Source of the DNA: Succinispira mobilis DSM 6222
GTDB taxonomy: Bacteria > Bacillota > Negativicutes > Acidaminococcales > Succinispiraceae
Direction: 5' to 3'
DNA length: 64,000 bases
Assembly (NCBI RefSeq): GCF_000384135.1
Contig: NZ_KB913028.1
Span: 306,351 to 370,350, forward strand
Part shown: positions 1-64,000 of the stretch, one piece after another
How the letters are laid out: each line of letters begins with the position of its first letter
How positions within the stretch are numbered: position 1 is the stretch's first letter
The notes under the pieces: generated by a model
Databases searched by the model: none
What the model was told of the DNA's origin: nothing
What the model saw: only the letters and a program-made list of their open reading frames with translations
Translations under genes and position numbers: made by a program

Positions 1-70
1 AGAGGACTTGTTGTCTTTCCGCACGCAATTCTTTAGCCTCGAGTAAGGTTTTCAAAGTTAAGTTGGACAT
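1..70 (-). CDS. N-terminal fragment of an unidentified protein (partial)
   Basis: The start codon is the complement of bases 68-70, preceded on the minus strand by a strong GGGGGAG ribosome binding site about five bases away. Only 23 codons are inside the window, reading MSNLTLKTLLEAKELRAERQ and onward. The short stretch LLEAKELRAERQ vaguely resembles the beginning of CitX-type holo-citrate lyase transferases, but 23 residues cannot establish this. It lies immediately downstream of the flippase gene on the same strand, 21 bases after its stop, so the two are probably co-transcribed. Confidence 0.5.
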   Translation of the reverse strand, partial: MSNLTLKTLLEAKELRAERQQVL

Positions 71-91
71 AAAATCTCCCCCGAAAATAGC

Positions 92-1690
92 TTAAATGAA
101 ACGTTGAAATATCATGGTGAGGCGGGGCCCAATTACAGGTAATTTTTGGAGACTGTCACGATCCACAGCACCTAATAATAGGGTCAAGAAAGTGTACACG
201 GGAATGGCAAATAAAATTGCCAAAAATAGATTTAAGTTGGCGGAGGTGGTAATTTGCCAGTAGATGGTTGCGTAAACTACAAGGCCCATACAAAGTGAAG
301 CAAAACTTAATTTGCCCAGCTGCCATAAATTGGGGGAAAAACCAGTATATTTATAAATGAAAAATAAATTTAAAATTGCAGCAAAAGCAATATCCACTAC
401 CGTTGCTAAAGCGGCTCCTTTAATTCCTAAAAAAGGTAGAGCGGTTAATTGATAGTTAAGTAATACTTTTAGTAAAGCCGCTAAAATCATATTAAACATG
501 GGAATACTTGTATGCCCTAAGCCTTGTAAAATACCAGTACTAACTTGATGAACACCCAAAATAAAAATACCAAAACTCATAACTTGAATGGTAGGCGTGG
601 CTAAAGGCGCGTTATAAATTAAGCTGGAAATTGGTTCAGCTAAGACAAAAAGACCGACACTACAGGGAATAGTAATCAAAGCCGCAACATTAAAGGCCGT
701 ATTCACCTGCTTGCTAATCGCTTCTTTAGCTTTTAAGGCAGCTAATTTGGCGATAGAAGGCACTAAACTAATTGCTAAGCTAGCAGTTAAGATTGTGGAG
801 AGGTTTACTAAAGGCACAGCCATACCGGTTAAATAGCCAAAAAGCTCCGTGGCTTGACTCACGCTGAAACCAGCTACTTCTAGGCGAGCGGGGACAATAA
901 GTAAGTCCATGTTAGCGACTAACGGCAACATTAAGCTAGACATAGATACGGGCAGTGCCAGTCGCAATAAACGCTTAATAATAGTTAGAGCGCTGTCGCT
1001 AATAGTGAGGGTAGTTTGTTGATTGAGTTTAAGTGCCATTTCTTTTTGCATTCTTTTATAAAAAAACATTAACACTAATAGTCCGCCAACAGCGCCGACA
1101 CCAGCTCCTAAACTCGCTCCGGCTGCGGCGTACTCTAAACCATAGGGCAAAAGAGCATTAGCCATAGCAATCATCGTAATAACGCGTAAGAGTTGTTCGC
1201 AAATTTCGGAAACAGCAGTAGGCGTCATCGTTTGCCAACCTTGAAGATAGCCACGAAAACTGGAGAGAAAAGTTACGAAAAATACAGCGGGGGCTAGAGC
1301 AATAATTGAATAATAAGCACGAGCGTCACGGATTAAACCCCAAGAAACCAGAGCTTTGGCACCAAACACTAGCGCGAGTGAAAACACTAAACCGGTCAGA
1401 AACAGAAAATACAAGGAAGTGTGAAAAACCTTCTTGGCGCCGATATAATCATTTTTGGCTAGTTTCTCTGCGGTAATAATCGAAATGGCTACGGGAATGC
1501 CAGCAGAAGAAACACTTAAGGCTAAAAGGTAAATAGGAAAACCCATTTGATATAAGCCAATGCCTTCACCACCAAGAACACGAGACAGGATAATCCAATT
1601 CAAGGAGCCTATTACTTTTACGACAATTCCCGAAATAGTAAGTATTAAAGTGCCAGTCAGAAAACTGGGCATTAAATTATTTTTGCTCAT
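92..1690 (-). CDS. SpoVB/MurJ-type polysaccharide flippase (MOP superfamily)
   Basis: This 532-residue protein is almost entirely hydrophobic helices, with about 14 predicted membrane segments. The N-terminal pattern SRVLGGEGIGLYQMGFPIYL followed by SSAGIPVAI is the signature of the SpoVB/YtgP branch of the MOP flippase superfamily. Members move undecaprenyl-linked sugar intermediates, such as lipid II or polysaccharide units, across the cytoplasmic membrane. The length is normal for the family. In a non-sporulating diderm it more likely serves peptidoglycan or surface polysaccharide export than spore cortex. No sugar ligase or polymerase neighbours it, so the substrate cannot be inferred. 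Confidence 0.85.
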   Translation of the reverse strand: MSKNNLMPSFLTGTLILTISGIVVKVIGSLNWIILSRVLGGEGIGLYQMGFPIYLLALSVSSAGIPVAISIITAEKLAKNDYIGAKKVFHTSLYFLFLTGLVFSLALVFGAKALVSWGLIRDARAYYSIIALAPAVFFVTFLSSFRGYLQGWQTMTPTAVSEICEQLLRVITMIAMANALLPYGLEYAAAGASLGAGVGAVGGLLVLMFFYKRMQKEMALKLNQQTTLTISDSALTIIKRLLRLALPVSMSSLMLPLVANMDLLIVPARLEVAGFSVSQATELFGYLTGMAVPLVNLSTILTASLAISLVPSIAKLAALKAKEAISKQVNTAFNVAALITIPCSVGLFVLAEPISSLIYNAPLATPTIQVMSFGIFILGVHQVSTGILQGLGHTSIPMFNMILAALLKVLLNYQLTALPFLGIKGAALATVVDIAFAAILNLFFIYKYTGFSPNLWQLGKLSFASLCMGLVVYATIYWQITTSANLNLFLAILFAIPVYTFLTLLLGAVDRDSLQKLPVIGPRLTMIFQRFI

Positions 1691-2043
1691 AAGTTAATTA
1701 TATATTCCTTTAGTTTAAATTTATCAATATACCCATCACTATATTCTATATAACTAATTAGGTTTTAGCAATAACTTAAAATAAGATTTCCAGAAATCTA
1801 CTGAATTTAAAAGGTGATTGTTGTTGATTTAGGCGATTATTTAAAATTAACTCAAGCTCGGCAATTTAAACAACAAACTGGGACGGTAGTTAGTGATAAG
1901 TTTAGACCACTAACTACCGCCCCGTTTAAGTATAATTATATTAAGATTAAATTCAAGTTAGCAAAATCAGTTAAGTTTTAGGCAGATCGACCTAAGTCAC
2001 GGATACAAACTACCTAGGGTAGGTAACAGGTAAAGTGAGAAAA
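1691..2043. other. Intergenic region with a strong hairpin and no convincing gene
   Basis: About 350 bases separate two minus-strand genes. The main feature is the hairpin at 1880-1923, listed separately. A plus-strand reading frame from GTG 1814 to a stop at 1981 (about 55 codons) runs through the hairpin, but its start sits directly on the only purine-rich stretch and it resembles nothing I know, so I do not call it. Small palindromes occur near 1980-1998 and 2011-2026. Confidence 0.5.
1880..1923. repeat. Inverted repeat, 16-bp arms with one mismatch
   Basis: The arms GGGACGGTAGTTAGTG (1880-1895) and CACTAACTACCGCCCC (1908-1923) pair except at one position and enclose a 12-base loop. Neither strand has a long T tract afterwards, so it is an imperfect intrinsic terminator. 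It lies between the C_GCAxxG gene and the flippase, both on the minus strand, where it could terminate the first or act as an operator. Confidence 0.6.
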
Positions 2044-2478
2044 TTATTTTAGTAAGTTTTTAGCTTGAAGAAAATCGTTTAATAAGCCTGCGGTCAAACT
2101 AGTTACTTGAATACAATTGCCAGTTGGGCCAGCAGAACCGTAAGCAGTGTTTTTTACGACCTTACAACAGGCTGAAGAGAATTTGTTAGTAAATAAATCG
2201 TGAAATTCTTTGCTTAAGGCATAGATTTCAGTTTTATCAGCATCACTAGGTTGATTGCGCCCAATAAAGTTACTAAGAATCATAGTGCTAGCGGCTAAAG
2301 CACCACAAAGACAACCAGTTCCTAAGCCACCACCAAAGGCAGAAGCTAAAGGAACCAGTTGGCTAGAGATTTTTTTGGGGTAGGTACTGGCAAAACTAGC
2401 GGCTACGGATTCAGCGCAGTTAAAACCTTGGTTATATTTTTCTTGAGCTGTTTGTATAAGAATTGCTGTTTCTGACAT
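2044..2478 (-). CDS. C_GCAxxG_C_C family redox protein
   Basis: The 144-residue protein has the pattern of the C_GCAxxG_C_C family: GFNCAESV near residue 21, a glycine-rich segment with GCLCGALAA around residues 55-62, a CC pair near residue 104, and a late GNCIQ cysteine. The family comprises small soluble proteins of anaerobes with conserved cysteines and a proposed redox or electron-transfer role; no substrate is known. The ribosome binding site AAGGAG lies just upstream of the ATG on the minus strand. It stands alone, divergent from the lipoprotein gene at 2748. Confidence 0.85.
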   Translation of the reverse strand: MSETAILIQTAQEKYNQGFNCAESVAASFASTYPKKISSQLVPLASAFGGGLGTGCLCGALAASTMILSNFIGRNQPSDADKTEIYALSKEFHDLFTNKFSSACCKVVKNTAYGSAGPTGNCIQVTSLTAGLLNDFLQAKNLLK

Positions 2479-2657
2479 AATACAAAACTCCTTTTTAATT
2501 AGAAATATAGACTATTTTTTTAAAGTATGCAAGAGTTAGATAGGTTACTAGTTTTTTTAGTGGAAAATCTAGCTTGGAGATGGGTAAATCGACTTAAAAA
2601 ACCTGTTTCTAAACTCTTTTAGCCTAAGGCATATTGGCAAGAATAGCTTGTTGTAGT

Positions 2658-2690
2658 AAAATCATATATTATATAGGAATATATGATTTT
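2658..2690. repeat. Perfect 13-bp inverted repeat in a divergent promoter region
   Basis: Bases 2658-2670 (AAAATCATATATT) and 2678-2690 are perfect inverted copies separated by seven bases. The repeat lies in the space between the divergent genes at 2478 and 2748. That position fits a transcription-factor operator better than a terminator, although T residues follow on the plus strand. A second small palindrome, CTACC-GTA-GGTAG, follows at 2706-2718. Confidence 0.6.
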
Positions 2691-2747
2691 TATTGGCATT
2701 ATAACTACCGTAGGTAGCAGGACAATATTGGTGAGGAGGAAATGATC

Positions 2748-3296
2748 ATGAGAAATATAAAGAATTCTTGGAAGTGGCGTATTGCTATCGCCACAGTCTT
2801 ATTAGCACTAATTAGTATAATTTTTGTAAGTTGCTCTGGACCATCGCCAGAACAAAAACGGGCAGAAATGCAAGAGGTAACTGGAAAAATCACTAAAAAT
2901 ATTGCTGTTCTAGAAAATCTTACATTGGAATGGAAAAATATTTGGCAAAACATTGCTTTAGGGGGCATTACTTTTGATGAAGGGGTAGCAAAATTAAATG
3001 CAATCTCTGTAGCCGCTAAAGAAGTTTCTGAGTTGGTAGCTACAGCACCAACGCCAAAATGGTTAAAAGAAAAGCCTTTAGAGGACTTTGATAATATGAA
3101 AAAAGATATTAGTTTATCGGCAAATGCTTTAGCAGTTGCTTCGAAAGCAGGCGCCCAGATGTTGCAAGCTGGGAAGCTTACAGCGGGTGATATTTCCACA
3201 ATGGCTAGTTACAGTAAGGAGGCCAATAACTATTTGGGTAAAACAATTTCGATGCTAAACAAGTTTAAAGATGGCTATGGTGTTGATAAAAAATAA
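2748..3296 (+). CDS. Predicted lipoprotein of unknown function
   Basis: An N-terminal charged region and hydrophobic segment end in the lipobox IFVSC, so the mature protein should be lipid-anchored. The remainder is alpha-helical and charged with no recognised domain. Two candidate ATGs exist at 2742 and 2748; the AGGAGG at 2734-2739 leaves two bases to the first and eight to the second, so 2748 is chosen (182 residues). The CYTH gene follows 13 bases after the stop, and a microprotein gene after that, suggesting a three-gene operon. No function can be assigned. Confidence 0.75.
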   Translation: MRNIKNSWKWRIAIATVLLALISIIFVSCSGPSPEQKRAEMQEVTGKITKNIAVLENLTLEWKNIWQNIALGGITFDEGVAKLNAISVAAKEVSELVATAPTPKWLKEKPLEDFDNMKKDISLSANALAVASKAGAQMLQAGKLTAGDISTMASYSKEANNYLGKTISMLNKFKDGYGVDKK

Positions 3297-3309
3297 GGGT
3301 GGTTAGAAT

Positions 3310-3780
3310 ATGGCACTAGAAATTGAACGGAAATTTTTAGTAAAAAAAAATCTTTGGCAACCCCAAGTGAAAGGTGAAAAATTAATTCAAGGTTATTTGA
3401 CGAATGCAAAAGAGAAAGCCAGTGTTAGAGTTCGATTAAATGGTACCCAAGCTTACTTGAGTGTCAAAGGCTTGAGAGGGGCGGATTTGATTAGTCGTCT
3501 AGAATACGAATATCCGATACCCCCAAGCGATGCTCAAGAAATGCTGGAAAATTTTGCGGGACAAGTAATTGAAAAAATAAGATATACACAAACCCTTCGA
3601 GGTTGTATTTGGGAAGTCGATGAATTTTTGGGGGCTAACGCAGGGCTATTGGTAGCAGAAATCGAGTTGCAAGCCCCAGATCAAGACTTTTATCGGCCCG
3701 AATGGTTAGGGGCAGAAGTTTCGTCAGACTATCGCTATTTAAACTCTTATTTAGCAGAACATCCGTATACAAGTTGGTAA
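3310..3780 (+). CDS. CYTH domain protein, probable inorganic triphosphatase
   Basis: The protein opens with EIERKFLV (residues 4-11), the hallmark first strand of CYTH-fold enzymes. The expected alternating acidic and basic residues of the triphosphate tunnel follow, including RVRL, EYEYPI, KIRYT and VAEIEL. At 156 residues it is a stand-alone CYTH domain of normal bacterial length. Characterised relatives hydrolyse inorganic tripolyphosphate or thiamine triphosphate in the cytoplasm with divalent metal. The start is supported by AGGGTGG upstream. Substrate choice cannot be read from the sequence. Confidence 0.88.
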   Translation: MALEIERKFLVKKNLWQPQVKGEKLIQGYLTNAKEKASVRVRLNGTQAYLSVKGLRGADLISRLEYEYPIPPSDAQEMLENFAGQVIEKIRYTQTLRGCIWEVDEFLGANAGLLVAEIELQAPDQDFYRPEWLGAEVSSDYRYLNSYLAEHPYTSW

Positions 3781-3831
3781 TCGGGGTGCAAGAATAAAAG
3801 CAGGGCAATAAAGAACAAAAGAGGCTTAAAA

Positions 3832-4053
3832 ATGGAGCGAATACAAGAAATCTGCAGTTTGTTAGAACAAATTGAGAAAATATTGCTGGAAATGAAAGCT
3901 CTTGCCTTGAGAGCTAACGAACAAGGCTGTAGTGTTGAGGAAGCACGGGCTTTAAATGCGCAGTTGACAATTTTAAAATCAGAGATTGATTTTTTGGCTG
4001 ATTGTATTGCTGAAATCGAAAAAGGCGAGGTTCAAGAAAAATTCTATCAATAG
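3832..4053 (+). CDS. Helical microprotein resembling the flagellin D1 helix
   Basis: This 73-residue, fully alpha-helical protein has a start at ATG 3832 preceded by AAGAGG. Residues from about 15 to 60 follow the heptad spacing of the conserved flagellin N-terminal D1 region: compare ILLEMKALALRANEQ with the flagellin pattern ILQRMRELAVQAAN, and LTILKSEIDFLA with QLKAEIDRIA. It lacks the flagellin D0 start and any C-terminal half. It could be a remnant, a filament-chaperone mimic, or a chance coiled coil. It lies 51 bases after the CYTH gene. Coding status is reasonably sure; the resemblance is an inference by eye. Confidence 0.6.
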   Translation: MERIQEICSLLEQIEKILLEMKALALRANEQGCSVEEARALNAQLTILKSEIDFLADCIAEIEKGEVQEKFYQ

Positions 4054-4075
4054 CAGGTAATGCTCTTACACGAGG

Positions 4076-4104
4076 TTGACAAATAAAATTGAATATAGTA
4101 AAAT
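4076..4104 (+). promoter_or_regulatory. Sigma-A type promoter of candidate small RNA
   Basis: TTGACA at 4076-4081 and TAAAAT at 4099-4104 are separated by 17 bases. Transcription would begin near 4111, upstream of a strong terminator at 4145-4201, with no convincing gene between. Confidence 0.6.
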
Positions 4105-4110
4105 TATTTT

Positions 4111-4201
4111 GGTGGTAGTGGTAAAGATGGTGTAGGTATGGTGGCAAAATAGAGCGAATTCCTTGAGCGGAAAAAAGGAATTTGGCTCTATTTTGTTTTT
4201 T
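4111..4201 (+). ncRNA. Candidate small RNA of about 90 nt, GG-rich 5' part
   Basis: A good promoter (4076-4104) and an excellent terminator (4145-4201) enclose about 90 bases with no open frame that has a ribosome binding site. The 5' portion, 4111-4144, contains seven GG doublets spaced by short A/T-rich gaps, which could form a two-layer RNA G-quadruplex or pair with CC-containing targets. It lies immediately upstream of the separate promoter for the ilv T-box transcript. It could instead be an attenuated leader left from an earlier arrangement. Confidence 0.45.
4145..4201 (+). terminator. Strong intrinsic terminator
   Basis: CAAAATAGAGC (4145-4155) pairs perfectly with GCTCTATTTTG (4185-4195), and the inner AATTCC (4157-4162) pairs with GGAATT (4177-4182). 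Six T residues follow. Confidence 0.85.
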
Positions 4202-4293
4202 GTCCGTATTTTCTCGACAAAAACAGGCAAAGTACACTGGGGAAACACAAAAACATAACATAAAGAAAAAACAAAGAAAAAAATAAAAAAATG

Positions 4294-4323
4294 TTGACAA
4301 GAGTGCATACCTTTGTGTATAAT
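4294..4323 (+). promoter_or_regulatory. Promoter of the ilv T-box transcript
   Basis: TTGACA at 4294-4299 and TATAAT at 4318-4323 match the consensus exactly with an 18-base spacer. Transcription would start near 4330 and enter the T-box leader. Confidence 0.8.
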
Positions 4324-4329
4324 CTAGCT

Positions 4330-4610
4330 AATTTAATAAACAAACAAAAAAGACGATGATTGGGAATAAATATTTGGGGAACATGGTTTCAGAGAGCTAA
4401 CGGTTGCTGCGAGTTAGTACTATGCTGAATAGATTAAATCACCCATGAGTTCATTGGTGAAACTCGAAAGAGGAGTAATTTAGTGCGTAACCCAGACGTT
4501 ATCTGGGAGCTAATTGTTGGATTAGCGTTGAGTGATAAATTAGGGTGGTACCGCACAACTTGTATTTGTGCCCCTATGTAACTGGCCGCAGTTGCATAGG
4601 GGCTTTTTTG
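4330..4610 (+). ncRNA. T-box riboswitch leader of the ilv operon, probably isoleucine-specific
   Basis: The universal T-box sequence AGGGTGGTACCGC is at 4542-4554, followed by an intrinsic terminator at 4570-4610 that competes with the antiterminator. Upstream are the AGAGAG-containing distal part of stem I (from 4391), the stem III hairpin CCCAGA-CGTTA-TCTGGG (4491-4507), and a GCTAAT/ATTAGC hairpin. On the 3' side of stem I, bases 4438-4440 read ATC followed by A, the position and context expected for the specifier codon. This implies sensing of uncharged tRNA-Ile, consistent with the branched-chain genes downstream. Specifier assignment is inferred without a computed fold. Confidence 0.93.
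4570..4610 (+). terminator. T-box regulated terminator
   Basis: GCCCCTATG (4570-4578) pairs with CATAGGGGC (4595-4603), with additional AACT/AGTT pairing inside, then TTTTTT. The 5' arm overlaps the segment that would pair with the T-box sequence in the antiterminator form. Confidence 0.9.
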
Positions 4611-4646
4611 TTTGCCAAAATTAACTAAAAGTTAGGAGGAAATATT

Positions 4647-4904
4647 ATGAAAAACGTGTTAAGTATAAAAGTTAAAAATCAACAAACTTCATTGCCGAGG
4701 GTATTGCGGATAATTAGTCGGCAAGGCTTAAAGGTTGAAAATCTAGTAATGTCGTTATCTATGGATGAAAAATACCTAGATATTAATGCTAAATTAGATT
4801 GTATTAATGTTCCCGAGCAACTGGTTAGATTGTTGGAAAAACAAATCGAGGTGGAAAGTGTAGATAGCACAGCGGGACTTAATTCACTAGTGATGGCTAT
4901 TTAG
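4647..4904 (+). CDS. ilvN: Acetolactate synthase small subunit, short ACT-domain type
   Basis: This 85-residue protein is a single ACT domain (VLSIKVKNQQTSLPRVLRII then VENLVMS) of the size of E. coli IlvM rather than the 160-residue two-domain IlvN. The small subunit activates the catalytic subunit and may confer feedback control by valine. It is placed 9 bases upstream of the large-subunit gene, the reverse of the common ilvB-ilvN order. AGGAGG precedes the ATG. The upstream T-box controls both genes. The symbol is given by role; ilvM would be equally defensible. Confidence 0.8.
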   Translation: MKNVLSIKVKNQQTSLPRVLRIISRQGLKVENLVMSLSMDEKYLDINAKLDCINVPEQLVRLLEKQIEVESVDSTAGLNSLVMAI

Positions 4905-4913
4905 GGGGAAAAG

Positions 4914-6605
4914 ATGGAAAAAATTACAGGTGCACAAGCGATAGTAAGAGTGTTAGCCCAAGAAGGGGTAGATGTTGTTTTTGGTTACCCTGGTGGTTCA
5001 GTAATTCCCTTATATAATGCTTTGTATGATGCGCCCTTTAAAAATATTTTAGCAGTACATGAACAAGGCGCAGCCCATGCGGCTGATGGTTATGCTAGAG
5101 CTAGTGGCAAAGTCGGCGTTTGTATTGCTACTGCTGGTCCAGGTGCGACTAATTTGGTTACTGGCTTAGCTACGGCTTACTTAGATTCAGTGCCAGTAGT
5201 TGCAATTACCGGACAGGTGGCTCAAAACTTAATTGGTAGGGATGCTTTTCAAGAGGTAGACATTGTTAGCGTGAGTATGGCGATAACTAAATATAATACA
5301 ATGATTGAAACGGTGGAAGAATTAGTTCCAACTTTAAAATATGCTTTTGCTTTAGCCAAGGCGGGTCGTCCAGGTCCAGTATTGATTGATGTACCTAGTA
5401 GCATTCAAAATGCTTTGTTAGATTGGGATGAGGCTAAGCTTTTGCCAATTCAAGAATTACCGGTTGAGAAGGCTGTTTTGAATGATTTGGGCGGCATGAG
5501 TGTTTTACAAGAGGTACAAGGTGTAATCATGCAAGCGAAGCGCCCTGTATTAGTAGCTGGCGGTGGGGTAATAAAGGCTAACGTGAGCGACCTATTAGCC
5601 GAATTTATTCAAACCACACAAATTCCAGTGGTAAGTACTTTAATGGGGTTAGGCGCAGTAGACTGCACCTATAAGAATTATCTCGGTTTGACAGGAATGC
5701 ACGGGCATAAGGCAGCTAATTTAGCTATTTCACAGGCCGATGTGATTGTTGTAATTGGCAGTCGCTTTAGTGATCGGGTGACGGGAAATAAGGAAATCTA
5801 TGCTAAAGATAAAAGAATTATTCAATTTGATATAGATAATTCCGAGTTAGATAAAAATATTGGCGCAGATATCGGGGTTTTAGGTAGTTTACAAGAAAGT
5901 TTACCGCTATTATTAAAGTTGGTTTGGACTAAATTAGAGATAGAGCCTTGGCGCCAAGCAATTAATAATTGGCAAGCAACAACAGTTACCGCGCATACAA
6001 GTAATTGCCTAACAGCACAGGTGATTATGGAAAGTTTAAATGCACAATTTGCTGATCAAGATGTGGTATATGTGACTGATGTGGGCCAAAATCAAATGTG
6101 GGCAGCACAACATTTGCAAATTAGAAAACCGCGTACCCATCTGACCTCTGGAGGTTGTGGAACAATGGGTTTTGCTGTGCCAGCTAGTGTGGGTGCGAGT
6201 TTTGGTAATAAGCAGGCGCGGATTGTGAGTATTTCTGGTGATGGTGGTTTTAAAATGACTGGGATGGAATTACATACCGCAGTGCGTGAAGGATTACCGC
6301 TAATTAGCATTGTAATTAATAATTATTGCTTGGGTATGGTGCGGCAATGGCAACATTTGTTTTTTGAGAAACGTTATTCGTCAACTATCTTAGGTAAAGG
6401 GTTTGATTTTGTGGGTTTTGCACAAAGTTGCGGTGCTGTGGCTTATCAAGCAAATAGCCCGGCTGAATTTCAACAAGCTTTACAACAAGCAGTGCAGTCA
6501 TCGAAAGCGGTGCTGATTGAAGCTTGCATTGCCTGTGGTGATATGGTAGAACCGATGGTGGCACCAGGCCGGCCCCTAGATGAATTTGTTGATGTATACA
6601 AGTAG
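4914..6605 (+). CDS. ilvB: Acetolactate synthase large (catalytic) subunit
   Basis: This 563-residue thiamine diphosphate enzyme condenses two pyruvates, or pyruvate and 2-oxobutyrate, in the first common step of branched-chain amino acid synthesis. The catalytic glutamate is E50 in VHEQGAAHA. The family signature GYPGGSVIPLY precedes it, and ATAGPGATNL follows. The ThDP-metal motif starts at GDG (442-444) and ends at NN (469-470). Length and all three domains are complete. The start has AGGGGG upstream. The pathway's other genes (ilvC, ilvD) are not adjacent; ilvA lies at 36766, outside this operon. Confidence 0.95.
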   Translation: MEKITGAQAIVRVLAQEGVDVVFGYPGGSVIPLYNALYDAPFKNILAVHEQGAAHAADGYARASGKVGVCIATAGPGATNLVTGLATAYLDSVPVVAITGQVAQNLIGRDAFQEVDIVSVSMAITKYNTMIETVEELVPTLKYAFALAKAGRPGPVLIDVPSSIQNALLDWDEAKLLPIQELPVEKAVLNDLGGMSVLQEVQGVIMQAKRPVLVAGGGVIKANVSDLLAEFIQTTQIPVVSTLMGLGAVDCTYKNYLGLTGMHGHKAANLAISQADVIVVIGSRFSDRVTGNKEIYAKDKRIIQFDIDNSELDKNIGADIGVLGSLQESLPLLLKLVWTKLEIEPWRQAINNWQATTVTAHTSNCLTAQVIMESLNAQFADQDVVYVTDVGQNQMWAAQHLQIRKPRTHLTSGGCGTMGFAVPASVGASFGNKQARIVSISGDGGFKMTGMELHTAVREGLPLISIVINNYCLGMVRQWQHLFFEKRYSSTILGKGFDFVGFAQSCGAVAYQANSPAEFQQALQQAVQSSKAVLIEACIACGDMVEPMVAPGRPLDEFVDVYK

Positions 6606-6606
6606 C

Positions 6607-6638
6607 AGTTCAGCTGTTGTTCCTAAGTAAGCTGAACT
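6607..6638 (+). terminator. Hairpin after ilvB
   Basis: AGTTCAGCT (6607-6615) and AGCTGAACT (6630-6638) are perfect inverted copies starting two bases after the ilvB stop. The following sequence has few T residues, so termination may depend on the second hairpin at 6689. Confidence 0.5.
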
Positions 6639-6688
6639 ATTGTGTATTTCACAACTAGCTAAATATTTTCAATAGTTAAAACTATGAT

Positions 6689-6726
6689 AAAAACGCCAGG
6701 CAAATTGAATTGTCTGGCGTTTTCGA
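6689..6726 (+). terminator. Intrinsic terminator of the ilv operon
   Basis: AACGCCAG and CTGGCGTT form the stem, with CAA/TTG pairing inside, and a run of T follows from 6720. Confidence 0.8.
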
Positions 6727-6792
6727 TATTTTTTTATAAATCTAGAAAAATTAGAGGCTATATGCTATGATAAGGCTTAAGAGGTGAGATTG

Positions 6793-7572
6793 GTGATATT
6801 TGATACACACATTCATTGTGATTTTTCTTGCGACTCCAGGCTACGCTTAGAAGAGGCTTGTGCCGTGGCAAAACAAAAAAACATTGGGATAATTATAACT
6901 GAACATATGGACTTGCACTATCCGACTAATCCTTTGGCTTTTGTTTTTGATATTGCGGAATATTTTAAAAGCGGAAATGCTTATCGAAACGAGCAGGTGC
7001 TATTAGGGATAGAACTAGGTTTACAAACTACCTGTCATCAAGAAAATGAAGCCGTGCTTAAGCAGGGTAATTTTGATATGGTAATTGGCTCCATTCATGT
7101 GGCCAAGCAAATCGATGTATACATGGAGAGGTTTTATGAAGGTTTTAGCAAACAGCAAAGCTACCAACGTTATCTAGAAGATATGTTGGCTTGTGTGCAA
7201 CAGTTTAAAAACTATGATACTTTGGGACATATTGATTATATTTGTCGCTATGCACCTTATGAAGATACTAACTTAGAGTTAGCAGTGCATCGGGAATTAT
7301 GGGCAGCAATCTTCGCACAATTGATTGCAGATGGCAAAGCCCTAGAACTTAACACTAGACGTTTGGATGAGCCATTAGCTAGAGCAAGCTTGCAACCGCT
7401 CTATAAGTTGTACTATGATTTGGGTGGCCGTTATGTAACATTGGGTTCGGATGCACACGCGCAAGCGGAAGTGGGGCGCAGAATTTGTTTGGCGGATACT
7501 TGGGTAAGAGATTTGGCCTTAGAGCCTGTGTATTTTAAAGAACGGCAGATGTTTAAGGCGAGCCAAGCTTAA
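6793..7572 (+). CDS. PHP-family phosphoesterase, histidinol-phosphatase-like
   Basis: The sequence shows the PHP metal-binding motifs in order: DTHIHCDFSCDS at the N-terminus (H6, H8), ITEHMD, GSIHV, LGHIDYI and LGSDAHA near the C-terminus. The family includes the HisK-type histidinol phosphate phosphatase of histidine synthesis. No his genes are nearby, so the substrate is open. Starts at GTG 6784, TTG 6790 and GTG 6793 are in frame; GAGGTG at 6781-6786 is best spaced for 6793 (259 residues). The stop overlaps by four bases the stop of the convergent gene at 7569. Confidence 0.82.
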   Translation: MIFDTHIHCDFSCDSRLRLEEACAVAKQKNIGIIITEHMDLHYPTNPLAFVFDIAEYFKSGNAYRNEQVLLGIELGLQTTCHQENEAVLKQGNFDMVIGSIHVAKQIDVYMERFYEGFSKQQSYQRYLEDMLACVQQFKNYDTLGHIDYICRYAPYEDTNLELAVHRELWAAIFAQLIADGKALELNTRRLDEPLARASLQPLYKLYYDLGGRYVTLGSDAHAQAEVGRRICLADTWVRDLALEPVYFKERQMFKASQA

Positions 7573-8735
7573 TCGAGGACAAGTTCGCCGTTGCAGTTTT
7601 GAAAGTCAAGATTATCATAACTAATATTACCGAGATAACCAGAAATTTGGACAATACTGCCAGTATCACTAAAACAATTAGTGAATTGGCAGTTTTTTAT
7701 GCTTATTTCGGCAGGGGCTACGGTTTGTGCATAGATAGCGGCGCCAAAAGAAGGCGTATAGCTATTTAAACCTTTCGCTTGGCAATTAACAAAAGTGCAA
7801 GCTGTAATCTGGCTCTTGAGACAATTTTTCAAATATACGGTACCAGCGATAATTGTGCTACGGGCATTATTGGTGCTGTTTTCAAAATGACAATTTGTAA
7901 GGGTGACTTCTTGGGCAGTATCAATAAAAAGAGTACGATTGGAAAAATTTTGAAAAGTGCAGTTGTTGAATTCGATTTGTTGACAATTTATCAAATCAAG
8001 ATTGCGACCGTTGCTAAAGGTGCAGTCTTCAAAACGAACACGGGTAGCATCCTCAAAAATCAGTTTGCAGTTTTCGGCAAAACTAAGATTTGCTTGGACA
8101 AAATGGACATCAGCACTAGTGTAGGTAGTAGTAGTGTTTAACGGGAAGTTGCCAAGGACTCTAAGTTGTGTGGCGTTATGGACACTAATTCCTTGAACAA
8201 AATTTTTACTGTAGTAGAGAAAATTTTCTTCGGCAATATTGGTACGGGTGTTTAAAAATTGTTGATATAGATCATTATCCTGTTGGACTATTGCCTGCAC
8301 TAGTAGGAGCATTTGTTCCATTTTTAACAAAGAGATTTCTAAAAGCTCGGCGAACTCAGCAATATAGATAAAGTTTTCGGCAAGGGGTTTACGGTTGCAA
8401 AATAATAATAGTAGAGCATCTACTAAAAAATTATCCGCTAAAGGTTGGTGTTTGAAGCAATCTAAAAAAGTGGAAACATCTTTTAAATTAATATTTTTGG
8501 CTGCTTGGAGAAAAAAAGCTAAGTCTTCTTTTAACTGTAGGGGTTTGAGCAGGCGTTGCAAAAAGGACAACTTTTCCTTGCTAAAACCATCAGTATAAAT
8601 TGCTAGGGAGGCTAAAAAAGTCAAATATGAAGATTTTTCTAAGGGGCTAGCCTGAGTTAGGGGATGCGAATCAAATGCAAAAATAATATTTTTGCTATTC
8701 GTAAGAGCTAAGTGCAGATTATTATAATTCATCAT
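7569..8735 (-). CDS. Two-domain protein: TerB-like helices plus right-handed beta-helix
   Basis: Residues about 30-150 are helical with the spacing of a TerB-like fold, including the acidic YTDGFSKEK turn and a second similar helical hairpin. From about residue 175 to the end, short repeats of the type FxNCxFxN recur (FEDCTFSNG, FNNCTFQNF, LTNCHFENS, IKNCQFTNC), typical of a right-handed parallel beta-helix stacked with asparagine and cysteine ladders. There is no signal peptide, so it is probably cytoplasmic. The start overlaps the end of the upstream GTPase gene by 14 bases, indicating translational coupling. I do not recognise an established family for the whole protein. Domain assignments are by pattern. 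Confidence 0.7.
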   Translation of the reverse strand: MMNYNNLHLALTNSKNIIFAFDSHPLTQASPLEKSSYLTFLASLAIYTDGFSKEKLSFLQRLLKPLQLKEDLAFFLQAAKNINLKDVSTFLDCFKHQPLADNFLVDALLLLFCNRKPLAENFIYIAEFAELLEISLLKMEQMLLLVQAIVQQDNDLYQQFLNTRTNIAEENFLYYSKNFVQGISVHNATQLRVLGNFPLNTTTTYTSADVHFVQANLSFAENCKLIFEDATRVRFEDCTFSNGRNLDLINCQQIEFNNCTFQNFSNRTLFIDTAQEVTLTNCHFENSTNNARSTIIAGTVYLKNCLKSQITACTFVNCQAKGLNSYTPSFGAAIYAQTVAPAEISIKNCQFTNCFSDTGSIVQISGYLGNISYDNLDFQNCNGELVLD

Positions 8736-10233
8736 TAGTACCTCGAAAAACTTTCCGGACTAGACCAGAAAATTCCTTTGCATATTCAGAAAAATTACCA
8801 AGACGTAGTTGTTGATCAAGATAGTTTACAGCAATGGGGCGCTTGATAAACAGCTCTTCAAAGAGATAATGAACATAGAGACTATTGCCTAAATGCTGCG
8901 TGGCAAATTTATTATAAATATTAGCGAGATTTTCTTGCAAAAGCTGTTTAAATTCAGCACTATTCGTGTCCGTTTGCGCTGGGGTTAGGCGTTTATATTC
9001 TTGTAAAATGTTGAGAATATCTTGGCTAAGTTTAGTTTGGACGGGATCTAAGTTGCTTAATTCTGGTAAGTATAAGCCGAAACTGATAGCGGCAATTCGT
9101 AAACGCTGAAAGAAAACTTTTTGTAATTTCGTGCAGTAAGTTTGTTGGTTAATAATTGCCAAGAGTAAATTTTCTTTTTCGGCAATGAGCGCTTGGAGTT
9201 CTTGTTGGACAGTTAAATCTTGGCTGAGGCGGAGGATATATTTTAATTTTTGGATTTTTTTGCGCAAAGAGGCTTGTTGCGTTTGATAAAAATTAAGGCA
9301 GGCGGAAAAAAAGGCCAAGAAATTATCATTAAAAGATTGTTGATATTGGTATTTATTCAAACGTTGTAATTGTTTTAGGAGCTGAGCATTTTCGAAAGCC
9401 TGTGGTTTAAAGCTCGAAACAGCCAAAATACCAATATGGTCAATATTTTCTTGGGCGAGTTTATCGGCAATAGTAGCTTTAATTTTTAGAAGCTTCTCTA
9501 AAGCCACGCTATCACTTTTATTAACTAAAATCATCAACTTACTTTGGGGCCGCAAGTTTTTCAGCAAGAGCAGGTCGGAACGGGAAATTCCTTGCTCGTG
9601 AGCTTCTACAAACCAAAGCACAATATCGGCAGAATTTAACTGCGCTAAAGTTTTTTGGCTATCGGTATTTTCTGTAAAGTTAGGATTATTCGGTAAGGCA
9701 TAGCCAGGAGTATCAAGAAAAGCTAGGTGCTCAAAAGGTTGTTTAGGAGTGCTGATAATAGTGTGACAAAGTAATTGCTGAATATTTTTTTGATAATTAT
9801 CTTGGAGGGTTGCGCGGATTGTTTCGAACTCGGTAGGGGCAAGTGTAATGCTATTGCCGAAAATTCCAATTGCTAAATAAGATTCCTGGCCTTGGAGTAT
9901 GTAGGTGGGAATAGTGGCATTAGCGGTTGTGGAATGTGGCAAGAGATTGGTTTGCAAAAGCTGGTTAAGAAAGCTAGTTTTACCAGAATTAAAGGCTCCG
10001 GCCAAGACCACGATATTTTTACCAACGAGGGAATTCATAGTTTTATACTGTGTGAATTTCGTGAATTCATGCATAAAATTGAAATATAATTCTGGGAAAT
10101 TGGGTGGCGCATAACTTTTTAATTTTTCAGGAATACTTTTTTTAGCAATAAAACGGAGGATTAGGAAATCTTCTTTTTCTTCGATTTCTGGTTTAGGTAA
10201 GAGTTCAATTAGAAAGCGCGTAAAGTTATCCAT
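8722..10233 (-). CDS. Dynamin-like GTPase
   Basis: The G domain has a P-loop GAFNSGKT (79-86), a threonine-containing switch I (ATIPTY, 106-111), G3 DTPG (174-177) and G4 NKSD (238-241). The G domain is followed by about 220 residues of long helices with coiled-coil character, as in bacterial dynamin-like proteins and related large GTPases. No membrane segment is visible, so membrane contact would be peripheral. The start ATG has GAGGT upstream on the minus strand. It is coupled to the TerB/beta-helix gene, which suggests a dedicated partner. Possible roles are membrane remodelling or stress response; nothing in the sequence decides. Confidence 0.82.
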   Translation of the reverse strand: MDNFTRFLIELLPKPEIEEKEDFLILRFIAKKSIPEKLKSYAPPNFPELYFNFMHEFTKFTQYKTMNSLVGKNIVVLAGAFNSGKTSFLNQLLQTNLLPHSTTANATIPTYILQGQESYLAIGIFGNSITLAPTEFETIRATLQDNYQKNIQQLLCHTIISTPKQPFEHLAFLDTPGYALPNNPNFTENTDSQKTLAQLNSADIVLWFVEAHEQGISRSDLLLLKNLRPQSKLMILVNKSDSVALEKLLKIKATIADKLAQENIDHIGILAVSSFKPQAFENAQLLKQLQRLNKYQYQQSFNDNFLAFFSACLNFYQTQQASLRKKIQKLKYILRLSQDLTVQQELQALIAEKENLLLAIINQQTYCTKLQKVFFQRLRIAAISFGLYLPELSNLDPVQTKLSQDILNILQEYKRLTPAQTDTNSAEFKQLLQENLANIYNKFATQHLGNSLYVHYLFEELFIKRPIAVNYLDQQLRLGNFSEYAKEFSGLVRKVFRGTNDEL

Positions 10234-10353
10234 CGCAATACCTCATTTATTTTAGCATAGAGCCATTATTTTTTAATTTTTTACCTTACTAGTTAATCGA
10301 AGCAAATTACAGTTTTATTAAGATGAGTAGGCGGATATTTTTTAGCAATAAGA

Positions 10354-10405
10354 AAAAACCAAAAGCAGCTTTGCCTTCCCAGGAGCAAAGCTGCTTTTGG
10401 TTTTT
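10354..10405. terminator. Bidirectional intrinsic terminator, 21-bp perfect stem
   Basis: Bases 10354-10374 and 10385-10405 are exact inverted copies with a 10-base loop, rich in A at one end and T at the other. It works as a terminator on either strand. On the minus strand it sits between the cobalamin riboswitch and the dynamin-like gene, so the riboswitch transcript should not reach that gene. Confidence 0.88.
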
Positions 10406-10460
10406 GGTAGGAGACTTTAAGAATGGAAAACAGATACTTTGCGTAGGTGGTTTTTAAAAT

Positions 10461-10487
10461 AAAAAAACCTTTTCATAAGCGAAAAGG
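10461..10487 (-). terminator. Terminator of the cobalamin riboswitch expression platform
   Basis: Read on the minus strand, CCTTTTC and GAAAAGG flank a six-base loop and are followed by seven T residues (complement of 10461-10467). It lies about 75 bases after the aptamer. Confidence 0.75.
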
Positions 10488-10563
10488 TATATAACAACAA
10501 AGTTCGAAAACTCAATTGGCACATATCTCCACCCCATCGCTCGTAGGGTATACGGTGATTTTT

Positions 10564-10691
10564 AAATAGGCAGATATCCTGGCTCAGAAGAAGTTAGGTC
10601 ACAACCCAAATGACTAACTACTTCCTTACAGTGGCGGGACCGCATTAGCATTGCACTAATTTCCCTATTAAGCCTTACTAGGCACCTATTT
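10564..10691 (-). promoter_or_regulatory. Cobalamin riboswitch (aptamer) with no adjacent target gene
   Basis: On the minus strand the conserved elements occur in order: AAATAGGTGCC opening, AATAGGGAAA, a GTGCAA segment, GCGGTCCCGCCACTGT, and GAGCCAGGATATCTGCC closing. AAATAGG at the 5' end pairs with CCTATTT at the 3' end to form P1. This matches the adenosylcobalamin/B12 box consensus. A terminator follows at 10461-10487, then a second strong terminator at 10354-10405, with only about 55 bases and no reading frame between. The nearest corrinoid genes are at 15132-18622 on the other strand. The aptamer is certain; its target is unknown. Confidence 0.93.
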
Positions 10692-10843
10692 GTCAGTATT
10701 TATTTTCCTAAGGGGATTATATAATATTGTGCAATTATTGTCAATAAATGTTAACAAAAAACATTTACTAAAGCGAAAAAATGCTACTTGACGCAGAATT
10801 GTAGTGGTTTGGTGCAAAAAAAATGCAAAGTAGCTATTTTTGG

Positions 10844-10872
10844 TTGATATATTTGGTAAATATTGATAAAAT
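10844..10872 (+). promoter_or_regulatory. serS promoter
   Basis: TTGATA at 10844-10849 and TAAAAT at 10867-10872 have a 17-base spacer. No T-box motif is present in the roughly 50-base leader. Confidence 0.6.
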
Positions 10873-10917
10873 GGGTGTTATGAATAATTTGCAATTTTAG
10901 TGAGAGATAAATTTTAG

Positions 10918-12201
<1,284 letters not shown>

Positions 12202-12243
12202 CAGGCTTGGTTTGCCAGAGTAAATAGATAAATAATAAATATT

Positions 12244-12323
12244 AAGAGCATGGTTTAAAAGTCTTCAGCTGCTAGGTGTTACAATTTTAGCAGTTAGGAC
12301 TTTTCAAGCGCATGCTCTTTTTG
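12244..12323 (+). terminator. Three-segment terminator hairpin after serS
   Basis: Nested pairings AAGAGCATG/CATGCTCTT (outer), AAAAGTC/GGACTTTT and CTGCTA/TAGCAG (inner) build a long irregular hairpin, followed by TTTTTG. The elaborate stem is unusual for a simple terminator but fits one. Confidence 0.7.
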
Positions 12324-12760
12324 TTTATAGAAATACTGGGTTAGACAGAATTTTTTCGCACAAAAGAGCCAAGGTTATTGAGCTGGATATTATCAGTTTG
12401 CAATTGAATTTTTGATAAATTGCAATAGTTATGAATGAATAAGAGTTTTAATTAGTTGTTCGTATTAAAATGACAATTAGCAAATATTCCCTATAGAGTG
12501 AGCTATTTATATAAAAAGCCACGGCAACTTGTTAAGAGGGTTAAAAGCATTTTTGCTATAGTATGGAAAAAATTTGTAGGTAAAAGTGGAATTTTTACAA
12601 AAAGAATTTTTGAGTAAAATAGTTGTTGTTAAGACTATGTTAAATTTGCGTAAAACCTCTTATATAGCCATTGTAAGTAGAGTGATTATATTTTATTATT
12701 AACTTGTACAAAGAAAAATAAGAAAATATAAATAGCTAGGTGGCTAGATAGAGGGGCAAG
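12324..12760. other. Intergenic region without a recognised gene
   Basis: About 440 AT-rich bases precede the chemoreceptor gene. I see no open frame with a ribosome binding site and no convincing promoter, although several TATAAT-like stretches occur. Confidence 0.4.
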
Positions 12761-14599
12761 ATGAACAAACAAACTAGAAAATTATTCACCAGCGAAATAA
12801 AAATCGGAAAATTTTTAAAGCATAAGTTTTTAGTACTGCTAGCGAGAGGCTTGAAAAAAATTGCCAGTATTGCTGATTTGTGGATTCGAGCCTTAGAGAA
12901 AAAATCAATTAAATTTCGCTTGCAGTTTTTATTTGCCGTGGTATTTATAATTTTAAGCTGTGTAAACCTGTATGGAATGAGCAGTTTGGCGAATGTTAAT
13001 CATAGCAACTATTTGCTCGGGCGAACTTGGTTGCCTGAGGTTGCCCAAATAAGTCAAGCTAAGGCCTTAGTGTTAGAATATCGCAGTTATCAATATTTGT
13101 ACTTGCAAACTATCTACCCCGCTGACCGTGAAAATATCAAAAAAACTTTATTAAAAATAGATCAGCAGGTTAATCAATTGCTAGAGCAAAACCTGAAATT
13201 AACTGCGGATCTTAAAGAACAAGAACAAACGGCCTTAATTAAAAATCAATGGCAGCGGTATCAAGCGAAACAACAAGAGCTTTATGTAGTGGAATTAAAA
13301 AATAAATCAGAAGCTCAGGCAATGCTTATTGGCGAGATGCAAGCTATTTTAAGCTCAATTATGCAAACTAGTGAGAAAATGGTTGAAGCCAAACTCCAAG
13401 GGGCGATACAAGCCGTAGAAAGCGGCGAAAAACTTTACGTACGTTCGCAATTGGTGCTAGTGGGAGCGTTAATTGTGGTTTGGCTGTTGGCTTCAGCTAG
13501 TATTTGGCGGTTGGTCGCAGGCATTAATAATTATTTGCAAGAATTAGTGGCGGTGGCTGATCAGGTGGCTGATGGTAATTTAGCAGTCCAAGCGCCAGTA
13601 CGTGGCAATGATATGCTGACGGCTTTAGCGTTAGCCTTAAATAAAATGAGCCATAACTTACAAACTTTAGTGCAACAAATAGATCTAAATGGACAAGATT
13701 TGTATTTGGCGGCGGGAGAACTTAATCAAATTACGGCAGCAACAGTGGATAGGGCACAAAAAATCACACTCAGTAGTCAAGCTGTGACGCAAGCGGGCAG
13801 TATTCAAGAGCGAGAAACCAAGGCGGCTTTAGTGAGTATTAGAGAAATTACGGCTAATGCTAATCAGGTAGTAGATTATAGCGATAGCTTATTAATGAAA
13901 GTGGCCAAGGTAGATGAGTTGGCTACTCAAGGTAGTGAAAAATTAATCGCGGCCGCGACGCAAGCAACACAGATGGCGCAACAGGTGGAAGGGACAACCC
14001 AAATCGTGCAACAGTTAAGTGCTAGTTCGCGCTTGATTGATAATATCATTACAAACATCAGTGTAATTGCCGAACAAACGAACTTATTAGCGCTTAATGC
14101 CGCAATTGAAGCGGCTAGAGCGGGAGAGGCAGGTCGTGGTTTTGCCGTGGTGGCGCGGGAAGTGCGAGCTTTGGCCGAGCAAGCGCGGCAGGCGACCCAA
14201 GAAGTGCGGCAAATTTTAGGTACGGTAAGTCAGCAAACTGAACAAGCACGCATAAGTATGGACAGTGGACGCCAGGAAGTATTGTTAAATGTGCAGGCGG
14301 TTAATGTAGCTAGTTCTAATTTTGCTTCACTTAAGCAAGAGGCGGGGGCAATAAAACAAGAAATGGACTTACTTACGGGTAAAATTAAAGCGGTAACAGC
14401 TGGCAATATGGCTTTTGTAGAAACGAATAATCTATTGGTGCAAACTGCGGGCACGGTAAAAGCTGAAACGGAGGAAATTGTGGGTGAAATTGCAGCTCAA
14501 AACCAAACGATTGAAAGTCTAGAAAATTTAAGTGCACAACTGCAACAGTTGACAGTTGCTTTACAAACTCAAGTTAGCTCTTTTCAATTAGAAAAATAG
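12761..14599 (+). CDS. Methyl-accepting chemotaxis protein (long cytoplasmic N-terminus)
   Basis: The 612-residue receptor has membrane helices at about 53-72 and 230-249, bracketing a roughly 155-residue helical periplasmic domain of four-helix-bundle type. A HAMP domain follows (about 250-305), then the signalling coiled coil with the conserved hairpin [19 protein letters not shown]. About 50 residues precede the first membrane helix, longer and more basic than usual. It would relay ligand binding to CheA/CheW. No che or flagellar genes are in the window. The start has GAGGGGC upstream. The ligand cannot be inferred. Confidence 0.92.
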
Positions 14600-14606
14600 G
14601 ATAGGC

Positions 14607-14647
14607 AACCCTAGTTAAGCTTTGCTTTCAAAAGTTTAACTAGGGTT
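14607..14647 (+). terminator. Hairpin after the first chemoreceptor gene
   Basis: AACCCTAGTTAA (14607-14618) and TTAACTAGGGTT (14636-14647) are perfect inverted copies eight bases after the stop codon. No T tract follows, so termination strength is uncertain. Confidence 0.5.
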
Positions 14648-14820
14648 ACGGGAAAAAATACATATTTATTAAAAATTATTATGAATAATAAAAAATGCGC
14701 TCTAGTAGCCAAGAAAAATGTTTTGCCCTAGCGAGATAAGCAGTTTAATGAATTAAAAAAAATGCTGGCTATTAGACGTGGGTTAAAAGGCAATAAAAAC
14801 ATTATATAAGTACATATTGA

Positions 14821-14862
14821 AGGGACTGCAAGTTGAAATGGCGGCAGTTCCTCTTTATTTTA
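14821..14862 (+). terminator. Terminator-like hairpin in the intergenic region
   Basis: AGGGACTGC (14821-14829) pairs with GCAGTTCCT (14844-14852) with one G-T pair, followed by CTTTATTTT. No gene ends just upstream, so it may close readthrough from the chemoreceptor gene or a short untranslated transcript. Confidence 0.5.
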
Positions 14863-14926
14863 TGCAGCAACTAGAAATAAATTAACGGTAGAGTCGCGGG
14901 CGGAAACTTCCGCGCGGCCTAGCCTC

Positions 14927-14955
14927 TTGACAATAGCGGTAATATCACATAAAAT
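14927..14955 (+). promoter_or_regulatory. Promoter of the corrinoid operon
   Basis: TTGACA (14927-14932) and TAAAAT (14950-14955) are 17 bases apart. Transcription would start near 14962, leaving a leader of about 170 nt before the methyltransferase gene. Confidence 0.65.
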
Positions 14956-14961
14956 TCAATA

Positions 14962-15131
14962 GTACGTAAGATAAGTAGTAAAAATTTGTTTGTAGAGGGG
15001 CTACCTCGAATAGGGCTAGCTCCTTAATTATTTTGGCGATTAAGTAAGGAAATTAGGTAGTTATGGGACTTGTTTACCGCCGCTAGTTAGAGGGAAAATA
15101 AAAAACATTGTTTTAGGAGGGTTTTTAGTTA
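14962..15131 (+). promoter_or_regulatory. Structured leader of the corrinoid operon, possible unknown riboswitch
   Basis: CTACCT (15001-15006) can pair with AGGTAG (15055-15060), enclosing a CCTTAAT/ATTAAG hairpin around 15022-15048. The cobalamin-box elements seen at 10564-10691 are absent. No terminator stem with T tract is visible before the AGGAGG (15115-15120), so any control would act on translation or through an unknown element. Confidence 0.35.
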
Positions 15132-15851
15132 ATGAGTATGACAGGTATGTTTTATGGAATTGGTGTAGGGCCAGGAGACCCAGATTTATTGACGGTAAAA
15201 GCAGTAAAAGTAATGCAAAAAGCAGATGTTTTAATTGCACCACGCAGTGAAAAAACCGTAGATAGTACGGCCTTAGCAATTGCAAAACCACATTTAAAAG
15301 CGGATGTGGAAATAATAGATATGGTTTTCCCGATGGTTTTTGAAGGTGATGTCTTAGACGAGGCCTGGGAAGATAACCGTCGGATTATTGGTTCTTTATT
15401 AGAACAAGGCAAAAATGTTGTGTTTTTAACTTTAGGCGACCCAATGTTTTTCAGCACTTATATATATGTATTTCATGCTCTTAAAGAAGCTGGGTTCCCA
15501 ATTGAAACAGTACCTGGCATTCCAGCTTTCTTGGGTATTGCTAGTTATGTAGGTTTTCCGGTAGTAGAAGGCGAGGAAGTATTGAGCGTAGTTCCCGCGA
15601 CTGCAAGTGAAGATAAAATTGATAAAATTATGGAAACTTCTAGTAATTTGGTAATTATGAAGTGTTCACGTAATTATGAACAATTAGTGGCGAAGCTAGA
15701 GCAACATGGCTTTTTGGAGCACTCGATTATGGTTACTAAGTGTGGCCGTCCTGATGAGCAAATTGTACGCGATTTAAAATCCGTAAGTGCGTCAGAGGTT
15801 AATTATTTGTCTACCATTTTAGCGCGTAAAAATAAAATAAATAAGATATAA
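15132..15851 (+). CDS. cbiL: Precorrin-2/cobalt-factor II C20-methyltransferase
   Basis: The 239-residue protein begins with YGIGVGPGDPDLLTVKAVK, the signature of the tetrapyrrole methylase family, and has the LGDPMFFSTY and VPGIPAF motifs of SAM-dependent corrin ring methyltransferases. Length and N-terminal wording fit the C20-methyltransferase (CbiL/CobI), which methylates cobalt-factor II or precorrin-2 in cobalamin synthesis. Other cobalamin genes are not adjacent; instead an ABC importer follows after eight bases. AGGAGG lies 11 bases upstream of the ATG; a second ATG at 15138 is possible. Confidence 0.85.
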   Translation: MSMTGMFYGIGVGPGDPDLLTVKAVKVMQKADVLIAPRSEKTVDSTALAIAKPHLKADVEIIDMVFPMVFEGDVLDEAWEDNRRIIGSLLEQGKNVVFLTLGDPMFFSTYIYVFHALKEAGFPIETVPGIPAFLGIASYVGFPVVEGEEVLSVVPATASEDKIDKIMETSSNLVIMKCSRNYEQLVAKLEQHGFLEHSIMVTKCGRPDEQIVRDLKSVSASEVNYLSTILARKNKINKI

Positions 15852-15859
15852 GGTTTATT

Positions 15860-16924
15860 ATGGAAGAGAAAAAAGTATTACAAACCTTACTAGATAAGCA
15901 GAAAAAACGGGTCTGGCTTGGGGCAATAATACTGGTAATAATTTTGGGAGTTGTGGGCATTTGTTCGACAATTTCTGGGAAAGCAGATATTCAAATCGCT
16001 GAAGTTTGGCAAATTATTTTTGCCAAACTCAGTGGTCAAACTGCCGCTTTAGAAGAAATAAAAAAATCTACGGTAAGTATTGTTTGGAATATTCGTTTAC
16101 CAAGAATTATCACAGGCATTTTAGTAGGTATGGGCTTGGCGATTGCAGGCGTTATTTTCCAAGCAGTATTAATGAATCCCCTTGCGGACTCTTTTACCAT
16201 GGGAGTATCACCTGGAGCAGCCTTTGGTGCTAGTATTGCCTTGTTCATTGGCATGTTTTTCAATTTAGATATTTCGATATCATTATTTGCCTTTTTGGGG
16301 GCAATGGGGTCTTTGCTGGTTGTATTATATCTAGCAAAAGTAGATGGCTATGCAACCGCAAATAACTTGATTATTTGCGGCATTATTATAAGTTCGGTAC
16401 TTTCGGCAGGGATTAGTTTTATAAAAAGTATGGCGGGCGAACAGGTCGCCGCGATTGTCAATTGGCTGATCGGCTCTTTAGCTGCCCGCACCTGGGAACA
16501 GGTTGTGCTAATTGCGCCTTGGTTGATATTAATCAGTATTGGTTGTATTCTTTGTGCAGATTATTTAAATATCCTTTCTTTAGGTGACCAAGAAGCACGA
16601 AATTTAGGCGTAAGTGTGACTAAAGTGCGTTACGGCTTTTTAGTGGCCGCCTCCCTAATTACGGCCTTATGTGTTTCGGTTAGTGGGATTATTGGTTTTA
16701 TTGGGTTGATTGTTCCCCATATTTTGCGAATGGCGATTGGCTCAGACAATCGTTACTTGTTACCTTTAGCTGGTTTGTGCGGAGCTTGTTTATTGGCGGC
16801 GGCTGATTTGGGCGCACGAATTATTTTGGCGGTGGAATTACCAGTGGGGGTACTTACGACTTTATTAGGTGGTCCTTTCTTTTTTTATATTTTTAAATTA
16901 CGTAAAAAGCAAATGGCGGATTAA
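15860..16924 (+). CDS. BtuC/FecCD-type ABC importer permease
   Basis: This 354-residue protein has about ten membrane helices and the family motifs RLPRIITGILVGMGLAIAG near the N-terminus and GLIVPHILRM, the cytoplasmic coupling helix region, near the C-terminus. It would form the homodimeric channel for a corrinoid, haem or iron-siderophore importer. Co-transcription with cbiL favours a corrinoid substrate. The ATPase gene follows after four bases. A single permease gene fits the BtuCDF layout rather than split FecCD. Confidence 0.85.
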   Translation: MEEKKVLQTLLDKQKKRVWLGAIILVIILGVVGICSTISGKADIQIAEVWQIIFAKLSGQTAALEEIKKSTVSIVWNIRLPRIITGILVGMGLAIAGVIFQAVLMNPLADSFTMGVSPGAAFGASIALFIGMFFNLDISISLFAFLGAMGSLLVVLYLAKVDGYATANNLIICGIIISSVLSAGISFIKSMAGEQVAAIVNWLIGSLAARTWEQVVLIAPWLILISIGCILCADYLNILSLGDQEARNLGVSVTKVRYGFLVAASLITALCVSVSGIIGFIGLIVPHILRMAIGSDNRYLLPLAGLCGACLLAAADLGARIILAVELPVGVLTTLLGGPFFFYIFKLRKKQMAD

Positions 16925-16928
16925 GCAG

Positions 16929-17699
16929 ATGATACAGGCGAAAAATATAAAATTTTCATATCGACAACAACAGATTTTGCAACAAGTGGAGTTCTCTTTG
17001 CCACCCGGAATATTTGCGAGTATTATCGGGCCTAATGGCTCCGGAAAAACGACGTTTTTGCGCTTGTTGACACGTGAGCGGCAAGATTTTCAAGGTGAAT
17101 TGAGTTTGTTTGGTAAACCTTTAGCTAATTATAGTTTAGCTAGTTTGGCGCAGACAGTTTCCACAGTAGCACAAAATTTGCAAATACGCTTTCCTTTTAG
17201 CTGTCTAGATTTAGTGTTATTGGGGCGACGCCCTTATAATTCAGGCGTGTTGAGCAAAAACTCTGCAACTGATTTAGAAATTGTTTATCAAGCGATGCGC
17301 GATACAGAAACCTTACAGTACGCTGATCGTTTGATTACAGAACTTTCTGGGGGGGAGCGTCAACGGATTTTTTTGGCGAAAGCCTTAGCACAACAACCCA
17401 AATTATTAATTTTAGATGAATCTTTTGCTAATATGGATATGTATTACAGTTTGCAGTGTTTAGATATCTTAAAACAAAAAGTACAAAAGCAAGAACTCAG
17501 CGTGTTATCTGTAATGCATGACTTGAATTTAGTTAAACAATACTCAGACCAGGTGGTTATGTTTAGTCAGGGAAAAATTTTCACTTATGGACAATGTAAC
17601 CAAGTAATGACGGTGGAAAACATTAAACAGGTATTTAATATTGATGTTTTGCCCGTAGGAGAAAATGCCTTAGCGGTAATTCCTCCAAGGAGGGTTTAA
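16929..17699 (+). CDS. BtuD/FecE-type ABC importer ATPase
   Basis: The protein has Walker A GPNGSGKT (34-41), a Q-loop, the signature LSGGERQR, Walker B LLILDE and the switch histidine in VMHDLN. From ATG 16929 it is 256 residues, normal for the family. An in-frame upstream start at 16869 would overlap the permease by 56 bases and adds an unrelated hydrophobic stretch, so 16929 is preferred although its ribosome binding site is weak. It powers the permease encoded just upstream. Confidence 0.87.
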   Translation: MIQAKNIKFSYRQQQILQQVEFSLPPGIFASIIGPNGSGKTTFLRLLTRERQDFQGELSLFGKPLANYSLASLAQTVSTVAQNLQIRFPFSCLDLVLLGRRPYNSGVLSKNSATDLEIVYQAMRDTETLQYADRLITELSGGERQRIFLAKALAQQPKLLILDESFANMDMYYSLQCLDILKQKVQKQELSVLSVMHDLNLVKQYSDQVVMFSQGKIFTYGQCNQVMTVENIKQVFNIDVLPVGENALAVIPPRRV

Positions 17700-18622
17700 T
17701 GAAAAAATTATTTATTTTTTTCTTGGTTGCGAGCTTGTTGCTAGTTGGTTGTGGTCAACAGGGCGGAAACCAGCCAGCTGGAGAAAAAACAAAACAAGCT
17801 ACGATTGAATTTACTGATGACACGGGTAAGCTGGTTAAACTAGCAAAACCTGCCAAAAAAATAATTTCTTTATACTCGGCACATACGGAAAACTTATTTA
17901 GTTTAGGCTTAGATGCGGAAATTATTGGGGTTAGTACAAGCGAAAATTATCCGCCGGCGGCATTGCAAAAAACTAAGTTTGATTATCGAGCTGATCCAGA
18001 ACGAGTAATTGCGCAAGAACCGGATGTTGTTTTGATTAGACCTTTTGTTAAGCGGGGTTATCCCGATTTTGTTAAAGCGCTAGAAAACGCAGGTATTCAA
18101 GTAATAAGTTTATATCCCGAGAAATATGCTGATTTCCCAGAGTATATTCAAAAATTAGGTTTATTAACTGGCAAAAGTGTTAAAGCGCAAGAATTATTGA
18201 CGAATTTTGAGCAACAACTTGCCAAATTAACGCAAGCTAATACCCAAAAACAAGCGAAGGTGTTTTTTGAGGCCACTAGCAACCAACGGACGACAACCCC
18301 AGACAGTATTCCTGCAGGTTTAATAACCAAACTAGGCTATCAACCAATTTTCATTGGTAAACCCGTGGTTGACAAGGGTACAAGTATTGCCAGTTTTGAT
18401 TTAGAAGAATTAATGTTACAGGCCGATAAAATTGATATTTATATTGCTCAAAAAGGCATAATGAATGCTAAGGTAAGCAAAGAAGTTATTATAGCTCGCC
18501 CAGGTTATGAGAATATCAAAGCAGTGCGCACTGCTAAAGTTTTGATAATGGATGAAAAATTAATTTCTAGTCCAACTTTTCGCTTATTATTAGGGGCAGA
18601 ACAATTAATAAACATGCAATAA
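17699..18622 (+). CDS. BtuF/FecB-type substrate-binding lipoprotein
   Basis: A signal peptide ending in the lipobox LVGC precedes two lobes joined by a long helix, as in class III binding proteins. Typical segments are KKIISLYSAHTENLFSLG and EPDVVLIR. The protein would capture the ligand outside the cytoplasmic membrane and deliver it to the permease. The start overlaps the ATPase stop by one base, with AAGGAGG upstream. In a diderm an outer-membrane receptor should also exist, but none is encoded here. Corrinoid binding is inferred from the neighbouring cbiL. Confidence 0.85.
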   Translation: MKKLFIFFLVASLLLVGCGQQGGNQPAGEKTKQATIEFTDDTGKLVKLAKPAKKIISLYSAHTENLFSLGLDAEIIGVSTSENYPPAALQKTKFDYRADPERVIAQEPDVVLIRPFVKRGYPDFVKALENAGIQVISLYPEKYADFPEYIQKLGLLTGKSVKAQELLTNFEQQLAKLTQANTQKQAKVFFEATSNQRTTTPDSIPAGLITKLGYQPIFIGKPVVDKGTSIASFDLEELMLQADKIDIYIAQKGIMNAKVSKEVIIARPGYENIKAVRTAKVLIMDEKLISSPTFRLLLGAEQLINMQ

Positions 18623-19066
18623 TATGCAATAAAAAAGCTTTGGCAAGGCTGGAAATGCAATATTTATCACAAATTTTTAGACAAAAAGGCTAAATTATAC
18701 TGAATAAATTAGAAAAAAATGGCGATATAATTTTATATGTGTTTGTCAGTGCGACGAATAAGCTCTGAAGTTACGAGGCACAATAACTATTTTTAGATAA
18801 TTATGAGGAATTTAGATAATTCTTTAGCAGTTTAAGAGGAATTTCTCAGTTTTTGTCGAACTATAACTGTATACTAAGATATTTTATTTTGTATTAAATA
18901 TTGAAGTTTAGTTAACTCTAAAATTTTATGGAAAAACGTTACTAGCAAGATATACCAGCACTTATTAACTAGGCTTATATTTGGGTAATCTAAAATTATA
19001 GGAGGTGAACTAGTTTTAGGTAGTGGGGGGAGTTTTAAGAGTAAAAGAGATTAGGGGGAGAGAGAT
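18623..19066. other. Intergenic region, nothing certain
   Basis: Roughly 440 AT-rich bases precede the second chemoreceptor. An isolated AGGAGGTG near 19001 is not followed by a usable start codon. No consensus promoter or terminator stands out. Confidence 0.4.
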
Positions 19067-20755
19067 TTGAAATTAACAATAACCAAAAGAATTTTATTAG
19101 GTTTTGGATTAATTATTGCAATTTTTGTTAGTTTAAGTTTTTATGCACAAAAAGGGATGAATGATATTGAAGTTTCTTACCAAGGTTTAGTACTTAGAAG
19201 TGCACCATTGGTATTTGAAATTAAGGACTTAGCGATGGTTGCCGAAAAACAACAAATGCTAATTCAAGACTATACTTTTACGGGGAATAAAGCTTCTTTG
19301 GAAGCTTATCAAGCTAATACCAAAAAAGCTAACGATTTGTTGGCAAGTTTAGGTAAAAAGATGATTACTCCCGAAGGTAAGGAATATGTAAAAAAATTAA
19401 CTTCGGAAATTCGTAAAGATGAAGAAGTTTCGGCAAAAATAATGCAAATGATTCAACAAGGACAGGTTGCACCAGCACAAGCATATTATCGTGCTAACGA
19501 AAAAACATATGCGACCACTACGGCTTTGACTACGGAAGTAAGTGCCTTTTTGATTGACCGTATGCAACTGCGGGTAACGCAAAACAATGAAAAAGTAAGA
19601 GGCATTGAAAAAACTTATTTGTTGATAATGTTACTAGGAATAGTAGCTGCGGCAGCTGCAGGTGTTTATACAGCACGTAATATTACTAAGCCTTTGGCAG
19701 TTGTGGTGGAAAGAGCAAATTCGGTTGCGGCCGGAGATTTAAGTGGCGCGGCAATTGCCAATAATCGTTCGGACGAAATTGGCGAACTACTTACAGCGAT
19801 GAATGTAATGGAAAAAAATCTTGTAGATATCGTGCAAAATATCTCCGAAGCCTCAGAATTAGTGGCTGCATCTAGTGAAGAATTAAGTGCTAATGCCGAA
19901 CATTCTGCGGGTGCGGCAATGCGGATTGCCGAAGCTAGTGTAAGTGTGGCTGATTTAAATCGTCAACAACTTAATAGCTTTGATGCCTCTGTAGCTACTG
20001 TGGATGGTATGATTGAAAATATCGAAGAAGTAGTACAAGTGGTAGATAACCTGGCAGGTAAATCCAAAGAAACCGCACAAGCCGCAATGGTAGGCCAAAC
20101 AGCGGTAGTGGAAGCAACTACGCAAATGAATAGTATCAACCAATCAGTATCAGAATCCACACGTGTAATTAGCGTGCTCAATGATAGTTCGCAAAAAGTA
20201 GGCGAAATTGTCGATGTAATTAGTGCCATTGCTAGCCAAACTAATCTATTGGCGTTAAATGCAGCAATTGAAGCAGCTCGCGCTGGAGAAGCAGGTCGTG
20301 GTTTTGCAGTAGTTGCGGAAGAAGTACGCAAATTAGCTGAACAATCGCAAGCAGCCGCCTTAGAAATTAGTGGCATTATTGAGCGTATTCAACAAGAAAC
20401 TATGCAAGCAACGCAAATCATGCAAACTGGTAATCAAGAAGTAGCCAAAGGTACGCGGGTAATTGGCGATATGGGTGAAAGATTTACAGGCATTTTGGGC
20501 ATGGTTGAAAATCTCGACCGAGAATTTGTCCATATTACCAAATCAATGCGTGGTCTATCTAGCTTGGCTGGCACTGTAAGTGAAAGCGTTGATGGTGTAA
20601 AACAATTAGCGGATAAAGTAAATAAAAATACGCATAATATTAGTTCTACAACTCAAGAACAATCAGCGGCAGTAGAAGAAATTGCGTCTGCAAGTACGGC
20701 TCTGACCAATTTGGCTTGCCGTTTACAAGAAACAGTAAGTAGAATAAAATTATAA
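19067..20755 (+). CDS. Methyl-accepting chemotaxis protein
   Basis: This 562-residue receptor has membrane helices at about 9-26 and 185-204 and a periplasmic four-helix-bundle sensor of about 155 residues. A HAMP domain follows, then a methylation and signalling region with [19 protein letters not shown]. Its layout is the standard class, unlike the longer-headed receptor at 12761. The start is TTG 19067, supported by AGGGGGAG at 19053-19060. A terminator follows at 20806. The ligand is unknown; the two receptors flank the corrinoid locus but nothing links them to it functionally. Confidence 0.93.
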
Positions 20756-20805
20756 TAATTAGCTAAACTTTAAAAGTTACGTTGCAAAACGCGGCGCAAA
20801 AAAAG

Positions 20806-20852
20806 CCGTCCGCTACAATTGGGGAAGCGCCAATGTAGAGGACGGTATTTTT
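20806..20852 (+). terminator. Intrinsic terminator after the second chemoreceptor gene
   Basis: CCGTCC pairs with GGACGG (20840-20845) and inner segments CTACA/TGTAG and TTGG/CCAA extend the stem. TATTTTTG follows. Confidence 0.85.
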
Positions 20853-20885
20853 GTCTAAATATTGAATGGCAAAGGAGGTGTGGCT

Positions 20886-22037
20886 TTGAATAAAGGTTCC
20901 TTAGATGAAATAATTCAACAGGTGTTAATGAGTGTCAATAACGGACGTTGGCAGGTTGAAGAATTTAATAAAATGGTAAAAAATGAATTTAAAGTAGTGA
21001 GTATTTTCGACCATAAGCTACAAAAAAACATGGCGGATATTCAAAAAAAATTAGAAGAAAAAGAGCGGGAAGAAAAGCGAGCCCGCCGCTTTTTAGCCGA
21101 AGTAAGTAGTGCGGTAGAAGATTTGTCCGAAGACAAATTGCAACAAGCTTATGCCCAGGTAAGTTATTTGCAAGAAGAAGTAGAGAAATTGCGGAGCCAA
21201 GCTTTGGATGTAAGTAAGGAAATAAAGAGTAATAAACAAAAGCAATTAGCTTATATCAATAAAATAAAAAAAGCGGCAAACTTAGCCCATCATTTGCAAG
21301 AAGTGACGAATTATTTGGGCAACCAAATGTTAGAAATGTTGGGTGAAATCAAGGATTTACGCTATCGCCAATTACAAAGTGAATATATTATTTATGGTCA
21401 AGAAGAAGAACGATTGCGTTTAGCTCGAGATATTCATGATGGGCCAGCACAAAGTATTGCTGGAATTAGCTTCAAGGCAGAATTTTGCAAGAAATTGATC
21501 GATCAAGATCCGATTCGTTGCAAACAAGAATTGAGTTTGTTAACTGATATGGTGCGTGAAACCTTAGGGGACGTACGCAATATTATTTTTGATTTAAGAC
21601 CAATGTCCATAGATGACTTAGGTTTGACTCCGACTCTAAAAAATTATGTAGAAAAAATTAAAAAAGAAAATGAAATAGATTTGCAGCTTAAAATTACCGG
21701 GCGGGTAGTACGGTTAGCAAGTCACTTAGAGGTAGGCATCTATCGAATTGTCCAAGAAGCTGTGAGTAATGTTTTACGCCATTCTAAGGCAACGTATGCT
21801 TGCATAGAAATAACCTATACTAATGAGCAAATTTGGGTAAGAATTATCGATAATGGCGAGGGCTTTGAACTAGATAAAATTGCCAGCGGCCATTATGGAT
21901 TGCTTGGGATGCGGGAGCGGGCCAAGTTGTTTACCGGTGATTTAGATATCACTTCAGAATCAGGTAAAGGCACGACTATTCGCTTGGTAATAAATACGGA
22001 AAACTATATTTTAAAAGTTACTGGTAGTACAGACTAG
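20886..22037 (+). CDS. DegS-like cytoplasmic sensor histidine kinase, orphan
   Basis: The first 170 residues are long coiled coils like the DegS sensory region. The HisKA_3 phospho-acceptor is in ARDIHDGPAQSIAG (H184 with this start). The HATPase domain has QEAVSNVLRHSKA (N box), DNGEGF (G1) and GLLGMRERA (G2). There are no membrane segments, so it senses a cytoplasmic signal. The TTG at 20886 has AGGAGGTG at ideal spacing; the upstream ATG at 20862 precedes that site and is rejected. No response regulator is adjacent, unlike degSU. The lysine/arginine decarboxylase gene follows after 18 bases. Confidence 0.85.
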   Translation: MNKGSLDEIIQQVLMSVNNGRWQVEEFNKMVKNEFKVVSIFDHKLQKNMADIQKKLEEKEREEKRARRFLAEVSSAVEDLSEDKLQQAYAQVSYLQEEVEKLRSQALDVSKEIKSNKQKQLAYINKIKKAANLAHHLQEVTNYLGNQMLEMLGEIKDLRYRQLQSEYIIYGQEEERLRLARDIHDGPAQSIAGISFKAEFCKKLIDQDPIRCKQELSLLTDMVRETLGDVRNIIFDLRPMSIDDLGLTPTLKNYVEKIKKENEIDLQLKITGRVVRLASHLEVGIYRIVQEAVSNVLRHSKATYACIEITYTNEQIWVRIIDNGEGFELDKIASGHYGLLGMRERAKLFTGDLDITSESGKGTTIRLVINTENYILKVTGSTD

Positions 22038-22055
22038 AGAGGGATAGTAAAGAAG

Positions 22056-23495
22056 ATGAACAAATCAATGCCGATTTTACAAGCAATGCAAAACTATGCG
22101 CAGGCAGATGTCTATCCTTTGCACACGCCAGGGCATAAAGGCGGCCGTTGCCTTAACCGCGAGTATCAACAATTATTAGGCCCCGCGGCTTTGGCGATTG
22201 ATGTCTCTTTAATGCAAGAACTCGATGATTTACATGCCCCTGAGGGTTGTATTGCTTTAGCTCAACAATTAGCGGCAGAAACTTTTGGAGCCGATAAAAG
22301 TTTCTTTGCTGTAAATGGGACTAGCGGTGCGCTCCAAGCTTTGTTGCTCGGGAGTTTTCAACCGGGAGACAAGTTGTTAATTGCTAGGAATATGCATCGT
22401 TCGCTTTTGGCAGCGCTGGTTTTAGCTAATTATCAAGTGCGCTTTTTGCAACCCGAATATCAAGCAGATTTTGCAATTAGCTTGCAGGTAAAACCGGAGC
22501 AAGTAGCACAGGCTTTAGCGCAAGAGCCAGATATCAAAGGGGTACTGCTTACTAGTCCGAATTATTATGGTTTAAGTGCTGATATTGTCGAAATTGCGCA
22601 AATCACGCATGCCTATGGGGCAGTATTATTGGTGGATGAGGCGCATGGAGCTCATTTGGGGTTTAGTGAAAAATTTCCTGCTCCAGCTTTAAGTTTGGGA
22701 GCGGACGCTGTGGCGCAAAGTACCCATAAAAGCTTGAGTTCTTTAACGCAAACTTCAATGTTACATTTAAAATCTGTGCGGCTTGATTATCAAAGAATTA
22801 CGGCGATGATGAGTATGCTAACGACCACTAGCCCTAATTATTTGTTGCTGGCTTCCTTGGATGCGGCACGCTATTTAATGCAAACTCAAGGAGCAGAATT
22901 GCTGGAGAGAGCTTGGCAGATGGCAAATAAACTGCGGCAGCAGCTAAAAGCTATCCCCGGGTTAACGGTGTTGGAACTGCAAGATTGCGCTGGAGAGAGT
23001 GTGGTCAGTCAAGATATTAGTAAAATATTGCTGAAAGTGAGTGGATTAGGCTATACAGGTGTCGAGTTTGGGCAATTGTTGCGTCAGGCTGGCTATGCTG
23101 TAGAATTAGTAGATGCTCATAATGTACTGCTACTTCTTAGTTATGCCGAAGAACCGGCGCGCTTAGAGGGGTTGGTCCAAGTTATTCGTGCTTTGCCACA
23201 ACGTTCCCCAAAATCTGTCAGCACTTTGCCTAAGCTAGAATTGCCAGAACGTGGTTTTGATTTTGGCAAGGCTTTTTATGCCCCGCGCGAACGAGTTTTA
23301 TTTAAAGAAGCAGTGGGGAGAATAGCCGCAGAAAGTATTGTTTTTTATCCACCAGGAATTGCCTGCATTTTACCTGGGGAAATTTTAAGCAAATACTGTT
23401 TGCAGTATTGTCAACAGATGGTACAATTAGGAGTAGCAGTTACTGGTTGTCAAGATTCTAGTTTGCAGTATCTAGAAGTGCTAAAAGAAAGTTAG
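22056..23495 (+). CDS. Orn/Lys/Arg decarboxylase family protein
   Basis: This fold-type I PLP enzyme of 479 residues has the N-terminal HTPGHKGG motif, LVDEAHGAH, and the PLP lysine in STHKSLSSLTQ. It is the short Firmicute type without the N-terminal wing domain, equivalent to B. subtilis YaaO/SpeA. Possible reactions are arginine, lysine or ornithine decarboxylation feeding polyamine synthesis; the substrate cannot be read. It directly precedes tmk, as yaaO does in B. subtilis. Confidence 0.88.
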   Translation: MNKSMPILQAMQNYAQADVYPLHTPGHKGGRCLNREYQQLLGPAALAIDVSLMQELDDLHAPEGCIALAQQLAAETFGADKSFFAVNGTSGALQALLLGSFQPGDKLLIARNMHRSLLAALVLANYQVRFLQPEYQADFAISLQVKPEQVAQALAQEPDIKGVLLTSPNYYGLSADIVEIAQITHAYGAVLLVDEAHGAHLGFSEKFPAPALSLGADAVAQSTHKSLSSLTQTSMLHLKSVRLDYQRITAMMSMLTTTSPNYLLLASLDAARYLMQTQGAELLERAWQMANKLRQQLKAIPGLTVLELQDCAGESVVSQDISKILLKVSGLGYTGVEFGQLLRQAGYAVELVDAHNVLLLLSYAEEPARLEGLVQVIRALPQRSPKSVSTLPKLELPERGFDFGKAFYAPRERVLFKEAVGRIAAESIVFYPPGIACILPGEILSKYCLQYCQQMVQLGVAVTGCQDSSLQYLEVLKES

Positions 23496-23509
23496 AGTAC
23501 AGGTGAAAA

Positions 23510-24127
23510 ATGAAAAGTTTATTTATTAGTTTTGAAGGGGCTGATGCGTGCGGTAAAAGTACGCAGGTACAGTTGTTGGCGGAAACTTTGCGCACTCAAG
23601 GACGAGAACTTATTATAACAAGAGAACCTGGAGGTACTAAAGTTGCGGAAAAAATTCGCGATATACTTTTAGACAAGGAATTGCAGATAAGCGCGCGGGG
23701 GGAATTGTTGTTGTATTTGGCAGCTAGAGCAGAGCATGTACAGCAGGTAATTAAACCAGCGTTACAGGCGGGAAAAATTGTTATTTGTGATCGCTTTCTG
23801 GATTCAACCTTGGTATATCAGGGGCTGGCTAGAGGTTTAGGTTTAACGGAGGTTCTCCGACTTAACGATTTTGCTACCCAAGGCTTGTTACCACAGGTAA
23901 CATTTTGGTTAGCTGCGTCAAGAGAAGTTTTAGAAACGCGGCGCTTACAGCGTGGCGTTCCACAAGATCGCTTGGAATTAGAACAAGAAAGTTTTAAGGA
24001 ATTAGTGCGCCAAGGGTTTGCGCAGTTACAAGAACTATACCCTGCGAGAATCAAAAAAATAGATGCCAGTCAAGAGATTAGTGCAGTACAAGCTGCAATT
24101 TGGCACAGTCTACAAGAGTATATATAA
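23510..24127 (+). CDS. tmk: Thymidylate kinase
   Basis: The protein phosphorylates dTMP to dTDP. The P-loop FEGADACGKST (8-18), the TREPGGT dTMP-binding motif, CDRFLDSTLVYQG and a LID-like segment are all present. Its 205 residues match the family. It lies 14 bases after the decarboxylase gene and 18 before the YaaR gene, in conserved Firmicute order. Confidence 0.95.
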   Translation: MKSLFISFEGADACGKSTQVQLLAETLRTQGRELIITREPGGTKVAEKIRDILLDKELQISARGELLLYLAARAEHVQQVIKPALQAGKIVICDRFLDSTLVYQGLARGLGLTEVLRLNDFATQGLLPQVTFWLAASREVLETRRLQRGVPQDRLELEQESFKELVRQGFAQLQELYPARIKKIDASQEISAVQAAIWHSLQEYI

Positions 24128-24145
24128 AAAGGCGGGCGATGTTTA

Positions 24146-24595
24146 ATGTTAAAGGTACAAGGATTTGCAACACCGCAGGCAACTATTTTAAATGAGCGTG
24201 AAAATAATACTAAAGTGGAAAAAAGCAAAGGGGCTTTTTTCACTGAATTAGTCGATAAAACTGATGGTGATTATCAAAAACGCTTAGAAGAATTGTTTGA
24301 AAAAATTAATGAGCAGGGAGCTAAGTTAAGTCAAAACCCTACTTATGCAGAATTGAAAAGCTATCGTGAATTGGTGAAAAATTTTATGTCCGAATCGATA
24401 AACCGTGCATATCTCTTAGAATCCAGTGTGGGTTGGGATTATCGTGGTCGCCAAAAAATGTACACGGTTGTCAAAAAGGTTGATAGCAAATTAGCAGAAT
24501 TGGCGGAAGACGTACGGATTGGGCAAGAAAAACAATTATCAATTATGGAAAAATTAGATGTAATTAAAGGTATGTTGGTGGATATGTATACCTAA
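24146..24595 (+). CDS. YaaR family protein (DUF327)
   Basis: This 149-residue helical protein has the family segments LKSYRELVKNFMSE and VDSKLAELAEDV, and it lies between tmk and holB exactly as yaaR does in B. subtilis. The biochemical function is unknown. The ATG at 24146 is taken over one at 24139, which is out of frame. Assignment rests on both sequence pattern and position. Confidence 0.83.
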   Translation: MLKVQGFATPQATILNERENNTKVEKSKGAFFTELVDKTDGDYQKRLEELFEKINEQGAKLSQNPTYAELKSYRELVKNFMSESINRAYLLESSVGWDYRGRQKMYTVVKKVDSKLAELAEDVRIGQEKQLSIMEKLDVIKGMLVDMYT

Positions 24596-24607
24596 TGGGG
24601 TGAGGTT

Positions 24608-25585
24608 TTGTTATTAGCAGATCTATTATTGTCACGAGCAGATCAAGAGTATTTACACAGATTTATAACTTCTAAACAACGACCCCATGCTTTGCTCTTA
24701 GATATTAGTCAAGCGGGCTTAGATGAACGAGTCTTGCCAAGTTTGGCAGAATATGCCTTGTGTTTGCAACCGCAAAGTGCAGGCGCTTGCGGGCAATGTA
24801 GTAGTTGCCGCAGTTTGAAAGTGCAGGCACATCCTGATTTGCAAATATTACAACCAGCTGGCAAAGCGGGCATAATAAAGCTAGAACAGGTTAAACAATT
24901 GCTTGAGAAATTAGCTTATGCACCGCGAATTAGTAAATTAAAAGTCATTATAATTTTAAATGTGGAGCGGCTAAATAAAGAAGCAGCTAATAGTTTGTTA
25001 AAAAATCTAGAAGAGCCAGATGGCGAAAGACTATTTTTGTTTACCACGGAAAACTGTCAAGCAGTTTTGCCAACTATTTTATCGCGGACCTTGCAATGGC
25101 GTCTGCAAAAAAATGATTCCGAAGCAGTATATCAAAGTTTAGCCTTAGTAGAAGGCACTGAGCTGCAAAAACGTGCCTGTGTATTACTGGCGGAACTCAA
25201 ACCGCAGTTGGCGCGCCTCTATTTGCAAGAAGAAAGTTTACAGTTGCGCGAACTAGCTTTAGAAATACTTACAGCTAGCGCACAAAGAAAGTTATTATTG
25301 GTGGCCAATAAACTTAATTGTCAACAAATTAGTAAGCGGGAGCAACTACAACTTTTAAATACTTTTTTGCAATTTTATTTACGCGATTTATTGCTCTTGC
25401 AAAATGGTTGTGGACAATTATTGTATAATATAGATAGACAGTTAGAATTACGAAGCTTACAAACAAGTTTTACTGGTGAGCAATTGCACGGCTATCTTCA
25501 ATTTTTGCAACGCCAAGAGAAGATGCTGGCTTTAAATATTAGTGTTAAGTTACTAGTAGACGATTTATGTATATATTTTGATTGA
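24608..25585 (+). CDS. holB: DNA polymerase III delta-prime subunit
   Basis: The clamp-loader subunit has the zinc-binding CGQCSSCR motif, LEQVKQLLEKLAYAP, and NSLLKNLEEPD, the SRC-like region of the AAA+ fold. It lacks a functional Walker A, as expected for delta-prime. At 325 residues it is of normal length. The start is TTG 24608, preceded by GGGGTGAGG. Its end overlaps by a few bases the upstream part of the RicT gene region. It loads the beta clamp onto DNA as part of the DnaX complex. Confidence 0.9.
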   Translation: MLLADLLLSRADQEYLHRFITSKQRPHALLLDISQAGLDERVLPSLAEYALCLQPQSAGACGQCSSCRSLKVQAHPDLQILQPAGKAGIIKLEQVKQLLEKLAYAPRISKLKVIIILNVERLNKEAANSLLKNLEEPDGERLFLFTTENCQAVLPTILSRTLQWRLQKNDSEAVYQSLALVEGTELQKRACVLLAELKPQLARLYLQEESLQLRELALEILTASAQRKLLLVANKLNCQQISKREQLQLLNTFLQFYLRDLLLLQNGCGQLLYNIDRQLELRSLQTSFTGEQLHGYLQFLQRQEKMLALNISVKLLVDDLCIYFD

Positions 25586-25602
25586 AAACAGGAGGGGTTA
25601 TT

Positions 25603-26445
25603 TTGCCGATTGTAGTAGGAATAAGGTTTAAAAAAGCAGGCAAGGTGTATTACTTTGATCCGATAAATACCAGTATTGCCAAAGGTGACTTTGCGATAGT
25701 AGAGACTATCCGCGGTGTAGAATACGGTGAAGTGGTTATTGGTCCGAAAGAGGTTAGCGAAGAAGAGGTGGTGTCGCCTTTAAAACCGGTAATTCGCAAA
25801 GCCAATGAAACGGATGCCAAAGTTTACGAAGAAAATTGTCGCAAACAAAAAGAAGCCTTCAGCATTTGTGAAGAAAAAATTATCTTTCATCAATTACCGA
25901 TGAAATTAATTGATGTAGAATATACTTTTGATGTAAATAAAATAATTTTCTATTTTACCGCTGAAGGGCGGATTGATTTTAGAGATTTAGTAAAAGATTT
26001 GGCCGCGGTATTTCGGACTCGCATTGAATTACGTCAAATTGGGGTGCGCGACGAAGCAAAAATGCTTGGCGGAATAGGTTGTTGTGGACGGCCGTTGTGC
26101 TGTGCTACTTTTCTGGGTGATTTTGAACCAGTATCAATTCGCATGGCTAAAGATCAAAGTTTATCTTTAAATCCTGCCAAAATTTCAGGTATTTGTGGTC
26201 GTTTGATGTGCTGTTTGAAATATGAAAACCATATGTACGAAGGAAATTGCAATCAAAATTGCAAGAGTTGTCGGGAATTCATTCCTCGCCCTGGACAAAA
26301 AGTGGTAACTCCCCTAGGTGAAGGCATGGTTCGAAGTGTAAATCGCAAACAACATCTAGTTACTGTAGAGTTGGCGGCTGACAATGTGCTAACTTTAAGC
26401 ATCGATGAAGTGGTGGAGGTTACAGCGGTCAAAAATGAACTGTAA
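25603..26445 (+). CDS. ricT: PSP1 domain protein, YaaT/RicT family
   Basis: The PSP1 domain is recognised by the cysteine pattern GGIGCCGRPLCC, CGRLMCCLKYE and CNQNCKSC. These residues ligate iron-sulfur clusters in the RicAFT complex of B. subtilis, which promotes maturation of RNase Y targets. RicA and RicF partners are not in the window. TTG 25603 is chosen because GGAGGGG at 25591-25597 is five bases away, while ATG 25582 lies inside holB before that site (280 residues). The position after holB is conserved. Confidence 0.88.
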   Translation: MPIVVGIRFKKAGKVYYFDPINTSIAKGDFAIVETIRGVEYGEVVIGPKEVSEEEVVSPLKPVIRKANETDAKVYEENCRKQKEAFSICEEKIIFHQLPMKLIDVEYTFDVNKIIFYFTAEGRIDFRDLVKDLAAVFRTRIELRQIGVRDEAKMLGGIGCCGRPLCCATFLGDFEPVSIRMAKDQSLSLNPAKISGICGRLMCCLKYENHMYEGNCNQNCKSCREFIPRPGQKVVTPLGEGMVRSVNRKQHLVTVELAADNVLTLSIDEVVEVTAVKNEL

Positions 26446-27175
26446 AGAACGCTTAGATAATTTATTAGGCGCGGAATATCAAATTTGGCAAGCGGAAGAT
26501 GTGCTCTGCTATACGATGGATAGTGTCTTGGTGGCGAACTTTTTGAATTTGAAAAAGCAGGCCCGAGTTCTAGAATTAGGTGCAGGTACAGGCGCGATTA
26601 GTTTGTTAGTTGCCTTGCGTGGTGCACAACAAGTAATAGGCGTGGATATTAATCCACGTCTTGTCTGTTTGTTGCAGCGGAGTATTAACCATAATAATTT
26701 GCAAACACAAGTACAAGCTTTGCAATTAGATTTAAAAGTTCACAAACAACTACAAAGCCTAGGTGTTTTTGATGTGGTGGTGGCCAATCCACCTTATCGA
26801 CGCGCTCAAACTGGTAAAGTACGGACAGATGTCGCCGCTAGTAGTGCTTGTCATGAACTGACAGCCGACTTGGAGGATTTTATTGTGGCCGCTAGTAAGG
26901 TGCTGAAAACCCGAGGTCGCTTGGCAATAGTAAATTTGGCTGAACGCTTAACGGATACACTTTGTTTTTTAAAAAAGTATCAATTAGAGCCTAAACGCTT
27001 ACAGTTTGTCCATTCTTACGCCAGCGGCCCGGCAAAAATTTTTTTGCTAGAAGCTGTTTTTCAAGCCAATAGTGGGGGCTTAGAAATTCTCCCCCCGTTA
27101 GTGGTTTATCAAGATAATGGCCAGTACACGGCTGCGTTACAAGCCTATTATGCTTTGCAGAGACCAGAAAATTAA
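26435..27175 (+). CDS. tRNA1(Val) adenine N6-methyltransferase family (YabB/TrmN6)
   Basis: A Rossmann SAM-binding motif VLELGAGTGAI and the N6-adenine methylase catalytic motif NPPY identify this as a TrmN6/YabB-like RNA methyltransferase. It is expected to modify A37 of a tRNA. The ATG at 26435 gives 246 residues and overlaps the end of ricT by 11 bases, implying translational coupling. An in-frame start at 26405 is possible but adds a basic unrelated extension. The order ricT-yabB-rsmI is conserved, though yabA is missing between them. Confidence 0.85.
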   Translation: MNCKERLDNLLGAEYQIWQAEDVLCYTMDSVLVANFLNLKKQARVLELGAGTGAISLLVALRGAQQVIGVDINPRLVCLLQRSINHNNLQTQVQALQLDLKVHKQLQSLGVFDVVVANPPYRRAQTGKVRTDVAASSACHELTADLEDFIVAASKVLKTRGRLAIVNLAERLTDTLCFLKKYQLEPKRLQFVHSYASGPAKIFLLEAVFQANSGGLEILPPLVVYQDNGQYTAALQAYYALQRPEN

Positions 27176-27187
27176 GGAGAAATAGTC

Positions 27188-28045
27188 ATGGGTAATTTAT
27201 ATATGTGCGCTACGCCAATCGGGAATTTAGCGGAAATGACAGCCCGCGGTATTGAAATTTTAAAGGTGGCTGATTTGATTTGTGCCGAAGATACTAGGCA
27301 TACCTTAAAATTACTCAATCACTTTCAAATAGTAGCGAAAAAATTAATCAGCTATCATGAGCATAATAAAGCAAGACAAAATGAATATATTTTATCGACC
27401 TTGGCTCAAGGCGGTGAAGTTGTGGTTGTCAGTGACGCTGGTTATCCAGGGATTTCCGACCCAGGCGAAGAATTAGTAAGTTTAGCTGTACAACGGGGTT
27501 TTAAAGTATTTACAATTAGTGGCGGCAATGCAGCTCTCAGTGCTTTAGTAGCCTCAGGACTACCGACTCGCACCTTTTATTTTGCCGGGTTTTTGCCCAA
27601 AACGTCGAAACATCGGCGCCAAGAGTTGCAACAACTAGAGAAACTCAATACTACTTTGATTTTTTACGAAGCACCACACCGTTTGGGTGAGACTTTGCGG
27701 GCCTTACTGGAACAATTAGGGGATCGCCGTATTGCTGTAGCCCGGGAATTAACTAAAATCCATGAAGAAATTTTCCGCGGGCGAATTTCTGAGGCCTTAC
27801 AGTGGTTGGCGGAAAATGGTGCGCGCGGTGAATTTGTTTTGGTTGTTGCTAGTGCGGAAATTAGTGGCTTAGCGCTAGAGAGCGAGCCTCCTGCCACAGA
27901 AAACAATCCTGCTGACTTAGAACAGTTATTGCTAAACTACTTAGCGCAGGGCTTAGATAAAAAGCAAGCAATCGCTCAAATTGCAAAAAAACTTAATATC
28001 CCCAAAAAAGTAGTGTATAATACATTTATTAACAAAGAAAATTAA
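27188..28045 (+). CDS. rsmI: 16S rRNA (cytidine1402-2'-O)-methyltransferase
   Basis: The tetrapyrrole-methylase-fold protein begins CATPIGNLAEMTARGIEIL and has AEDTRHT and SDAGYPGISDPG, characteristic of RsmI. It methylates the ribose of C1402 in the decoding centre. The 285-residue length is normal and includes a C-terminal helical domain (DKKQAIAQIAKKLNIPKK). It is 12 bases after the preceding gene, in a run of co-directional genes. Confidence 0.93.
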   Translation: MGNLYMCATPIGNLAEMTARGIEILKVADLICAEDTRHTLKLLNHFQIVAKKLISYHEHNKARQNEYILSTLAQGGEVVVVSDAGYPGISDPGEELVSLAVQRGFKVFTISGGNAALSALVASGLPTRTFYFAGFLPKTSKHRRQELQQLEKLNTTLIFYEAPHRLGETLRALLEQLGDRRIAVARELTKIHEEIFRGRISEALQWLAENGARGEFVLVVASAEISGLALESEPPATENNPADLEQLLLNYLAQGLDKKQAIAQIAKKLNIPKKVVYNTFINKEN

Positions 28046-28076
28046 TGGTTTTTATTTGGAGGAGGACGAAAGTTAG

Positions 28077-29981
28077 ATGACGAAACAACCTTTTTATATT
28101 ACAACACCAATTTATTATCCTAGTGATAATTTGCATATCGGCCATGCTTATTGTACGACGATTGCTGATACTATTGCGCGTTACCAACGCTTACAAGGTA
28201 AAGAAGTATTTTTCTTAACTGGTTCGGATGAACATGGTCAAAAAATTCAACGCAAAGCTCAAGAAAAAGGGATAACTCCCTTAGAATATGTAACACCGAT
28301 TGTTGATAATTTTAAAGTTTTGTGGGAAAAATTAGGTATTACAAATGATGATTTTATCAGAACTAGTGAAGAACGCCACTATAAGGTAGTGCAAGCAATT
28401 TTTGAAAAGATTTTTGCTAAAGGTGATATTTACAAATCTACTTATGAAGGCTTATATTGTACACCATGCGAGACTTTTTGGTTAGAGCGCCAATTAGAAG
28501 ATGGAAAATGCCCTGATTGCAAGCGACCTGTGGAAACGGTGCAAGAGGAAAGCTATTTCTTTAAAATGGGTAAATATCAAGACGCGTTATTGGCACATAT
28601 CGAAGCTCATCCTGAGTTTATTCAACCTGCTTCGCGGCGCAATGAAATGATTAATTTCATTAAACAAGGCCTAGAAGATTTATGTATTTCGCGCACGACT
28701 TTTGATTGGGGTATTCCTGTGCCTGTGGACAATAAACATGTAGTATATGTTTGGTTTGATGCCTTGACAAACTATATTACGGCTGCCGGTTATTTAGATA
28801 ATCCAGAAAAATTCGCTAAATTTTGGCCAGCTAGTTTACATTTAGTTGGCAAAGAGATTATGCGTTTTCATACGATTATTTGGCCGATTATTTTAATGGC
28901 CCTAGAATTACCCTTGCCCGAGAAAGTTTATGGTCATGGCTGGTTAGTAGTTGAGGGCGATAAAATGTCTAAGTCTAAGGGGAATGTAATTGATCCATTA
29001 GGCTTAATTGAAGAATTTGGTGCCGATAGCATTCGTTACTTCTTGTTGCGCGAAATTACTTTGGGTTCAGATGGCAACTTCTCACGCGAGGCTCTGATTA
29101 ATCGCATTAATTCTGATTTGGCCAATGATTTAGGTAATCTCTTGCATCGCACCTTAGGTATGATAGAAAAATTCAGTAATTCTGTAATTTTACCCGCGGC
29201 ACAGCCCAATGCTTTAGATCAAGAACTGATGGCACTAACGCAACAAACTGTGATTAATTATCAAGAAAACATGAATAATATGGAAATAAATAGTGCGATG
29301 CGGGAAATTTGGCAATTAATTAGTCGGGCCAATAAATATATTGATGAAAGTATGCCTTGGGCATTAGCAAAAGACCCCGCACAAAAAGAGCGTCTCAATA
29401 CGGTTTTATATAATTTGGCAGAAGTATTACGGATTGTGGCAATTTTAGTAAGCCCTTATATTCCGCATACTAGCCCGAAAATTTACGCTCAATTGGGCTT
29501 GTCGATAGCGGAATTTAGTTTGGTAGATACTGCTTGGGGTGGCTTGCCAGCTAATACCGCAATTAACAAACAACAACCAGTTTTCCCACGCATTGATTTG
29601 GCCGAAAAAATGGCTGAAGTTGCGCCACAATTACCTGAACCCTTAGCACCGCTTAAAGAAGAATTTAGCATTGATGATTTTGCTAAGTGTGATTTGCGGG
29701 TTGCTAAAGTTTTAGCCGCCGAAAAAGTAAAAAAAGCCGACAAACTCTTAAAATTAGAAGTGGATTTAGGGCATGAAACGAGAACGGTAATTTCCGGTAT
29801 TGCCTTACATTATCAACCTGAAGAATTGGTGGGCAAACACGTAGTTATGGTAATTAATTTAAAAGCGGCCAAAATTCGGGGCGTAGAATCGCGCGGCATG
29901 ATTTTAGCTGCTTCGGATGATCAAGGCAATTTGCAGGTAGTTGAGGTTCCAGGGATGAAAATAGGAAGTTTGGTGAAGTAA
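28077..29981 (+). CDS. metG: Methionyl-tRNA synthetase
   Basis: The class I synthetase has HIGH at 20-23, the zinc knuckle CTPCETF with a second CPDC pair, KMSKSKGN, an anticodon-binding helical domain, and a C-terminal EMAP/Trbp111-like tRNA-binding domain beginning near DFAKCDLRVAKV. At 634 residues it is the full-length dimeric type. GGAGGAGG precedes the ATG. The position between rsmI and tatD matches metS in B. subtilis. No T-box is seen. Confidence 0.96.
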   Translation: MTKQPFYITTPIYYPSDNLHIGHAYCTTIADTIARYQRLQGKEVFFLTGSDEHGQKIQRKAQEKGITPLEYVTPIVDNFKVLWEKLGITNDDFIRTSEERHYKVVQAIFEKIFAKGDIYKSTYEGLYCTPCETFWLERQLEDGKCPDCKRPVETVQEESYFFKMGKYQDALLAHIEAHPEFIQPASRRNEMINFIKQGLEDLCISRTTFDWGIPVPVDNKHVVYVWFDALTNYITAAGYLDNPEKFAKFWPASLHLVGKEIMRFHTIIWPIILMALELPLPEKVYGHGWLVVEGDKMSKSKGNVIDPLGLIEEFGADSIRYFLLREITLGSDGNFSREALINRINSDLANDLGNLLHRTLGMIEKFSNSVILPAAQPNALDQELMALTQQTVINYQENMNNMEINSAMREIWQLISRANKYIDESMPWALAKDPAQKERLNTVLYNLAEVLRIVAILVSPYIPHTSPKIYAQLGLSIAEFSLVDTAWGGLPANTAINKQQPVFPRIDLAEKMAEVAPQLPEPLAPLKEEFSIDDFAKCDLRVAKVLAAEKVKKADKLLKLEVDLGHETRTVISGIALHYQPEELVGKHVVMVINLKAAKIRGVESRGMILAASDDQGNLQVVEVPGMKIGSLVK

Positions 29982-29982
29982 G

Positions 29983-30756
29983 TTGACGAGAATATTTGAT
30001 TCGCATGCGCATTTTGATAATGATTGGTATGATGAAGATCGGGAATTAATTATGCAAGATGCTACTCAAGAATTGTTGGGAATAATAAATCCAGGAACGG
30101 ACTTGGAAACTTCGCGACTTGCGAAAGAATATGCAACACAATATCATAATATTTATGCTGGCTTGGGTTTTCATCCGCATGATGCTAAAAAAATGCAGAG
30201 CACTGATTTGCAGACCTTTGCGGAGTGGGCAGAACATCCTAAAGTAGTAGCAATTGGCGAAATTGGCTTGGATTACTACTATGACCATTCGCCACGTGAA
30301 GTACAAAGACGAGTGTTTATTGAACATATTGATTTAGCAAAACAATTGCACTTGCCGATTATTGTCCACGACCGCGATGCCCATGGGGATATTATGGAGA
30401 TAATAAAAACAGAGGCTAAGGGCGTGCCAGGAGTATTTCATTGTTATTCAGGTTCCTTGGAGATGGCCAAAGAACTTTTGAAAATGGGTTATTATTTGTC
30501 TTTCGGTGGTAGTGCAACTTTTAAAAATGCGCATAAATTAAGAGAAGTCGTGCGTTTTGTACCATTAGAGAGAATTTTATTGGAAACTGATTCGCCTTAT
30601 CTAGCGCCAGAGCCTTATCGGGGCAAACGGAATATCCCGAACATGGTGCAGGTAGTCTTAGCAAGAGTGGCCCAAGAACGTGGTGAAAGTACTGAAACCC
30701 TGGCGCAGGCCACAAATAAGAACATCAGCGACTTATTCGCGAAAATCAAGCTCTAA
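29983..30756 (+). CDS. tatD: TatD family metal-dependent DNase
   Basis: The metal-binding motifs are DSHAHFDN at the N-terminus, GEIGLDYYY, HDRDAH, FHCYSGS and LETDSPYLAPE. TatD proteins are 3'-5' deoxyribonucleases and belong to the TIM-barrel hydrolases. The TTG start follows metG by one base with no strong Shine-Dalgarno element, suggesting coupled translation. Length 257 is standard. It is the equivalent of yabD by position. Confidence 0.93.
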   Translation: MTRIFDSHAHFDNDWYDEDRELIMQDATQELLGIINPGTDLETSRLAKEYATQYHNIYAGLGFHPHDAKKMQSTDLQTFAEWAEHPKVVAIGEIGLDYYYDHSPREVQRRVFIEHIDLAKQLHLPIIVHDRDAHGDIMEIIKTEAKGVPGVFHCYSGSLEMAKELLKMGYYLSFGGSATFKNAHKLREVVRFVPLERILLETDSPYLAPEPYRGKRNIPNMVQVVLARVAQERGESTETLAQATNKNISDLFAKIKL

Positions 30757-30776
30757 ACGCCTGTAAACAGCTAAAT

Positions 30777-30806
30777 TTGACAAAAAACTGAAAATCGTGC
30801 TATAAT
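30777..30806 (+). promoter_or_regulatory. Promoter of the YabE-like gene
   Basis: TTGACA (30777-30782) and TATAAT (30801-30806) are exact consensus hexamers with an 18-base spacer, immediately after tatD. Confidence 0.75.
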
Positions 30807-30833
30807 ACTTCAGCCTTGGTGAGGAGTGATATA

Positions 30834-31820
30834 ATGTTAAAAACAATATTAAACCCAAAACAAAGGATTTTTGTATTATCGGCGGTTTTAGTGTGTGTAG
30901 CTTTAGTCTTGACAGGATTTGTGGCAAGCAAAAAAACTTTAGAAGTTTTAGTTGATGGAAAAAATATAAAAATCGAAACAAGAAGCACCAACCCAAAAAA
31001 AATCTTGCAAGAGATGGGGGTGCATTTGTCAGAACACGATGGTTATGCTCTAGACACGCCTAAAGTGCGTGATGGTAGTAAAATCGAAGTTATTCGAGCT
31101 ATTCCTGTAACTGTAATAAATCAAGGTAAAAGGCACGTAGTTAATACGGGCTTGGCAACAGTTGCGGAAGTTTTGAAACTGATGAAAGTGGATTATGCAA
31201 ACAAGGTAGTAAGTGTGAAACTTACCGACCGTCCACGAGTGGATCTTCCTATTCACGTGTTAGGTAACAATGAAAAACTAAATGCAGTGGAAGAAACTAT
31301 GGAATTTGCAGTACGTGAACAGGCAGATAGTCATTTAGAATTCGGCGAAAAACGAGTAATAACCCCTGGGGTTTTGGGGAAAAAACAAGTTTTATACAAA
31401 GAAACGCTAACAGCTGATGGCAGTGTGAAACGCGAAAAACTTTCAGAAGAAGTGTTGGCACAACCGCAGGAACAAATCGTAGCGGTAGGTAAGAAAAATA
31501 TGATAGAAACTTCGCGGGGATCATTCCGCTATCGAGCTGTGTATGATATGCAAGCTACGGCTTACACACCATACTTAGATGGTTCGGGTAGTGGGATTAC
31601 GGCAACGGGCATTCCTGCTCGACGTGGGGTTGTCGCTGTTGATCCGCAAGTTATTCCTCTAGGGTCGCAAGTATATATTCCTGGATATGGACACGCTATT
31701 GCGGCAGATACTGGTGGTGCAATTCGAGGCCACAAAATTGACTTATGTATTGATACTTATCAAGAAGCGATAAGTTTTGGGCGCAGACAGGTAACAGTGT
31801 ATCTTTTGGATGAGTATTAA
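30834..31820 (+). CDS. YabE-like cell wall protein (DUF348, G5 and 3D domains)
   Basis: A single membrane helix (about 12-31) is followed by ubiquitin-like DUF348 repeats (LEVLVDGKNIKIETRS and similar), a G5-like segment and a C-terminal 3D domain with ATAYTPY, GIPARRGVVAVDP and DTGGAIRGHKIDL. The 3D domain is the catalytic lytic transglycosylase fold of MltA and resuscitation-promoting Firmicute proteins. It should act on peptidoglycan at the outer face of the cytoplasmic membrane. ATG 30834 is preferred to TTG 30816 because GAGGAG lies between them. The position matches yabE. Confidence 0.87.
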   Translation: MLKTILNPKQRIFVLSAVLVCVALVLTGFVASKKTLEVLVDGKNIKIETRSTNPKKILQEMGVHLSEHDGYALDTPKVRDGSKIEVIRAIPVTVINQGKRHVVNTGLATVAEVLKLMKVDYANKVVSVKLTDRPRVDLPIHVLGNNEKLNAVEETMEFAVREQADSHLEFGEKRVITPGVLGKKQVLYKETLTADGSVKREKLSEEVLAQPQEQIVAVGKKNMIETSRGSFRYRAVYDMQATAYTPYLDGSGSGITATGIPARRGVVAVDPQVIPLGSQVYIPGYGHAIAADTGGAIRGHKIDLCIDTYQEAISFGRRQVTVYLLDEY

Positions 31821-31828
31821 AAGAGGCA

Positions 31829-31866
31829 GGGTTGACCAAAGCTAAGCTTTTGGTCAACCCTATTTT
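31829..31866 (+). terminator. Intrinsic terminator after the YabE-like gene
   Basis: GGGTTGACCAAA (31829-31840) and TTTGGTCAACCC (31849-31860) pair perfectly, followed by TATTTTAT. Confidence 0.85.
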
Positions 31867-31881
31867 ATATAAAGGATGATG

Positions 31882-32430
31882 ATGAAGTTGCTTAAAGAAG
31901 TTATTGTAGCTGAAGGTAAGCAAGATATTGTTGCGATAAAAAAAGCGATTGAAGCAGAAGTAATTATTACAGGTGGTTTTGCTTTAAATAAACGAACTAT
32001 GGAAAAAATTCAAATTGCTTATGAAAAGCGAGGCATTATTATTTTGACCGATCCTGATGGTGCGGGAGAACGTATTCGCAAATATTTAGCGGAACGCTTT
32101 CCAGCAGCCAAACATGCTTTTATTCCGCGGTTGCAAGCTTGCAAAAATAATGATATTGGTGTGGAACAGGCTAGTCCAGAGGCGATTCGGACTGCTTTGA
32201 GTAAAGTGCGCACTCAAAATATGAGTGCCCAACAAGAGTTTAGTCAGCAAGACCTACTAAATAATTCATTAGTAGGCACGGCACAAGCCAGTGCCAAACG
32301 AGATCGACTAGGAGAATTACTGGGGATTGGCTATGCTAATGCCAAGCAATTTGTATATAGATTAAATAATTATGGAGTAACGCGCTGGGAGTTTGAACAG
32401 GCACTACTTACATTAAATAAAGAGGAGTAA
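31882..32430 (+). CDS. rnmV: Ribonuclease M5
   Basis: The Toprim domain shows VIVAEGKQD with the catalytic glutamate, and LTDPDGAGERIR with the conserved DPD. RNase M5 matures 5S rRNA. Three consecutive ATGs at 31876, 31879 and 31882 occur; the AAAGGA at 31871 fits the last best, giving 182 residues. It precedes rsmA by four bases, the conserved pair. Confidence 0.92.
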   Translation: MKLLKEVIVAEGKQDIVAIKKAIEAEVIITGGFALNKRTMEKIQIAYEKRGIIILTDPDGAGERIRKYLAERFPAAKHAFIPRLQACKNNDIGVEQASPEAIRTALSKVRTQNMSAQQEFSQQDLLNNSLVGTAQASAKRDRLGELLGIGYANAKQFVYRLNNYGVTRWEFEQALLTLNKEE

Positions 32431-32434
32431 CAGC

Positions 32435-33298
32435 ATGCCAGCAATTATTGCCCAAAAGGAAGTAACGCAACATATTCTTAGAACTTTTAATATTCGGGCT
32501 AACAAAAGCTTGGGGCAAAATTTTTTGATTAGCCCCGAGGTGGTTAGACTAATTGTTGAAGCCGCAGAAATTACCCCGGACGAACCAGTATTGGAAATTG
32601 GGCCAGGTATAGGTACTTTGACGCAGGGTTTGGCTTTGGCTGGTGCTAAGGTAACAGCAGTAGAGCTGGATAAACGTCTCTTGCCGATTTTGGATAAAAC
32701 GCTAGAAGGCGCAGGTCAAGTACAGGTGATACATGGCGATATTTTACAGACTGATATAAAGGCGTTGATGCAAGGGCAAAGTTTTAAAGTAGCGGCGAAT
32801 TTACCCTACTATATTACAACGCCGATTGTTTTAAAATTACTAGAAGAAGACTTACCGATTGAGCGGTTAGTGACTATGGTACAAAAAGAAGTCGCAGAAC
32901 GGATGGTAGCCAGCCCGGGTGGTAAAGACTATGGCGCGCTATCGATTGCCGTACAATACCACGCGGAAGTAAGTTTAGCTTTTGTGGTACCCGCGAATTG
33001 TTTTATGCCCGCCCCCAATGTGCAATCGGCGGTAGTTGTTTGTAAAAAACGCACGCAACCAATAGTGGAAGTAGTAAGTGAAAAATTATTTTTCCGCGTA
33101 GTAAAAGCGGCTTTTAGCCAACGCCGCAAAATGCTCTCCAATTGTTTGAAAAATATGGGCGTCGATAGTCAATTTGTGGAAAACTGGTTGCAGACGGCAG
33201 CGATAGATGGAAAGCGCCGTGCGGAAACACTTAGTTTGCAAGAATTTGCCTTATTAACAAATAGCTTTGCTACTTTACAAGAAGCCGTAAAAAAATAA
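32435..33298 (+). CDS. rsmA: 16S rRNA dimethyladenosine transferase
   Basis: This KsgA/RsmA protein dimethylates two adjacent adenosines in helix 45 of 16S rRNA. Diagnostic segments are KSLGQNFL, EIGPGIGTLTQ, and the catalytic NLPYYITTP. The 287-residue length is normal. GAGGAG of its ribosome binding site overlaps the rnmV stop, indicating an operon. Confidence 0.95.
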   Translation: MPAIIAQKEVTQHILRTFNIRANKSLGQNFLISPEVVRLIVEAAEITPDEPVLEIGPGIGTLTQGLALAGAKVTAVELDKRLLPILDKTLEGAGQVQVIHGDILQTDIKALMQGQSFKVAANLPYYITTPIVLKLLEEDLPIERLVTMVQKEVAERMVASPGGKDYGALSIAVQYHAEVSLAFVVPANCFMPAPNVQSAVVVCKKRTQPIVEVVSEKLFFRVVKAAFSQRRKMLSNCLKNMGVDSQFVENWLQTAAIDGKRRAETLSLQEFALLTNSFATLQEAVKK

Positions 33299-33315
33299 AA
33301 TATTTTCAACTTAAA

Positions 33316-33344
33316 TTTACAAAACCAAAAGTATTATGTATAAT
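33316..33344 (+). promoter_or_regulatory. Promoter upstream of ispE
   Basis: TTTACA (33316-33321) and TATAAT (33339-33344) with a 17-base spacer lie in the 100-base gap after rsmA. Confidence 0.65.
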
Positions 33345-33399
33345 AAAAACAGATAAAATATAAAAAGAGTGTAAATTATGATAATAGTGAGGTGAAGCT

Positions 33400-34251
33400 G
33401 TGTATATAGAAGTTGCTAAGGCCAAGATTAATCTTGGGTTACGCGTGTTGGGAAAACGTGCAGACGGCTATCATGAAGTTGATATGTTGATGCAAAGTAT
33501 TGAATTAGCGGATCAGCTAACTTTTGTGAGGGATTCACAACTAACTTTGCAACTCGATAACCAGCAATTGCAGGCTGATCCTCAAGAAAACTTAATTATA
33601 AAAGCCGCGCGAGTGTTAGCGGCGCACACTGGTTTTAAAGGTGGCGCTAAAATTACTTTGCAAAAACGAATTCCCATTGCGGCTGGTTTAGCTGGGGGAA
33701 GTTCGGATGCAGCGGCAACCTTGCGTGGTTTAAATCGACTTTGGCAGACGGGTTTAACTATGCGCGAACTAGAAAATTTGGCTACGCAAATTGGTAGTGA
33801 TGTGGCCTTTTGTGTACAAGGTGGGACACAGAGAGCCACTGGTCGCGGTGAAATTTTACAACCGTTAGCGCCTTTACCGAAAATGAACCTAGTTGTTTTT
33901 AAACCGAATTTTGGTGTGTCTACCCAAAAAGTTTATCAAGCTTTTAATTTGCAAAAAGTAACTAGAAAAGTAGATATTGGACAGTTGATAACTGCTGTAC
34001 AAACTGCTAAAATAGAAGAGATTATTGCATCAATGGGCAATGATCTCGAAAGTGTAACTCTTGCTTTACATCCGGAAATTGGCCTAATAAAAAGGACAAT
34101 GCTCGATTGGGGAGCAAGTTATGCCTTGATGTCTGGAAGTGGGCCGACAGTTTTTGCAGTAGTGGATAATTTGGCTATTGCTCGCAAAATTGTAGAAGAA
34201 TTACCTAAGGAACATTTGGGTGATAGTTATTTGACCAGTACCTGTTCATAA
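33400..34251 (+). CDS. ispE: 4-diphosphocytidyl-2-C-methyl-D-erythritol kinase
   Basis: This GHMP kinase of the MEP isoprenoid pathway has AKINLGLRVLGKRADGYHEV at the N-terminus, the ATP loop PIAAGLAGGSSDAAA, and the C-terminal MSGSGPTVFA. Length 283 is standard. The GTG start at 33400 has GAGGTG five bases upstream. In B. subtilis ispE likewise sits between the ksgA block and purR. Confidence 0.94.
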   Translation: MYIEVAKAKINLGLRVLGKRADGYHEVDMLMQSIELADQLTFVRDSQLTLQLDNQQLQADPQENLIIKAARVLAAHTGFKGGAKITLQKRIPIAAGLAGGSSDAAATLRGLNRLWQTGLTMRELENLATQIGSDVAFCVQGGTQRATGRGEILQPLAPLPKMNLVVFKPNFGVSTQKVYQAFNLQKVTRKVDIGQLITAVQTAKIEEIIASMGNDLESVTLALHPEIGLIKRTMLDWGASYALMSGSGPTVFAVVDNLAIARKIVEELPKEHLGDSYLTSTCS

Positions 34252-34278
34252 AAAAAATGCAAGAGAGGTGAAGGGACA

Positions 34279-34303
34279 ATCATTTAAGCTTAACTTAAAT
34301 GAT
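34279..34303 (+). repeat. Inverted repeat between ribosome binding site and start of the GntR gene
   Basis: ATCATTTAAG (34279-34288) and CTTAAATGAT (34294-34303) form a perfect 10-bp stem with a 5-base loop. The only purine-rich Shine-Dalgarno-like segment (AGAGAGGTGAAGGGA, 34262-34276) lies before the stem, and the ATG lies eight bases after it. Folding in the RNA would bring the two to a normal distance; as DNA it could be the regulator's own operator. Confidence 0.6.
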
Positions 34304-34311
34304 GTCAAATT

Positions 34312-35001
34312 ATGAGCGCAAAATTGTTACCCATTAAATTAGATAGTTATAAACCTTTGAGAGAAATTGTTTGTGATACTTTGCGTCAAGCTATTGTTGA
34401 TGGAATCTTCAAGCCTGGCGAGCGGTTGATGGAAATTCAGTTAGCCGAAGAAATGGGTGTAAGTCGTACTCCGGTTAGGGAAGCTATTCGTAAGCTGGAA
34501 TTAGAAGGCTTTGTGGCCATGATTCCGCGTCGCGGCACCTATGTGGCAGATATCTCGATAAAAGATATTAATGATGTTTATGAAATCCGGATTGCTTTAG
34601 ATGTGTTGGCTGTAGGTCTAACCGCAGAAAGAATTTCGGATGAAGATCTGGTTAAATTAAGAGCTCTACTTATTAATGTCGAAAAACAAATCGAAAGTGG
34701 CGATATTGATAAAATAGTGGAAGCTGATAGTCAATTCCATGATGCCTTATATCAATCAAGTCATAATCAGCGTTTGGTAGGGATAATTAGTAATTTGCGT
34801 GATCAATTTACACGCTTACGCACTCGGTCTATGAATTATCCTGGTCGACTTGATAATACTTTAAAAGAACATAAAGATTTAGTTGATGCAATTGCCAGTC
34901 GCGATGTAACAAGAGCGCAAGAATTGGCTCGTTTACATTTAGAAAATGCGGAACAAACCTTATTGGCGGCAATTAAAGAAGCTAGTATGAAAAATAATTA
35001 A
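34312..35001 (+). CDS. GntR family transcriptional regulator (FCD type)
   Basis: The N-terminal winged helix has LREIVCDTLRQAIVDGIFKP, the helix-turn-helix MGVSRTPVREAIRKLE and the wing RRGTYV. The C-terminal FCD domain contains the metal/ligand histidines in DSQFHDALYQSSHN and the final LARLHLENAEQ helix. Such regulators bind DNA as dimers and respond to small carboxylates. The start at ATG 34312 is forced by an in-frame stop at 34300. The inverted repeat just upstream may be an autoregulatory site. The ligand is unknown. Confidence 0.88.
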   Translation: MSAKLLPIKLDSYKPLREIVCDTLRQAIVDGIFKPGERLMEIQLAEEMGVSRTPVREAIRKLELEGFVAMIPRRGTYVADISIKDINDVYEIRIALDVLAVGLTAERISDEDLVKLRALLINVEKQIESGDIDKIVEADSQFHDALYQSSHNQRLVGIISNLRDQFTRLRTRSMNYPGRLDNTLKEHKDLVDAIASRDVTRAQELARLHLENAEQTLLAAIKEASMKNN

Positions 35002-35020
35002 TAGATGTGGGCAGACAAAA

Positions 35021-35776
35021 ATGATAGATGCAATAATTCTTGCTGGTGGGCAGATGACAGGCAGCCTAAAAGAAGCTTTTCCGGAAGTGCAAAATAAAGC
35101 CCATTTGCTGTTGCAAGATAAAATGCTCCTGGAACATGTTCTTCAGGCGGTTTTAGATAGTCCGCGCATTGATAAAATTTATGTGGTGGGCGATAAAAAT
35201 TTTTTGTGTAAACAACTTAAGCAAGAGCGCGTGCAAATCTTATCAAGCAGTGCTGATATTTATGAAAATTTTATGCGGGCTGCACAGTTAACTACTCGGC
35301 CGCGCGTCTTATTACTTACTGCGGATATCCCCTTGATTACAGGCGCAATTTTAACAGATTTTATTGAACGCTGTGTGCGTAATCCTGCTGATATTTGCTA
35401 TTCTATTGTCAATAGAAAAAACATTGAAGAATTTGCACCAACTAGTAAACGTACTTATGCAACATTGCAAGAAGGTACCTTTACGGGCGGGAATGTGTTT
35501 ATGGTCAAGGTGGCAGCACTAGAACAAGCTAAGGCAGGCGTAGATAAAATTTTTGCTAAGCGTAAAAGTGTTTGGGGGCTAGCGAATCTTATTGGCTGGG
35601 GCTTTTTACTAAAATGGGCGTTTACGAAAATCTCACTGCGTACAGTGGAATTACGCGCTTCTAAATTATTGGGCTGCCAAGCCAAGGCGATTATATCACC
35701 TTATGCGGCTATCGGTATTGATGTAGATAAAATAAGTGATTGGCAGTTAGTAAAAGAACAATTAGAAAAAATATAA
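35021..35776 (+). CDS. MobA-like NTP transferase domain protein
   Basis: The N-terminal IDAIILAGGQMTGSLKE resembles the nucleotide-binding loop of MobA/GlmU-type nucleotidyltransferases, and LLTADIPLITGAIL is the acidic metal-binding motif in place of the usual GDxP. The rest has the expected alternating fold. The product is not predictable; such genes often accompany glmU and ispE in this chromosomal region. A good ribosome binding site is lacking. It is 19 bases after the GntR gene. Confidence 0.75.
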   Translation: MIDAIILAGGQMTGSLKEAFPEVQNKAHLLLQDKMLLEHVLQAVLDSPRIDKIYVVGDKNFLCKQLKQERVQILSSSADIYENFMRAAQLTTRPRVLLLTADIPLITGAILTDFIERCVRNPADICYSIVNRKNIEEFAPTSKRTYATLQEGTFTGGNVFMVKVAALEQAKAGVDKIFAKRKSVWGLANLIGWGFLLKWAFTKISLRTVELRASKLLGCQAKAIISPYAAIGIDVDKISDWQLVKEQLEKI

Positions 35777-35780
35777 ATAA

Positions 35781-35863
35781 GGGACTAGTAACTAGTTGCG
35801 GGCAAAAAGTAGCAATGAAACTTGCAGGATTTTGCTAAAGCAATGGTTTCTTAGTCCCGTTTT
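35781..35863 (+). terminator. Structured terminator with nested hairpin
   Basis: GGGACTA (35781-35787) pairs with TAGTCCC (35852-35858), followed by GTTTTT. Inside, GAAAC/GTTTC and TTGC/GCAA form a second stem and CTAG-TAA-CTAG a third. The long enclosed structure is unusual for a plain terminator. Confidence 0.6.
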
Positions 35864-35865
35864 TC

Positions 35866-35894
35866 TTGTGAGAATAAATTGTGCGTGGTATAAT
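35866..35894 (+). promoter_or_regulatory. purR promoter
   Basis: TTGTGA (35866-35871) and TATAAT (35889-35894) are separated by 17 bases and lie directly after the terminator. Confidence 0.7.
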
Positions 35895-35932
35895 AAAGAA
35901 ATATTTAGTTTACAGTAGAGGATGGGATATTT

Positions 35933-36739
35933 GTGAGTAAAGCGAAGCGGGTACAAAGAATAGTCGGATTGACTAAAAATTTTATTGATAACCCATCACA
36001 TTTATTTTCTCTAGCGGATTTTTGTGAGGAGTTTAAAGTAGCAAAGTCTACCTTGAGCGAGGACATCCAAACTATTAGAAGTACTTTTGAAGAGTACAAG
36101 TTCGGGACGATTGAGACGGTAACAGGAGCAGGGGGCGGGGTACGTTACTTGCCATTAGGGGATTTACAAGAGGAACAACAGCAATTGCTAGAAATTGCCC
36201 AACTATTAAAAACGCCAGAGCGAATTTTACCTGGTGGATTTTTGTATATGAATGATATTTTATTTTCCCCACAAACCTGTAAACGTTTAGCGAAAATGTT
36301 TTATACAAGGATGCACCATTTGCAACCTGACTATATTATGACTTTAGAAACCAAGGGAATTCCAATTGCCCTAATGGTGGCAAAAGCGTTTGATATTCCT
36401 TTAGTTACGGCGCGGCGTGGCAGTAAAGTTACTGAAGGTTCCACAGTGAGTATTAATTATGTAAGTGGCTCTACCAAGATGGTGCAAACTATGTCTTTAC
36501 CTAAGCGGTCGTTACCGCCTGGCGCAAAGGTGTTAATAATAGATGATTTTATGAAAGCTGGTGGCACGGCCCAAGGATTAATTGATTTAATCAAAGAATT
36601 TAATGCAACGCCAGTGGGAGTAGGGGTTTTAGTAACGACAAAAGAACCAGTTGAGAAATTAGTGAAGGATTATTTAGCATTTTTAGTGCTTAATGGAGTA
36701 GATGAACATACCAAAATTGCGGATATTGCTCCCCTATAA
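35933..36739 (+). CDS. purR: Pur operon repressor, Bacillus type
   Basis: An N-terminal winged helix (LADFCEEFKVAKSTLSEDI) is fused to a phosphoribosyltransferase-like domain with the PRPP motif VLIIDDFMKAGGTAQG and RRGSKVTEGS. PurR of B. subtilis senses PRPP to repress purine genes. The start is GTG 35933 with GAGGATGGG upstream. Length 268 is close to the B. subtilis protein. The gene is in its usual place between ispE and glmU, with prs following, which makes the PRPP that it senses. Confidence 0.92.
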   Translation: MSKAKRVQRIVGLTKNFIDNPSHLFSLADFCEEFKVAKSTLSEDIQTIRSTFEEYKFGTIETVTGAGGGVRYLPLGDLQEEQQQLLEIAQLLKTPERILPGGFLYMNDILFSPQTCKRLAKMFYTRMHHLQPDYIMTLETKGIPIALMVAKAFDIPLVTARRGSKVTEGSTVSINYVSGSTKMVQTMSLPKRSLPPGAKVLIIDDFMKAGGTAQGLIDLIKEFNATPVGVGVLVTTKEPVEKLVKDYLAFLVLNGVDEHTKIADIAPL

Positions 36740-36765
36740 AAATTAGAAAAGGTGTGGGTTATGTA

Positions 36766-37977
36766 ATGAAAGATCAAGTGACAATTGAAGATATAAAGTT
36801 AGCACAACAAAGATTGGCGAAGGTAGTAACCAAGACGCCTTTGGATCAAAGCACAACTTTTAGTAAAATTGCTGGTTGTAATGTATTTTTAAAGTTAGAG
36901 AATATGCAAAAAACAGGTTCGTTTAAGATTAGAGGCGCAGGTAACTGTATAGCCTCTTTATCGGATGCGGAAAGAGCTAAAGGGGTTATTGCTGCCTCGG
37001 CAGGAAACCACGCGCAGGGAGTTGCTTTAGGGGCAACTCGTTTTGGTGTTAAATCGACAATTGTAATGCCTGAACCAGCACCTTTATCTAAAGTCGAAGC
37101 GACTAGAGGTTATGGGGCGGAAGTTGTTTTACATGGTACTTATTACGATGAAGCAAATGCCGAAGCGCGACGTATTCAAGAACAAACTGGACAGACTTTT
37201 GTCCATGCCTTTGATAATCCACAAGTAATTGCCGGACAAGGGACCGTGGCTTTAGAAATGTTAGCTCAAAATCCGAATTTGAAGTCCATTGCGGTGCCGA
37301 TTGGTGGTGGCGGCTTACTGGCGGGAATTGCGGTGGCTGTAAAAGCTTTAGCGCCACAAATTAAAGTTTATGGCGTGCAGTCAAGTGGGGCACCGAGTAT
37401 GTATCTTTCTCGTAATGCTGGGAAGATTATTCAAACTGCCGAAGCGAACACTTTAGCAGATGGGATTGCCGTTAAGCGTCCTGGAGAGATAACTTTTGAT
37501 TTAATTCAAAAATATGTAGATGATATTGTTGTGGTAAAAGATGAAGATATTGCAACGACGATGTTACTAATGTTAGAACGTTGCAAAATGGTGGTCGAGG
37601 GAGCGGGTGCTACAGCACTTACAGCTGTATTACACGGGTTGTTGCCTTATGCTGAAGATGTTGGTAGTGTAATTTCTGGCGGTAATGTGGATGTTAACTT
37701 TATTTCTCGGATTATTGAAAATGGTTTGATCAAGGCAGGACGGCGGGTAAAACTTTTAACTAGCCTCAATGACCGTCCCGGCGAATTACTAAAATTTATT
37801 ACTTATATTGCCGAACAAAAGGCCAATATTGTATATATTTATCATGAACACGCGGCACGCAATTTGCCGATTGGACAGACGATGGTAGAAATAGATTTAG
37901 AAACTAGAGATCAAGAACATGCCAAAAATATCATCTATAATCTGCGTAAAGCTGGTTATCGGGTGGAATTGATTTAG
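36766..37977 (+). CDS. ilvA: Threonine ammonia-lyase
   Basis: This PLP enzyme converts threonine to 2-oxobutyrate. The lysine is in GSFKIRGAGN, the phosphate loop is GGGGLLAG, and a C-terminal ACT domain (LTSLNDRPGELLKF) is present. At about 403 residues it is the shorter single-ACT form, called TdcB/IlvA type. ATG 36766 is preferred; GTG 36754 is an alternative. It is inserted between purR and glmU, unlike B. subtilis. It could feed the T-box-controlled acetolactate synthase at 4914 or serve threonine catabolism. Confidence 0.9.
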   Translation: MKDQVTIEDIKLAQQRLAKVVTKTPLDQSTTFSKIAGCNVFLKLENMQKTGSFKIRGAGNCIASLSDAERAKGVIAASAGNHAQGVALGATRFGVKSTIVMPEPAPLSKVEATRGYGAEVVLHGTYYDEANAEARRIQEQTGQTFVHAFDNPQVIAGQGTVALEMLAQNPNLKSIAVPIGGGGLLAGIAVAVKALAPQIKVYGVQSSGAPSMYLSRNAGKIIQTAEANTLADGIAVKRPGEITFDLIQKYVDDIVVVKDEDIATTMLLMLERCKMVVEGAGATALTAVLHGLLPYAEDVGSVISGGNVDVNFISRIIENGLIKAGRRVKLLTSLNDRPGELLKFITYIAEQKANIVYIYHEHAARNLPIGQTMVEIDLETRDQEHAKNIIYNLRKAGYRVELI

Positions 37978-37991
37978 TGGAGGATTTATAA

Positions 37992-39353
37992 ATGAAGGAG
38001 CTTATCTCGATTATCTTGGCTGCTGGTAAAGGCAGTAGAATGAATTCGGAATTGCCAAAAGTGTTGCATAAAGTCGGGGGAAAACCGATGCTACAACATG
38101 TAATGAATGCCGCAGAATGTGCTGGGGCGACAAAAAATGTAGTAGTAATTGGTTATTTAGGTGAACAGGTTAAAGCTTATGTGGGTGAAAGTGCTGAGAT
38201 TGTAGAACAGCGAGAACAGCTAGGCACAGCACACGCGGTTTTACAAGCAAAAGAAACGCTTAAAGATTTCAGCGGCACAGTAATGATTCTTTGTGGCGAT
38301 ACACCGTTACTAGATGCGGCAGAATTGCAAGAGTTTTTTTCCACGCACGAACGAACACATGCGGCAGCGACAGTTTTAACTGCAGTTATGCAAGACCCTA
38401 CTGGCTACGGACGTATTGTGCGTGACGCTGATGGGAAAGTATTGAAAATTGTGGAGCACAAAGATGCTAGCGCGGAAGAGTTAGCAATTGCTGAAGTTAA
38501 TACTGGTATTTATTGTATTAATGCGCCACTAATGTTTGAAATGCTCGAGCAAATAAGTTGCGATAATGCTCAAGGCGAATTCTATTTGACAGATATTATT
38601 CATTTATTGGTAAAAAATGCTAAACTAGTTTTGGGCGTTAAAAGTAAAGATGCTACTAGTACTTTAGGTGTTAATTCGCGTCAACAACTGGCTATGGCTG
38701 AAAAATTGATGCGCGAGAGAACTTTAGATCGTTTAATGTCACAAGGGGTTACGATTATGAATCCCGAAAGCACTTTTATTGATGCAGAAGTAGTAATTGG
38801 CCGCGACACGGTTATTTATCCTTTTACTTGGCTAGAGGGTGACTGTGTAATTGGTGAAAAATGCCAGGTTGGTCCGAATGTGCGCTTGTATAATGTGTGC
38901 ATGGGTGACTCGAACACTATCCAATATGCCTATGCTCATGATACCCATATTGGTGAAGCTTGCAATATTGGACCTTTTGTCCACTTGCGTCCCGGAACAC
39001 GTTTGGCGGATGATGTGCGAATTGGCAATTTTGTCGAAGTGAAAAACTCTTGGGTAGGCGATGGCAGTAAATTACCACATTTAAGCTATATTGGTGATAC
39101 AGACATCGGTAAAAAAGTTAATATTGGTTGCGGAACAATTACCGTTAACTATGATGGTAAGAAAAAATATCGCACTAACATTGAAGATGGGGCTTTTATT
39201 GGTTGCAATGCTAATCTCGTAGCACCAGTAACTGTGGGCGAGAATGCTTTTGTGGCCGCAGGCTCTACCATCACTAAAAATGTACCCAGTGACGCTCTAG
39301 GGGTTTCCAGAGCTAAACAAAGTAACATTGAAGGCTGGGCTAAGGACAGATAG
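37992..39353 (+). CDS. glmU: Bifunctional N-acetylglucosamine-1-phosphate uridyltransferase/acetyltransferase
   Basis: The N-terminal pyrophosphorylase has LAAGKGSRMNSELPK and CGDTPLL. The C-terminal left-handed beta-helix acetyltransferase has hexapeptide repeats and the signature NYDGKKKYRT. It makes UDP-GlcNAc for peptidoglycan and LPS. The 453 residues are complete. It is 14 bases after ilvA and is followed by a promoter and prs, the conserved order. Confidence 0.96.
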   Translation: MKELISIILAAGKGSRMNSELPKVLHKVGGKPMLQHVMNAAECAGATKNVVVIGYLGEQVKAYVGESAEIVEQREQLGTAHAVLQAKETLKDFSGTVMILCGDTPLLDAAELQEFFSTHERTHAAATVLTAVMQDPTGYGRIVRDADGKVLKIVEHKDASAEELAIAEVNTGIYCINAPLMFEMLEQISCDNAQGEFYLTDIIHLLVKNAKLVLGVKSKDATSTLGVNSRQQLAMAEKLMRERTLDRLMSQGVTIMNPESTFIDAEVVIGRDTVIYPFTWLEGDCVIGEKCQVGPNVRLYNVCMGDSNTIQYAYAHDTHIGEACNIGPFVHLRPGTRLADDVRIGNFVEVKNSWVGDGSKLPHLSYIGDTDIGKKVNIGCGTITVNYDGKKKYRTNIEDGAFIGCNANLVAPVTVGENAFVAAGSTITKNVPSDALGVSRAKQSNIEGWAKDR

Positions 39354-39356
39354 GGC

Positions 39357-39385
39357 TTGAAGTATCGTCTTAAAAATAGTATAAT
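39357..39385 (+). promoter_or_regulatory. prs promoter
   Basis: TTGAAG (39357-39362) and TATAAT (39380-39385) with a 17-base spacer immediately after the glmU stop. Confidence 0.7.
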
Positions 39386-39440
39386 ACCTTTTTGTGGGTA
39401 CAATACAAATATATAAAAAAATATATGGGGGTTTTTTTGG

Positions 39441-40409
39441 ATGTTTGGGGATGACAAAAAGAAGTTGTGTGTATTTTCGGGAAGTGCCAATCCGGAATTA
39501 GCTTTAGAAGTTGCACAAAAGCTAGGAATTGAATTGGGACACGCTGTGGTTAGTAAGTTTAAAAATGGCGAAACACAAGTAATGATTGACGAGAGTGTAC
39601 GGGGCAGAGATGTCTTTATCCTACAATCAGTTAGTAATCCAGTAAATGAACATTTAATGGAATTATTAATTATGATTGATGCTTGTAAACGTGCTTCAGC
39701 GAAGAATATTACGGTAATAATGCCGTATTACGCATATGCGCGTCAAGATCGTAAAACTCGTGGTCGGGAACCTATTTCTGCAAAATTAGTAGCAAATCTG
39801 CTAACTGTAGCAGGCGCATCTCGTGTTGTGACTATGGACTTGCATGCAGGACAAATACAAGGCTTTTTTGATATTCCGGTAGATCATTTACCTGGAGCAC
39901 CAATCTTAGCAGACTATCTAAAAAAACAAGATTTTGGTGGTAAAGAAATCGTAGTAGTATCACCAGATTTAGGTGGTGTAAGCCGCGCGCGGGTTTTGGC
40001 GGATCGTATTGGTTGTAACTGTGATATTGCGATAATTGATAAACGTCGTCCTGAGCCTGGTGTAGCTGAAGTAATGAATTTAATTGGTAGCGTAAAAGAC
40101 AAGGTGGCAATTCTCGTTGACGATATTGTCGATACAGCTGGTTCTCTTACTGAAGGGGCAAAAGCTTTAGAAAAATTTGGAGCCTTAGAAGTTTACGCCT
40201 GTTGTACACATGCGGTGTTAAGCGAGCCTGCGGTAACACGTGTCGCAGATTCTAATATTAAGAAACTAATAGTAACCAATACCATCCCTTTAACTGATGA
40301 GAAAAAACATGAAAAAATAGTAGTTTTATCTGTAGCTAGCTTGCTTAGCGAAGCAGTTCGAAGAATTTTTGGCGAATTATCGGTAAGTAGCTTGTTTGAT
40401 ACAAAATAA
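39441..40409 (+). CDS. prs: Ribose-phosphate pyrophosphokinase
   Basis: PRPP synthetase makes PRPP from ribose 5-phosphate and ATP. Diagnostic segments are [10 protein letters not shown], the ATP loop [22 protein letters not shown] and the PRPP-binding loop [11 protein letters not shown]. Length 322 fits the class I enzyme. The ribosome binding site is weak (GGGGG far upstream). The product supplies purine synthesis and is the effector of the PurR encoded upstream. Confidence 0.96.
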
Positions 40410-40426
40410 TTATAAAAACAGATAAG

Positions 40427-40461
40427 AAAAGCTGTCTTGGTATTTAACCGAGGCAGCTTTT
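40427..40461 (+). terminator. Terminator-like hairpin after prs
   Basis: AAAAGCTGTCTTGG (40427-40440) pairs with CCGAGGCAGCTTTT (40448-40461) apart from G-T pairs. Only a short T tract follows, and the next gene begins six bases later. Confidence 0.7.
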
Positions 40462-40466
40462 GAATT

Positions 40467-42416
40467 ATGATGAGGATGATGACTTTGCGTTCAAAAATAT
40501 TTTTTGCTAATTTGCAGCAAGATTTAAAATTGTTTATTGCTTTAAATCTTATCTTGAATTTTTCGCGCGTTCTATTTGTTTACTTATTTGCGGGTCAATT
40601 AACTCAAGAAACTGGTGCGACCATTGGGCAGGCGTTATTCTTAGGGCTGCGTTTGAGCTTGAAAACAGCTGGCGCGCTTACTCTGGGGGTTGCCGCCTTT
40701 ACAACTTTGCCAGCGACTCTTTGGGGCCGAGAAGTTACCCTCTTTAAAATGTTGCGACGTAGCCTAACCTTAATAATTTTGACAGTTCTAATTTTGGCTG
40801 CGGCAATAAAAATACCCTACTACGAAATATATAATAGTAATTTTGATTTGCATATTTTCAATTTCTTTCGCGACGATAAGCAAGCTATCTTTTTAACCGC
40901 TTATCAAGAATATGGTTTATTATGGCGCTTAAGCCTAAGTATTGGCGCAATAATTTTGCTAGCGAAACTTATTTTTGTCGTCTATGACCGGCCACTTTTG
41001 CCGCTACCGAAACTTTGGCAAAATCGACCTTATGTAGCAACTAGCTTATTTTTGCTAGTTTTTATAGTTGGCGCTATTTTTATTAGATTTGGCGGAGCCC
41101 TTAAATATGCCAAATCGGTAAACTGGGAAAATTGTGCGCGCTTTAAAAACAACTTGCTAAATGAAGCCGTGTTAGATGAAGTACAGGCTTTATATCGGGC
41201 TAAAAGCATTCAGAAACGTCTGCTAAAGCAGGTTAAAAAAAATCTAACCCCAGAAAAAGTACAAGCAAGTATAAATTTGTTAGGTGGCAAGACAACGGCT
41301 GGGAATATTGAAACTGCTTTTGTCCAAACTACTAAAGGTGGTTATTTTAGCAAACCGCCCCAACATGTGATTGTAATTGTTGGTGAAACCTATGCTGAAT
41401 GGCCATTTATGGAACCATATCGACAAATGGGCTTAGTTGCTAAAGGGGAACAGCTAAGAAATAGTTCCAAAGCTGTAAGCGTGCCTGTGTTTTTACCAGC
41501 AGGTGATGGAACAATGACAACGTTAAATGCTGTGATTACTGGGATGGTTGATGTTAATTTAGCCGCTAATTATCAGCCGCAATCCTATAAAGAAATATAT
41601 GCAACAGCCATAGGACAACAAATGCGCGCTTTAGGGTATAAAACTTATTTTTGGTATGGTGGTTATGCTAGTTGGCAAAATATTAAAAAGTTTACAGAGC
41701 AGCAAGGGTTTGATAAGTTTGTGGAAACTAGTTCGAACAGTGAAAATAAAGATGCTTGGGGTTGTCCAGATGCGGAATTATTTAAGCAAATTCAAAGTTT
41801 TATTAATAATACGCAGGGGCAAAATGAGAAATATTTTCATGTGATTTTAACTACCAGTAACCATCCCCCCTATACAGTCGATTTAGACAATACCGCTTTC
41901 CCGGCTGCAACTGTTCGGGCTAATTTGCCCGCAAATATCGCCAATAATCAACAAAAAATTAAAGAGCTGGGGCATATTTGGTATGCGGACCAGGAAATGG
42001 GTAAGTTCATCGAGCAAGTTGAACAAAGCTTTCCCGACAGCTTATTTGTAATAACTGGAGACCATGCGGAACGATTTGAGTTTAAACAGCAAGTCTCAGC
42101 TGCTGAACGGAGTCTAGTGCCCTGCGTTTTTTATGGTGCTGGTTTGAAACAAGAGTGGTTTCAAGGTTTGAAGTATGGAAACTCAGTGCAAATTGCCCCA
42201 ACTTTGATAGAATTACTAGCACCATCAGGACATAAATACACCAATTATAATGGCAATTTATTAAATCAGCAACAAGACTTTACCTTTAATTATCTACTAT
42301 ATGCAGAAACGGAAAAATTAGAAAAAATCGAAAATGCTAACACTGCTCAACGAGAAAAAATAGCCGCTTGGCGGACTTTAGCTGCTTGGCGCATTTTAAA
42401 AGGCAATAATTTTTAA
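40467..42416 (+). CDS. LtaS-like membrane sulfatase-fold transferase
   Basis: About five membrane helices occupy the first 215 residues, followed by an extracytoplasmic alkaline phosphatase/sulfatase-fold domain. That domain has VIVIVGETYAEW, the likely catalytic threonine in GDGTMTTLNA, and the metal motif FVITGDHAE. This is the architecture of lipoteichoic acid synthase and related phosphoglycerol or phosphoethanolamine transferases. In a diderm without teichoic acids it more likely modifies LPS or a periplasmic glycan. The start is ambiguous: ATGs at 40467-40479 or TTG 40485, which has GAGG at 40473. The name gives the fold only. Confidence 0.82.
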   Translation: MMRMMTLRSKIFFANLQQDLKLFIALNLILNFSRVLFVYLFAGQLTQETGATIGQALFLGLRLSLKTAGALTLGVAAFTTLPATLWGREVTLFKMLRRSLTLIILTVLILAAAIKIPYYEIYNSNFDLHIFNFFRDDKQAIFLTAYQEYGLLWRLSLSIGAIILLAKLIFVVYDRPLLPLPKLWQNRPYVATSLFLLVFIVGAIFIRFGGALKYAKSVNWENCARFKNNLLNEAVLDEVQALYRAKSIQKRLLKQVKKNLTPEKVQASINLLGGKTTAGNIETAFVQTTKGGYFSKPPQHVIVIVGETYAEWPFMEPYRQMGLVAKGEQLRNSSKAVSVPVFLPAGDGTMTTLNAVITGMVDVNLAANYQPQSYKEIYATAIGQQMRALGYKTYFWYGGYASWQNIKKFTEQQGFDKFVETSSNSENKDAWGCPDAELFKQIQSFINNTQGQNEKYFHVILTTSNHPPYTVDLDNTAFPAATVRANLPANIANNQQKIKELGHIWYADQEMGKFIEQVEQSFPDSLFVITGDHAERFEFKQQVSAAERSLVPCVFYGAGLKQEWFQGLKYGNSVQIAPTLIELLAPSGHKYTNYNGNLLNQQQDFTFNYLLYAETEKLEKIENANTAQREKIAAWRTLAAWRILKGNNF

Positions 42417-42455
42417 GCTGATGTTTTCTGTATACAGTGTTTTTGGCGCATAAAA

Positions 42456-42484
42456 TGGTCAGCGGCAATTTATTTTGTTATAAT
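42456..42484 (+). promoter_or_regulatory. Promoter of the cyclodeaminase gene
   Basis: TGGTCA (42456-42461) and TATAAT (42479-42484) are separated by 17 bases. Confidence 0.5.
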
Positions 42485-42530
42485 TACTATCAAAGTGAAA
42501 ATTAACAGTGAAATTCGGAGGACCAAATTA

Positions 42531-43163
42531 ATGTTTATACAAGAAAGTTGTGCAGGATTTTTAGACAAGCTGGCCGCAAAGGATGCCGTACCTGGTGGGG
42601 GTGGGGCAGCGGCTTTTGCGGGAGCTTTAGGCGCCGCCTTAGCCTCAATGGTTTGTAACTTAACCCTTGGCAAAAAAAAATATCAAGAAGTAGAAAATAC
42701 CGTGCAAGAAATTCTACAAGCAACAACGCAGGTGCGACAAGAGTTAACTGCTTTGGTGCAAGCTGATGCCGAAGCTTTTGGTGCTTTAATGCAAGCTTAT
42801 AAATTGCCCAAAGAAAGTAGTATCGAACAAGATTTTCGCACGCAAACCATTAGCCTTAAAAGTATTGCCGCGTCTGAAGTGCCTTGGCAAATTGCTCTAG
42901 CCTGCAAAAAAGTATTAGAGTTGGCCGATCAAGTGGCGCAAGTAGGTAATCCCCAAGCCATAAGTGATGCGGCGGTAGCTGCTTTGTTGGCGCGTGCGGC
43001 TTTGCGAAGTGCTTGCTATAATGTTTTAATTAATTTAGGCAGTATTACTGATAAAAGTTATATTGACAGTTGTTTGCAAAATATGAAAGCTTTAAAGCGG
43101 GAAGCTTTTTTATTAGAAGAACAGGTTTTGGAAAAAACGGAAAATATTCTGTTGCGTCCTTAA
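42531..43163 (+). CDS. Formimidoyl-THF cyclodeaminase family protein
   Basis: The 210-residue protein has the family signature PGGGGAAAFAGALGAALASMV at its start and ISDAAVAALLARAALR later. The family includes FchA of purinolytic anaerobes and the C-terminal domain of FTCD. It would release ammonia from 5-formimino-THF to give methenyl-THF. ATG 42531 is supported by CGGAGG upstream; an in-frame GTG at 42495 is too early. No histidine or purine degradation genes are adjacent. Confidence 0.88.
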   Translation: MFIQESCAGFLDKLAAKDAVPGGGGAAAFAGALGAALASMVCNLTLGKKKYQEVENTVQEILQATTQVRQELTALVQADAEAFGALMQAYKLPKESSIEQDFRTQTISLKSIAASEVPWQIALACKKVLELADQVAQVGNPQAISDAAVAALLARAALRSACYNVLINLGSITDKSYIDSCLQNMKALKREAFLLEEQVLEKTENILLRP

Positions 43164-43170
43164 AAGATGA

Positions 43171-43199
43171 TTGACAAGAGTTCTGCAATTTGATATAAT
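43171..43199 (+). promoter_or_regulatory. tRNA-Ser operon promoter
   Basis: Exact TTGACA (43171-43176) and TATAAT (43194-43199) with a 17-base spacer. Confidence 0.85.
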
Positions 43200-43215
43200 C
43201 TATTTGTGCTAATTT

Positions 43216-43304
<89 letters not shown>

Positions 43305-43309
43305 CATAT

Positions 43310-43400
43310 GGAGTGATACTCAAGCGGCTGAAGAGGACGGTTTGCTAAATCGTTAGGGGTGTTAAAGCCCGCCAGGGTTCAAATCCCTGTCACTCCGCCA
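43310..43400 (+). tRNA. tRNA-Ser (anticodon GCT)
   Basis: The acceptor GGAGTGA pairs with TCACTCC. The anticodon arm contains TTGCTAA with GCT. It has a long variable arm, GTTCAAATCC T-loop and encoded CCA. It is five bases after the first tRNA. Its last ten bases begin the 250-bp direct repeat found again at 47481. Confidence 0.96.
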
Positions 43401-43640
43401 TTTAAAAGTTAAGAGCTTTCAAGATTATTTCTTGAAAGCTCTTTTTGTTTTCAGAGTTAACCTTATAGGTTGGCTCTAATTTTTTTTGCTGGGCAAAGGC
43501 AAGACAATCGAACTAGCAAAATTCTTAGCTTGAATTTCCATATTAAAAGTACCGTCATATTTTTCTACACTACTACGAATACTATCCAGACCAATGCCGC
43601 GCGACTTAAAGTCAAGTTTGCTGGACAGATAGTTCTGTTC
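43391..43640. repeat. Direct repeat copy A (250 bp)
   Basis: This stretch is nearly identical to 47481-47729, with two substitutions near 43466 and one T-run length difference near 43485. It runs from the last ten bases of tRNA-Ser(GCU), through the terminator, into the 3' end of a histidine-kinase gene on the minus strand. Past 43640 the copies diverge abruptly at DNA level while still encoding related protein. Confidence 0.92.
43411..43447. terminator. Terminator of the tRNA operon (copy A)
   Basis: AAGAGCTTTCAAG and CTTGAAAGCTCTT pair perfectly around a 7-base loop and are followed by TTTTG. On the minus strand it would also end the kinase remnant. It is repeated at 47501. Confidence 0.9.
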
Positions 43641-43803
43641 TTCATCCTGCTTTAACTGGCCGTCAAAGCTGTTATCCAGAGCTATGACAAAGGCACGACC
43701 TAATTGTTGCAGCGTAAGATTAAGCAGACGATCTTGTCCTTCCTGCACCAGCGAGCAGAGTTTATCGACCTCGGCCCCGCATAGTGCACACCACAATCCG
43801 CAT
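43476..43803 (-). pseudogene. Fused remnant of a LytTR response regulator start and histidine-kinase end
   Basis: Read on the minus strand, the first six codons from ATG 43803 are MRIVVC, matching the start MRIVIC of the intact regulator at 50562. After a frameshift, EVDKLCSLVQE matches its CQVNKLCDLVQK. This runs into QLGRAFVIALDNSFDG and the rest of a HATPase domain, which matches the kinase at 47553. The middle, including the receiver, the LytTR domain and most of the kinase genes, is deleted. The part beyond 43640 is GC-richer than the conserved repeat. Confidence 0.82.
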
Positions 43804-43820
43804 GCCACTCCCTCACTTCT

Positions 43821-43870
43821 AAAACAATGAAATCCTTGTATTTAAAATATACAAAGATTTCATTGTTTTT
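43821..43870. repeat. Large inverted repeat in the divergent promoter of cassette A
   Basis: AAAACAATGAAATC-C-TTGTAT and ATACAA-A-GATTTCATTGTTTT are inverted copies with one opposed mismatch, giving about 20-bp arms. TTTTT follows on the plus strand. There is no counterpart in the downstream cassette promoter. It may be a terminator isolating the two divergent units or a small inserted element. Confidence 0.7.
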
Positions 43871-43903
43871 ATCACGCATAGCTATCTTTTTCGTCCCCTT
43901 CAA

Positions 43904-43990
43904 GCAAACTTTTTGCCTTCAAGCAAACTTTTTGCCTTCAAGCAAACTTTTTGCCTTTCAAGCAAACTTTTTGCCTTTCAAGCAAACTTT
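43904..43990 (+). promoter_or_regulatory. Five tandem LytTR-type operator repeats (cassette A)
   Basis: GCAAACTTT occurs at 43904, 43923, 43942, 43962 and 43982, with periods of 19, 19, 20 and 20 bases. Its reverse complement AAAGTTTGC fits the published LytTR direct-repeat consensus (W-M-M-GTT-N-R-Y). The spacing puts all boxes on about the same DNA face. The last box begins 33 bases upstream of the -10 element at 44015. Confidence 0.72.
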
Positions 43991-44014
43991 GCTTTGTTTT
44001 TGCCAAAATTTCGC

Positions 44015-44020
44015 TATAAT
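44015..44020 (+). promoter_or_regulatory. -10 element of the cassette A glycosyltransferase-autotransporter operon
   Basis: TATAAT is exact, but no good -35 hexamer lies 16-18 bases upstream, as expected for an activator-dependent promoter with operator boxes just upstream. Confidence 0.55.
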
Positions 44021-44085
44021 ACAGAAAATGGCAGTCTGTTTGCCTGTTGCCGAAAACGCAAATAACCAAGGAGGAGATTTTAACT

Positions 44086-45045
44086 ATGGAAGAATACCAT
44101 TTTGCCTTCGGAATAGATGCCAACTACGTAAAATACGCGGGTGTTGTCATGACATCCATCGTCTGGAACCATCCCGGCCAGTCTATCTGCTTCCATCTGG
44201 CCTGTGACGGCCTGCATAAAGAAGACAAATCACGCTTGGAAACCTTCAGTAAACTCTATAGCCATACGCGCATCGAGCTCTACGACGTGCGCGAACAACT
44301 GCAAAGTATAAAGCTCTTTGCCGGCACCGTGCCGGAGAGGCTGAATCGCACAGTATTTTTGCGGATACTGCTGCCGGAGTTGTTGCCGGAAACGGCGCGG
44401 CGCCTGGTGTACTTAGACGCCGACATGCTCTGCGTCGGCGACCTCGCCCCGCTGTGGAATGCAAATCTGGAAGAACGGGCCGTCGGTGCGCTCCTCAATC
44501 CTGGCAACCTGCGCCTGAGCCGCGGCTTGGGCCTTTCGCACACACGCTATCTGAGCGCCGGAACGTTGGTTATCGATGTAGCCAAATGGCGCGAGCAAAA
44601 GCTAACCCAACGCGTGCTCAAAGCCTATAGAAAGCACGGCGCGCGCTTCAGCCTGCTGGAAGAAGACGCGCTCAATCTGGTGCTGGACGGCGACTTTACC
44701 GAGTTGCCTGCTGAATGGATTGCCTTCAGCGAAGCCTTTAATCCGCTGTTGCTGCGACGGCAGCCGGGAAACCTGCTGCTGCACTTTGTCAATGACGGCA
44801 AACCTTGGATCCGTTACTGCGCCCCTGAGATGGAAGAGCTCTACTGGGGTTATGTGCGTCGCTCCCTCTGGGCCGATATGCAACCCCTGGAGCCATGGGA
44901 AGTAAAGATTGCCTTTCTCGCCGGTCTCAACGCCAAAGAAAATCGCCGCTTTGAGGACGCGGCCCATTACCTGAGCCTAGCTGGCGAGCGTCTGATGCAA
45001 TACTACCTTGAGCATACCGGACAAATCATATCAGGAAAGGATTGA
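44086..45045 (+). CDS. GT8 family glycosyltransferase (cassette A, GC-rich)
   Basis: The 319-residue protein starts with YHFAFGIDANYVKYAGVVMTS, the GT8 nucleotide-sugar loop, and has the metal-binding DAD in LDADMLC, an SAGTLVIDVAKW segment, and LHFVNDGKPW with the conserved histidine. GT8 members transfer glucose or galactose from UDP-sugars. ATG 44086 follows AAGGAGG. It is 5 bases upstream of an autotransporter gene, so the likely acceptor is that protein. DNA is visibly GC-rich, using CTG, CGC and GCC codons where the homologue at 50833 uses TTA, CGT and GCT. The function is inferred from the family and context. Confidence 0.87.
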   Translation: MEEYHFAFGIDANYVKYAGVVMTSIVWNHPGQSICFHLACDGLHKEDKSRLETFSKLYSHTRIELYDVREQLQSIKLFAGTVPERLNRTVFLRILLPELLPETARRLVYLDADMLCVGDLAPLWNANLEERAVGALLNPGNLRLSRGLGLSHTRYLSAGTLVIDVAKWREQKLTQRVLKAYRKHGARFSLLEEDALNLVLDGDFTELPAEWIAFSEAFNPLLLRRQPGNLLLHFVNDGKPWIRYCAPEMEELYWGYVRRSLWADMQPLEPWEVKIAFLAGLNAKENRRFEDAAHYLSLAGERLMQYYLEHTGQIISGKD

Positions 45046-45050
45046 AACCC

Positions 45051-47015
45051 ATGAAACGAAGAAATAAGAAAAAACAACTTGCCTGCGCCCTGCAGGCCAT
45101 GTGCCTCGGTGGCGTCCTGCTCGCAGCAGACCCTGCGGCGGTCTGTGAAGCGGCGACGATCATCACAACACAGACCTACAGCAATCAAAGCCCGACCATT
45201 ACCGACGACATCAACATCACCGACGGCTACATCTCTGTAAGCGGCTATAACGGATCGGATACGGTCAACCTCACTGGGCAGAACATTTATATTAATCAGG
45301 GTAGTAGTGCCTACGCCCTCCTGGCAAAGGGGGTAGCAGGAGGCTGTGCGTCTGGCTACGGCGTCTTAAGGATCAACACAAACGATTCCTCTACAGTGCG
45401 AATTATCGGTAATGTAGAAACCGCCCCGCCTGATGGTTGCGCTACTGGAAGAATATATCTTTACTTAACAAACGCCGACTCCTTTCTGGCTGGAATGCCA
45501 ATACAGGGCAGTGGCAGTATAAACCTTAGCTTCACCAACGGCGCTACCTGGTATATACCGGAAGACGTTAACACTTTCACCGGAACAAGGGAAGGGGGGG
45601 TATCAGTATCTGCTGTCGGAGGCAATATCGACATTTACCATACACGGCCTGGCACAGTGCGCAGTGCCGCCGTCGGGACGCGCACCTTTAGTGCCGCTGG
45701 TGCTGACAACACTGGAGAGGGCAGCTTGTCGTTAAACGGCGCCACCTTCGCCCTCTCCAGTGACATCAAAAACAATCTGACCGATAAGGTCGTGCTTACC
45801 AAGGTCTCCGGCAATCCCCTTGATATTGTTGGAGCCGGTTGGGGGAGGGTCAACAACTACGCCCTCCAGATTGTCTACGACCCGGCCATGAGCAAGGACG
45901 GCACCTATACGGCCAGTGACCTAACGATCCTTACTACCGACAATACCGGTGATACGGTGACGGCCAAGGACTACCTGACTACCCGCACCGAAGCGGCTGG
46001 TCTAAAAACGGTAAATATCAAGCTTACACCTACCCTCAGCACCAGCGGCGGCGTGACCAAGCTCACCGCCCTCACCGTCAAGAACACTGATAGCGCCGGT
46101 CCAGCGGCAACCATGGCTAGTGCGGCGTCCGCCGCCCAGATGGCGGCTCTTGGCGCCTGGCGGGCGGAAAATAACGATCTGCAACGGCGTCTAGGCGATT
46201 TGCGTTGGGATGAAGGCAACGCCGGGGCCTGGGCGCGCGCCTATGGGGGCAAGAGTCAGATTCATAGTGGTGCTGGATCGGAAATTAGCTATCACGGCAT
46301 TCAGGTCGGCTATGACCGTGCCCGAACAATCGAAGAGGGCCGGATTTTCACCGGCATTGCAGTTTCCAATATGAAAGGCGATGCCTCGGGAACTGCGGGC
46401 AGGAGTGATCTCGACTCCAAGCTTTTTGGTATTTACGGCAGTTATGTTGGTAAAAGCGGGCACTTTATCGATGCGATTGTTAAATACGGACGCTTCACCA
46501 ACGACACCAATCGTACCCATGAGGGGATAAATTATGCCGGTGACTATGGCACGAACGGTCTCAACATGTCCCTCGAATACGGCTACCACCAGCAGCTACA
46601 TAACGGCTTTTACTTAGAGCCGCAGGCCGAGGTGAACTACAGCCATCTCAACAGCAGCTCCTATACCATGAACGCCGGCGGCACCAGCGGCGCCTTTGTC
46701 CGAAATAGTGGCGTAGACTCGCTCATCGCCCGCGTCGGCGTCAATGCCGGACGCAATACCAAAAACGGCAATATCTACCTCAAGCTCTCCTGCCTCCACG
46801 AGTTCAACGGCGACACCGGCATGACGGCCAACTATAATGGTACAACCGTCAGCAGTGATTCCTCCGGCAGCGATACCTGGATTGAGTACGGTGTTGGCTT
46901 CAATCAACGCATTGGGCAGAGCCAGAACCTCTACGGGGAGATCACTCGCAGTGCTTGCGCTGACAAGGTCAGCGACGACTGGAAGGCGAACCTTGGCTGG
47001 CGGGTTAGTTTCTAA
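45051..47015 (+). CDS. Autotransporter adhesin-like protein (cassette A, GC-rich)
   Basis: A basic N-terminus and hydrophobic segment ending near CEAAT form a Sec signal. The passenger is rich in glycine, asparagine and threonine, followed by a helical linker (AQMAALGAWRAENNDLQRR). A C-terminal beta-barrel of about 260 residues ends in LGWRVSF with terminal phenylalanine, as needed for Bam recognition. At 654 residues it is a small type V protein. ATG 45051 is well spaced from AGGAAAGG; an earlier in-frame TTG at 45042 is not. The barrel is closely related to that at 51850, while the passenger start differs. Confidence 0.88.
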   Translation: MKRRNKKKQLACALQAMCLGGVLLAADPAAVCEAATIITTQTYSNQSPTITDDINITDGYISVSGYNGSDTVNLTGQNIYINQGSSAYALLAKGVAGGCASGYGVLRINTNDSSTVRIIGNVETAPPDGCATGRIYLYLTNADSFLAGMPIQGSGSINLSFTNGATWYIPEDVNTFTGTREGGVSVSAVGGNIDIYHTRPGTVRSAAVGTRTFSAAGADNTGEGSLSLNGATFALSSDIKNNLTDKVVLTKVSGNPLDIVGAGWGRVNNYALQIVYDPAMSKDGTYTASDLTILTTDNTGDTVTAKDYLTTRTEAAGLKTVNIKLTPTLSTSGGVTKLTALTVKNTDSAGPAATMASAASAAQMAALGAWRAENNDLQRRLGDLRWDEGNAGAWARAYGGKSQIHSGAGSEISYHGIQVGYDRARTIEEGRIFTGIAVSNMKGDASGTAGRSDLDSKLFGIYGSYVGKSGHFIDAIVKYGRFTNDTNRTHEGINYAGDYGTNGLNMSLEYGYHQQLHNGFYLEPQAEVNYSHLNSSSYTMNAGGTSGAFVRNSGVDSLIARVGVNAGRNTKNGNIYLKLSCLHEFNGDTGMTANYNGTTVSSDSSGSDTWIEYGVGFNQRIGQSQNLYGEITRSACADKVSDDWKANLGWRVSF

Positions 47016-47115
47016 AACAGTTTTGCTGGCTTAAGGTGGTGGAGCAGACTTATATTTTCAATTTTTACATGATTTGCCCACGGCATAATATAATTGGCAG
47101 GGCTAAATCATATAG

Positions 47116-47145
47116 CGGTTTGTGAAATCGTTAGAGGTGTAAACC
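47116..47145 (+). pseudogene. Fragment resembling tRNA-Ser(GCT) anticodon and variable arms
   Basis: CGGTTTG-TG-AAATCGTTAG-A-GGTGT aligns with 43338-43365 of the intact tRNA with about five differences in 29 bases. The anticodon GCT has become GTG. The rest of the tRNA is not recognisable until CACTCCGCCA at 47481. It looks like a decayed copy interrupted by about 300 bases. Confidence 0.45.
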
Positions 47146-47351
47146 TATATAGCCATGCGTTATTTAACAATTCCGTTATTTGACAATATTATCATGTTGC
47201 GAATGTCGAATTTCTATGTCTGAGAGATGTCGCTAATGTAGATTAAGATCGTTATTCTGTCTGGTGGTTAGGTATGTCAGGTTATGAGACCTGATGCGTT
47301 ATTAAATAATTTAGTTTATATCGTTATATAATTGAAATGCAAAGGCAAAAT

Positions 47352-47385
47352 ATGGGTTGATTATAAAAACTTATAATTAACCCAT
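47352..47385. repeat. Inverted repeat, 15-bp arms
   Basis: ATGGGTTGATTATAA (47352-47366) and TTATAATTAACCCAT (47371-47385) pair throughout with one G-T and a 4-base loop. There is no T tract on either side. Its role is unknown. Confidence 0.6.
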
Positions 47386-47480
47386 AGGGAGTGGTCTTAG
47401 ATACGATGATAAAAAAGAAGGCATTTATAACATAAACGCATGTTTTTAGGGGGAATCAGGATATTAGTGATATTCCGACC

Positions 47481-47729
47481 CACTCCGCCATTTAAAAGTT
47501 AAGAGCTTTCAAGATTATTTCTTGAAAGCTCTTTTTGTTTTCAGAGTTAACCTTAAGGGTTGGCTCTAATTTTTTTGCTGGGCAAAGGCAAGACAATCGA
47601 ACTAGCAAAATTCTTAGCTTGAATTTCCATATTAAAAGTACCGTCATATTTTTCTACACTACTACGAATACTATCCAGACCAATGCCGCGCGACTTAAAG
47701 TCAAGTTTGCTGGACAGATAGTTCTGTTC
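47481..47729. repeat. Direct repeat copy B (249 bp)
   Basis: This is the second copy of 43391-43640, offset by 4,090 bases, starting with the last ten bases of a tRNA-Ser (CACTCCGCCA) without the rest of the tRNA. It contains the terminator (47501-47535) and the 3' end of the kinase gene. Confidence 0.92.
47501..47535. terminator. Terminator (copy B)
   Basis: It is identical to 43411-43445: AAGAGCTTTCAAG and CTTGAAAGCTCTT with a T tract on the plus strand and an A-rich flank. On the minus strand it lies just after the kinase stop and probably ends the regulatory operon. Confidence 0.75.
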
Positions 47730-48930
47730 GTTGTCTTGTTGACTTTGACCATCAAAACTATTATCGAGAGTAATAACTAGATTATCGCCTAGTGTTAAGA
47801 GAACGAGTTTTAAATATCTTTTTTCTGGTGCTGTAACTTTAGTTAAGGCTTCGGTGGCATTACGCAATAGGTTGCCTAAGATTGCTGTCATATCTAAAGG
47901 ATCAATGGGATTTTGCTTACCTAAATTAATTTCCCAAGTAGTTTCTACTGCTAAATTTTGTAAAACCCCTTGCCAATAATTAATGAGTGCGTTCACTAAA
48001 TCATTGCCACAAAGCGGTATTCCTAAAGGAAAAATTGCTTTGGTCGAGAAAACCGTGGGCGTAATTGTTGAGCGCTAGATAATTATTTTGAGCCAGAAAA
48101 TTATTGATGTTGTCGACAAATACTTGTAACTTGTTTTGGAATAATTGCGTGTTTTTTTCTATTTCCGTTAAATTTTGGTAATGTTCCTGCTCGGCTAAGT
48201 GCATTTCCTGCGTAACGGCTAAAATTGAGTTTAGTTGTCGTTGTCTAATTGCTTCGCGTGCCGCATACAGAGCGATTATCGTCCCTATTAAGCCACCGCA
48301 AGAAGCGATTAGGCGCACACAAAAGGCCGTGAAACTACGATCCTCATTAAACGGACTGGCCAAAATTGATAGAGCTAGCGTGACAAAAGTCAGTCCAGCC
48401 AGTGGTGACCAAAGTTTGGGGATAGAGTTATTGGCAAGTAAGGGTGCGGCAAAATGTTCGCTATAAAGCCAAAAAAAATAAAGGCAAAGCAAGGTTTCTA
48501 ATAATAAGATGAAACCAGTTTGAAAAAAAGGTACAGGGAACAGGGGGAAGTTATATTCAAGGGCATAAGCAATGGAAGTTAAACAAAACCAGACCATACC
48601 TAGGGGGGCAATTAAACAAAATTGCTTAGCCCAGGGGACTTTAATTACTATAGATAGATAAAAAAAATAGACTAGATGGAAAACAAAGCCAATGCGCGGT
48701 GAAAAAATCTGCGCATACTCTAACTGAATAGCTGATTCTAAACTAATAAGGATAAGTAGCCCAAAAAAAATTTTTTTTAAAGGGTACCGCAAATAGTGTC
48801 GAAAAATATAACATCGGATGAGATTGGCTGGTAAAATGTGGGCGAAAGTATAAAAAATGCTGGCTAACAAACTTAGTAGTGGCCAGTTTTGGATAATTTC
48901 GCTGGCATTTCCAGAAAAAATATAAGACAC
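47553..48930 (-). pseudogene. AgrC-like sensor kinase with ATPase domain, frameshifted, phospho-acceptor His absent
   Basis: Two frames cover one gene. From the ATG complement at 48928-48930 come six or seven membrane helices and a coiled coil, ending at 48001. The HATPase half (CGNDLVNALINYW, NLLRNATEAL, DNSFDG, KSRGIGLDSI) continues in the next frame to 47553. Removing one base from the five-A run at 48030-48034 joins them as NFPLGIPLCGNDLVNAL, the expected layout. Where AgrC-type kinases have RHD, this protein has LFQNKLQ, so the acceptor histidine is missing. It may be phase-variable, a recent pseudogene or a sequence error. Confidence 0.78.
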
Positions 48931-48947
48931 AACTAACCTCCGGATAA

Positions 48948-49811
48948 TTATTTCATATTGTTTTTAGAGCCAAGACTATCACTAATACCTTGTAAATAGC
49001 ACTTAAGCTCTTGTTGGCTAGATGCTTTAGCTAGCGCTAGCACGGTAAGGACATGGGATTGTAAATCATGGCGTAAACGCCTAGAAGAGCGCCAGCGTTC
49101 CATAATATCAGCATAGCGTTGCCGCTCAAATTCTTGTAAAACTTGCAGACTGTTAAGGAGATTACGGGCATAATCGCGCGCATTAATACTTTGGCAGAGG
49201 TAGACCATTATTTGAACACAAGCGATATTCGCTACCAAGAGCAAAAAGCGTGAAATTAGCACCCGCGGTGCTAAAGTTTGATGCCAGGGATCAATAAGTA
49301 AGACAATAAAAATTAAAACTAATTCGTAAGCTGCTAAATAAAGCCAAGGTTTTTTCTCTTGAACAGCTATTAAGGGGCGGAGTACTTGACGGATATACAC
49401 TAAAGTGGGGTAGATAAAGCTTAGAATAATTACCGTAATAACTAGGTTAGCAGTTAGATACGGAATTGTGGTCGGGAAAAATGCTTCAGCAATTCGCGCT
49501 AAGCTAAGCGTTAGAAAGGCTAAGGGGAGGGTTAATAAACTGATGGCTAGGACTTTGCCGGCAAACGCCTTGATGGTTAGAAGTGGATAGAGGATATACA
49601 GTAGTTGGAGCAGGAGGGATAGTTGCTGGTTAAAAGCGTTTGGAAATTGAACTTGAACTAAAACCTCACCACTTAATAACAATAAATACAGCGAGCTAGT
49701 AGGTAAAACTCCCCAACGGAGTTGGGTGCGAAAGGTATAAAAAATCAAACAGCTAAAGGGCAGAATATGGATAAAAGTATAATACAGGGTGCTGAAGGTT
49801 GCCAGTGTCAT
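48948..49811 (-). CDS. AgrC-like sensor with phospho-acceptor His but no ATPase domain
   Basis: This 287-residue protein has about six or seven membrane helices whose start (FYTFIHILP) matches the partner at 48930 (FYTFAHILP). A coiled coil and the phospho-acceptor region RRLRHDLQSHVLTVL follow, and then the protein stops at the point where the HATPase domain should begin. It is thus the complement of the downstream protein. It lies 25 bases after the response regulator and 17 before the kinase gene, in one operon. It could be autophosphorylated in trans by its neighbour. Confidence 0.8.
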   Translation of the reverse strand: MTLATFSTLYYTFIHILPFSCLIFYTFRTQLRWGVLPTSSLYLLLLSGEVLVQVQFPNAFNQQLSLLLQLLYILYPLLTIKAFAGKVLAISLLTLPLAFLTLSLARIAEAFFPTTIPYLTANLVITVIILSFIYPTLVYIRQVLRPLIAVQEKKPWLYLAAYELVLIFIVLLIDPWHQTLAPRVLISRFLLLVANIACVQIMVYLCQSINARDYARNLLNSLQVLQEFERQRYADIMERWRSSRRLRHDLQSHVLTVLALAKASSQQELKCYLQGISDSLGSKNNMK

Positions 49812-49836
49812 TGCAAAACTCCTCTACTAGACTAGA

Positions 49837-50562
49837 TTACGAGGTGTGTGCTGTACGCACTTTGAGAATTAAGTACTCGTGATATTGGCTACGAATACGA
49901 CTATAACGCTTACTGGAAATTGGTAACTTGAGTTGCTCGCTTAGAGTTAGTCCCGTTTCATCTAGGCTTTGGACATAATCGGCATTGATCAGTAGACCGC
50001 GATAACAGGCGAGAAATTGGGCTGGGGGCAGTTGCTCGCTAAGATGGGCTAAGGCAAGATTGCAATCGACCAGGCTCCCATTACTAAGATGCAGGCGCGT
50101 TTTTCTGTCAACTGTTTCTAAATATAAAATATCTGTGAGCGGAATTTGTAGCGGCATATAGTCTACGACTAAATCTAAGGTAGGGCGTGGGGCTTGGAAA
50201 AAGCGGCTACGTAATAAAGCGGTTTGCAATTTTTCTAAGCTCACTGGTTTGAGAATATAATGGGCGGCGGTAACCTCGAAAGCATCTAAAGCATAATCGG
50301 GGCTGGAGGTAATAAAGATTATGACACAATCGGCATTAAAGCGGCGCAAAATTCGGGCAGCTTCAATACCATTATCAGAACCTAAACAAATATCGAGCAA
50401 AACAATATCGGCGCGTACTTTGGCCACATCCTCTAAAAAGCGCTTATAACTAGTAACAGGGCGAATGTCAGCCGTTACATTTTGCTGGGCGCAAACTTTT
50501 TGTACGAGATCGCAAAGTTTATTTACTTGGCAGACTTCATCATCACAGATAACAATGCGCAT
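49837..50562 (-). CDS. LytTR-family response regulator (AgrA/LytR type)
   Basis: An N-terminal receiver has the acidic pair DD at 7-8, phospho-acceptor D57 in ADIVLLDICLG, and the conserved lysine in ILKPVSLEKL. The C-terminal LytTR DNA-binding domain spans about 140-240, with ILYLETVDRKTRLHL and FLACYRGLLINADYVQSL. ATG at the complement of 50560-50562 has GTGAGG seven bases upstream, better than a TTG six bases earlier (242 residues). It is divergent from the glycosyltransferase and autotransporter operon, whose promoter carries LytTR-type repeats, so it is the likely activator. Confidence 0.9.
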   Translation of the reverse strand: MRIVICDDEVCQVNKLCDLVQKVCAQQNVTADIRPVTSYKRFLEDVAKVRADIVLLDICLGSDNGIEAARILRRFNADCVIIFITSSPDYALDAFEVTAAHYILKPVSLEKLQTALLRSRFFQAPRPTLDLVVDYMPLQIPLTDILYLETVDRKTRLHLSNGSLVDCNLALAHLSEQLPPAQFLACYRGLLINADYVQSLDETGLTLSEQLKLPISSKRYSRIRSQYHEYLILKVRTAHTS

Positions 50563-50697
50563 AAACAAACCTCACTTTGCAAAAAATGTATTTAACAGCG
50601 ATTAACAATGATTTAAGAGCATTTAATAGCATATTATAAATTATACAGCATTTTTTATATTTTTAGTAGAGGCGGAGAGTACTATTTTGCCACTGGA

Positions 50698-50726
50698 GCA
50701 AACTTTTTGCCTGTTATACAAACTTT
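50698..50726 (+). promoter_or_regulatory. Two LytTR-type operator repeats (cassette B)
   Basis: GCAAACTTT at 50698-50706 and ACAAACTTT at 50718-50726 have a 20-base period. The second box begins 33 bases before the presumed -10 (TAAGAT, 50751-50756), exactly the distance seen in cassette A. Confidence 0.7.
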
Positions 50727-50832
50727 GCTTGGCTTTTGGCAGATTTTCGCTAAGATAAATAAGATAAGTTAGGGTGTACTGTGGATAGAAATGAGTAAAT
50801 GAATATTTTAACTAACAAAAGGAGCGATATTT

Positions 50833-51777
50833 ATGGGAGAATATCAAATTGCCTTTGGAGTAGATGCCAATTATGTGAAGTATGCAGGGATTGTGATGAC
50901 CTCGATTGTACTCAATCACCCGGGGCAACCGATCACCTTTCACTTAGTCTGCGATCGCCTGTTAGTAGCGGACAAAGAAAAATTGGATACTTTTACGCAG
51001 TTATATCGCAATACGCGTATTTTCATTTACGATGCGCATGAGATGTTACAGAAAATCCCGAGAGTTTCGGCTGCGGTAGCGCCAGAACGTTTAAATCAAA
51101 CGGTGTTTTTGCGCGTATTAATGCCGATGCTGTTACCACTAGAATTTAAACGGGTAATTTATTGTGATGCAGATATGCTGTGTTTAAAGAATATGGCCGA
51201 GCTGTGGCAGTTGGATTTGCAAGGTCAGCCTTTAGCGGCGGCTATGGAAGGCGATTATCAAGACAAAGCAAAACGCTTGGGCTTAAAGCAAAATCGCTAT
51301 TTTAATGCTGGGTTTATGGTGATTGATTTAGAACGTTGGCGACAGTTAGATTTAACTCGCCAGGTTTTAGACTGTTACCAACAGCAGGGCGCAACCTTTT
51401 CTTTATTAGAACAAGATGCGCTAAATAAAGTGTTGGAGGGTGCTTGGTTGGAAATAAGTCCCTATAAGGTTTATTTGCTAGATGCTTTTGAAGAAACTAG
51501 GATTACGCCACAGCCAGAGAATATTTTTTGGCACTTTCTTAATGAAGGGAAGCCGTGGATTGCTTATTGTGCGGCGCAAATTGAAAAAACCTATTGGAGT
51601 TATGTGCGGCGTTCCTTGTGGTATGAGTTGGAGCCTTCAGAACCTTGGGAAGTGCGGATTGCCCTATTAGCGGGCAAAAATGCCCGGCGGCGCGGCCAAT
51701 ATAAAGCTGCGGCTGATTATTTAGAAGTTGCCGCAGAGCGGTTATTTGAATTTTATTGTGCGCAGACTAAACGCTAG
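50833..51777 (+). CDS. GT8 family glycosyltransferase (cassette B)
   Basis: This 314-residue homologue of the enzyme at 44086 has YQIAFGVDANYVKYAG, the metal-binding DAD in YCDADMLC, RYFNAGFMVIDLERW and FWHFLNEGKPW. Both share a C-terminal helical extension beginning near YWSYVRRSLW and ending in a PWEVRIALLAG helix. AAAGGAG precedes the ATG. The autotransporter gene begins 73 bases downstream. As with cassette A, glycosylation of that autotransporter is the most economical role. Codon use matches the surrounding AT-rich genome. Confidence 0.88.
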   Translation: MGEYQIAFGVDANYVKYAGIVMTSIVLNHPGQPITFHLVCDRLLVADKEKLDTFTQLYRNTRIFIYDAHEMLQKIPRVSAAVAPERLNQTVFLRVLMPMLLPLEFKRVIYCDADMLCLKNMAELWQLDLQGQPLAAAMEGDYQDKAKRLGLKQNRYFNAGFMVIDLERWRQLDLTRQVLDCYQQQGATFSLLEQDALNKVLEGAWLEISPYKVYLLDAFEETRITPQPENIFWHFLNEGKPWIAYCAAQIEKTYWSYVRRSLWYELEPSEPWEVRIALLAGKNARRRGQYKAAADYLEVAAERLFEFYCAQTKR

Positions 51778-51849
51778 TTTTAAAACTAGCACTAAGCAGC
51801 GAAAATGACAATCAGTATTTAAGAAAAAACAATAAAGGAGTTTTAGCTT

Positions 51850-53688
51850 ATGACAAAAAAACAAAAAGCCCAATTATTAAGTGCCTTACTATTAAGCACG
51901 AATCTACTATGCCCAAGTATAACTCAAGCAGCTTTATATGATGGCGGCACTTATAATGAGGATATTACGTTGACAGAGGAAATGGGGGTGGGCGCTTATG
52001 CAAATAATATCCCCGTAAACATCAATGGTAATCTAAAAATAACGGCACCTATAGCTTTGTTTGTGTCTGGCACTAGTGCTGCTGTTCGGGGGATATTAAA
52101 GATCAATATGAATAAAAATAAAACAGTGCAGCTAGAAGGGGATATCTTTGGCAGCGGCGCAGGCACCCTGGGGGAAGTTTATGTAAATTTTGCGAATTCC
52201 GACTCCTATTTAGCAGGTCTTGTCAACGATGGATTCTCTGTGGCGAATATAGCTTTTAGCAATGGCGCTACTTGGTATGTGTCAGAGGATGCGGGAATTT
52301 GGAACACTACGGTCAGCGGTGCTAATATTAATCTTTGGCAAACTAAGCCTAATACAATTCGGGGCACAGATGCGGGGGACAGGACTACAACTTTAGGGAA
52401 GACTGATGGTATGGTTGAAGGTAAGTTAAATGGCGCTAATTTTGTGCTATCCAGTGATATCGAAAATAATGCCGCGGATAAGGTGATTTTAAAAGGGGTT
52501 ACTGGTAGTAATACCTATACGGTGCAAATTGCTTATGACCCAGCCCTAGAAAAGGGTAATGCAACTTATCTGCCCGCTACTGCCCCAGTAGTGTTAAAAA
52601 CTGAAGATTCCAGTGGTAGCTATACTGCCTTGCCCAAAACCTACAAAACTACGCGGCCGGCAGCTATGGGCTTAACTACAGAAGATATTCAACTTACCCC
52701 ACAACTTACTACAGCTGCCGGGGAAACTAAATTGACCGGCTTGCTAGTAGAAAAAGCGACAACGGGCGAGGGTCCGGCGGCAGTTATGGCTGGGGCGGCG
52801 GCTAGTGCCCAAATGTCGGCACTTAGTGCTTGGCGGGCAGAAAACAATGATTTGCAACGTCGTATGGGGGATTTGCGTTGGGACGAAGGGGAGGCTGGTG
52901 CTTGGGTAAGGGCTTATGGTGGTGAAAGCGAGATCAAAGGCAGTAGCGCGGCTACCGCCAGTTATCATGGCCTTCAAGCCGGCTATGATCGCGCTCATAA
53001 ATTAGCTACGGGTAAGTTGTTTACAGGCTTGGCAATCTCTAAGATGAAAAGCGATGTAAGTGGTAGTGGTGGCAGTAGTGATTTAGATTCGAATTTGGTG
53101 GGGATATATGGTAGTTATGTGGGTGAGCGGGGGCACTTTGTAGACGCGATTGTCAAATATGGGCGAATTGCCAATAGCAGCATCCATCACCAAGACGGGG
53201 TCAGTTATGCAGGCGATTACGCGACTCGCGGCTTAAATATGTCGCTTGAATATGGTTATCGTCAACAACTAGCTAAGGATTTTTATCTAGAACCGCAAGT
53301 AGAGTTAAACTATAATCGGGTTAATAGTAGTAGCTATACCATGACCGCTGATGGAACGGCAGGCGCACAGGTGCAAAACCAAGGCTTAGATTCTTTAATT
53401 GGCCGTTTGGGAATTAATGCTGGGCATAAAACAGAAAAGGGCAATGTCTATTTGAAATTATCCTGCCTACATGAATTTAAAGGCGATACAAATATGACGG
53501 CAAATTATAACGGTACGACGGTACAAAAGCAAACTTCGGGAAGTGATACTTGGCTAGAATATGGGCTAGGCTTTGATCAACGTTTGGCAAAAAATCAAAA
53601 TTTATATGGTGAAATTACCCGTGCCGCCTTTGCCGATAAAATTAGCGACAAATGGAAAGCAAACTTAGGTTGGCGGATGAGTTTTTAA
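51850..53688 (+). CDS. Autotransporter adhesin-like protein (cassette B)
   Basis: The signal peptide ends near TQAAL. The passenger contains GATWYVSEDAG and LNGANFVLSSDIENN, paralleled in the cassette A protein. The helical linker (ALSAWRAENNDLQRRMG) leads to a C-terminal beta-barrel ending LGWRMSF. At 612 residues it is 42 shorter than the cassette A protein, mainly in the N-terminal passenger. It has a good AAGGAG site. It is exported through the outer membrane and presumably displayed. Possible acceptors for glycosylation are the many serines and threonines of the passenger. Confidence 0.9.
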   Translation: MTKKQKAQLLSALLLSTNLLCPSITQAALYDGGTYNEDITLTEEMGVGAYANNIPVNINGNLKITAPIALFVSGTSAAVRGILKINMNKNKTVQLEGDIFGSGAGTLGEVYVNFANSDSYLAGLVNDGFSVANIAFSNGATWYVSEDAGIWNTTVSGANINLWQTKPNTIRGTDAGDRTTTLGKTDGMVEGKLNGANFVLSSDIENNAADKVILKGVTGSNTYTVQIAYDPALEKGNATYLPATAPVVLKTEDSSGSYTALPKTYKTTRPAAMGLTTEDIQLTPQLTTAAGETKLTGLLVEKATTGEGPAAVMAGAAASAQMSALSAWRAENNDLQRRMGDLRWDEGEAGAWVRAYGGESEIKGSSAATASYHGLQAGYDRAHKLATGKLFTGLAISKMKSDVSGSGGSSDLDSNLVGIYGSYVGERGHFVDAIVKYGRIANSSIHHQDGVSYAGDYATRGLNMSLEYGYRQQLAKDFYLEPQVELNYNRVNSSSYTMTADGTAGAQVQNQGLDSLIGRLGINAGHKTEKGNVYLKLSCLHEFKGDTNMTANYNGTTVQKQTSGSDTWLEYGLGFDQRLAKNQNLYGEITRAAFADKISDKWKANLGWRMSF

Positions 53689-53739
53689 AATATTAGCCTG
53701 TTGGTAAGGGACAACTTTACCGACAGGCTAATATTTTTA
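53686..53739 (+). terminator. Terminator after the cassette B autotransporter
   Basis: AAATATTAGCCTGT pairs with ACAGGCTAATATTT, extended by GGTAA/TTACC inside, and is followed by T residues. The stem starts at the stop codon. Confidence 0.87.
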
Positions 53740-53892
53740 TCTTTTTAATTTGGGGATTGTATAAGGACGCAAAACATTTGTTAATCTAAAAAACAAATAT
53801 CAGATAAAGAAACGGCAATTTTGAAAAAAATAGTGCGATTTTTCCAAAGTTGTGTTAAAATGAAGTATATTTAAAAATTTAGGGGGTTAGTC

Positions 53893-54459
53893 ATGAGAAA
53901 AGTATTATTTAGCTTCTTACTCTGCAGCGTACTAATGTTAAGTGGGCTTGTAGGTAATGTACAGGCGGCCAACTTTGTTATGAGTCCAAAAGTTGTAGTG
54001 TTACCAATTGTTAGCGATATGCAAGAAATCCCAGAAGGGGTTAGTAGTCAAATTATGGATCGTATTATAGAAACTTTCCAATATCCTAAATATAACATGA
54101 TCGCAGACGATTTTGTGATGCCAGTTTTGGATAAAGTTGACTATCAAAATGTTGTAAAAACACAAGGTTTAAATGAAGGCATGTTGAAAAACATTATGCT
54201 AGCAACTAACAGTGATATGGTCGTGGCTATTCATATTAAAAATATTGAGTCTGGTTATAGAACTGGTAAAGAAACTGATTATGCGACTTTAGCGGTAAAA
54301 ATGGATATGATGACAGTATATTCTTGGCAAAACAAAGCTCTTGTAAAAAAAGTAAATGATGAATTAGAAACCGAATATGTTACAATTGTCAGAACTAACT
54401 GGCCAGCTAAAGAAGTAGGCAAAATTGTTTCTAGATATTTAGCTCAAGCAACAAAATAA
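53893..54459 (+). CDS. Exported protein of unknown function
   Basis: A clear signal peptide (MRKVLFSFLLCSVLMLSG, cleavage after VQAA) precedes 160 residues of mixed alpha/beta with the pattern PKVVVLPIVSDMQEIPEGVS and MVVAIHIKNIESG. This resembles small periplasmic nucleotide-independent alpha/beta proteins but I recognise no family. AGGGGG precedes the ATG. It is followed by a terminator and another exported protein, next to lptD, so a role in the envelope is plausible. Confidence 0.75.
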   Translation: MRKVLFSFLLCSVLMLSGLVGNVQAANFVMSPKVVVLPIVSDMQEIPEGVSSQIMDRIIETFQYPKYNMIADDFVMPVLDKVDYQNVVKTQGLNEGMLKNIMLATNSDMVVAIHIKNIESGYRTGKETDYATLAVKMDMMTVYSWQNKALVKKVNDELETEYVTIVRTNWPAKEVGKIVSRYLAQATK

Positions 54460-54470
54460 GAAGAAATTAA

Positions 54471-54500
54471 AGCAGGCTGAGCAATCTGCCTGTTTTTTTT
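54471..54500 (+). terminator. Short terminator between two exported-protein genes
   Basis: CAGGC (54473-54477) pairs with GCCTG (54488-54492), followed by eight T residues. The short stem suggests partial readthrough into the next gene. Confidence 0.6.
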
Positions 54501-54516
54501 AAAGGAGGACAAGGTA

Positions 54517-55485
54517 ATGTTTAAAAGATATCTACTTTTAGTAATGCTTTGTTTAACAATTTTTTCCTTAGTGCCTTTAACGACAAGTGCGGCAACACCA
54601 CCAACGGCAGTGGGGAAATTAGGTGCGATTGAAGAGGAACTGTACGGTACGGAGCAAGCAGGAGCCTTGATTGAACGCGTAAGTCGGTTAGAATTTGACC
54701 TTTACTCGGAATCACACAGCCAACCGATTTTAGAGAGAATTGATCAAATGTATGTAGATGTAAAAGGCAATGAAGAAACTCATGCCCCAACATTTGTGTC
54801 ACGGTTAAATGCGGTAGAATGGATGTTTACTAAAGCGATTACGAAGCGTCCGTCTAAGACTAGACTGGAAGAATTAGAGAAAATGATTGCGGGCGATGTT
54901 AGTGTGGGCGGTTTAATGGGCAGATTAAATGCTTTATTAGCGATGGTATATACGCAAGGCGATATTGCCGTAGAACATACTACTTTACCGAAAGATTCTT
55001 TAATTAAGGTATCTTTATTGCAAGAAGTGAACGGGAAATTGGCACGCGAGGGTGACATTATTCAATTTAGAGCAGAAGAAAATATCTTTGTTGGCAATTT
55101 GCTGATTGTACCCAAAGGTGCAACCGGTGAAGCGACGATTGTAAAAATTAAGCATGCTAGTAATTTTGGCCGCGATGGTCGCGTAGATATGGACTTTAAA
55201 GCCCTGTTGACAATTGATGGTACAATAGTGCCCTTGTACTTAGGTGAATTGGCTAAAAAAGCTACGGAATCACAAATTGCAGCAGCTGGGGCAAGCGCCG
55301 CAGGCATGTTGGTATTTGGACCAGTAGGCGCAATCGGTGGTTTGTTTGTGCATGGTAAGGAAGCAGTTATTCCAGCGGGCACAGTTTTTTATACACAAGT
55401 AAAAGAAGATGTAGCTTTAAATGGGTTGGTACGCAAGAACCAAACAGCTGATAGCTTAGATAAATTTATTGAACAAAATAAATAG
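54517..55485 (+). CDS. Exported protein with LE-rich helical repeats and glycine-zipper segment
   Basis: A signal peptide ends near TSAAT. Residues about 30-145 contain four loose repeats centred on patterns such as LGAIEEELYG, IERVSRLEFDLY, LERIDQMYVDV and VSRLNAVEWMF. A beta-rich region follows (LLIVPKGATGEATIVKIK), then a glycine and alanine-rich segment (AAGASAAGMLVFGPVGAIGG) that could insert in a membrane. AAGGAGG precedes the ATG. I do not recognise the family. Its position before lptD suggests an outer-membrane role. Confidence 0.75.
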   Translation: MFKRYLLLVMLCLTIFSLVPLTTSAATPPTAVGKLGAIEEELYGTEQAGALIERVSRLEFDLYSESHSQPILERIDQMYVDVKGNEETHAPTFVSRLNAVEWMFTKAITKRPSKTRLEELEKMIAGDVSVGGLMGRLNALLAMVYTQGDIAVEHTTLPKDSLIKVSLLQEVNGKLAREGDIIQFRAEENIFVGNLLIVPKGATGEATIVKIKHASNFGRDGRVDMDFKALLTIDGTIVPLYLGELAKKATESQIAAAGASAAGMLVFGPVGAIGGLFVHGKEAVIPAGTVFYTQVKEDVALNGLVRKNQTADSLDKFIEQNK

Positions 55486-55503
55486 ACTAAATTAGTCAGA
55501 AAA

Positions 55504-55547
55504 AAAAGCAACCAAGGCAAAATAGCTATTTTGCCTTGGTTGCTTTT
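55504..55547. terminator. Perfect 22-bp palindrome, bidirectional terminator
   Basis: Bases 55504-55525 and 55526-55547 are exact inverted copies without a formal loop, A-rich at one end and T-rich at the other. It separates the preceding gene from lptD. A possible promoter (TTGCTT at 55540, TAGAAT at 55562) overlaps its right arm. Confidence 0.8.
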
Positions 55548-55598
55548 GTGTTAAAATATATTAGAATAGGTGTAGTGTCGGTAAATGGAGGAAAATTT

Positions 55599-57125
55599 AT
55601 GGAAAAGATCGATTTAGGTAAAAAAATAGGGCAAATTCTAGTGGCAGGCTTAGTTTTGGGGCTGTGGGCAAACTCACCAGTTAATGCCAGCGAACTAGAA
55701 GAGCCACTGTTAAAATTGCACAAAGATGCACAAGGTAATTATTATCAAGTGCCCGAGACCAAAGCAACCACTGTTGAAGCAACGAATACAACAACTCAAG
55801 AAATAAAAAAGAAGAAAAAAAATAAAAAGCAAAAACAGGAACAAGTAGCTTTACCGACAACTGTCTATGCAGAAAATTTAACTTTTGACAATAAGACGGG
55901 TAATATTCAAGCAACTGGCAAGGTACAAGTAGTACGTGGTGGCGAGAGTATTATCACGGAAAAATTAGATGGTAACTATAACACCGGTGATTTGTGGTTA
56001 CATGAAGGTGGACAATATCTAAGTCCTACCGCAGATTTAACTGCTGTTCAAGGTCAGTATAACTATAATGATAAAGTTGGCGCCATGCAAACGGTTAAAG
56101 GCAAAATAGATAAAGAATATATTACTTCCGAGCATGTTGATATTTATCCCGATCGGTACAAGGCAGGCAAAAGCACGATAACTCGCTGTAATGCGCATAA
56201 ACCAGACTTTTATGCGAAAGCAGAGCGGGTAGATATTTTTCCTGGTAAAAAAATGATTGCCTATAATATGAAAGTGTATATTAAGGATCAGTTAATGTAT
56301 ACCCAAGAACGCTATGTTCAGGATATTACCCCTGGACAAGAAGATTCAATGTTTCCAACCATTCGCTATGACAATAAAGATGGCCTAGAGATTAAAAAAC
56401 GCTTTACGAAATCCATAGGACATGAAGTAGAGGCTTTTTTTGATTTTGATTTATATACAGAATCGGGATTTAAACCAGTTGCGGGTGTGATTCATGATAC
56501 CGATAATTATGCGGTACAGGTTTTAACTGGAGAGCAGCGCGATAGTGATAAAAATTGGATTACCAAAGAACCAGAGGCACGCTTTGATTATAAGACGAAA
56601 AAAATTGCGGATACTCATTTGAATTATAGTTTCTATGCACTGCATGGTAAGTGGGTAGATGATGATAAAAGTAGTTGGCATACTGATTTGGGCGTACGTT
56701 TATCTAGAGATCCGATTTACTTATCGCCTGATAAAAGCTGGTGGTTGAATCTAGGGACAGGTTATAGTCGCATCTTGGAAAGCTATGACCATTCAAAACG
56801 CAATGTGTTTACCGCTAACGGGGTATTTAATAAACGCTTTAATGAGCGATTGCAAGCCTGGACTGGATATTACTATACTAGTGACAAGAGTTCACTTTTT
56901 GACTATGATGACCCAGATATGAGTAAGGAAATTAGAACTGGTCTTAGTTATCAACTAACCGCTAGAGATGTGTTGAAAATTGAACATCGTTACGACGTGC
57001 AAAACAGTAATACTTATGATTTAGATTTCGCAATTGTTCATAATATGCACTGTATGGAATTAGAAATAGGTTATCGTCATAAACGCAATGAGTTTAATAT
57101 GCATTGGCGGTTAGTAAATTGGTAA
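55599..57125 (+). CDS. lptD: LPS assembly protein LptD (short form)
   Basis: After a signal peptide (cleavage near VNASE) and a lysine-rich linker, an OstA-like beta-jellyroll follows (YAENLTFDNKTGNIQATGKVQVVRG). A long outer-membrane beta-barrel continues to the C-terminus, ending HWRLVNW. LptD with LptE inserts LPS into the outer leaflet. At 508 residues from ATG 55599 it is much shorter than proteobacterial LptD. ATG 55599 has TGGAGG upstream; the frame opens earlier inside the terminator. It is directly followed by ADP-heptose genes, confirming an LPS locus. Confidence 0.85.
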   Translation: MEKIDLGKKIGQILVAGLVLGLWANSPVNASELEEPLLKLHKDAQGNYYQVPETKATTVEATNTTTQEIKKKKKNKKQKQEQVALPTTVYAENLTFDNKTGNIQATGKVQVVRGGESIITEKLDGNYNTGDLWLHEGGQYLSPTADLTAVQGQYNYNDKVGAMQTVKGKIDKEYITSEHVDIYPDRYKAGKSTITRCNAHKPDFYAKAERVDIFPGKKMIAYNMKVYIKDQLMYTQERYVQDITPGQEDSMFPTIRYDNKDGLEIKKRFTKSIGHEVEAFFDFDLYTESGFKPVAGVIHDTDNYAVQVLTGEQRDSDKNWITKEPEARFDYKTKKIADTHLNYSFYALHGKWVDDDKSSWHTDLGVRLSRDPIYLSPDKSWWLNLGTGYSRILESYDHSKRNVFTANGVFNKRFNERLQAWTGYYYTSDKSSLFDYDDPDMSKEIRTGLSYQLTARDVLKIEHRYDVQNSNTYDLDFAIVHNMHCMELEIGYRHKRNEFNMHWRLVNW

Positions 57126-57136
57126 GGAGTGTAAAT

Positions 57137-57715
57137 ATGCAAGAAATAATACAACAACGAATAGCAGAACATATTAATGTAGCACAAGCCCTCTATCAAC
57201 AGCAGGGGGAAAAAATAGAAGTTGCCGCGAGTGTTTTGGCGTGGGCCTTAAAAACCGGTAAAAAAGTTTTATTTTGTGGTAACGGTGGTAGTGCCGCAGA
57301 TGCGCAACATTTAGCGGCAGAATTTGTGGGGCGTTATTTGTTAGAACGTGAGGGCTTACCGGCAATTGCTTTAACCACAGATACCTCGATTTTGACAGCA
57401 GTTGCTAATGATTATGATTTTGCCAATGTTTTTGCGCGCCAAGTGCAAGCCTTAGGCAATAATGGCGATGTTTTAATTGGGATTTCTACGTCGGGCAATA
57501 GTCCGAATGTGGTACGGGCGATCGAGGTTGCTAAAGCTAAAGGCATTGCGACAATTGGTTTTACTGGCCAAGGCGGTGGAAAGATGCGCGAATTATGCGA
57601 TGTTTGTTTGGCCGTAGATAGCAAGGTAACTGCGCGTACGCAAGAGATGCATATTCTTATGGGGCATATTCTCTGTGAATTGTTAGATGGAGTTTTAATA
57701 AATCATGAAAAATAA
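57137..57715 (+). CDS. gmhA: Sedoheptulose-7-phosphate isomerase
   Basis: The SIS-fold enzyme has NGGSAADAQHLAAEFVGRY and ISTSGNSPNVVRA, both signatures of GmhA, and a C-terminal HILMGHILCE. It converts sedoheptulose 7-phosphate to D-glycero-D-manno-heptose 7-phosphate, the first step of ADP-heptose synthesis. The ATG at 57137 has AAGGAG; an earlier in-frame start would overlap lptD. Its end overlaps hldE by 11 bases. Confidence 0.95.
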   Translation: MQEIIQQRIAEHINVAQALYQQQGEKIEVAASVLAWALKTGKKVLFCGNGGSAADAQHLAAEFVGRYLLEREGLPAIALTTDTSILTAVANDYDFANVFARQVQALGNNGDVLIGISTSGNSPNVVRAIEVAKAKGIATIGFTGQGGGKMRELCDVCLAVDSKVTARTQEMHILMGHILCELLDGVLINHEK

Positions 57716-59183
57716 AGAACGAGTTAATGAGTTTTTTAATAATGCAATAACTAAGCTTAAAATTGCAGTAATTGGGGATTTGATGCTCGATCGCTATTAT
57801 TTTGGCGAAGTAAAACGAATTTCACCGGAAGCTCCAGTGCCAGTTAACCGCGTGCATCGCGAGAGTATGACTTTGGGTGGCGCAGGCAATGTAGCCAATA
57901 ATTTGGCACAACTAGGCGTACAAGTTTTTGCGGCTGGATTAGTTGGGGCGGATAGCAACAAAGAACAGCTGTTAACTTTGATGCAGGCACAAAATATTGA
58001 TACTACAGGCTTAATTGTCAGTCAAGAGCGACCGACAATTACTAAATTGCGAGTTATTGGTGGAAGTCAGCAAATGTTACGTCTGGACTTTGAACAAGCA
58101 GGGATTTTGAGCAATCAAGAACAGGTAGAACTCCAAGCTTGGCTCGACAAGTTGCTAGCACAAGGTTTGGATGCTGTGATTATTTCTGACTATGCTAAGG
58201 GGGTTTGTACCCCAGAACTATGTCAATATATTATAAAACAAGCTCATTATCAAAAAGTACCAGTGTTAGTAGATCCTAAAGGCAGTGATTGGCATAAATA
58301 TGCTCAAGCTGATTATATAACTCCTAATGTTAAAGAAATGGGCGAATGTATTGGACTTGATTTAATAAATGAGGACGAAGCGATAATTCAAGCAGCCCAA
58401 GAAGCGATGTCTACCTACGCTGTGCGCAATATTGTGGTAACTCGCTCAGAAAAAGGGTTAACTTATGTAGGGCGGGGGCTTGTCTTAAGTGATCAGGCTA
58501 CAGCGCGTGAGGTTTTTGATGTTTCAGGTGCGGGCGATACTATGGCCGCAACTTTTATGAGTGCAGTTGCAGGCAAATTAGTCTTAGAAGACTGTCTACA
58601 AGTAGCTAATTTAGCGGCAGGTGTAGTAGTTGGTAAAGTTGGGACGCAACCAATTATGCGGGCCGAATTGCTCGAAAGCTTGCAATTGGCCAATAACAAT
58701 CCCATTTGCGCTAAAATTGCTAGTTGGGAACAAGCGCAATTATTGATTAAAAATTGGCAACAACAAGGTAAAAAGGTGATTTTTACAAACGGTTGTTTTG
58801 ATATTCTCCACATTGGTCATGCCAACTATTTGGCACAAGCCCGTAATTTGGGCGATAAATTAGTTGTAGGCTTAAATGCAGATAGCTCTGTTCGGGCCTT
58901 AAAAGGGGCAACACGTCCTTTAGTGGATGAAGAAGCTCGTGCTGGTTTGCTAGCTAGCCTAGCTTGTGTGGATATGGTAGTGTTGTTTACTGAACAAACG
59001 CCAGAACAATTATTGAGCGTGCTTAGACCAGATGTATTGGTAAAAGGTGGCGATTATCAGCTAGAACAAGTATTAGGTCGCGAATATGTGCAAGAAGTGG
59101 CCTTGTTAGATTTTACCGAGGGTTACTCTACGAGTAATTTGGTAGAAAAAATAAGTAAATTAGCGAAAGAGGGTAAACTATAA
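57705..59183 (+). CDS. hldE: Bifunctional heptose-7-phosphate kinase/heptose-1-phosphate adenylyltransferase
   Basis: The N-terminal ribokinase-fold domain has MLDRYYFGEVKRISPEAPVP and the catalytic SGAGDTMAATF. The C-terminal nucleotidyltransferase has FTNGCFDILHIGHANYL and KGGDYQLEQV. The two domains together (492 residues) make ADP-D-glycero-beta-D-manno-heptose after GmhB action. It is fused as in E. coli HldE. It overlaps gmhA by 11 bases and abuts hldD, so the pathway is one operon. Confidence 0.95.
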   Translation: MKNKERVNEFFNNAITKLKIAVIGDLMLDRYYFGEVKRISPEAPVPVNRVHRESMTLGGAGNVANNLAQLGVQVFAAGLVGADSNKEQLLTLMQAQNIDTTGLIVSQERPTITKLRVIGGSQQMLRLDFEQAGILSNQEQVELQAWLDKLLAQGLDAVIISDYAKGVCTPELCQYIIKQAHYQKVPVLVDPKGSDWHKYAQADYITPNVKEMGECIGLDLINEDEAIIQAAQEAMSTYAVRNIVVTRSEKGLTYVGRGLVLSDQATAREVFDVSGAGDTMAATFMSAVAGKLVLEDCLQVANLAAGVVVGKVGTQPIMRAELLESLQLANNNPICAKIASWEQAQLLIKNWQQQGKKVIFTNGCFDILHIGHANYLAQARNLGDKLVVGLNADSSVRALKGATRPLVDEEARAGLLASLACVDMVVLFTEQTPEQLLSVLRPDVLVKGGDYQLEQVLGREYVQEVALLDFTEGYSTSNLVEKISKLAKEGKL

Positions 59184-60149
59184 ATGATTATTGTAACTGG
59201 TGGAGCAGGCTTTATTGGCAGTAATTTAGTTTATGAATTGAACCAAAGAGGCGAGAGCCAAATTTTAATCGTTGATAACTTGACAAATGCGGCTAAATTT
59301 AAAAATTTAGTAGGCTTAAAAGCCGCCGACTATATCGATAAAGTGGAATTTCTTGAAAAAGTTCAAGCGGGCAAGTTTAATAGTGCTAATATCCGCGCTA
59401 TTTTTCATCAAGGCGCTTGTTCTGATACAATGGAATACAATGGCAAATATATGTTGCAAAATAACTTTGAATATAGCAAGCAATTATTGCATTTTGCTTT
59501 AAATAAAAAAGTCCAATTTATTTATGCGTCTTCTGCTTCTACCTATGGTAATGGTGTAAATGGGTTTGTAGAAAAGCCAGAATGCGAACACGCCTTGAAT
59601 GTGTATGCTTTTTCCAAATTGTTTTTTGATCGCTATGTGCAACAATTACAAGGGGTAAATAACCGTCAAATCGTCGGACTAAAATATTTTAATGTTTACG
59701 GACCACAAGAAAACCATAAAGGGCGGATGGCCTCAGTTGCATATCAATTTTATAACCAACTGAAAGCTGGCGATACTTTAAAACTTTTTGAAGGCGTAGA
59801 TGGCTATGCTAATGGAGAACAACGCCGTGATTTTATTTATGTGAAAGATGTGGCTAAAGTTAACTTGTTCTTTTTGGATAATCCCCAAATTAGTGGGATC
59901 TATAATTGTGGAACAGGTAAAGCTCAAAGCTTTAATGATGTAGCCCAAGCCGTAATTAAGCATTTAGGGCGCGGAAAAATTGAATATATTCCTTTTCCAG
60001 AAGTCTTAAAGGGCAAATATCAAAGCTTTACGCAGGCAGATGCTAGTAAACTGTTAGCCGCAGGTTATACAGGTGGCTTTAGTGATGTCGCGACTGGGGT
60101 AGCGGAATATTGTCAGATTTTAGATCAGACTGAGGGGTATTACGCATGA
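59184..60149 (+). CDS. hldD: ADP-L-glycero-D-manno-heptose 6-epimerase
   Basis: The SDR fold has the NADP-binding GGAGFIGSNLVYELN, the catalytic YASSASTYG serine/threonine, and YAFSKLFFD. HldD inverts C6 of ADP-D,D-heptose to the L,D form used in LPS inner core. Length 321 is normal. It begins directly after the hldE stop and overlaps gmhB by four bases. Confidence 0.93.
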   Translation: MIIVTGGAGFIGSNLVYELNQRGESQILIVDNLTNAAKFKNLVGLKAADYIDKVEFLEKVQAGKFNSANIRAIFHQGACSDTMEYNGKYMLQNNFEYSKQLLHFALNKKVQFIYASSASTYGNGVNGFVEKPECEHALNVYAFSKLFFDRYVQQLQGVNNRQIVGLKYFNVYGPQENHKGRMASVAYQFYNQLKAGDTLKLFEGVDGYANGEQRRDFIYVKDVAKVNLFFLDNPQISGIYNCGTGKAQSFNDVAQAVIKHLGRGKIEYIPFPEVLKGKYQSFTQADASKLLAAGYTGGFSDVATGVAEYCQILDQTEGYYA

Positions 60150-60670
60150 GGAAAACGGTCTTTTTTGACCGCGATGGAGTTTTAAATGTAGAACGCAACT
60201 ATCTCTATAAGATTGAAGAATTCCAGTGGCAAACGGATGCTGTGGCGGCAATTAAACTGTTGCAAGCACAGGATTATCGCATTATAGTTGTTACGAATCA
60301 AAGTGGTGTAGCGCGTGGCTATTATAATGAGGCTGATGTGAGCAAGTTGCATAACTATATGCAGGCTCAATTAGCGCTCCAACAAACTCGGATAGATGCC
60401 TTTTATTATTGTCCACATTTGCCTGATGCCAGTCGGGCAGAATATGCACAAGAGTGTGACTGTCGCAAACCAGGGCCGGGAATGATTTTAAAGGCCATGC
60501 AAGAACATGAGGTGCTTAAGGAGCAAAGTTTCTTAATTGGCGACAAAGAAAGTGATTTACAAGCTGCTCAAGCGGCAGGAATTCGCGGCTACCTATATCA
60601 ACAAGGTAGTCTCCTAGAATTTGTGAAAAATGTGCTGGCGAAGGAAGCTGATTTAGGTAATGGGATATAA
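60146..60670 (+). CDS. gmhB: D-glycero-beta-D-manno-heptose-1,7-bisphosphate 7-phosphatase
   Basis: This HAD phosphatase has FFDRDGVLNVERNYLY, VTNQSGVARGYY, and the structural zinc site of the family: CPHLPD with CDCRKPGPGM. It removes the 7-phosphate between the kinase and adenylyltransferase steps of HldE. Length 174 is standard. It overlaps hldD by four bases and the next gene by 11, implying tight coupling. Confidence 0.93.
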   Translation: MRKTVFFDRDGVLNVERNYLYKIEEFQWQTDAVAAIKLLQAQDYRIIVVTNQSGVARGYYNEADVSKLHNYMQAQLALQQTRIDAFYYCPHLPDASRAEYAQECDCRKPGPGMILKAMQEHEVLKEQSFLIGDKESDLQAAQAAGIRGYLYQQGSLLEFVKNVLAKEADLGNGI

Positions 60671-61706
60671 AAACATTTTAATAATAAAAACTAGCTCACT
60701 AGGCGATGTTATTCATGCTTTGCCTAGTGCGGTAGCTTTGCGCCGTTTATATCCGCAAGCAAAAATCAGCTGGCTGGTAAATCGGCCCTTTGCTGATATT
60801 ATCATAGGGAACCCAGTTTTAGATGAGGTAATTATAATTGAACAACAGCGCTTTACGCGGGGCTCGCTATCAGAACGCTATGCCTATTTTAAAACTGTGC
60901 GCAAGGATTTAAAGTCGCGGCAATTCGATCTAGTGTTGGATTTACAAGGGCTGTTAAAAAGCAGTATTTTGGCGCTAATGACAGGTTGTAAGAATCGCTA
61001 TGGCTATTGGGAATTGCGGGAGGGTAGTTGGTTAGTTAGCAAAGCTATTAAGGGTGAATACGCTTATGGGCATGTAATCCAACGCTATTTAGATGTGGTG
61101 CGTTATTTTGGTTCAGAAGTTGAACATCCAGAATTTGTTTTACCCAACCTCCAACCGGAGCATTTAAAAATTACGGCCTTGCTGCAAGCCAATGCAGTTC
61201 AGCCGGGTAATTTTATTGTAGTTGCCCCAGGTACAAGTTGGCCGTCGAAAGAATGGCCGTTAGAACACTATGTAGTTTTGATAAAAAAATTGCTGCGTAA
61301 AGGTTATCAAGTAGTGTTAGTAGGCGCTAAAGCAGACCAACCTAAGGCGGACTTTATTACTACACGCGTGAACAATGTTAATTTGGTGGATTTTACGGGC
61401 GCGACTAATTTACGGGAGTTAATGGCCTTATTTCAACAAGCTAGCTTATATGTCAGTGGCGACACGGGCCCACTACATATTGCTGTTGCTACTGGATTAC
61501 CAGTCGTGGCAATGTATGGACCAACCAAGGCGGAACGGACAGGTCCGTATGGAATAAAAAGTCGGGTATTAACTAGTAAGATTTTATGCTCACCTTGCCG
61601 CAAACGGGAATGTACACCTTTAGTTTGTATGAGCAATATTTTACCAGAAGAAGTGTTCCAAGCTTGTGAAGATTTTCTCAAGCTTAAAAATATTAGTTTG
61701 GAGTGA
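60660..61706 (+). CDS. LPS heptosyltransferase (GT9)
   Basis: The GT9 fold is shown by ILIIKTSSLGDVIHALPSAVAL at the N-terminus and SGDTGPLHIAVATGLPVVAMYGPT near the C-terminus. A cysteine-rich tail (CSPCRKRECTPLVCM) is also present. The N-terminal wording is closest to heptosyltransferase I (WaaC), which adds the first heptose to Kdo. It overlaps gmhB by 11 bases. Whether it is WaaC or another GT9 enzyme cannot be settled by eye. Confidence 0.87.
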   Translation: MGYKNILIIKTSSLGDVIHALPSAVALRRLYPQAKISWLVNRPFADIIIGNPVLDEVIIIEQQRFTRGSLSERYAYFKTVRKDLKSRQFDLVLDLQGLLKSSILALMTGCKNRYGYWELREGSWLVSKAIKGEYAYGHVIQRYLDVVRYFGSEVEHPEFVLPNLQPEHLKITALLQANAVQPGNFIVVAPGTSWPSKEWPLEHYVVLIKKLLRKGYQVVLVGAKADQPKADFITTRVNNVNLVDFTGATNLRELMALFQQASLYVSGDTGPLHIAVATGLPVVAMYGPTKAERTGPYGIKSRVLTSKILCSPCRKRECTPLVCMSNILPEEVFQACEDFLKLKNISLE

Positions 61707-61712
61707 AACCGT

Positions 61713-62762
61713 ATGTTGCCTAGACAACCTCAAAAAATCTTAGTAACTTTTTTGATGCACTTAGGAGATTTACTCCTAACCACACCTTTTTTGGAAGTAT
61801 TGCGACGTGCTTATCCAGAGGCGCAAATTGATTATTTGGTGGATAAAAAATTAGCGGGAGTAGTTCAAGAGAATAAACATGTAAGTCGTGTGTTAGAAAT
61901 TGATAAAAAAGGTCAAGATAAAGGTGTAATGGCTTTATATCGTTACGCACAAAGATTAAGCCAAGAAAACTATGATTTAGTAATTAATCTACACCCTAAC
62001 GAGCGCACCTCTTTTTTGACAGCCAACATTAAGGCAAAATGTAAAGTGGGCGCTTGTCATTTTCTGTTTCGACCATTTTATAATCAGGTGATTAAGCTTA
62101 AACGCCAACTGCACGCTGCTGATATGTATTTGCAAGTATTGCAGCAGTTAGGAATTACCCAAGATTTAACTAATCAAGGTTTGCAAATGCCTGTAAGTGA
62201 AGCGGCTTTGGCAGTAAGTGCGCAATTTTACCAACAAGCAGGTTTAAAGGTGCAGGAAAAATTGATTGGCTTAAATATTGGCAGTGCAGTACTAACTAAG
62301 CGCTGGGCGGGGGAACGTTTTGCGCAGGTAGCCGATAGCTTAAATGCGCAAGGGTATCGAGTAGTGTTTTTTGGTGGGACAATGGATGCTGAATTAGTTC
62401 AAGATGCAGTAAGTTATATGCACACTCAACCACTAATTGCGACGGGTAAGTTTTCTTTACAAGAGCTAGCCGCGGCAATGCAGCGATGTAGTTTGATTAT
62501 CACTAATGATAGTGGGCCGATGCATGTAGCTATTAGCCAAAATGTACCGATTGTAGCGATGTATGGTCCGTCTAGCCCGAAACTCTATGGTCCGTATACG
62601 GAACGGGCGCTAATCGTAAGGGCAGAACCGCCTTGCTTAGACTGTGCGGGCGGAATGCGACATAAATGTGAAAAAATGGATTGTATGCGCAATCTGACCG
62701 TAGCTCAGGTTTTACAGGCCGCGCAAGAGATGCTAAGGAGTGAAGATAAGAGTGAATTATAG
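61713..62762 (+). CDS. GT9 family glycosyltransferase, probable heptosyltransferase
   Basis: Features of GT9 are ILVTFLMHLGDLLLTTPFLEVL and ITNDSGPMHVAISQNVPIVAMYGPSSPK. It too has a cysteine-rich tail (PCLDCAGGMRHKCEKMDCM). The N-terminal sequence resembles WaaF/WaaQ-like second or third heptosyltransferases. It is six bases after the first GT9 gene and overlaps the following one by 11 bases. Confidence 0.87.
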   Translation: MLPRQPQKILVTFLMHLGDLLLTTPFLEVLRRAYPEAQIDYLVDKKLAGVVQENKHVSRVLEIDKKGQDKGVMALYRYAQRLSQENYDLVINLHPNERTSFLTANIKAKCKVGACHFLFRPFYNQVIKLKRQLHAADMYLQVLQQLGITQDLTNQGLQMPVSEAALAVSAQFYQQAGLKVQEKLIGLNIGSAVLTKRWAGERFAQVADSLNAQGYRVVFFGGTMDAELVQDAVSYMHTQPLIATGKFSLQELAAAMQRCSLIITNDSGPMHVAISQNVPIVAMYGPSSPKLYGPYTERALIVRAEPPCLDCAGGMRHKCEKMDCMRNLTVAQVLQAAQEMLRSEDKSEL

Positions 62763-63537
62763 AATAACGCTAATGCTCTTTAGTGATAAAGCAGAGGAAA
62801 TAATTCAAGCAAAAAAAATAAGTTGTTTACTGAGAGAAAAATTTTTAGAAGCTCACATAACTCTAGCTACGTTTGAGCAATACAAAAGTTTGTTTTCTAG
62901 TGACTTGAATTTAGATGAACTTTTGATTTTTAAAAATAAGTTAGGAATAAAAGAATTTATGGAAATCAGAAAAACTTTTTATCGGCGTGAAACAAACCTA
63001 ATAATAAATATGGCGAAAAACAGTTTATCGAGAGCATTATTGTTTTTTACTAACTTGAAAAAAAAACCAAATAGATTTGATACGTTAAAGATAAAGTCGG
63101 CTGAAGAGGCAATAAAAAGTCTATCATTATCTGGGATTGAAAATATTGAAACTGAAATATTCTTTTCAGGAAAAGATGAAAAAATATTTGAAGAAATAAT
63201 AAATTTAAATAAAGACATTAAGAAAGATTTAAATAAAAATGTGAATTTGATTTTTATTGAGAACATTAGTGATTCAAATTGTTTATTTAAAAGGAAAATA
63301 ATATTAGAAAATGAAGATAGAGAACATACAATTAGGATTGTGCTTGTTAATAGTGAAAAAGAAAAAAAATTTTTTGAGGAAATATACGGGAAAAAAAGGA
63401 AAATAATATTTATGAAGTTTAGTTATAGTTTAGCAAGCTTAATAATAGATAATATAGATAAAGTATTGACCAACAATAAAATTATAAGTTATATAGCTAG
63501 GGTTAAAAAGAAGAAAAATTTGTTACTCGACATTTAA
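62752..63537 (+). CDS. AT-rich, divergent GT9-like protein, possibly truncated
   Basis: The GTG at 62752 gives 261 residues and overlaps the preceding gene by 11 bases; AAGGAG is 11 bases upstream. The AT-rich codon use differs clearly from its neighbours. The layout follows the GT9 N-terminal domain (ELLIFKNKLGIKEFMEIRK, NLIINMAKNSLSRALLFF, LSLSGIENIETEIFF). A later SYSLASLIIDNIDKVLTNN recalls the GT9 region just before the GPxHxA motif, which is absent. It may be a decayed or specialised heptosyltransferase acquired by transfer. The similarity is judged by eye only. Confidence 0.55.
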   Translation: MNYRITLMLFSDKAEEIIQAKKISCLLREKFLEAHITLATFEQYKSLFSSDLNLDELLIFKNKLGIKEFMEIRKTFYRRETNLIINMAKNSLSRALLFFTNLKKKPNRFDTLKIKSAEEAIKSLSLSGIENIETEIFFSGKDEKIFEEIINLNKDIKKDLNKNVNLIFIENISDSNCLFKRKIILENEDREHTIRIVLVNSEKEKKFFEEIYGKKRKIIFMKFSYSLASLIIDNIDKVLTNNKIISYIARVKKKKNLLLDI

Positions 63538-63561
63538 ATATAATATTTAGGAGAATGAATT

Positions 63562-64000
63562 ATGGATTTAAGTGTACTAATTTTGGCTAAAAATGAAGAG
63601 AAAAATATCAAAGAATGTATTGAAAGTGTGAGTTTTGCAGAAGAAATAATTGTTATTGATGACTTTAGTGTTGATAATACAAAGAAAATAGCTGAAGAGA
63701 TGGGCGCAAAAGTTTATCAACGTTCTATGAGTGGTGATTGGGGGGCTCAACAAACTTATGCTATAGAAAAGGCATCAAAAAAATGGATTTTTTTTATAGA
63801 TGCAGATGAGCGAGTTACTCCTGAATTAGCACAAGAGATTAAAGAAACAGTTAAAGCAGATAAAAATTATGGGTATTGGATAAAAAGAATAAATCATTTT
63901 AATTATAAATTGGTTAATTATGGACCATTGAGTCCAGATTATGTTTGCCGTTTAATGCCTAAAGAAGGATCTTATGTTGAAGGGTTTGTACATCCGAAAA
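63562..64000 (+). CDS. Family 2 glycosyltransferase, WaaE-like (partial)
   Basis: The GT2 N-terminus is clear: LSVLILAKNEEKNIKECIES, then EEIIVIDDFSVDNT, and the metal-binding motif FFIDADERVTPEL. The subfamily resembles WaaE/KdtX-type glucosyltransferases that act on the LPS inner core. The gene is cut by the window end after 146 codons. GGAGA precedes the ATG. It belongs to the LPS operon by position. Confidence 0.88.
   Translation, partial: MDLSVLILAKNEEKNIKECIESVSFAEEIIVIDDFSVDNTKKIAEEMGAKVYQRSMSGDWGAQQTYAIEKASKKWIFFIDADERVTPELAQEIKETVKADKNYGYWIKRINHFNYKLVNYGPLSPDYVCRLMPKEGSYVEGFVHPK

Follow-up and report, generated by a model that had tools for sequence, protein, structure and literature searches.

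A putative split sensor kinase and shared promoter repeats at two GT8 glycosyltransferase and autotransporter modules near tRNA-Ser in Succinispira mobilis

In the window (the whole 64,000-nucleotide stretch of DNA that was analysed), two modules, A and B, each consist of two genes, the first for a GT8 glycosyltransferase and the second for a classical autotransporter (AT); both lie 3' of tRNA-Ser, and module B is divergent from an operon of a LytTR regulator and AgrC-like sensors. The question raised by this locus is whether these genes form one system, and how such a system would work. The sequence-only reading had described a unit present in two copies, and both GT8-AT modules were indeed found, with the Pfam domains (LytTR and receiver, GHKL ATPase, GT8, barrels) where it had placed them; tRNA genes were called with ARAGORN. 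We consider it fairly probable that a split kinase and the regulator RR-B form a regulon that switches on modules A and B. The proposal draws on domain content, complementary loss, conservation, gene order, common promoter boxes and the loss of the module A regulators, all read from sequence, and from these we infer a hetero-complex, phosphoryl flow, DNA binding, glycosylation and an adhesin role. Modules A and B would be members of a small surface-protein regulon, and the operon would encode RR-B together with a single sensor kinase whose parts are shared between two membrane proteins, S1 (with the His) and S2 (with the ATPase). In a hetero-complex of the two, S2 would phosphorylate S1 in trans, the phosphate would pass from S1 to RR-B, and RR-B~P would bind direct repeats just 5' of the -35 in both promoters, B as well as A, and so turn on GT8-AT transcription, after which the GT8 would act on its autotransporter.

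The regulator operon spans 50568-47553 and contains the following genes.
49837..50568, minus strand: RR-B, response regulator with receiver and LytTR domains (PF00072 56.6 bits, PF04397 54.2 bits)
48948..49811, minus strand: S1, an AgrC-like sensor of the membrane; its DHp H-box reads RHDL, and it has no ATPase domain (sequence comparison)
48001..48930, minus strand: N-terminal part of S2, membrane domain and DHp region (39% to residues 8-298 of Selenomonas S2)
47553..47996, minus strand: C-terminal part of S2, GHKL ATPase (CA) domain (PF14501 66.9 bits; 51% to residues 307-442 of Selenomonas S2)

An AgrC-like sensor pair had been recognised before, and two such sensors are present, but that description missed that the pair resembles one kinase split in two. 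The C-terminus of S1 (287 aa) lies 39 aa past its His, and the DHp region of S2 has N at the position of the phospho-acceptor His. Among 380 Negativicutes genomes surveyed, strong S1 and S2 matches occur in the same 10, always adjacent. In all ten genomes with close relatives, S1 carries RHD and terminates 39-42 aa past it, while S2 has A, T, M or N instead of His and keeps the CA domain. The His is kept in HK-C and in 12 of the 13 other CA-bearing relatives, the thirteenth being the S2 of another split pair, and the same complementary loss is seen in two distant pairs (G024, G214). S1 and S2 look like complementary halves of one kinase, which is the new point here, and, by sequence, related bacteria of the gut and mouth share the sensor split.

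In Streptococcus pyogenes, residues 1-286 of FasC (membrane and DHp) are enough for function, H246 is required, and the ATPase comes from FasB, with which FasC forms a heterodimer (PMC12675982). As in FasBCA, two membrane sensor-kinase-like proteins, here AgrC-like, are encoded in a single operon with one LytTR/AgrA-type response regulator; by sequence, S1 corresponds to the His partner FasC and S2 to the ATPase partner FasB, and the sufficient part of FasC is about the size of S1. Unlike the present pair, in which both losses are complete and conserved, FasC retains its ATPase domain and FasB its DHp histidines, and Fas drives a small RNA, whereas the genes next to the present pair, in double-membraned bacteria, encode a glycosyltransferase and type V secreted proteins. 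The phosphorylatable His and the ATPase also reside on separate proteins in CheA3/CheA4 (PMC3591291) and Hik36/Hik43 (PMC7656254), although those are CheA-type with a separate His-bearing domain, while AgrC-type membrane sensors with a DHp His are found here. In the open-access literature searched, split kinases were of the CheA or FasBC types, and a FasBCA-like switch with an adhesin output was not described.

Copy B had been called nearly intact, and its gene set is present, but the main kinase S2 is frame-shifted, with 47553-47996 and 48001-48930 in different frames; therefore the switch may be off, or may depend on an ATPase fragment translated on its own, or the frameshift may be an assembly error. 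The frameshift would also fit a degenerate, inactive S2, with S1 as an accessory or inhibitory membrane protein and RR-B either phosphorylated by another kinase (e.g., HK-C, an intact kinase of the same genome) or active unphosphorylated, and LytTR regulators with inhibitory membrane proteins do exist (LRS, PMC6193735). We regard this as improbable, since S2 retains its ATPase domain across ten genomes and S1 shows no variation in its RHD box, the two proteins are never apart among strong matches, complementary loss is repeated in distant pairs, and FasBC is a precedent for two halves. A bistable, switch-like response is the predicted behaviour of split kinases (PMC3591291); if S1 and S2 are indeed such a kinase, this would be well matched to an adhesin that is either on or off, and the two proteins would be a natural, conserved case of a two-receptor sensor kinase, which in FasBC was shown only by truncation.

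The LytTR regulator and the topology of the AgrC-like multi-pass sensors are shared with agr (AgrA/AgrC), and a density-controlled adhesin had been proposed. An agr-type quorum-sensing system controlling adhesion is, however, very improbable here: the regulator-gene gaps of 17-25 nt leave no room for agrD/agrB in the operon, so density control is unsupported, neither gene is among the nearby genes listed, the kinase is putatively split, and the NCBIfam AgrA match is 32 against a cut-off of 400 bits.

The promoters of the two modules contain the following elements.
43904..43990: promoter A, with five LytTR-like GCAAACTTT units spaced 19-20 bp apart, reading AAAGTTTGC on the minus strand
50698..50726: promoter B, with one GCAAACTTT and one ACAAACTTT unit at a spacing of 20 bp, the set ending 9 bp 5' of a -35-like TTGGCA at 50736

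The repeats of promoter A likewise end 9 bp 5' of a -35-like TTGCCA, at 44000. Promoters under LytTR control have direct repeats in pairs, with about 12 bp between them, immediately 5' of the -35, and such pairs are found in A and B, where the repeats are of 9 bp with 10-11 bp spacers and stand 9 bp above -35. In layout they match LytTR sites, in which the spaced repeats stand some 10 bp 5' of the -35, and they are putative sites, with a repeat spacing of 19-20 bp, versus 21 bp for LytTR sites. The LytTR-type repeats noted by the sequence-only reading are thus present in both promoters, and its idea of one regulator for two modules agrees with the repeats and -35 that A and B have in common. 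The fit of the 9-mers to the general LytTR consensus is modest against shuffles (A 78/300, B 9/300), and most promoters are not separable from shuffles by this score alone; conservation and genome-wide pattern counts separate them, as five of the eight exact paired repeat matches in the 2.09 Mb genome fall within promoters A and B. A third module (C) lies 1.5 Mb from A/B and has its own regulator, and the whole genome contains two LytTR genes only, one in module B and one in module C. Three 19-bp repeats that do not resemble LytTR sites stand close to the GT8 start of module C, and a simple 19-22 bp autocorrelation is clearly significant in A and C only.

In Selenomonas-type genomes, a promoter box is present in 9/9 with the kinase and in 0/4 congeners without it, with 0 for the control pattern, and all 15 box sites are upstream of GT8-AT or other large exoprotein operons. 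One genome (G134) has a second GT8-AT pair that lies far from the regulator, has none of its own and retains the same box, which again favours one regulator for two modules. By its distribution, the common box marks adhesin-type operons, to which it appears limited, including modules without a regulator; this would amount to a computed adhesin regulon for oral and gut Selenomonas-type bacteria. The Selenomonas box is absent from the home genome (G000), whose motif differs, and homology of the sites across families is therefore not shown.

Features of the tRNA-Ser site bear on how module A came to lack regulators.
43310..43400, plus strand: tRNA-Ser(GCT) (ARAGORN), its last 10 nt opening the direct repeat
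43391..43640: direct repeat copy 1, comprising tRNA 3' end, terminator and kinase gene 3' end, near-identical to 47481-47729
43476..43808, minus strand: module A regulator remnant (PF14501 46.8 bits)
47116..47143, plus strand: decayed copy of the tRNA-Ser(GCT) anticodon arm, 24/28 match
47481..47729: direct repeat copy 2 (sequence comparison with copy 1)

Two tRNA-Ser genes end at 43400. The repeat starts at 43391, which is also where the unit had been said to begin, and its copies show few differences over about 250 nt. As had been claimed, module A has lost its regulators except for one remnant, in which the start of a response-regulator gene is fused to a kinase ATPase end, its CGAEVDKLCSLVQEGQDR being similar to DDEVCQVNKLCDLVQKVCAQQ of RR-B. 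The same reading called the unit duplicated and the modules allelic: two copies exist, but the duplication is not recent, and A and B are old, partly foreign paralogs (GT8-A and GT8-B 51% identical, AT-A and AT-B 55%; GC3 of the A genes at z about 9). With identities of about 50% between the genes, and near-identity confined to about 250 nt, a recent tandem duplication was rejected. One shared origin of modules A, B and C within this lineage is unsupported by the GT8 versus AT trees; the GT8-B branch groups with a rumen Selenomonas MAG (67%) and the AT-A and AT-B barrels group together, so the GT8 and AT histories disagree. Module A was most likely acquired at tRNA-Ser, through transfer or recombination, and lost its own regulators. 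The repeat opening in the tRNA-Ser 3' end, the decayed arm on the far side and the foreign GC3 could also point to an integrase-made genomic island with module A as a passenger functionally unconnected to B. This is doubtful, as no integrase gene is present at 43-54 kb, the identity extends past the tRNA for about 240 nt and reaches into the kinase gene, as gene conversion or homologous recombination would produce, and promoters A and B have their repeats and -35 in common.

The output genes of the two modules are as follows.
44086..45045, plus strand: GT8-A glycosyltransferase (PF01501 125.9 bits; GC3 0.65)
45051..47015, plus strand: AT-A autotransporter (PF03797 140.7 bits; GC3 0.63)
50833..51777, plus strand: GT8-B glycosyltransferase (PF01501 135.8 bits; model pLDDT 91)
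51850..53688, plus strand: AT-B autotransporter (PF03797 153.3 bits; structure model)

Both enzymes belong to the GT8 family, with Glyco_transf_8 scores far above the cut-off of 24.3 bits, a GT-A fold and a DxD motif (DADMLC in GT8-B, which has a helical C-terminal tail; D112-A-D114 is invariant in the GT8s). The AT-B model has a beta-rich passenger, a helical linker (helix 309-344) and a C-terminal barrel that, in a structure search, resembles those of EspP, BrkA and AIDA-I, which is the architecture of a classical (type Va) autotransporter. AIDA-I/Aah and TibA/TibC are not known to be under LytTR control. In those systems a glycosyltransferase gene also adjoins a classical autotransporter gene, but the BAHTs are GT-B-like, iron-finger, dodecameric heptosyltransferases with ADP-heptose as substrate (PMC4358343), whereas the enzymes here are LgtC-like GT8s; the GT-B-like domain and four-Cys iron finger were not found, nor was TibC among the matches listed. 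The folds nearest to the GT8 model are LgtC, WbbM, LARGE1 and GlyE. GlyE and other GT8 enzymes act on streptococcal serine-rich repeat surface adhesins, in a Gram-positive pathway. The sequence identity to GlyE (PDB 5gvv) is about 16%.

A contig scan with a single GT8 query gave no matches, and an alignment query was needed to find relatives. Close GT8 relatives among the 380 genomes adjoin an AT in 15/15 cases, in both orders (GT8-AT and AT-GT8), so the linkage expected in other Negativicutes is supported, and the order regulator-GT8-AT recurs in six oral Selenomonas-type genomes (Selenomonas/Centipeda). The absence of GT8 and autotransporter together from other genomes, which would have refuted the sequence-only reading, was thus not what was seen. 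Judging from adjacency, the autotransporter made alongside the GT8 is most likely its substrate, glycosylated before export or in the course of it. The GT8 could instead produce a glycan of the envelope, of LPS or capsule type, and be only co-regulated with an unmodified adhesin, given that its sequence and fold are closest to the LPS enzymes LgtC and WbbM and that similar GT8s of the Pectinatus outgroup have no AT neighbour (0/5). We find this rather unlikely, because the adjacency is kept in both orders, even without regulators and with differing flanks, and each of the three modules in one genome (A, B and C) keeps its own GT8. GT8 enzymes that glycosylate autotransporters would be a candidate second class of such transferases; searches of the open-access literature for LytTR or GT8 with autotransporters returned only incidental papers.

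More tentatively, and with somewhat less than even confidence, we suggest that Negativicutes have fixed an obligate AgrC-type split kinase, in which two inputs must meet before the LytTR regulator fires, over a type V surface-protein regulon including autotransporters glycosylated by a dedicated GT8, as a second route beside the heptosyltransferases. Four genomes (G260, G104, G115 and G263) have GT8-AT pairs without a nearby LytTR operon, and regulator and pair are therefore separable; in three Selenomonas-type genomes, the split kinases face TpsA-type operons without a GT8.

The gene arrangement put forward in the sequence-only reading, a duplicated cassette of two-component regulators, GT8 glycosyltransferase and autotransporter, is confirmed in the window, where two tRNA-Ser genes lie upstream of modules A and B, and a third such module (C) is located elsewhere in the genome (2.09 Mb, single contig).

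Genes of modules A and B (window positions) and location of module C
43476-43808, remnant A, regulator leftover of module A
44086-45045, GT8-A, glycosyltransferase
45051-47015, AT-A, autotransporter
48001-48930 plus 47553-47996, S2, AgrC-like membrane sensor of module B
48948-49811, S1, AgrC-like membrane sensor of module B
49837-50568, RR-B, receiver-LytTR response regulator of module B
50833-51777, GT8-B, glycosyltransferase
51850-53688, AT-B, autotransporter
L008 6180-11669 (genome 1.861-1.867 Mb), module C, beside tRNA-Leu

In module C, the autotransporter and GT8 are accompanied by a divergent LytTR regulator and by a kinase of the ordinary kind, intact and in one piece (HK-C). The whole genome holds exactly three GT8s of the module type, three matching autotransporters and two LytTR genes, all inside modules A-C.

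The proposed order of regulator, sensors, GT8 and autotransporter recurs within the Negativicutes, as the same regulators diverge from a GT8-autotransporter pair in six oral Selenomonas/Centipeda genomes (including S. infelix, Centipeda periodontii, Selenomonas sp. FOBRC6 and oral taxon 892). In these six, S2 is one ORF of 451-497 aa, to two parts of which the window ORFs of 309 aa and 147 aa correspond (39% and 51% identity), and by this comparison the S2 of the window genome is frame-shifted. In the ten genomes checked, S1 has the RHD H-box and ends 39-42 aa further on, without an ATPase domain, and S2 keeps the ATPase with A, T, M or N in place of the His. That His is retained by HK-C and by 12 of 13 other ATPase-bearing relatives, the one relative that lacks it being itself an S2, from another split pair. 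Of 380 Negativicutes genomes, 10 have a strong match to S1 and the same 10 have one to S2, the two always adjacent, and complementary loss is also seen in distant pairs with LytTR regulators (L147 6937-9583 and L146 8143-10558), in G024 (Acidaminococcaceae-like) and G214 (Selenomonadaceae-like). Such mirrored losses, conserved among relatives this far apart, speak for S1 and S2 being a single kinase in two pieces, for which FasBC of Streptococcus pyogenes (PMC12675982) is an experimental precedent. No recognised autotransporter lies beside the G024 pair. Split kinases and two-component control through LytTR regulators are already known, as are GT8 enzymes and autotransporters; what appears to be new is an AgrC-type membrane kinase divided completely and reciprocally over two proteins, in association with GT8-autotransporter and TpsA operons.

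Co-occurrence of GT8 and autotransporter also holds in other genomes: across the 380, all 15 closest GT8 matches (>370 bits) adjoin an autotransporter, in either gene order, all 15 closest autotransporter matches adjoin a GT8, and one more distant pair was found in G008. Pectinatus GT8 members (~260-280 bits) have no autotransporter neighbour; Pectinatus genes of related type (L055-L059) adjoin dnaA-dnaN-recF-like genes. The GT8-B model (pLDDT 91) resembles LgtC, WbbM, LARGE1, GlyE and glycogenin, and that of AT-B has a beta-rich passenger, a helical linker and a barrel of EspP/AIDA-I type. On the simplest reading, the GT8 would glycosylate the autotransporter. Other autotransporters are modified by heptosyltransferases, whereas the enzyme here is a GT8, despite nearby heptose genes (GmhA- and HldE-like by eye, 57104-59183, soon after module B). 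A fusion of the GT8 with a GT2 domain occurs in Anaerovibrio slackiae, with an autotransporter alongside; GT8 genes of ~650 aa adjoin an autotransporter at L050 8226-10229 and L052 7306-9267. As the second half of the long protein, the GT2 domain suggests a two-sugar glycan. A rumen Selenomonas MAG has a single autotransporter ORF of 1216 aa (L042 4979-8629) that contains its passenger type in about three repeats.

The Selenomonas regulator-GT8 intergenic region contains a block that hardly varies, GCGTTCATGACATACTTTCGGCGTTTATGACAACTTT. Its pattern, when two mismatches at most were allowed, gave 15 sites spread over nine genomes. These nine are precisely the carriers of the split kinase; they are related and do not represent nine independent events. 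Four congeners without the split kinase gave zero sites, as did the reversed pattern used as a control. Some sites lie upstream of GT8-autotransporter pairs, among them a second pair in G134 that has no regulator; others precede Ion_trans-TpsA operons or very large exoproteins to which Pfam gives no match. In S. infelix, TpsA and its TpsB transporter follow the GT8-autotransporter pair. The window-genome counterpart is CAAACTT pairs, with five of the eight exact paired matches genome-wide in promoters A and B, where 9 bp separate the end of each set from a conserved -35-like hexamer downstream, the same layout as in published LytTR promoters (PMC6193735, PMC2766830). Given this layout and the shared pairs, module A, like module B, is most likely under RR-B. 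The earlier interpretation, a surface adhesin under density or signal control by one regulator acting on two allelic modules, is supported in part: the single regulator most likely stands, and its split kinase goes beyond what was first seen. The chief weak points are the frame-shifted S2, site sequences that differ between the two lineages, and evidence at the sequence level. The GT8 5' region of module C carries three repeats of 19 bp each (AAAAAATACAATAAAGATT), which differ from the repeats in promoters A and B. In G010 (L150 7112-13229), an ordinary kinase and a LytTR regulator adjoin a 1184-aa autotransporter, a link between LytTR regulators and autotransporters that extends beyond the split kinase. 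In a Negativicutes MAG (L043 12590-16468), an inverse autotransporter-like 1292-aa protein lies between a GT8-autotransporter pair and a LytTR regulator.

As for the origin of module A, a direct repeat starts with the final 10 nt of tRNA-Ser(GCT), spans its terminator and enters the kinase 3' end, near-identical over ~250 nt with an abrupt fall in identity beyond. A decayed tRNA-Ser arm (24/28 nt matching) is present at 47116-47143, within ~465 non-coding nt (47016-47480); the second tRNA 3' end follows ~340 nt further on. GC3 is 0.63-0.65 in module A genes vs 0.32 +/- 0.035 in 45 other window ORFs, and no integrase was found around modules A and B. Module A is best read as foreign or long diverged and as having entered by recombination at tRNA-Ser, with the kinase end exchanged recently. 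Since remnant A joins the start of the regulator gene to the end of the kinase gene, module A would once have had the full regulatory operon, its middle part deleted since. An almost perfect inverted repeat of 21 nt, its loop 7 nt long (43821-43869), is situated between remnant A and the repeats of promoter A.
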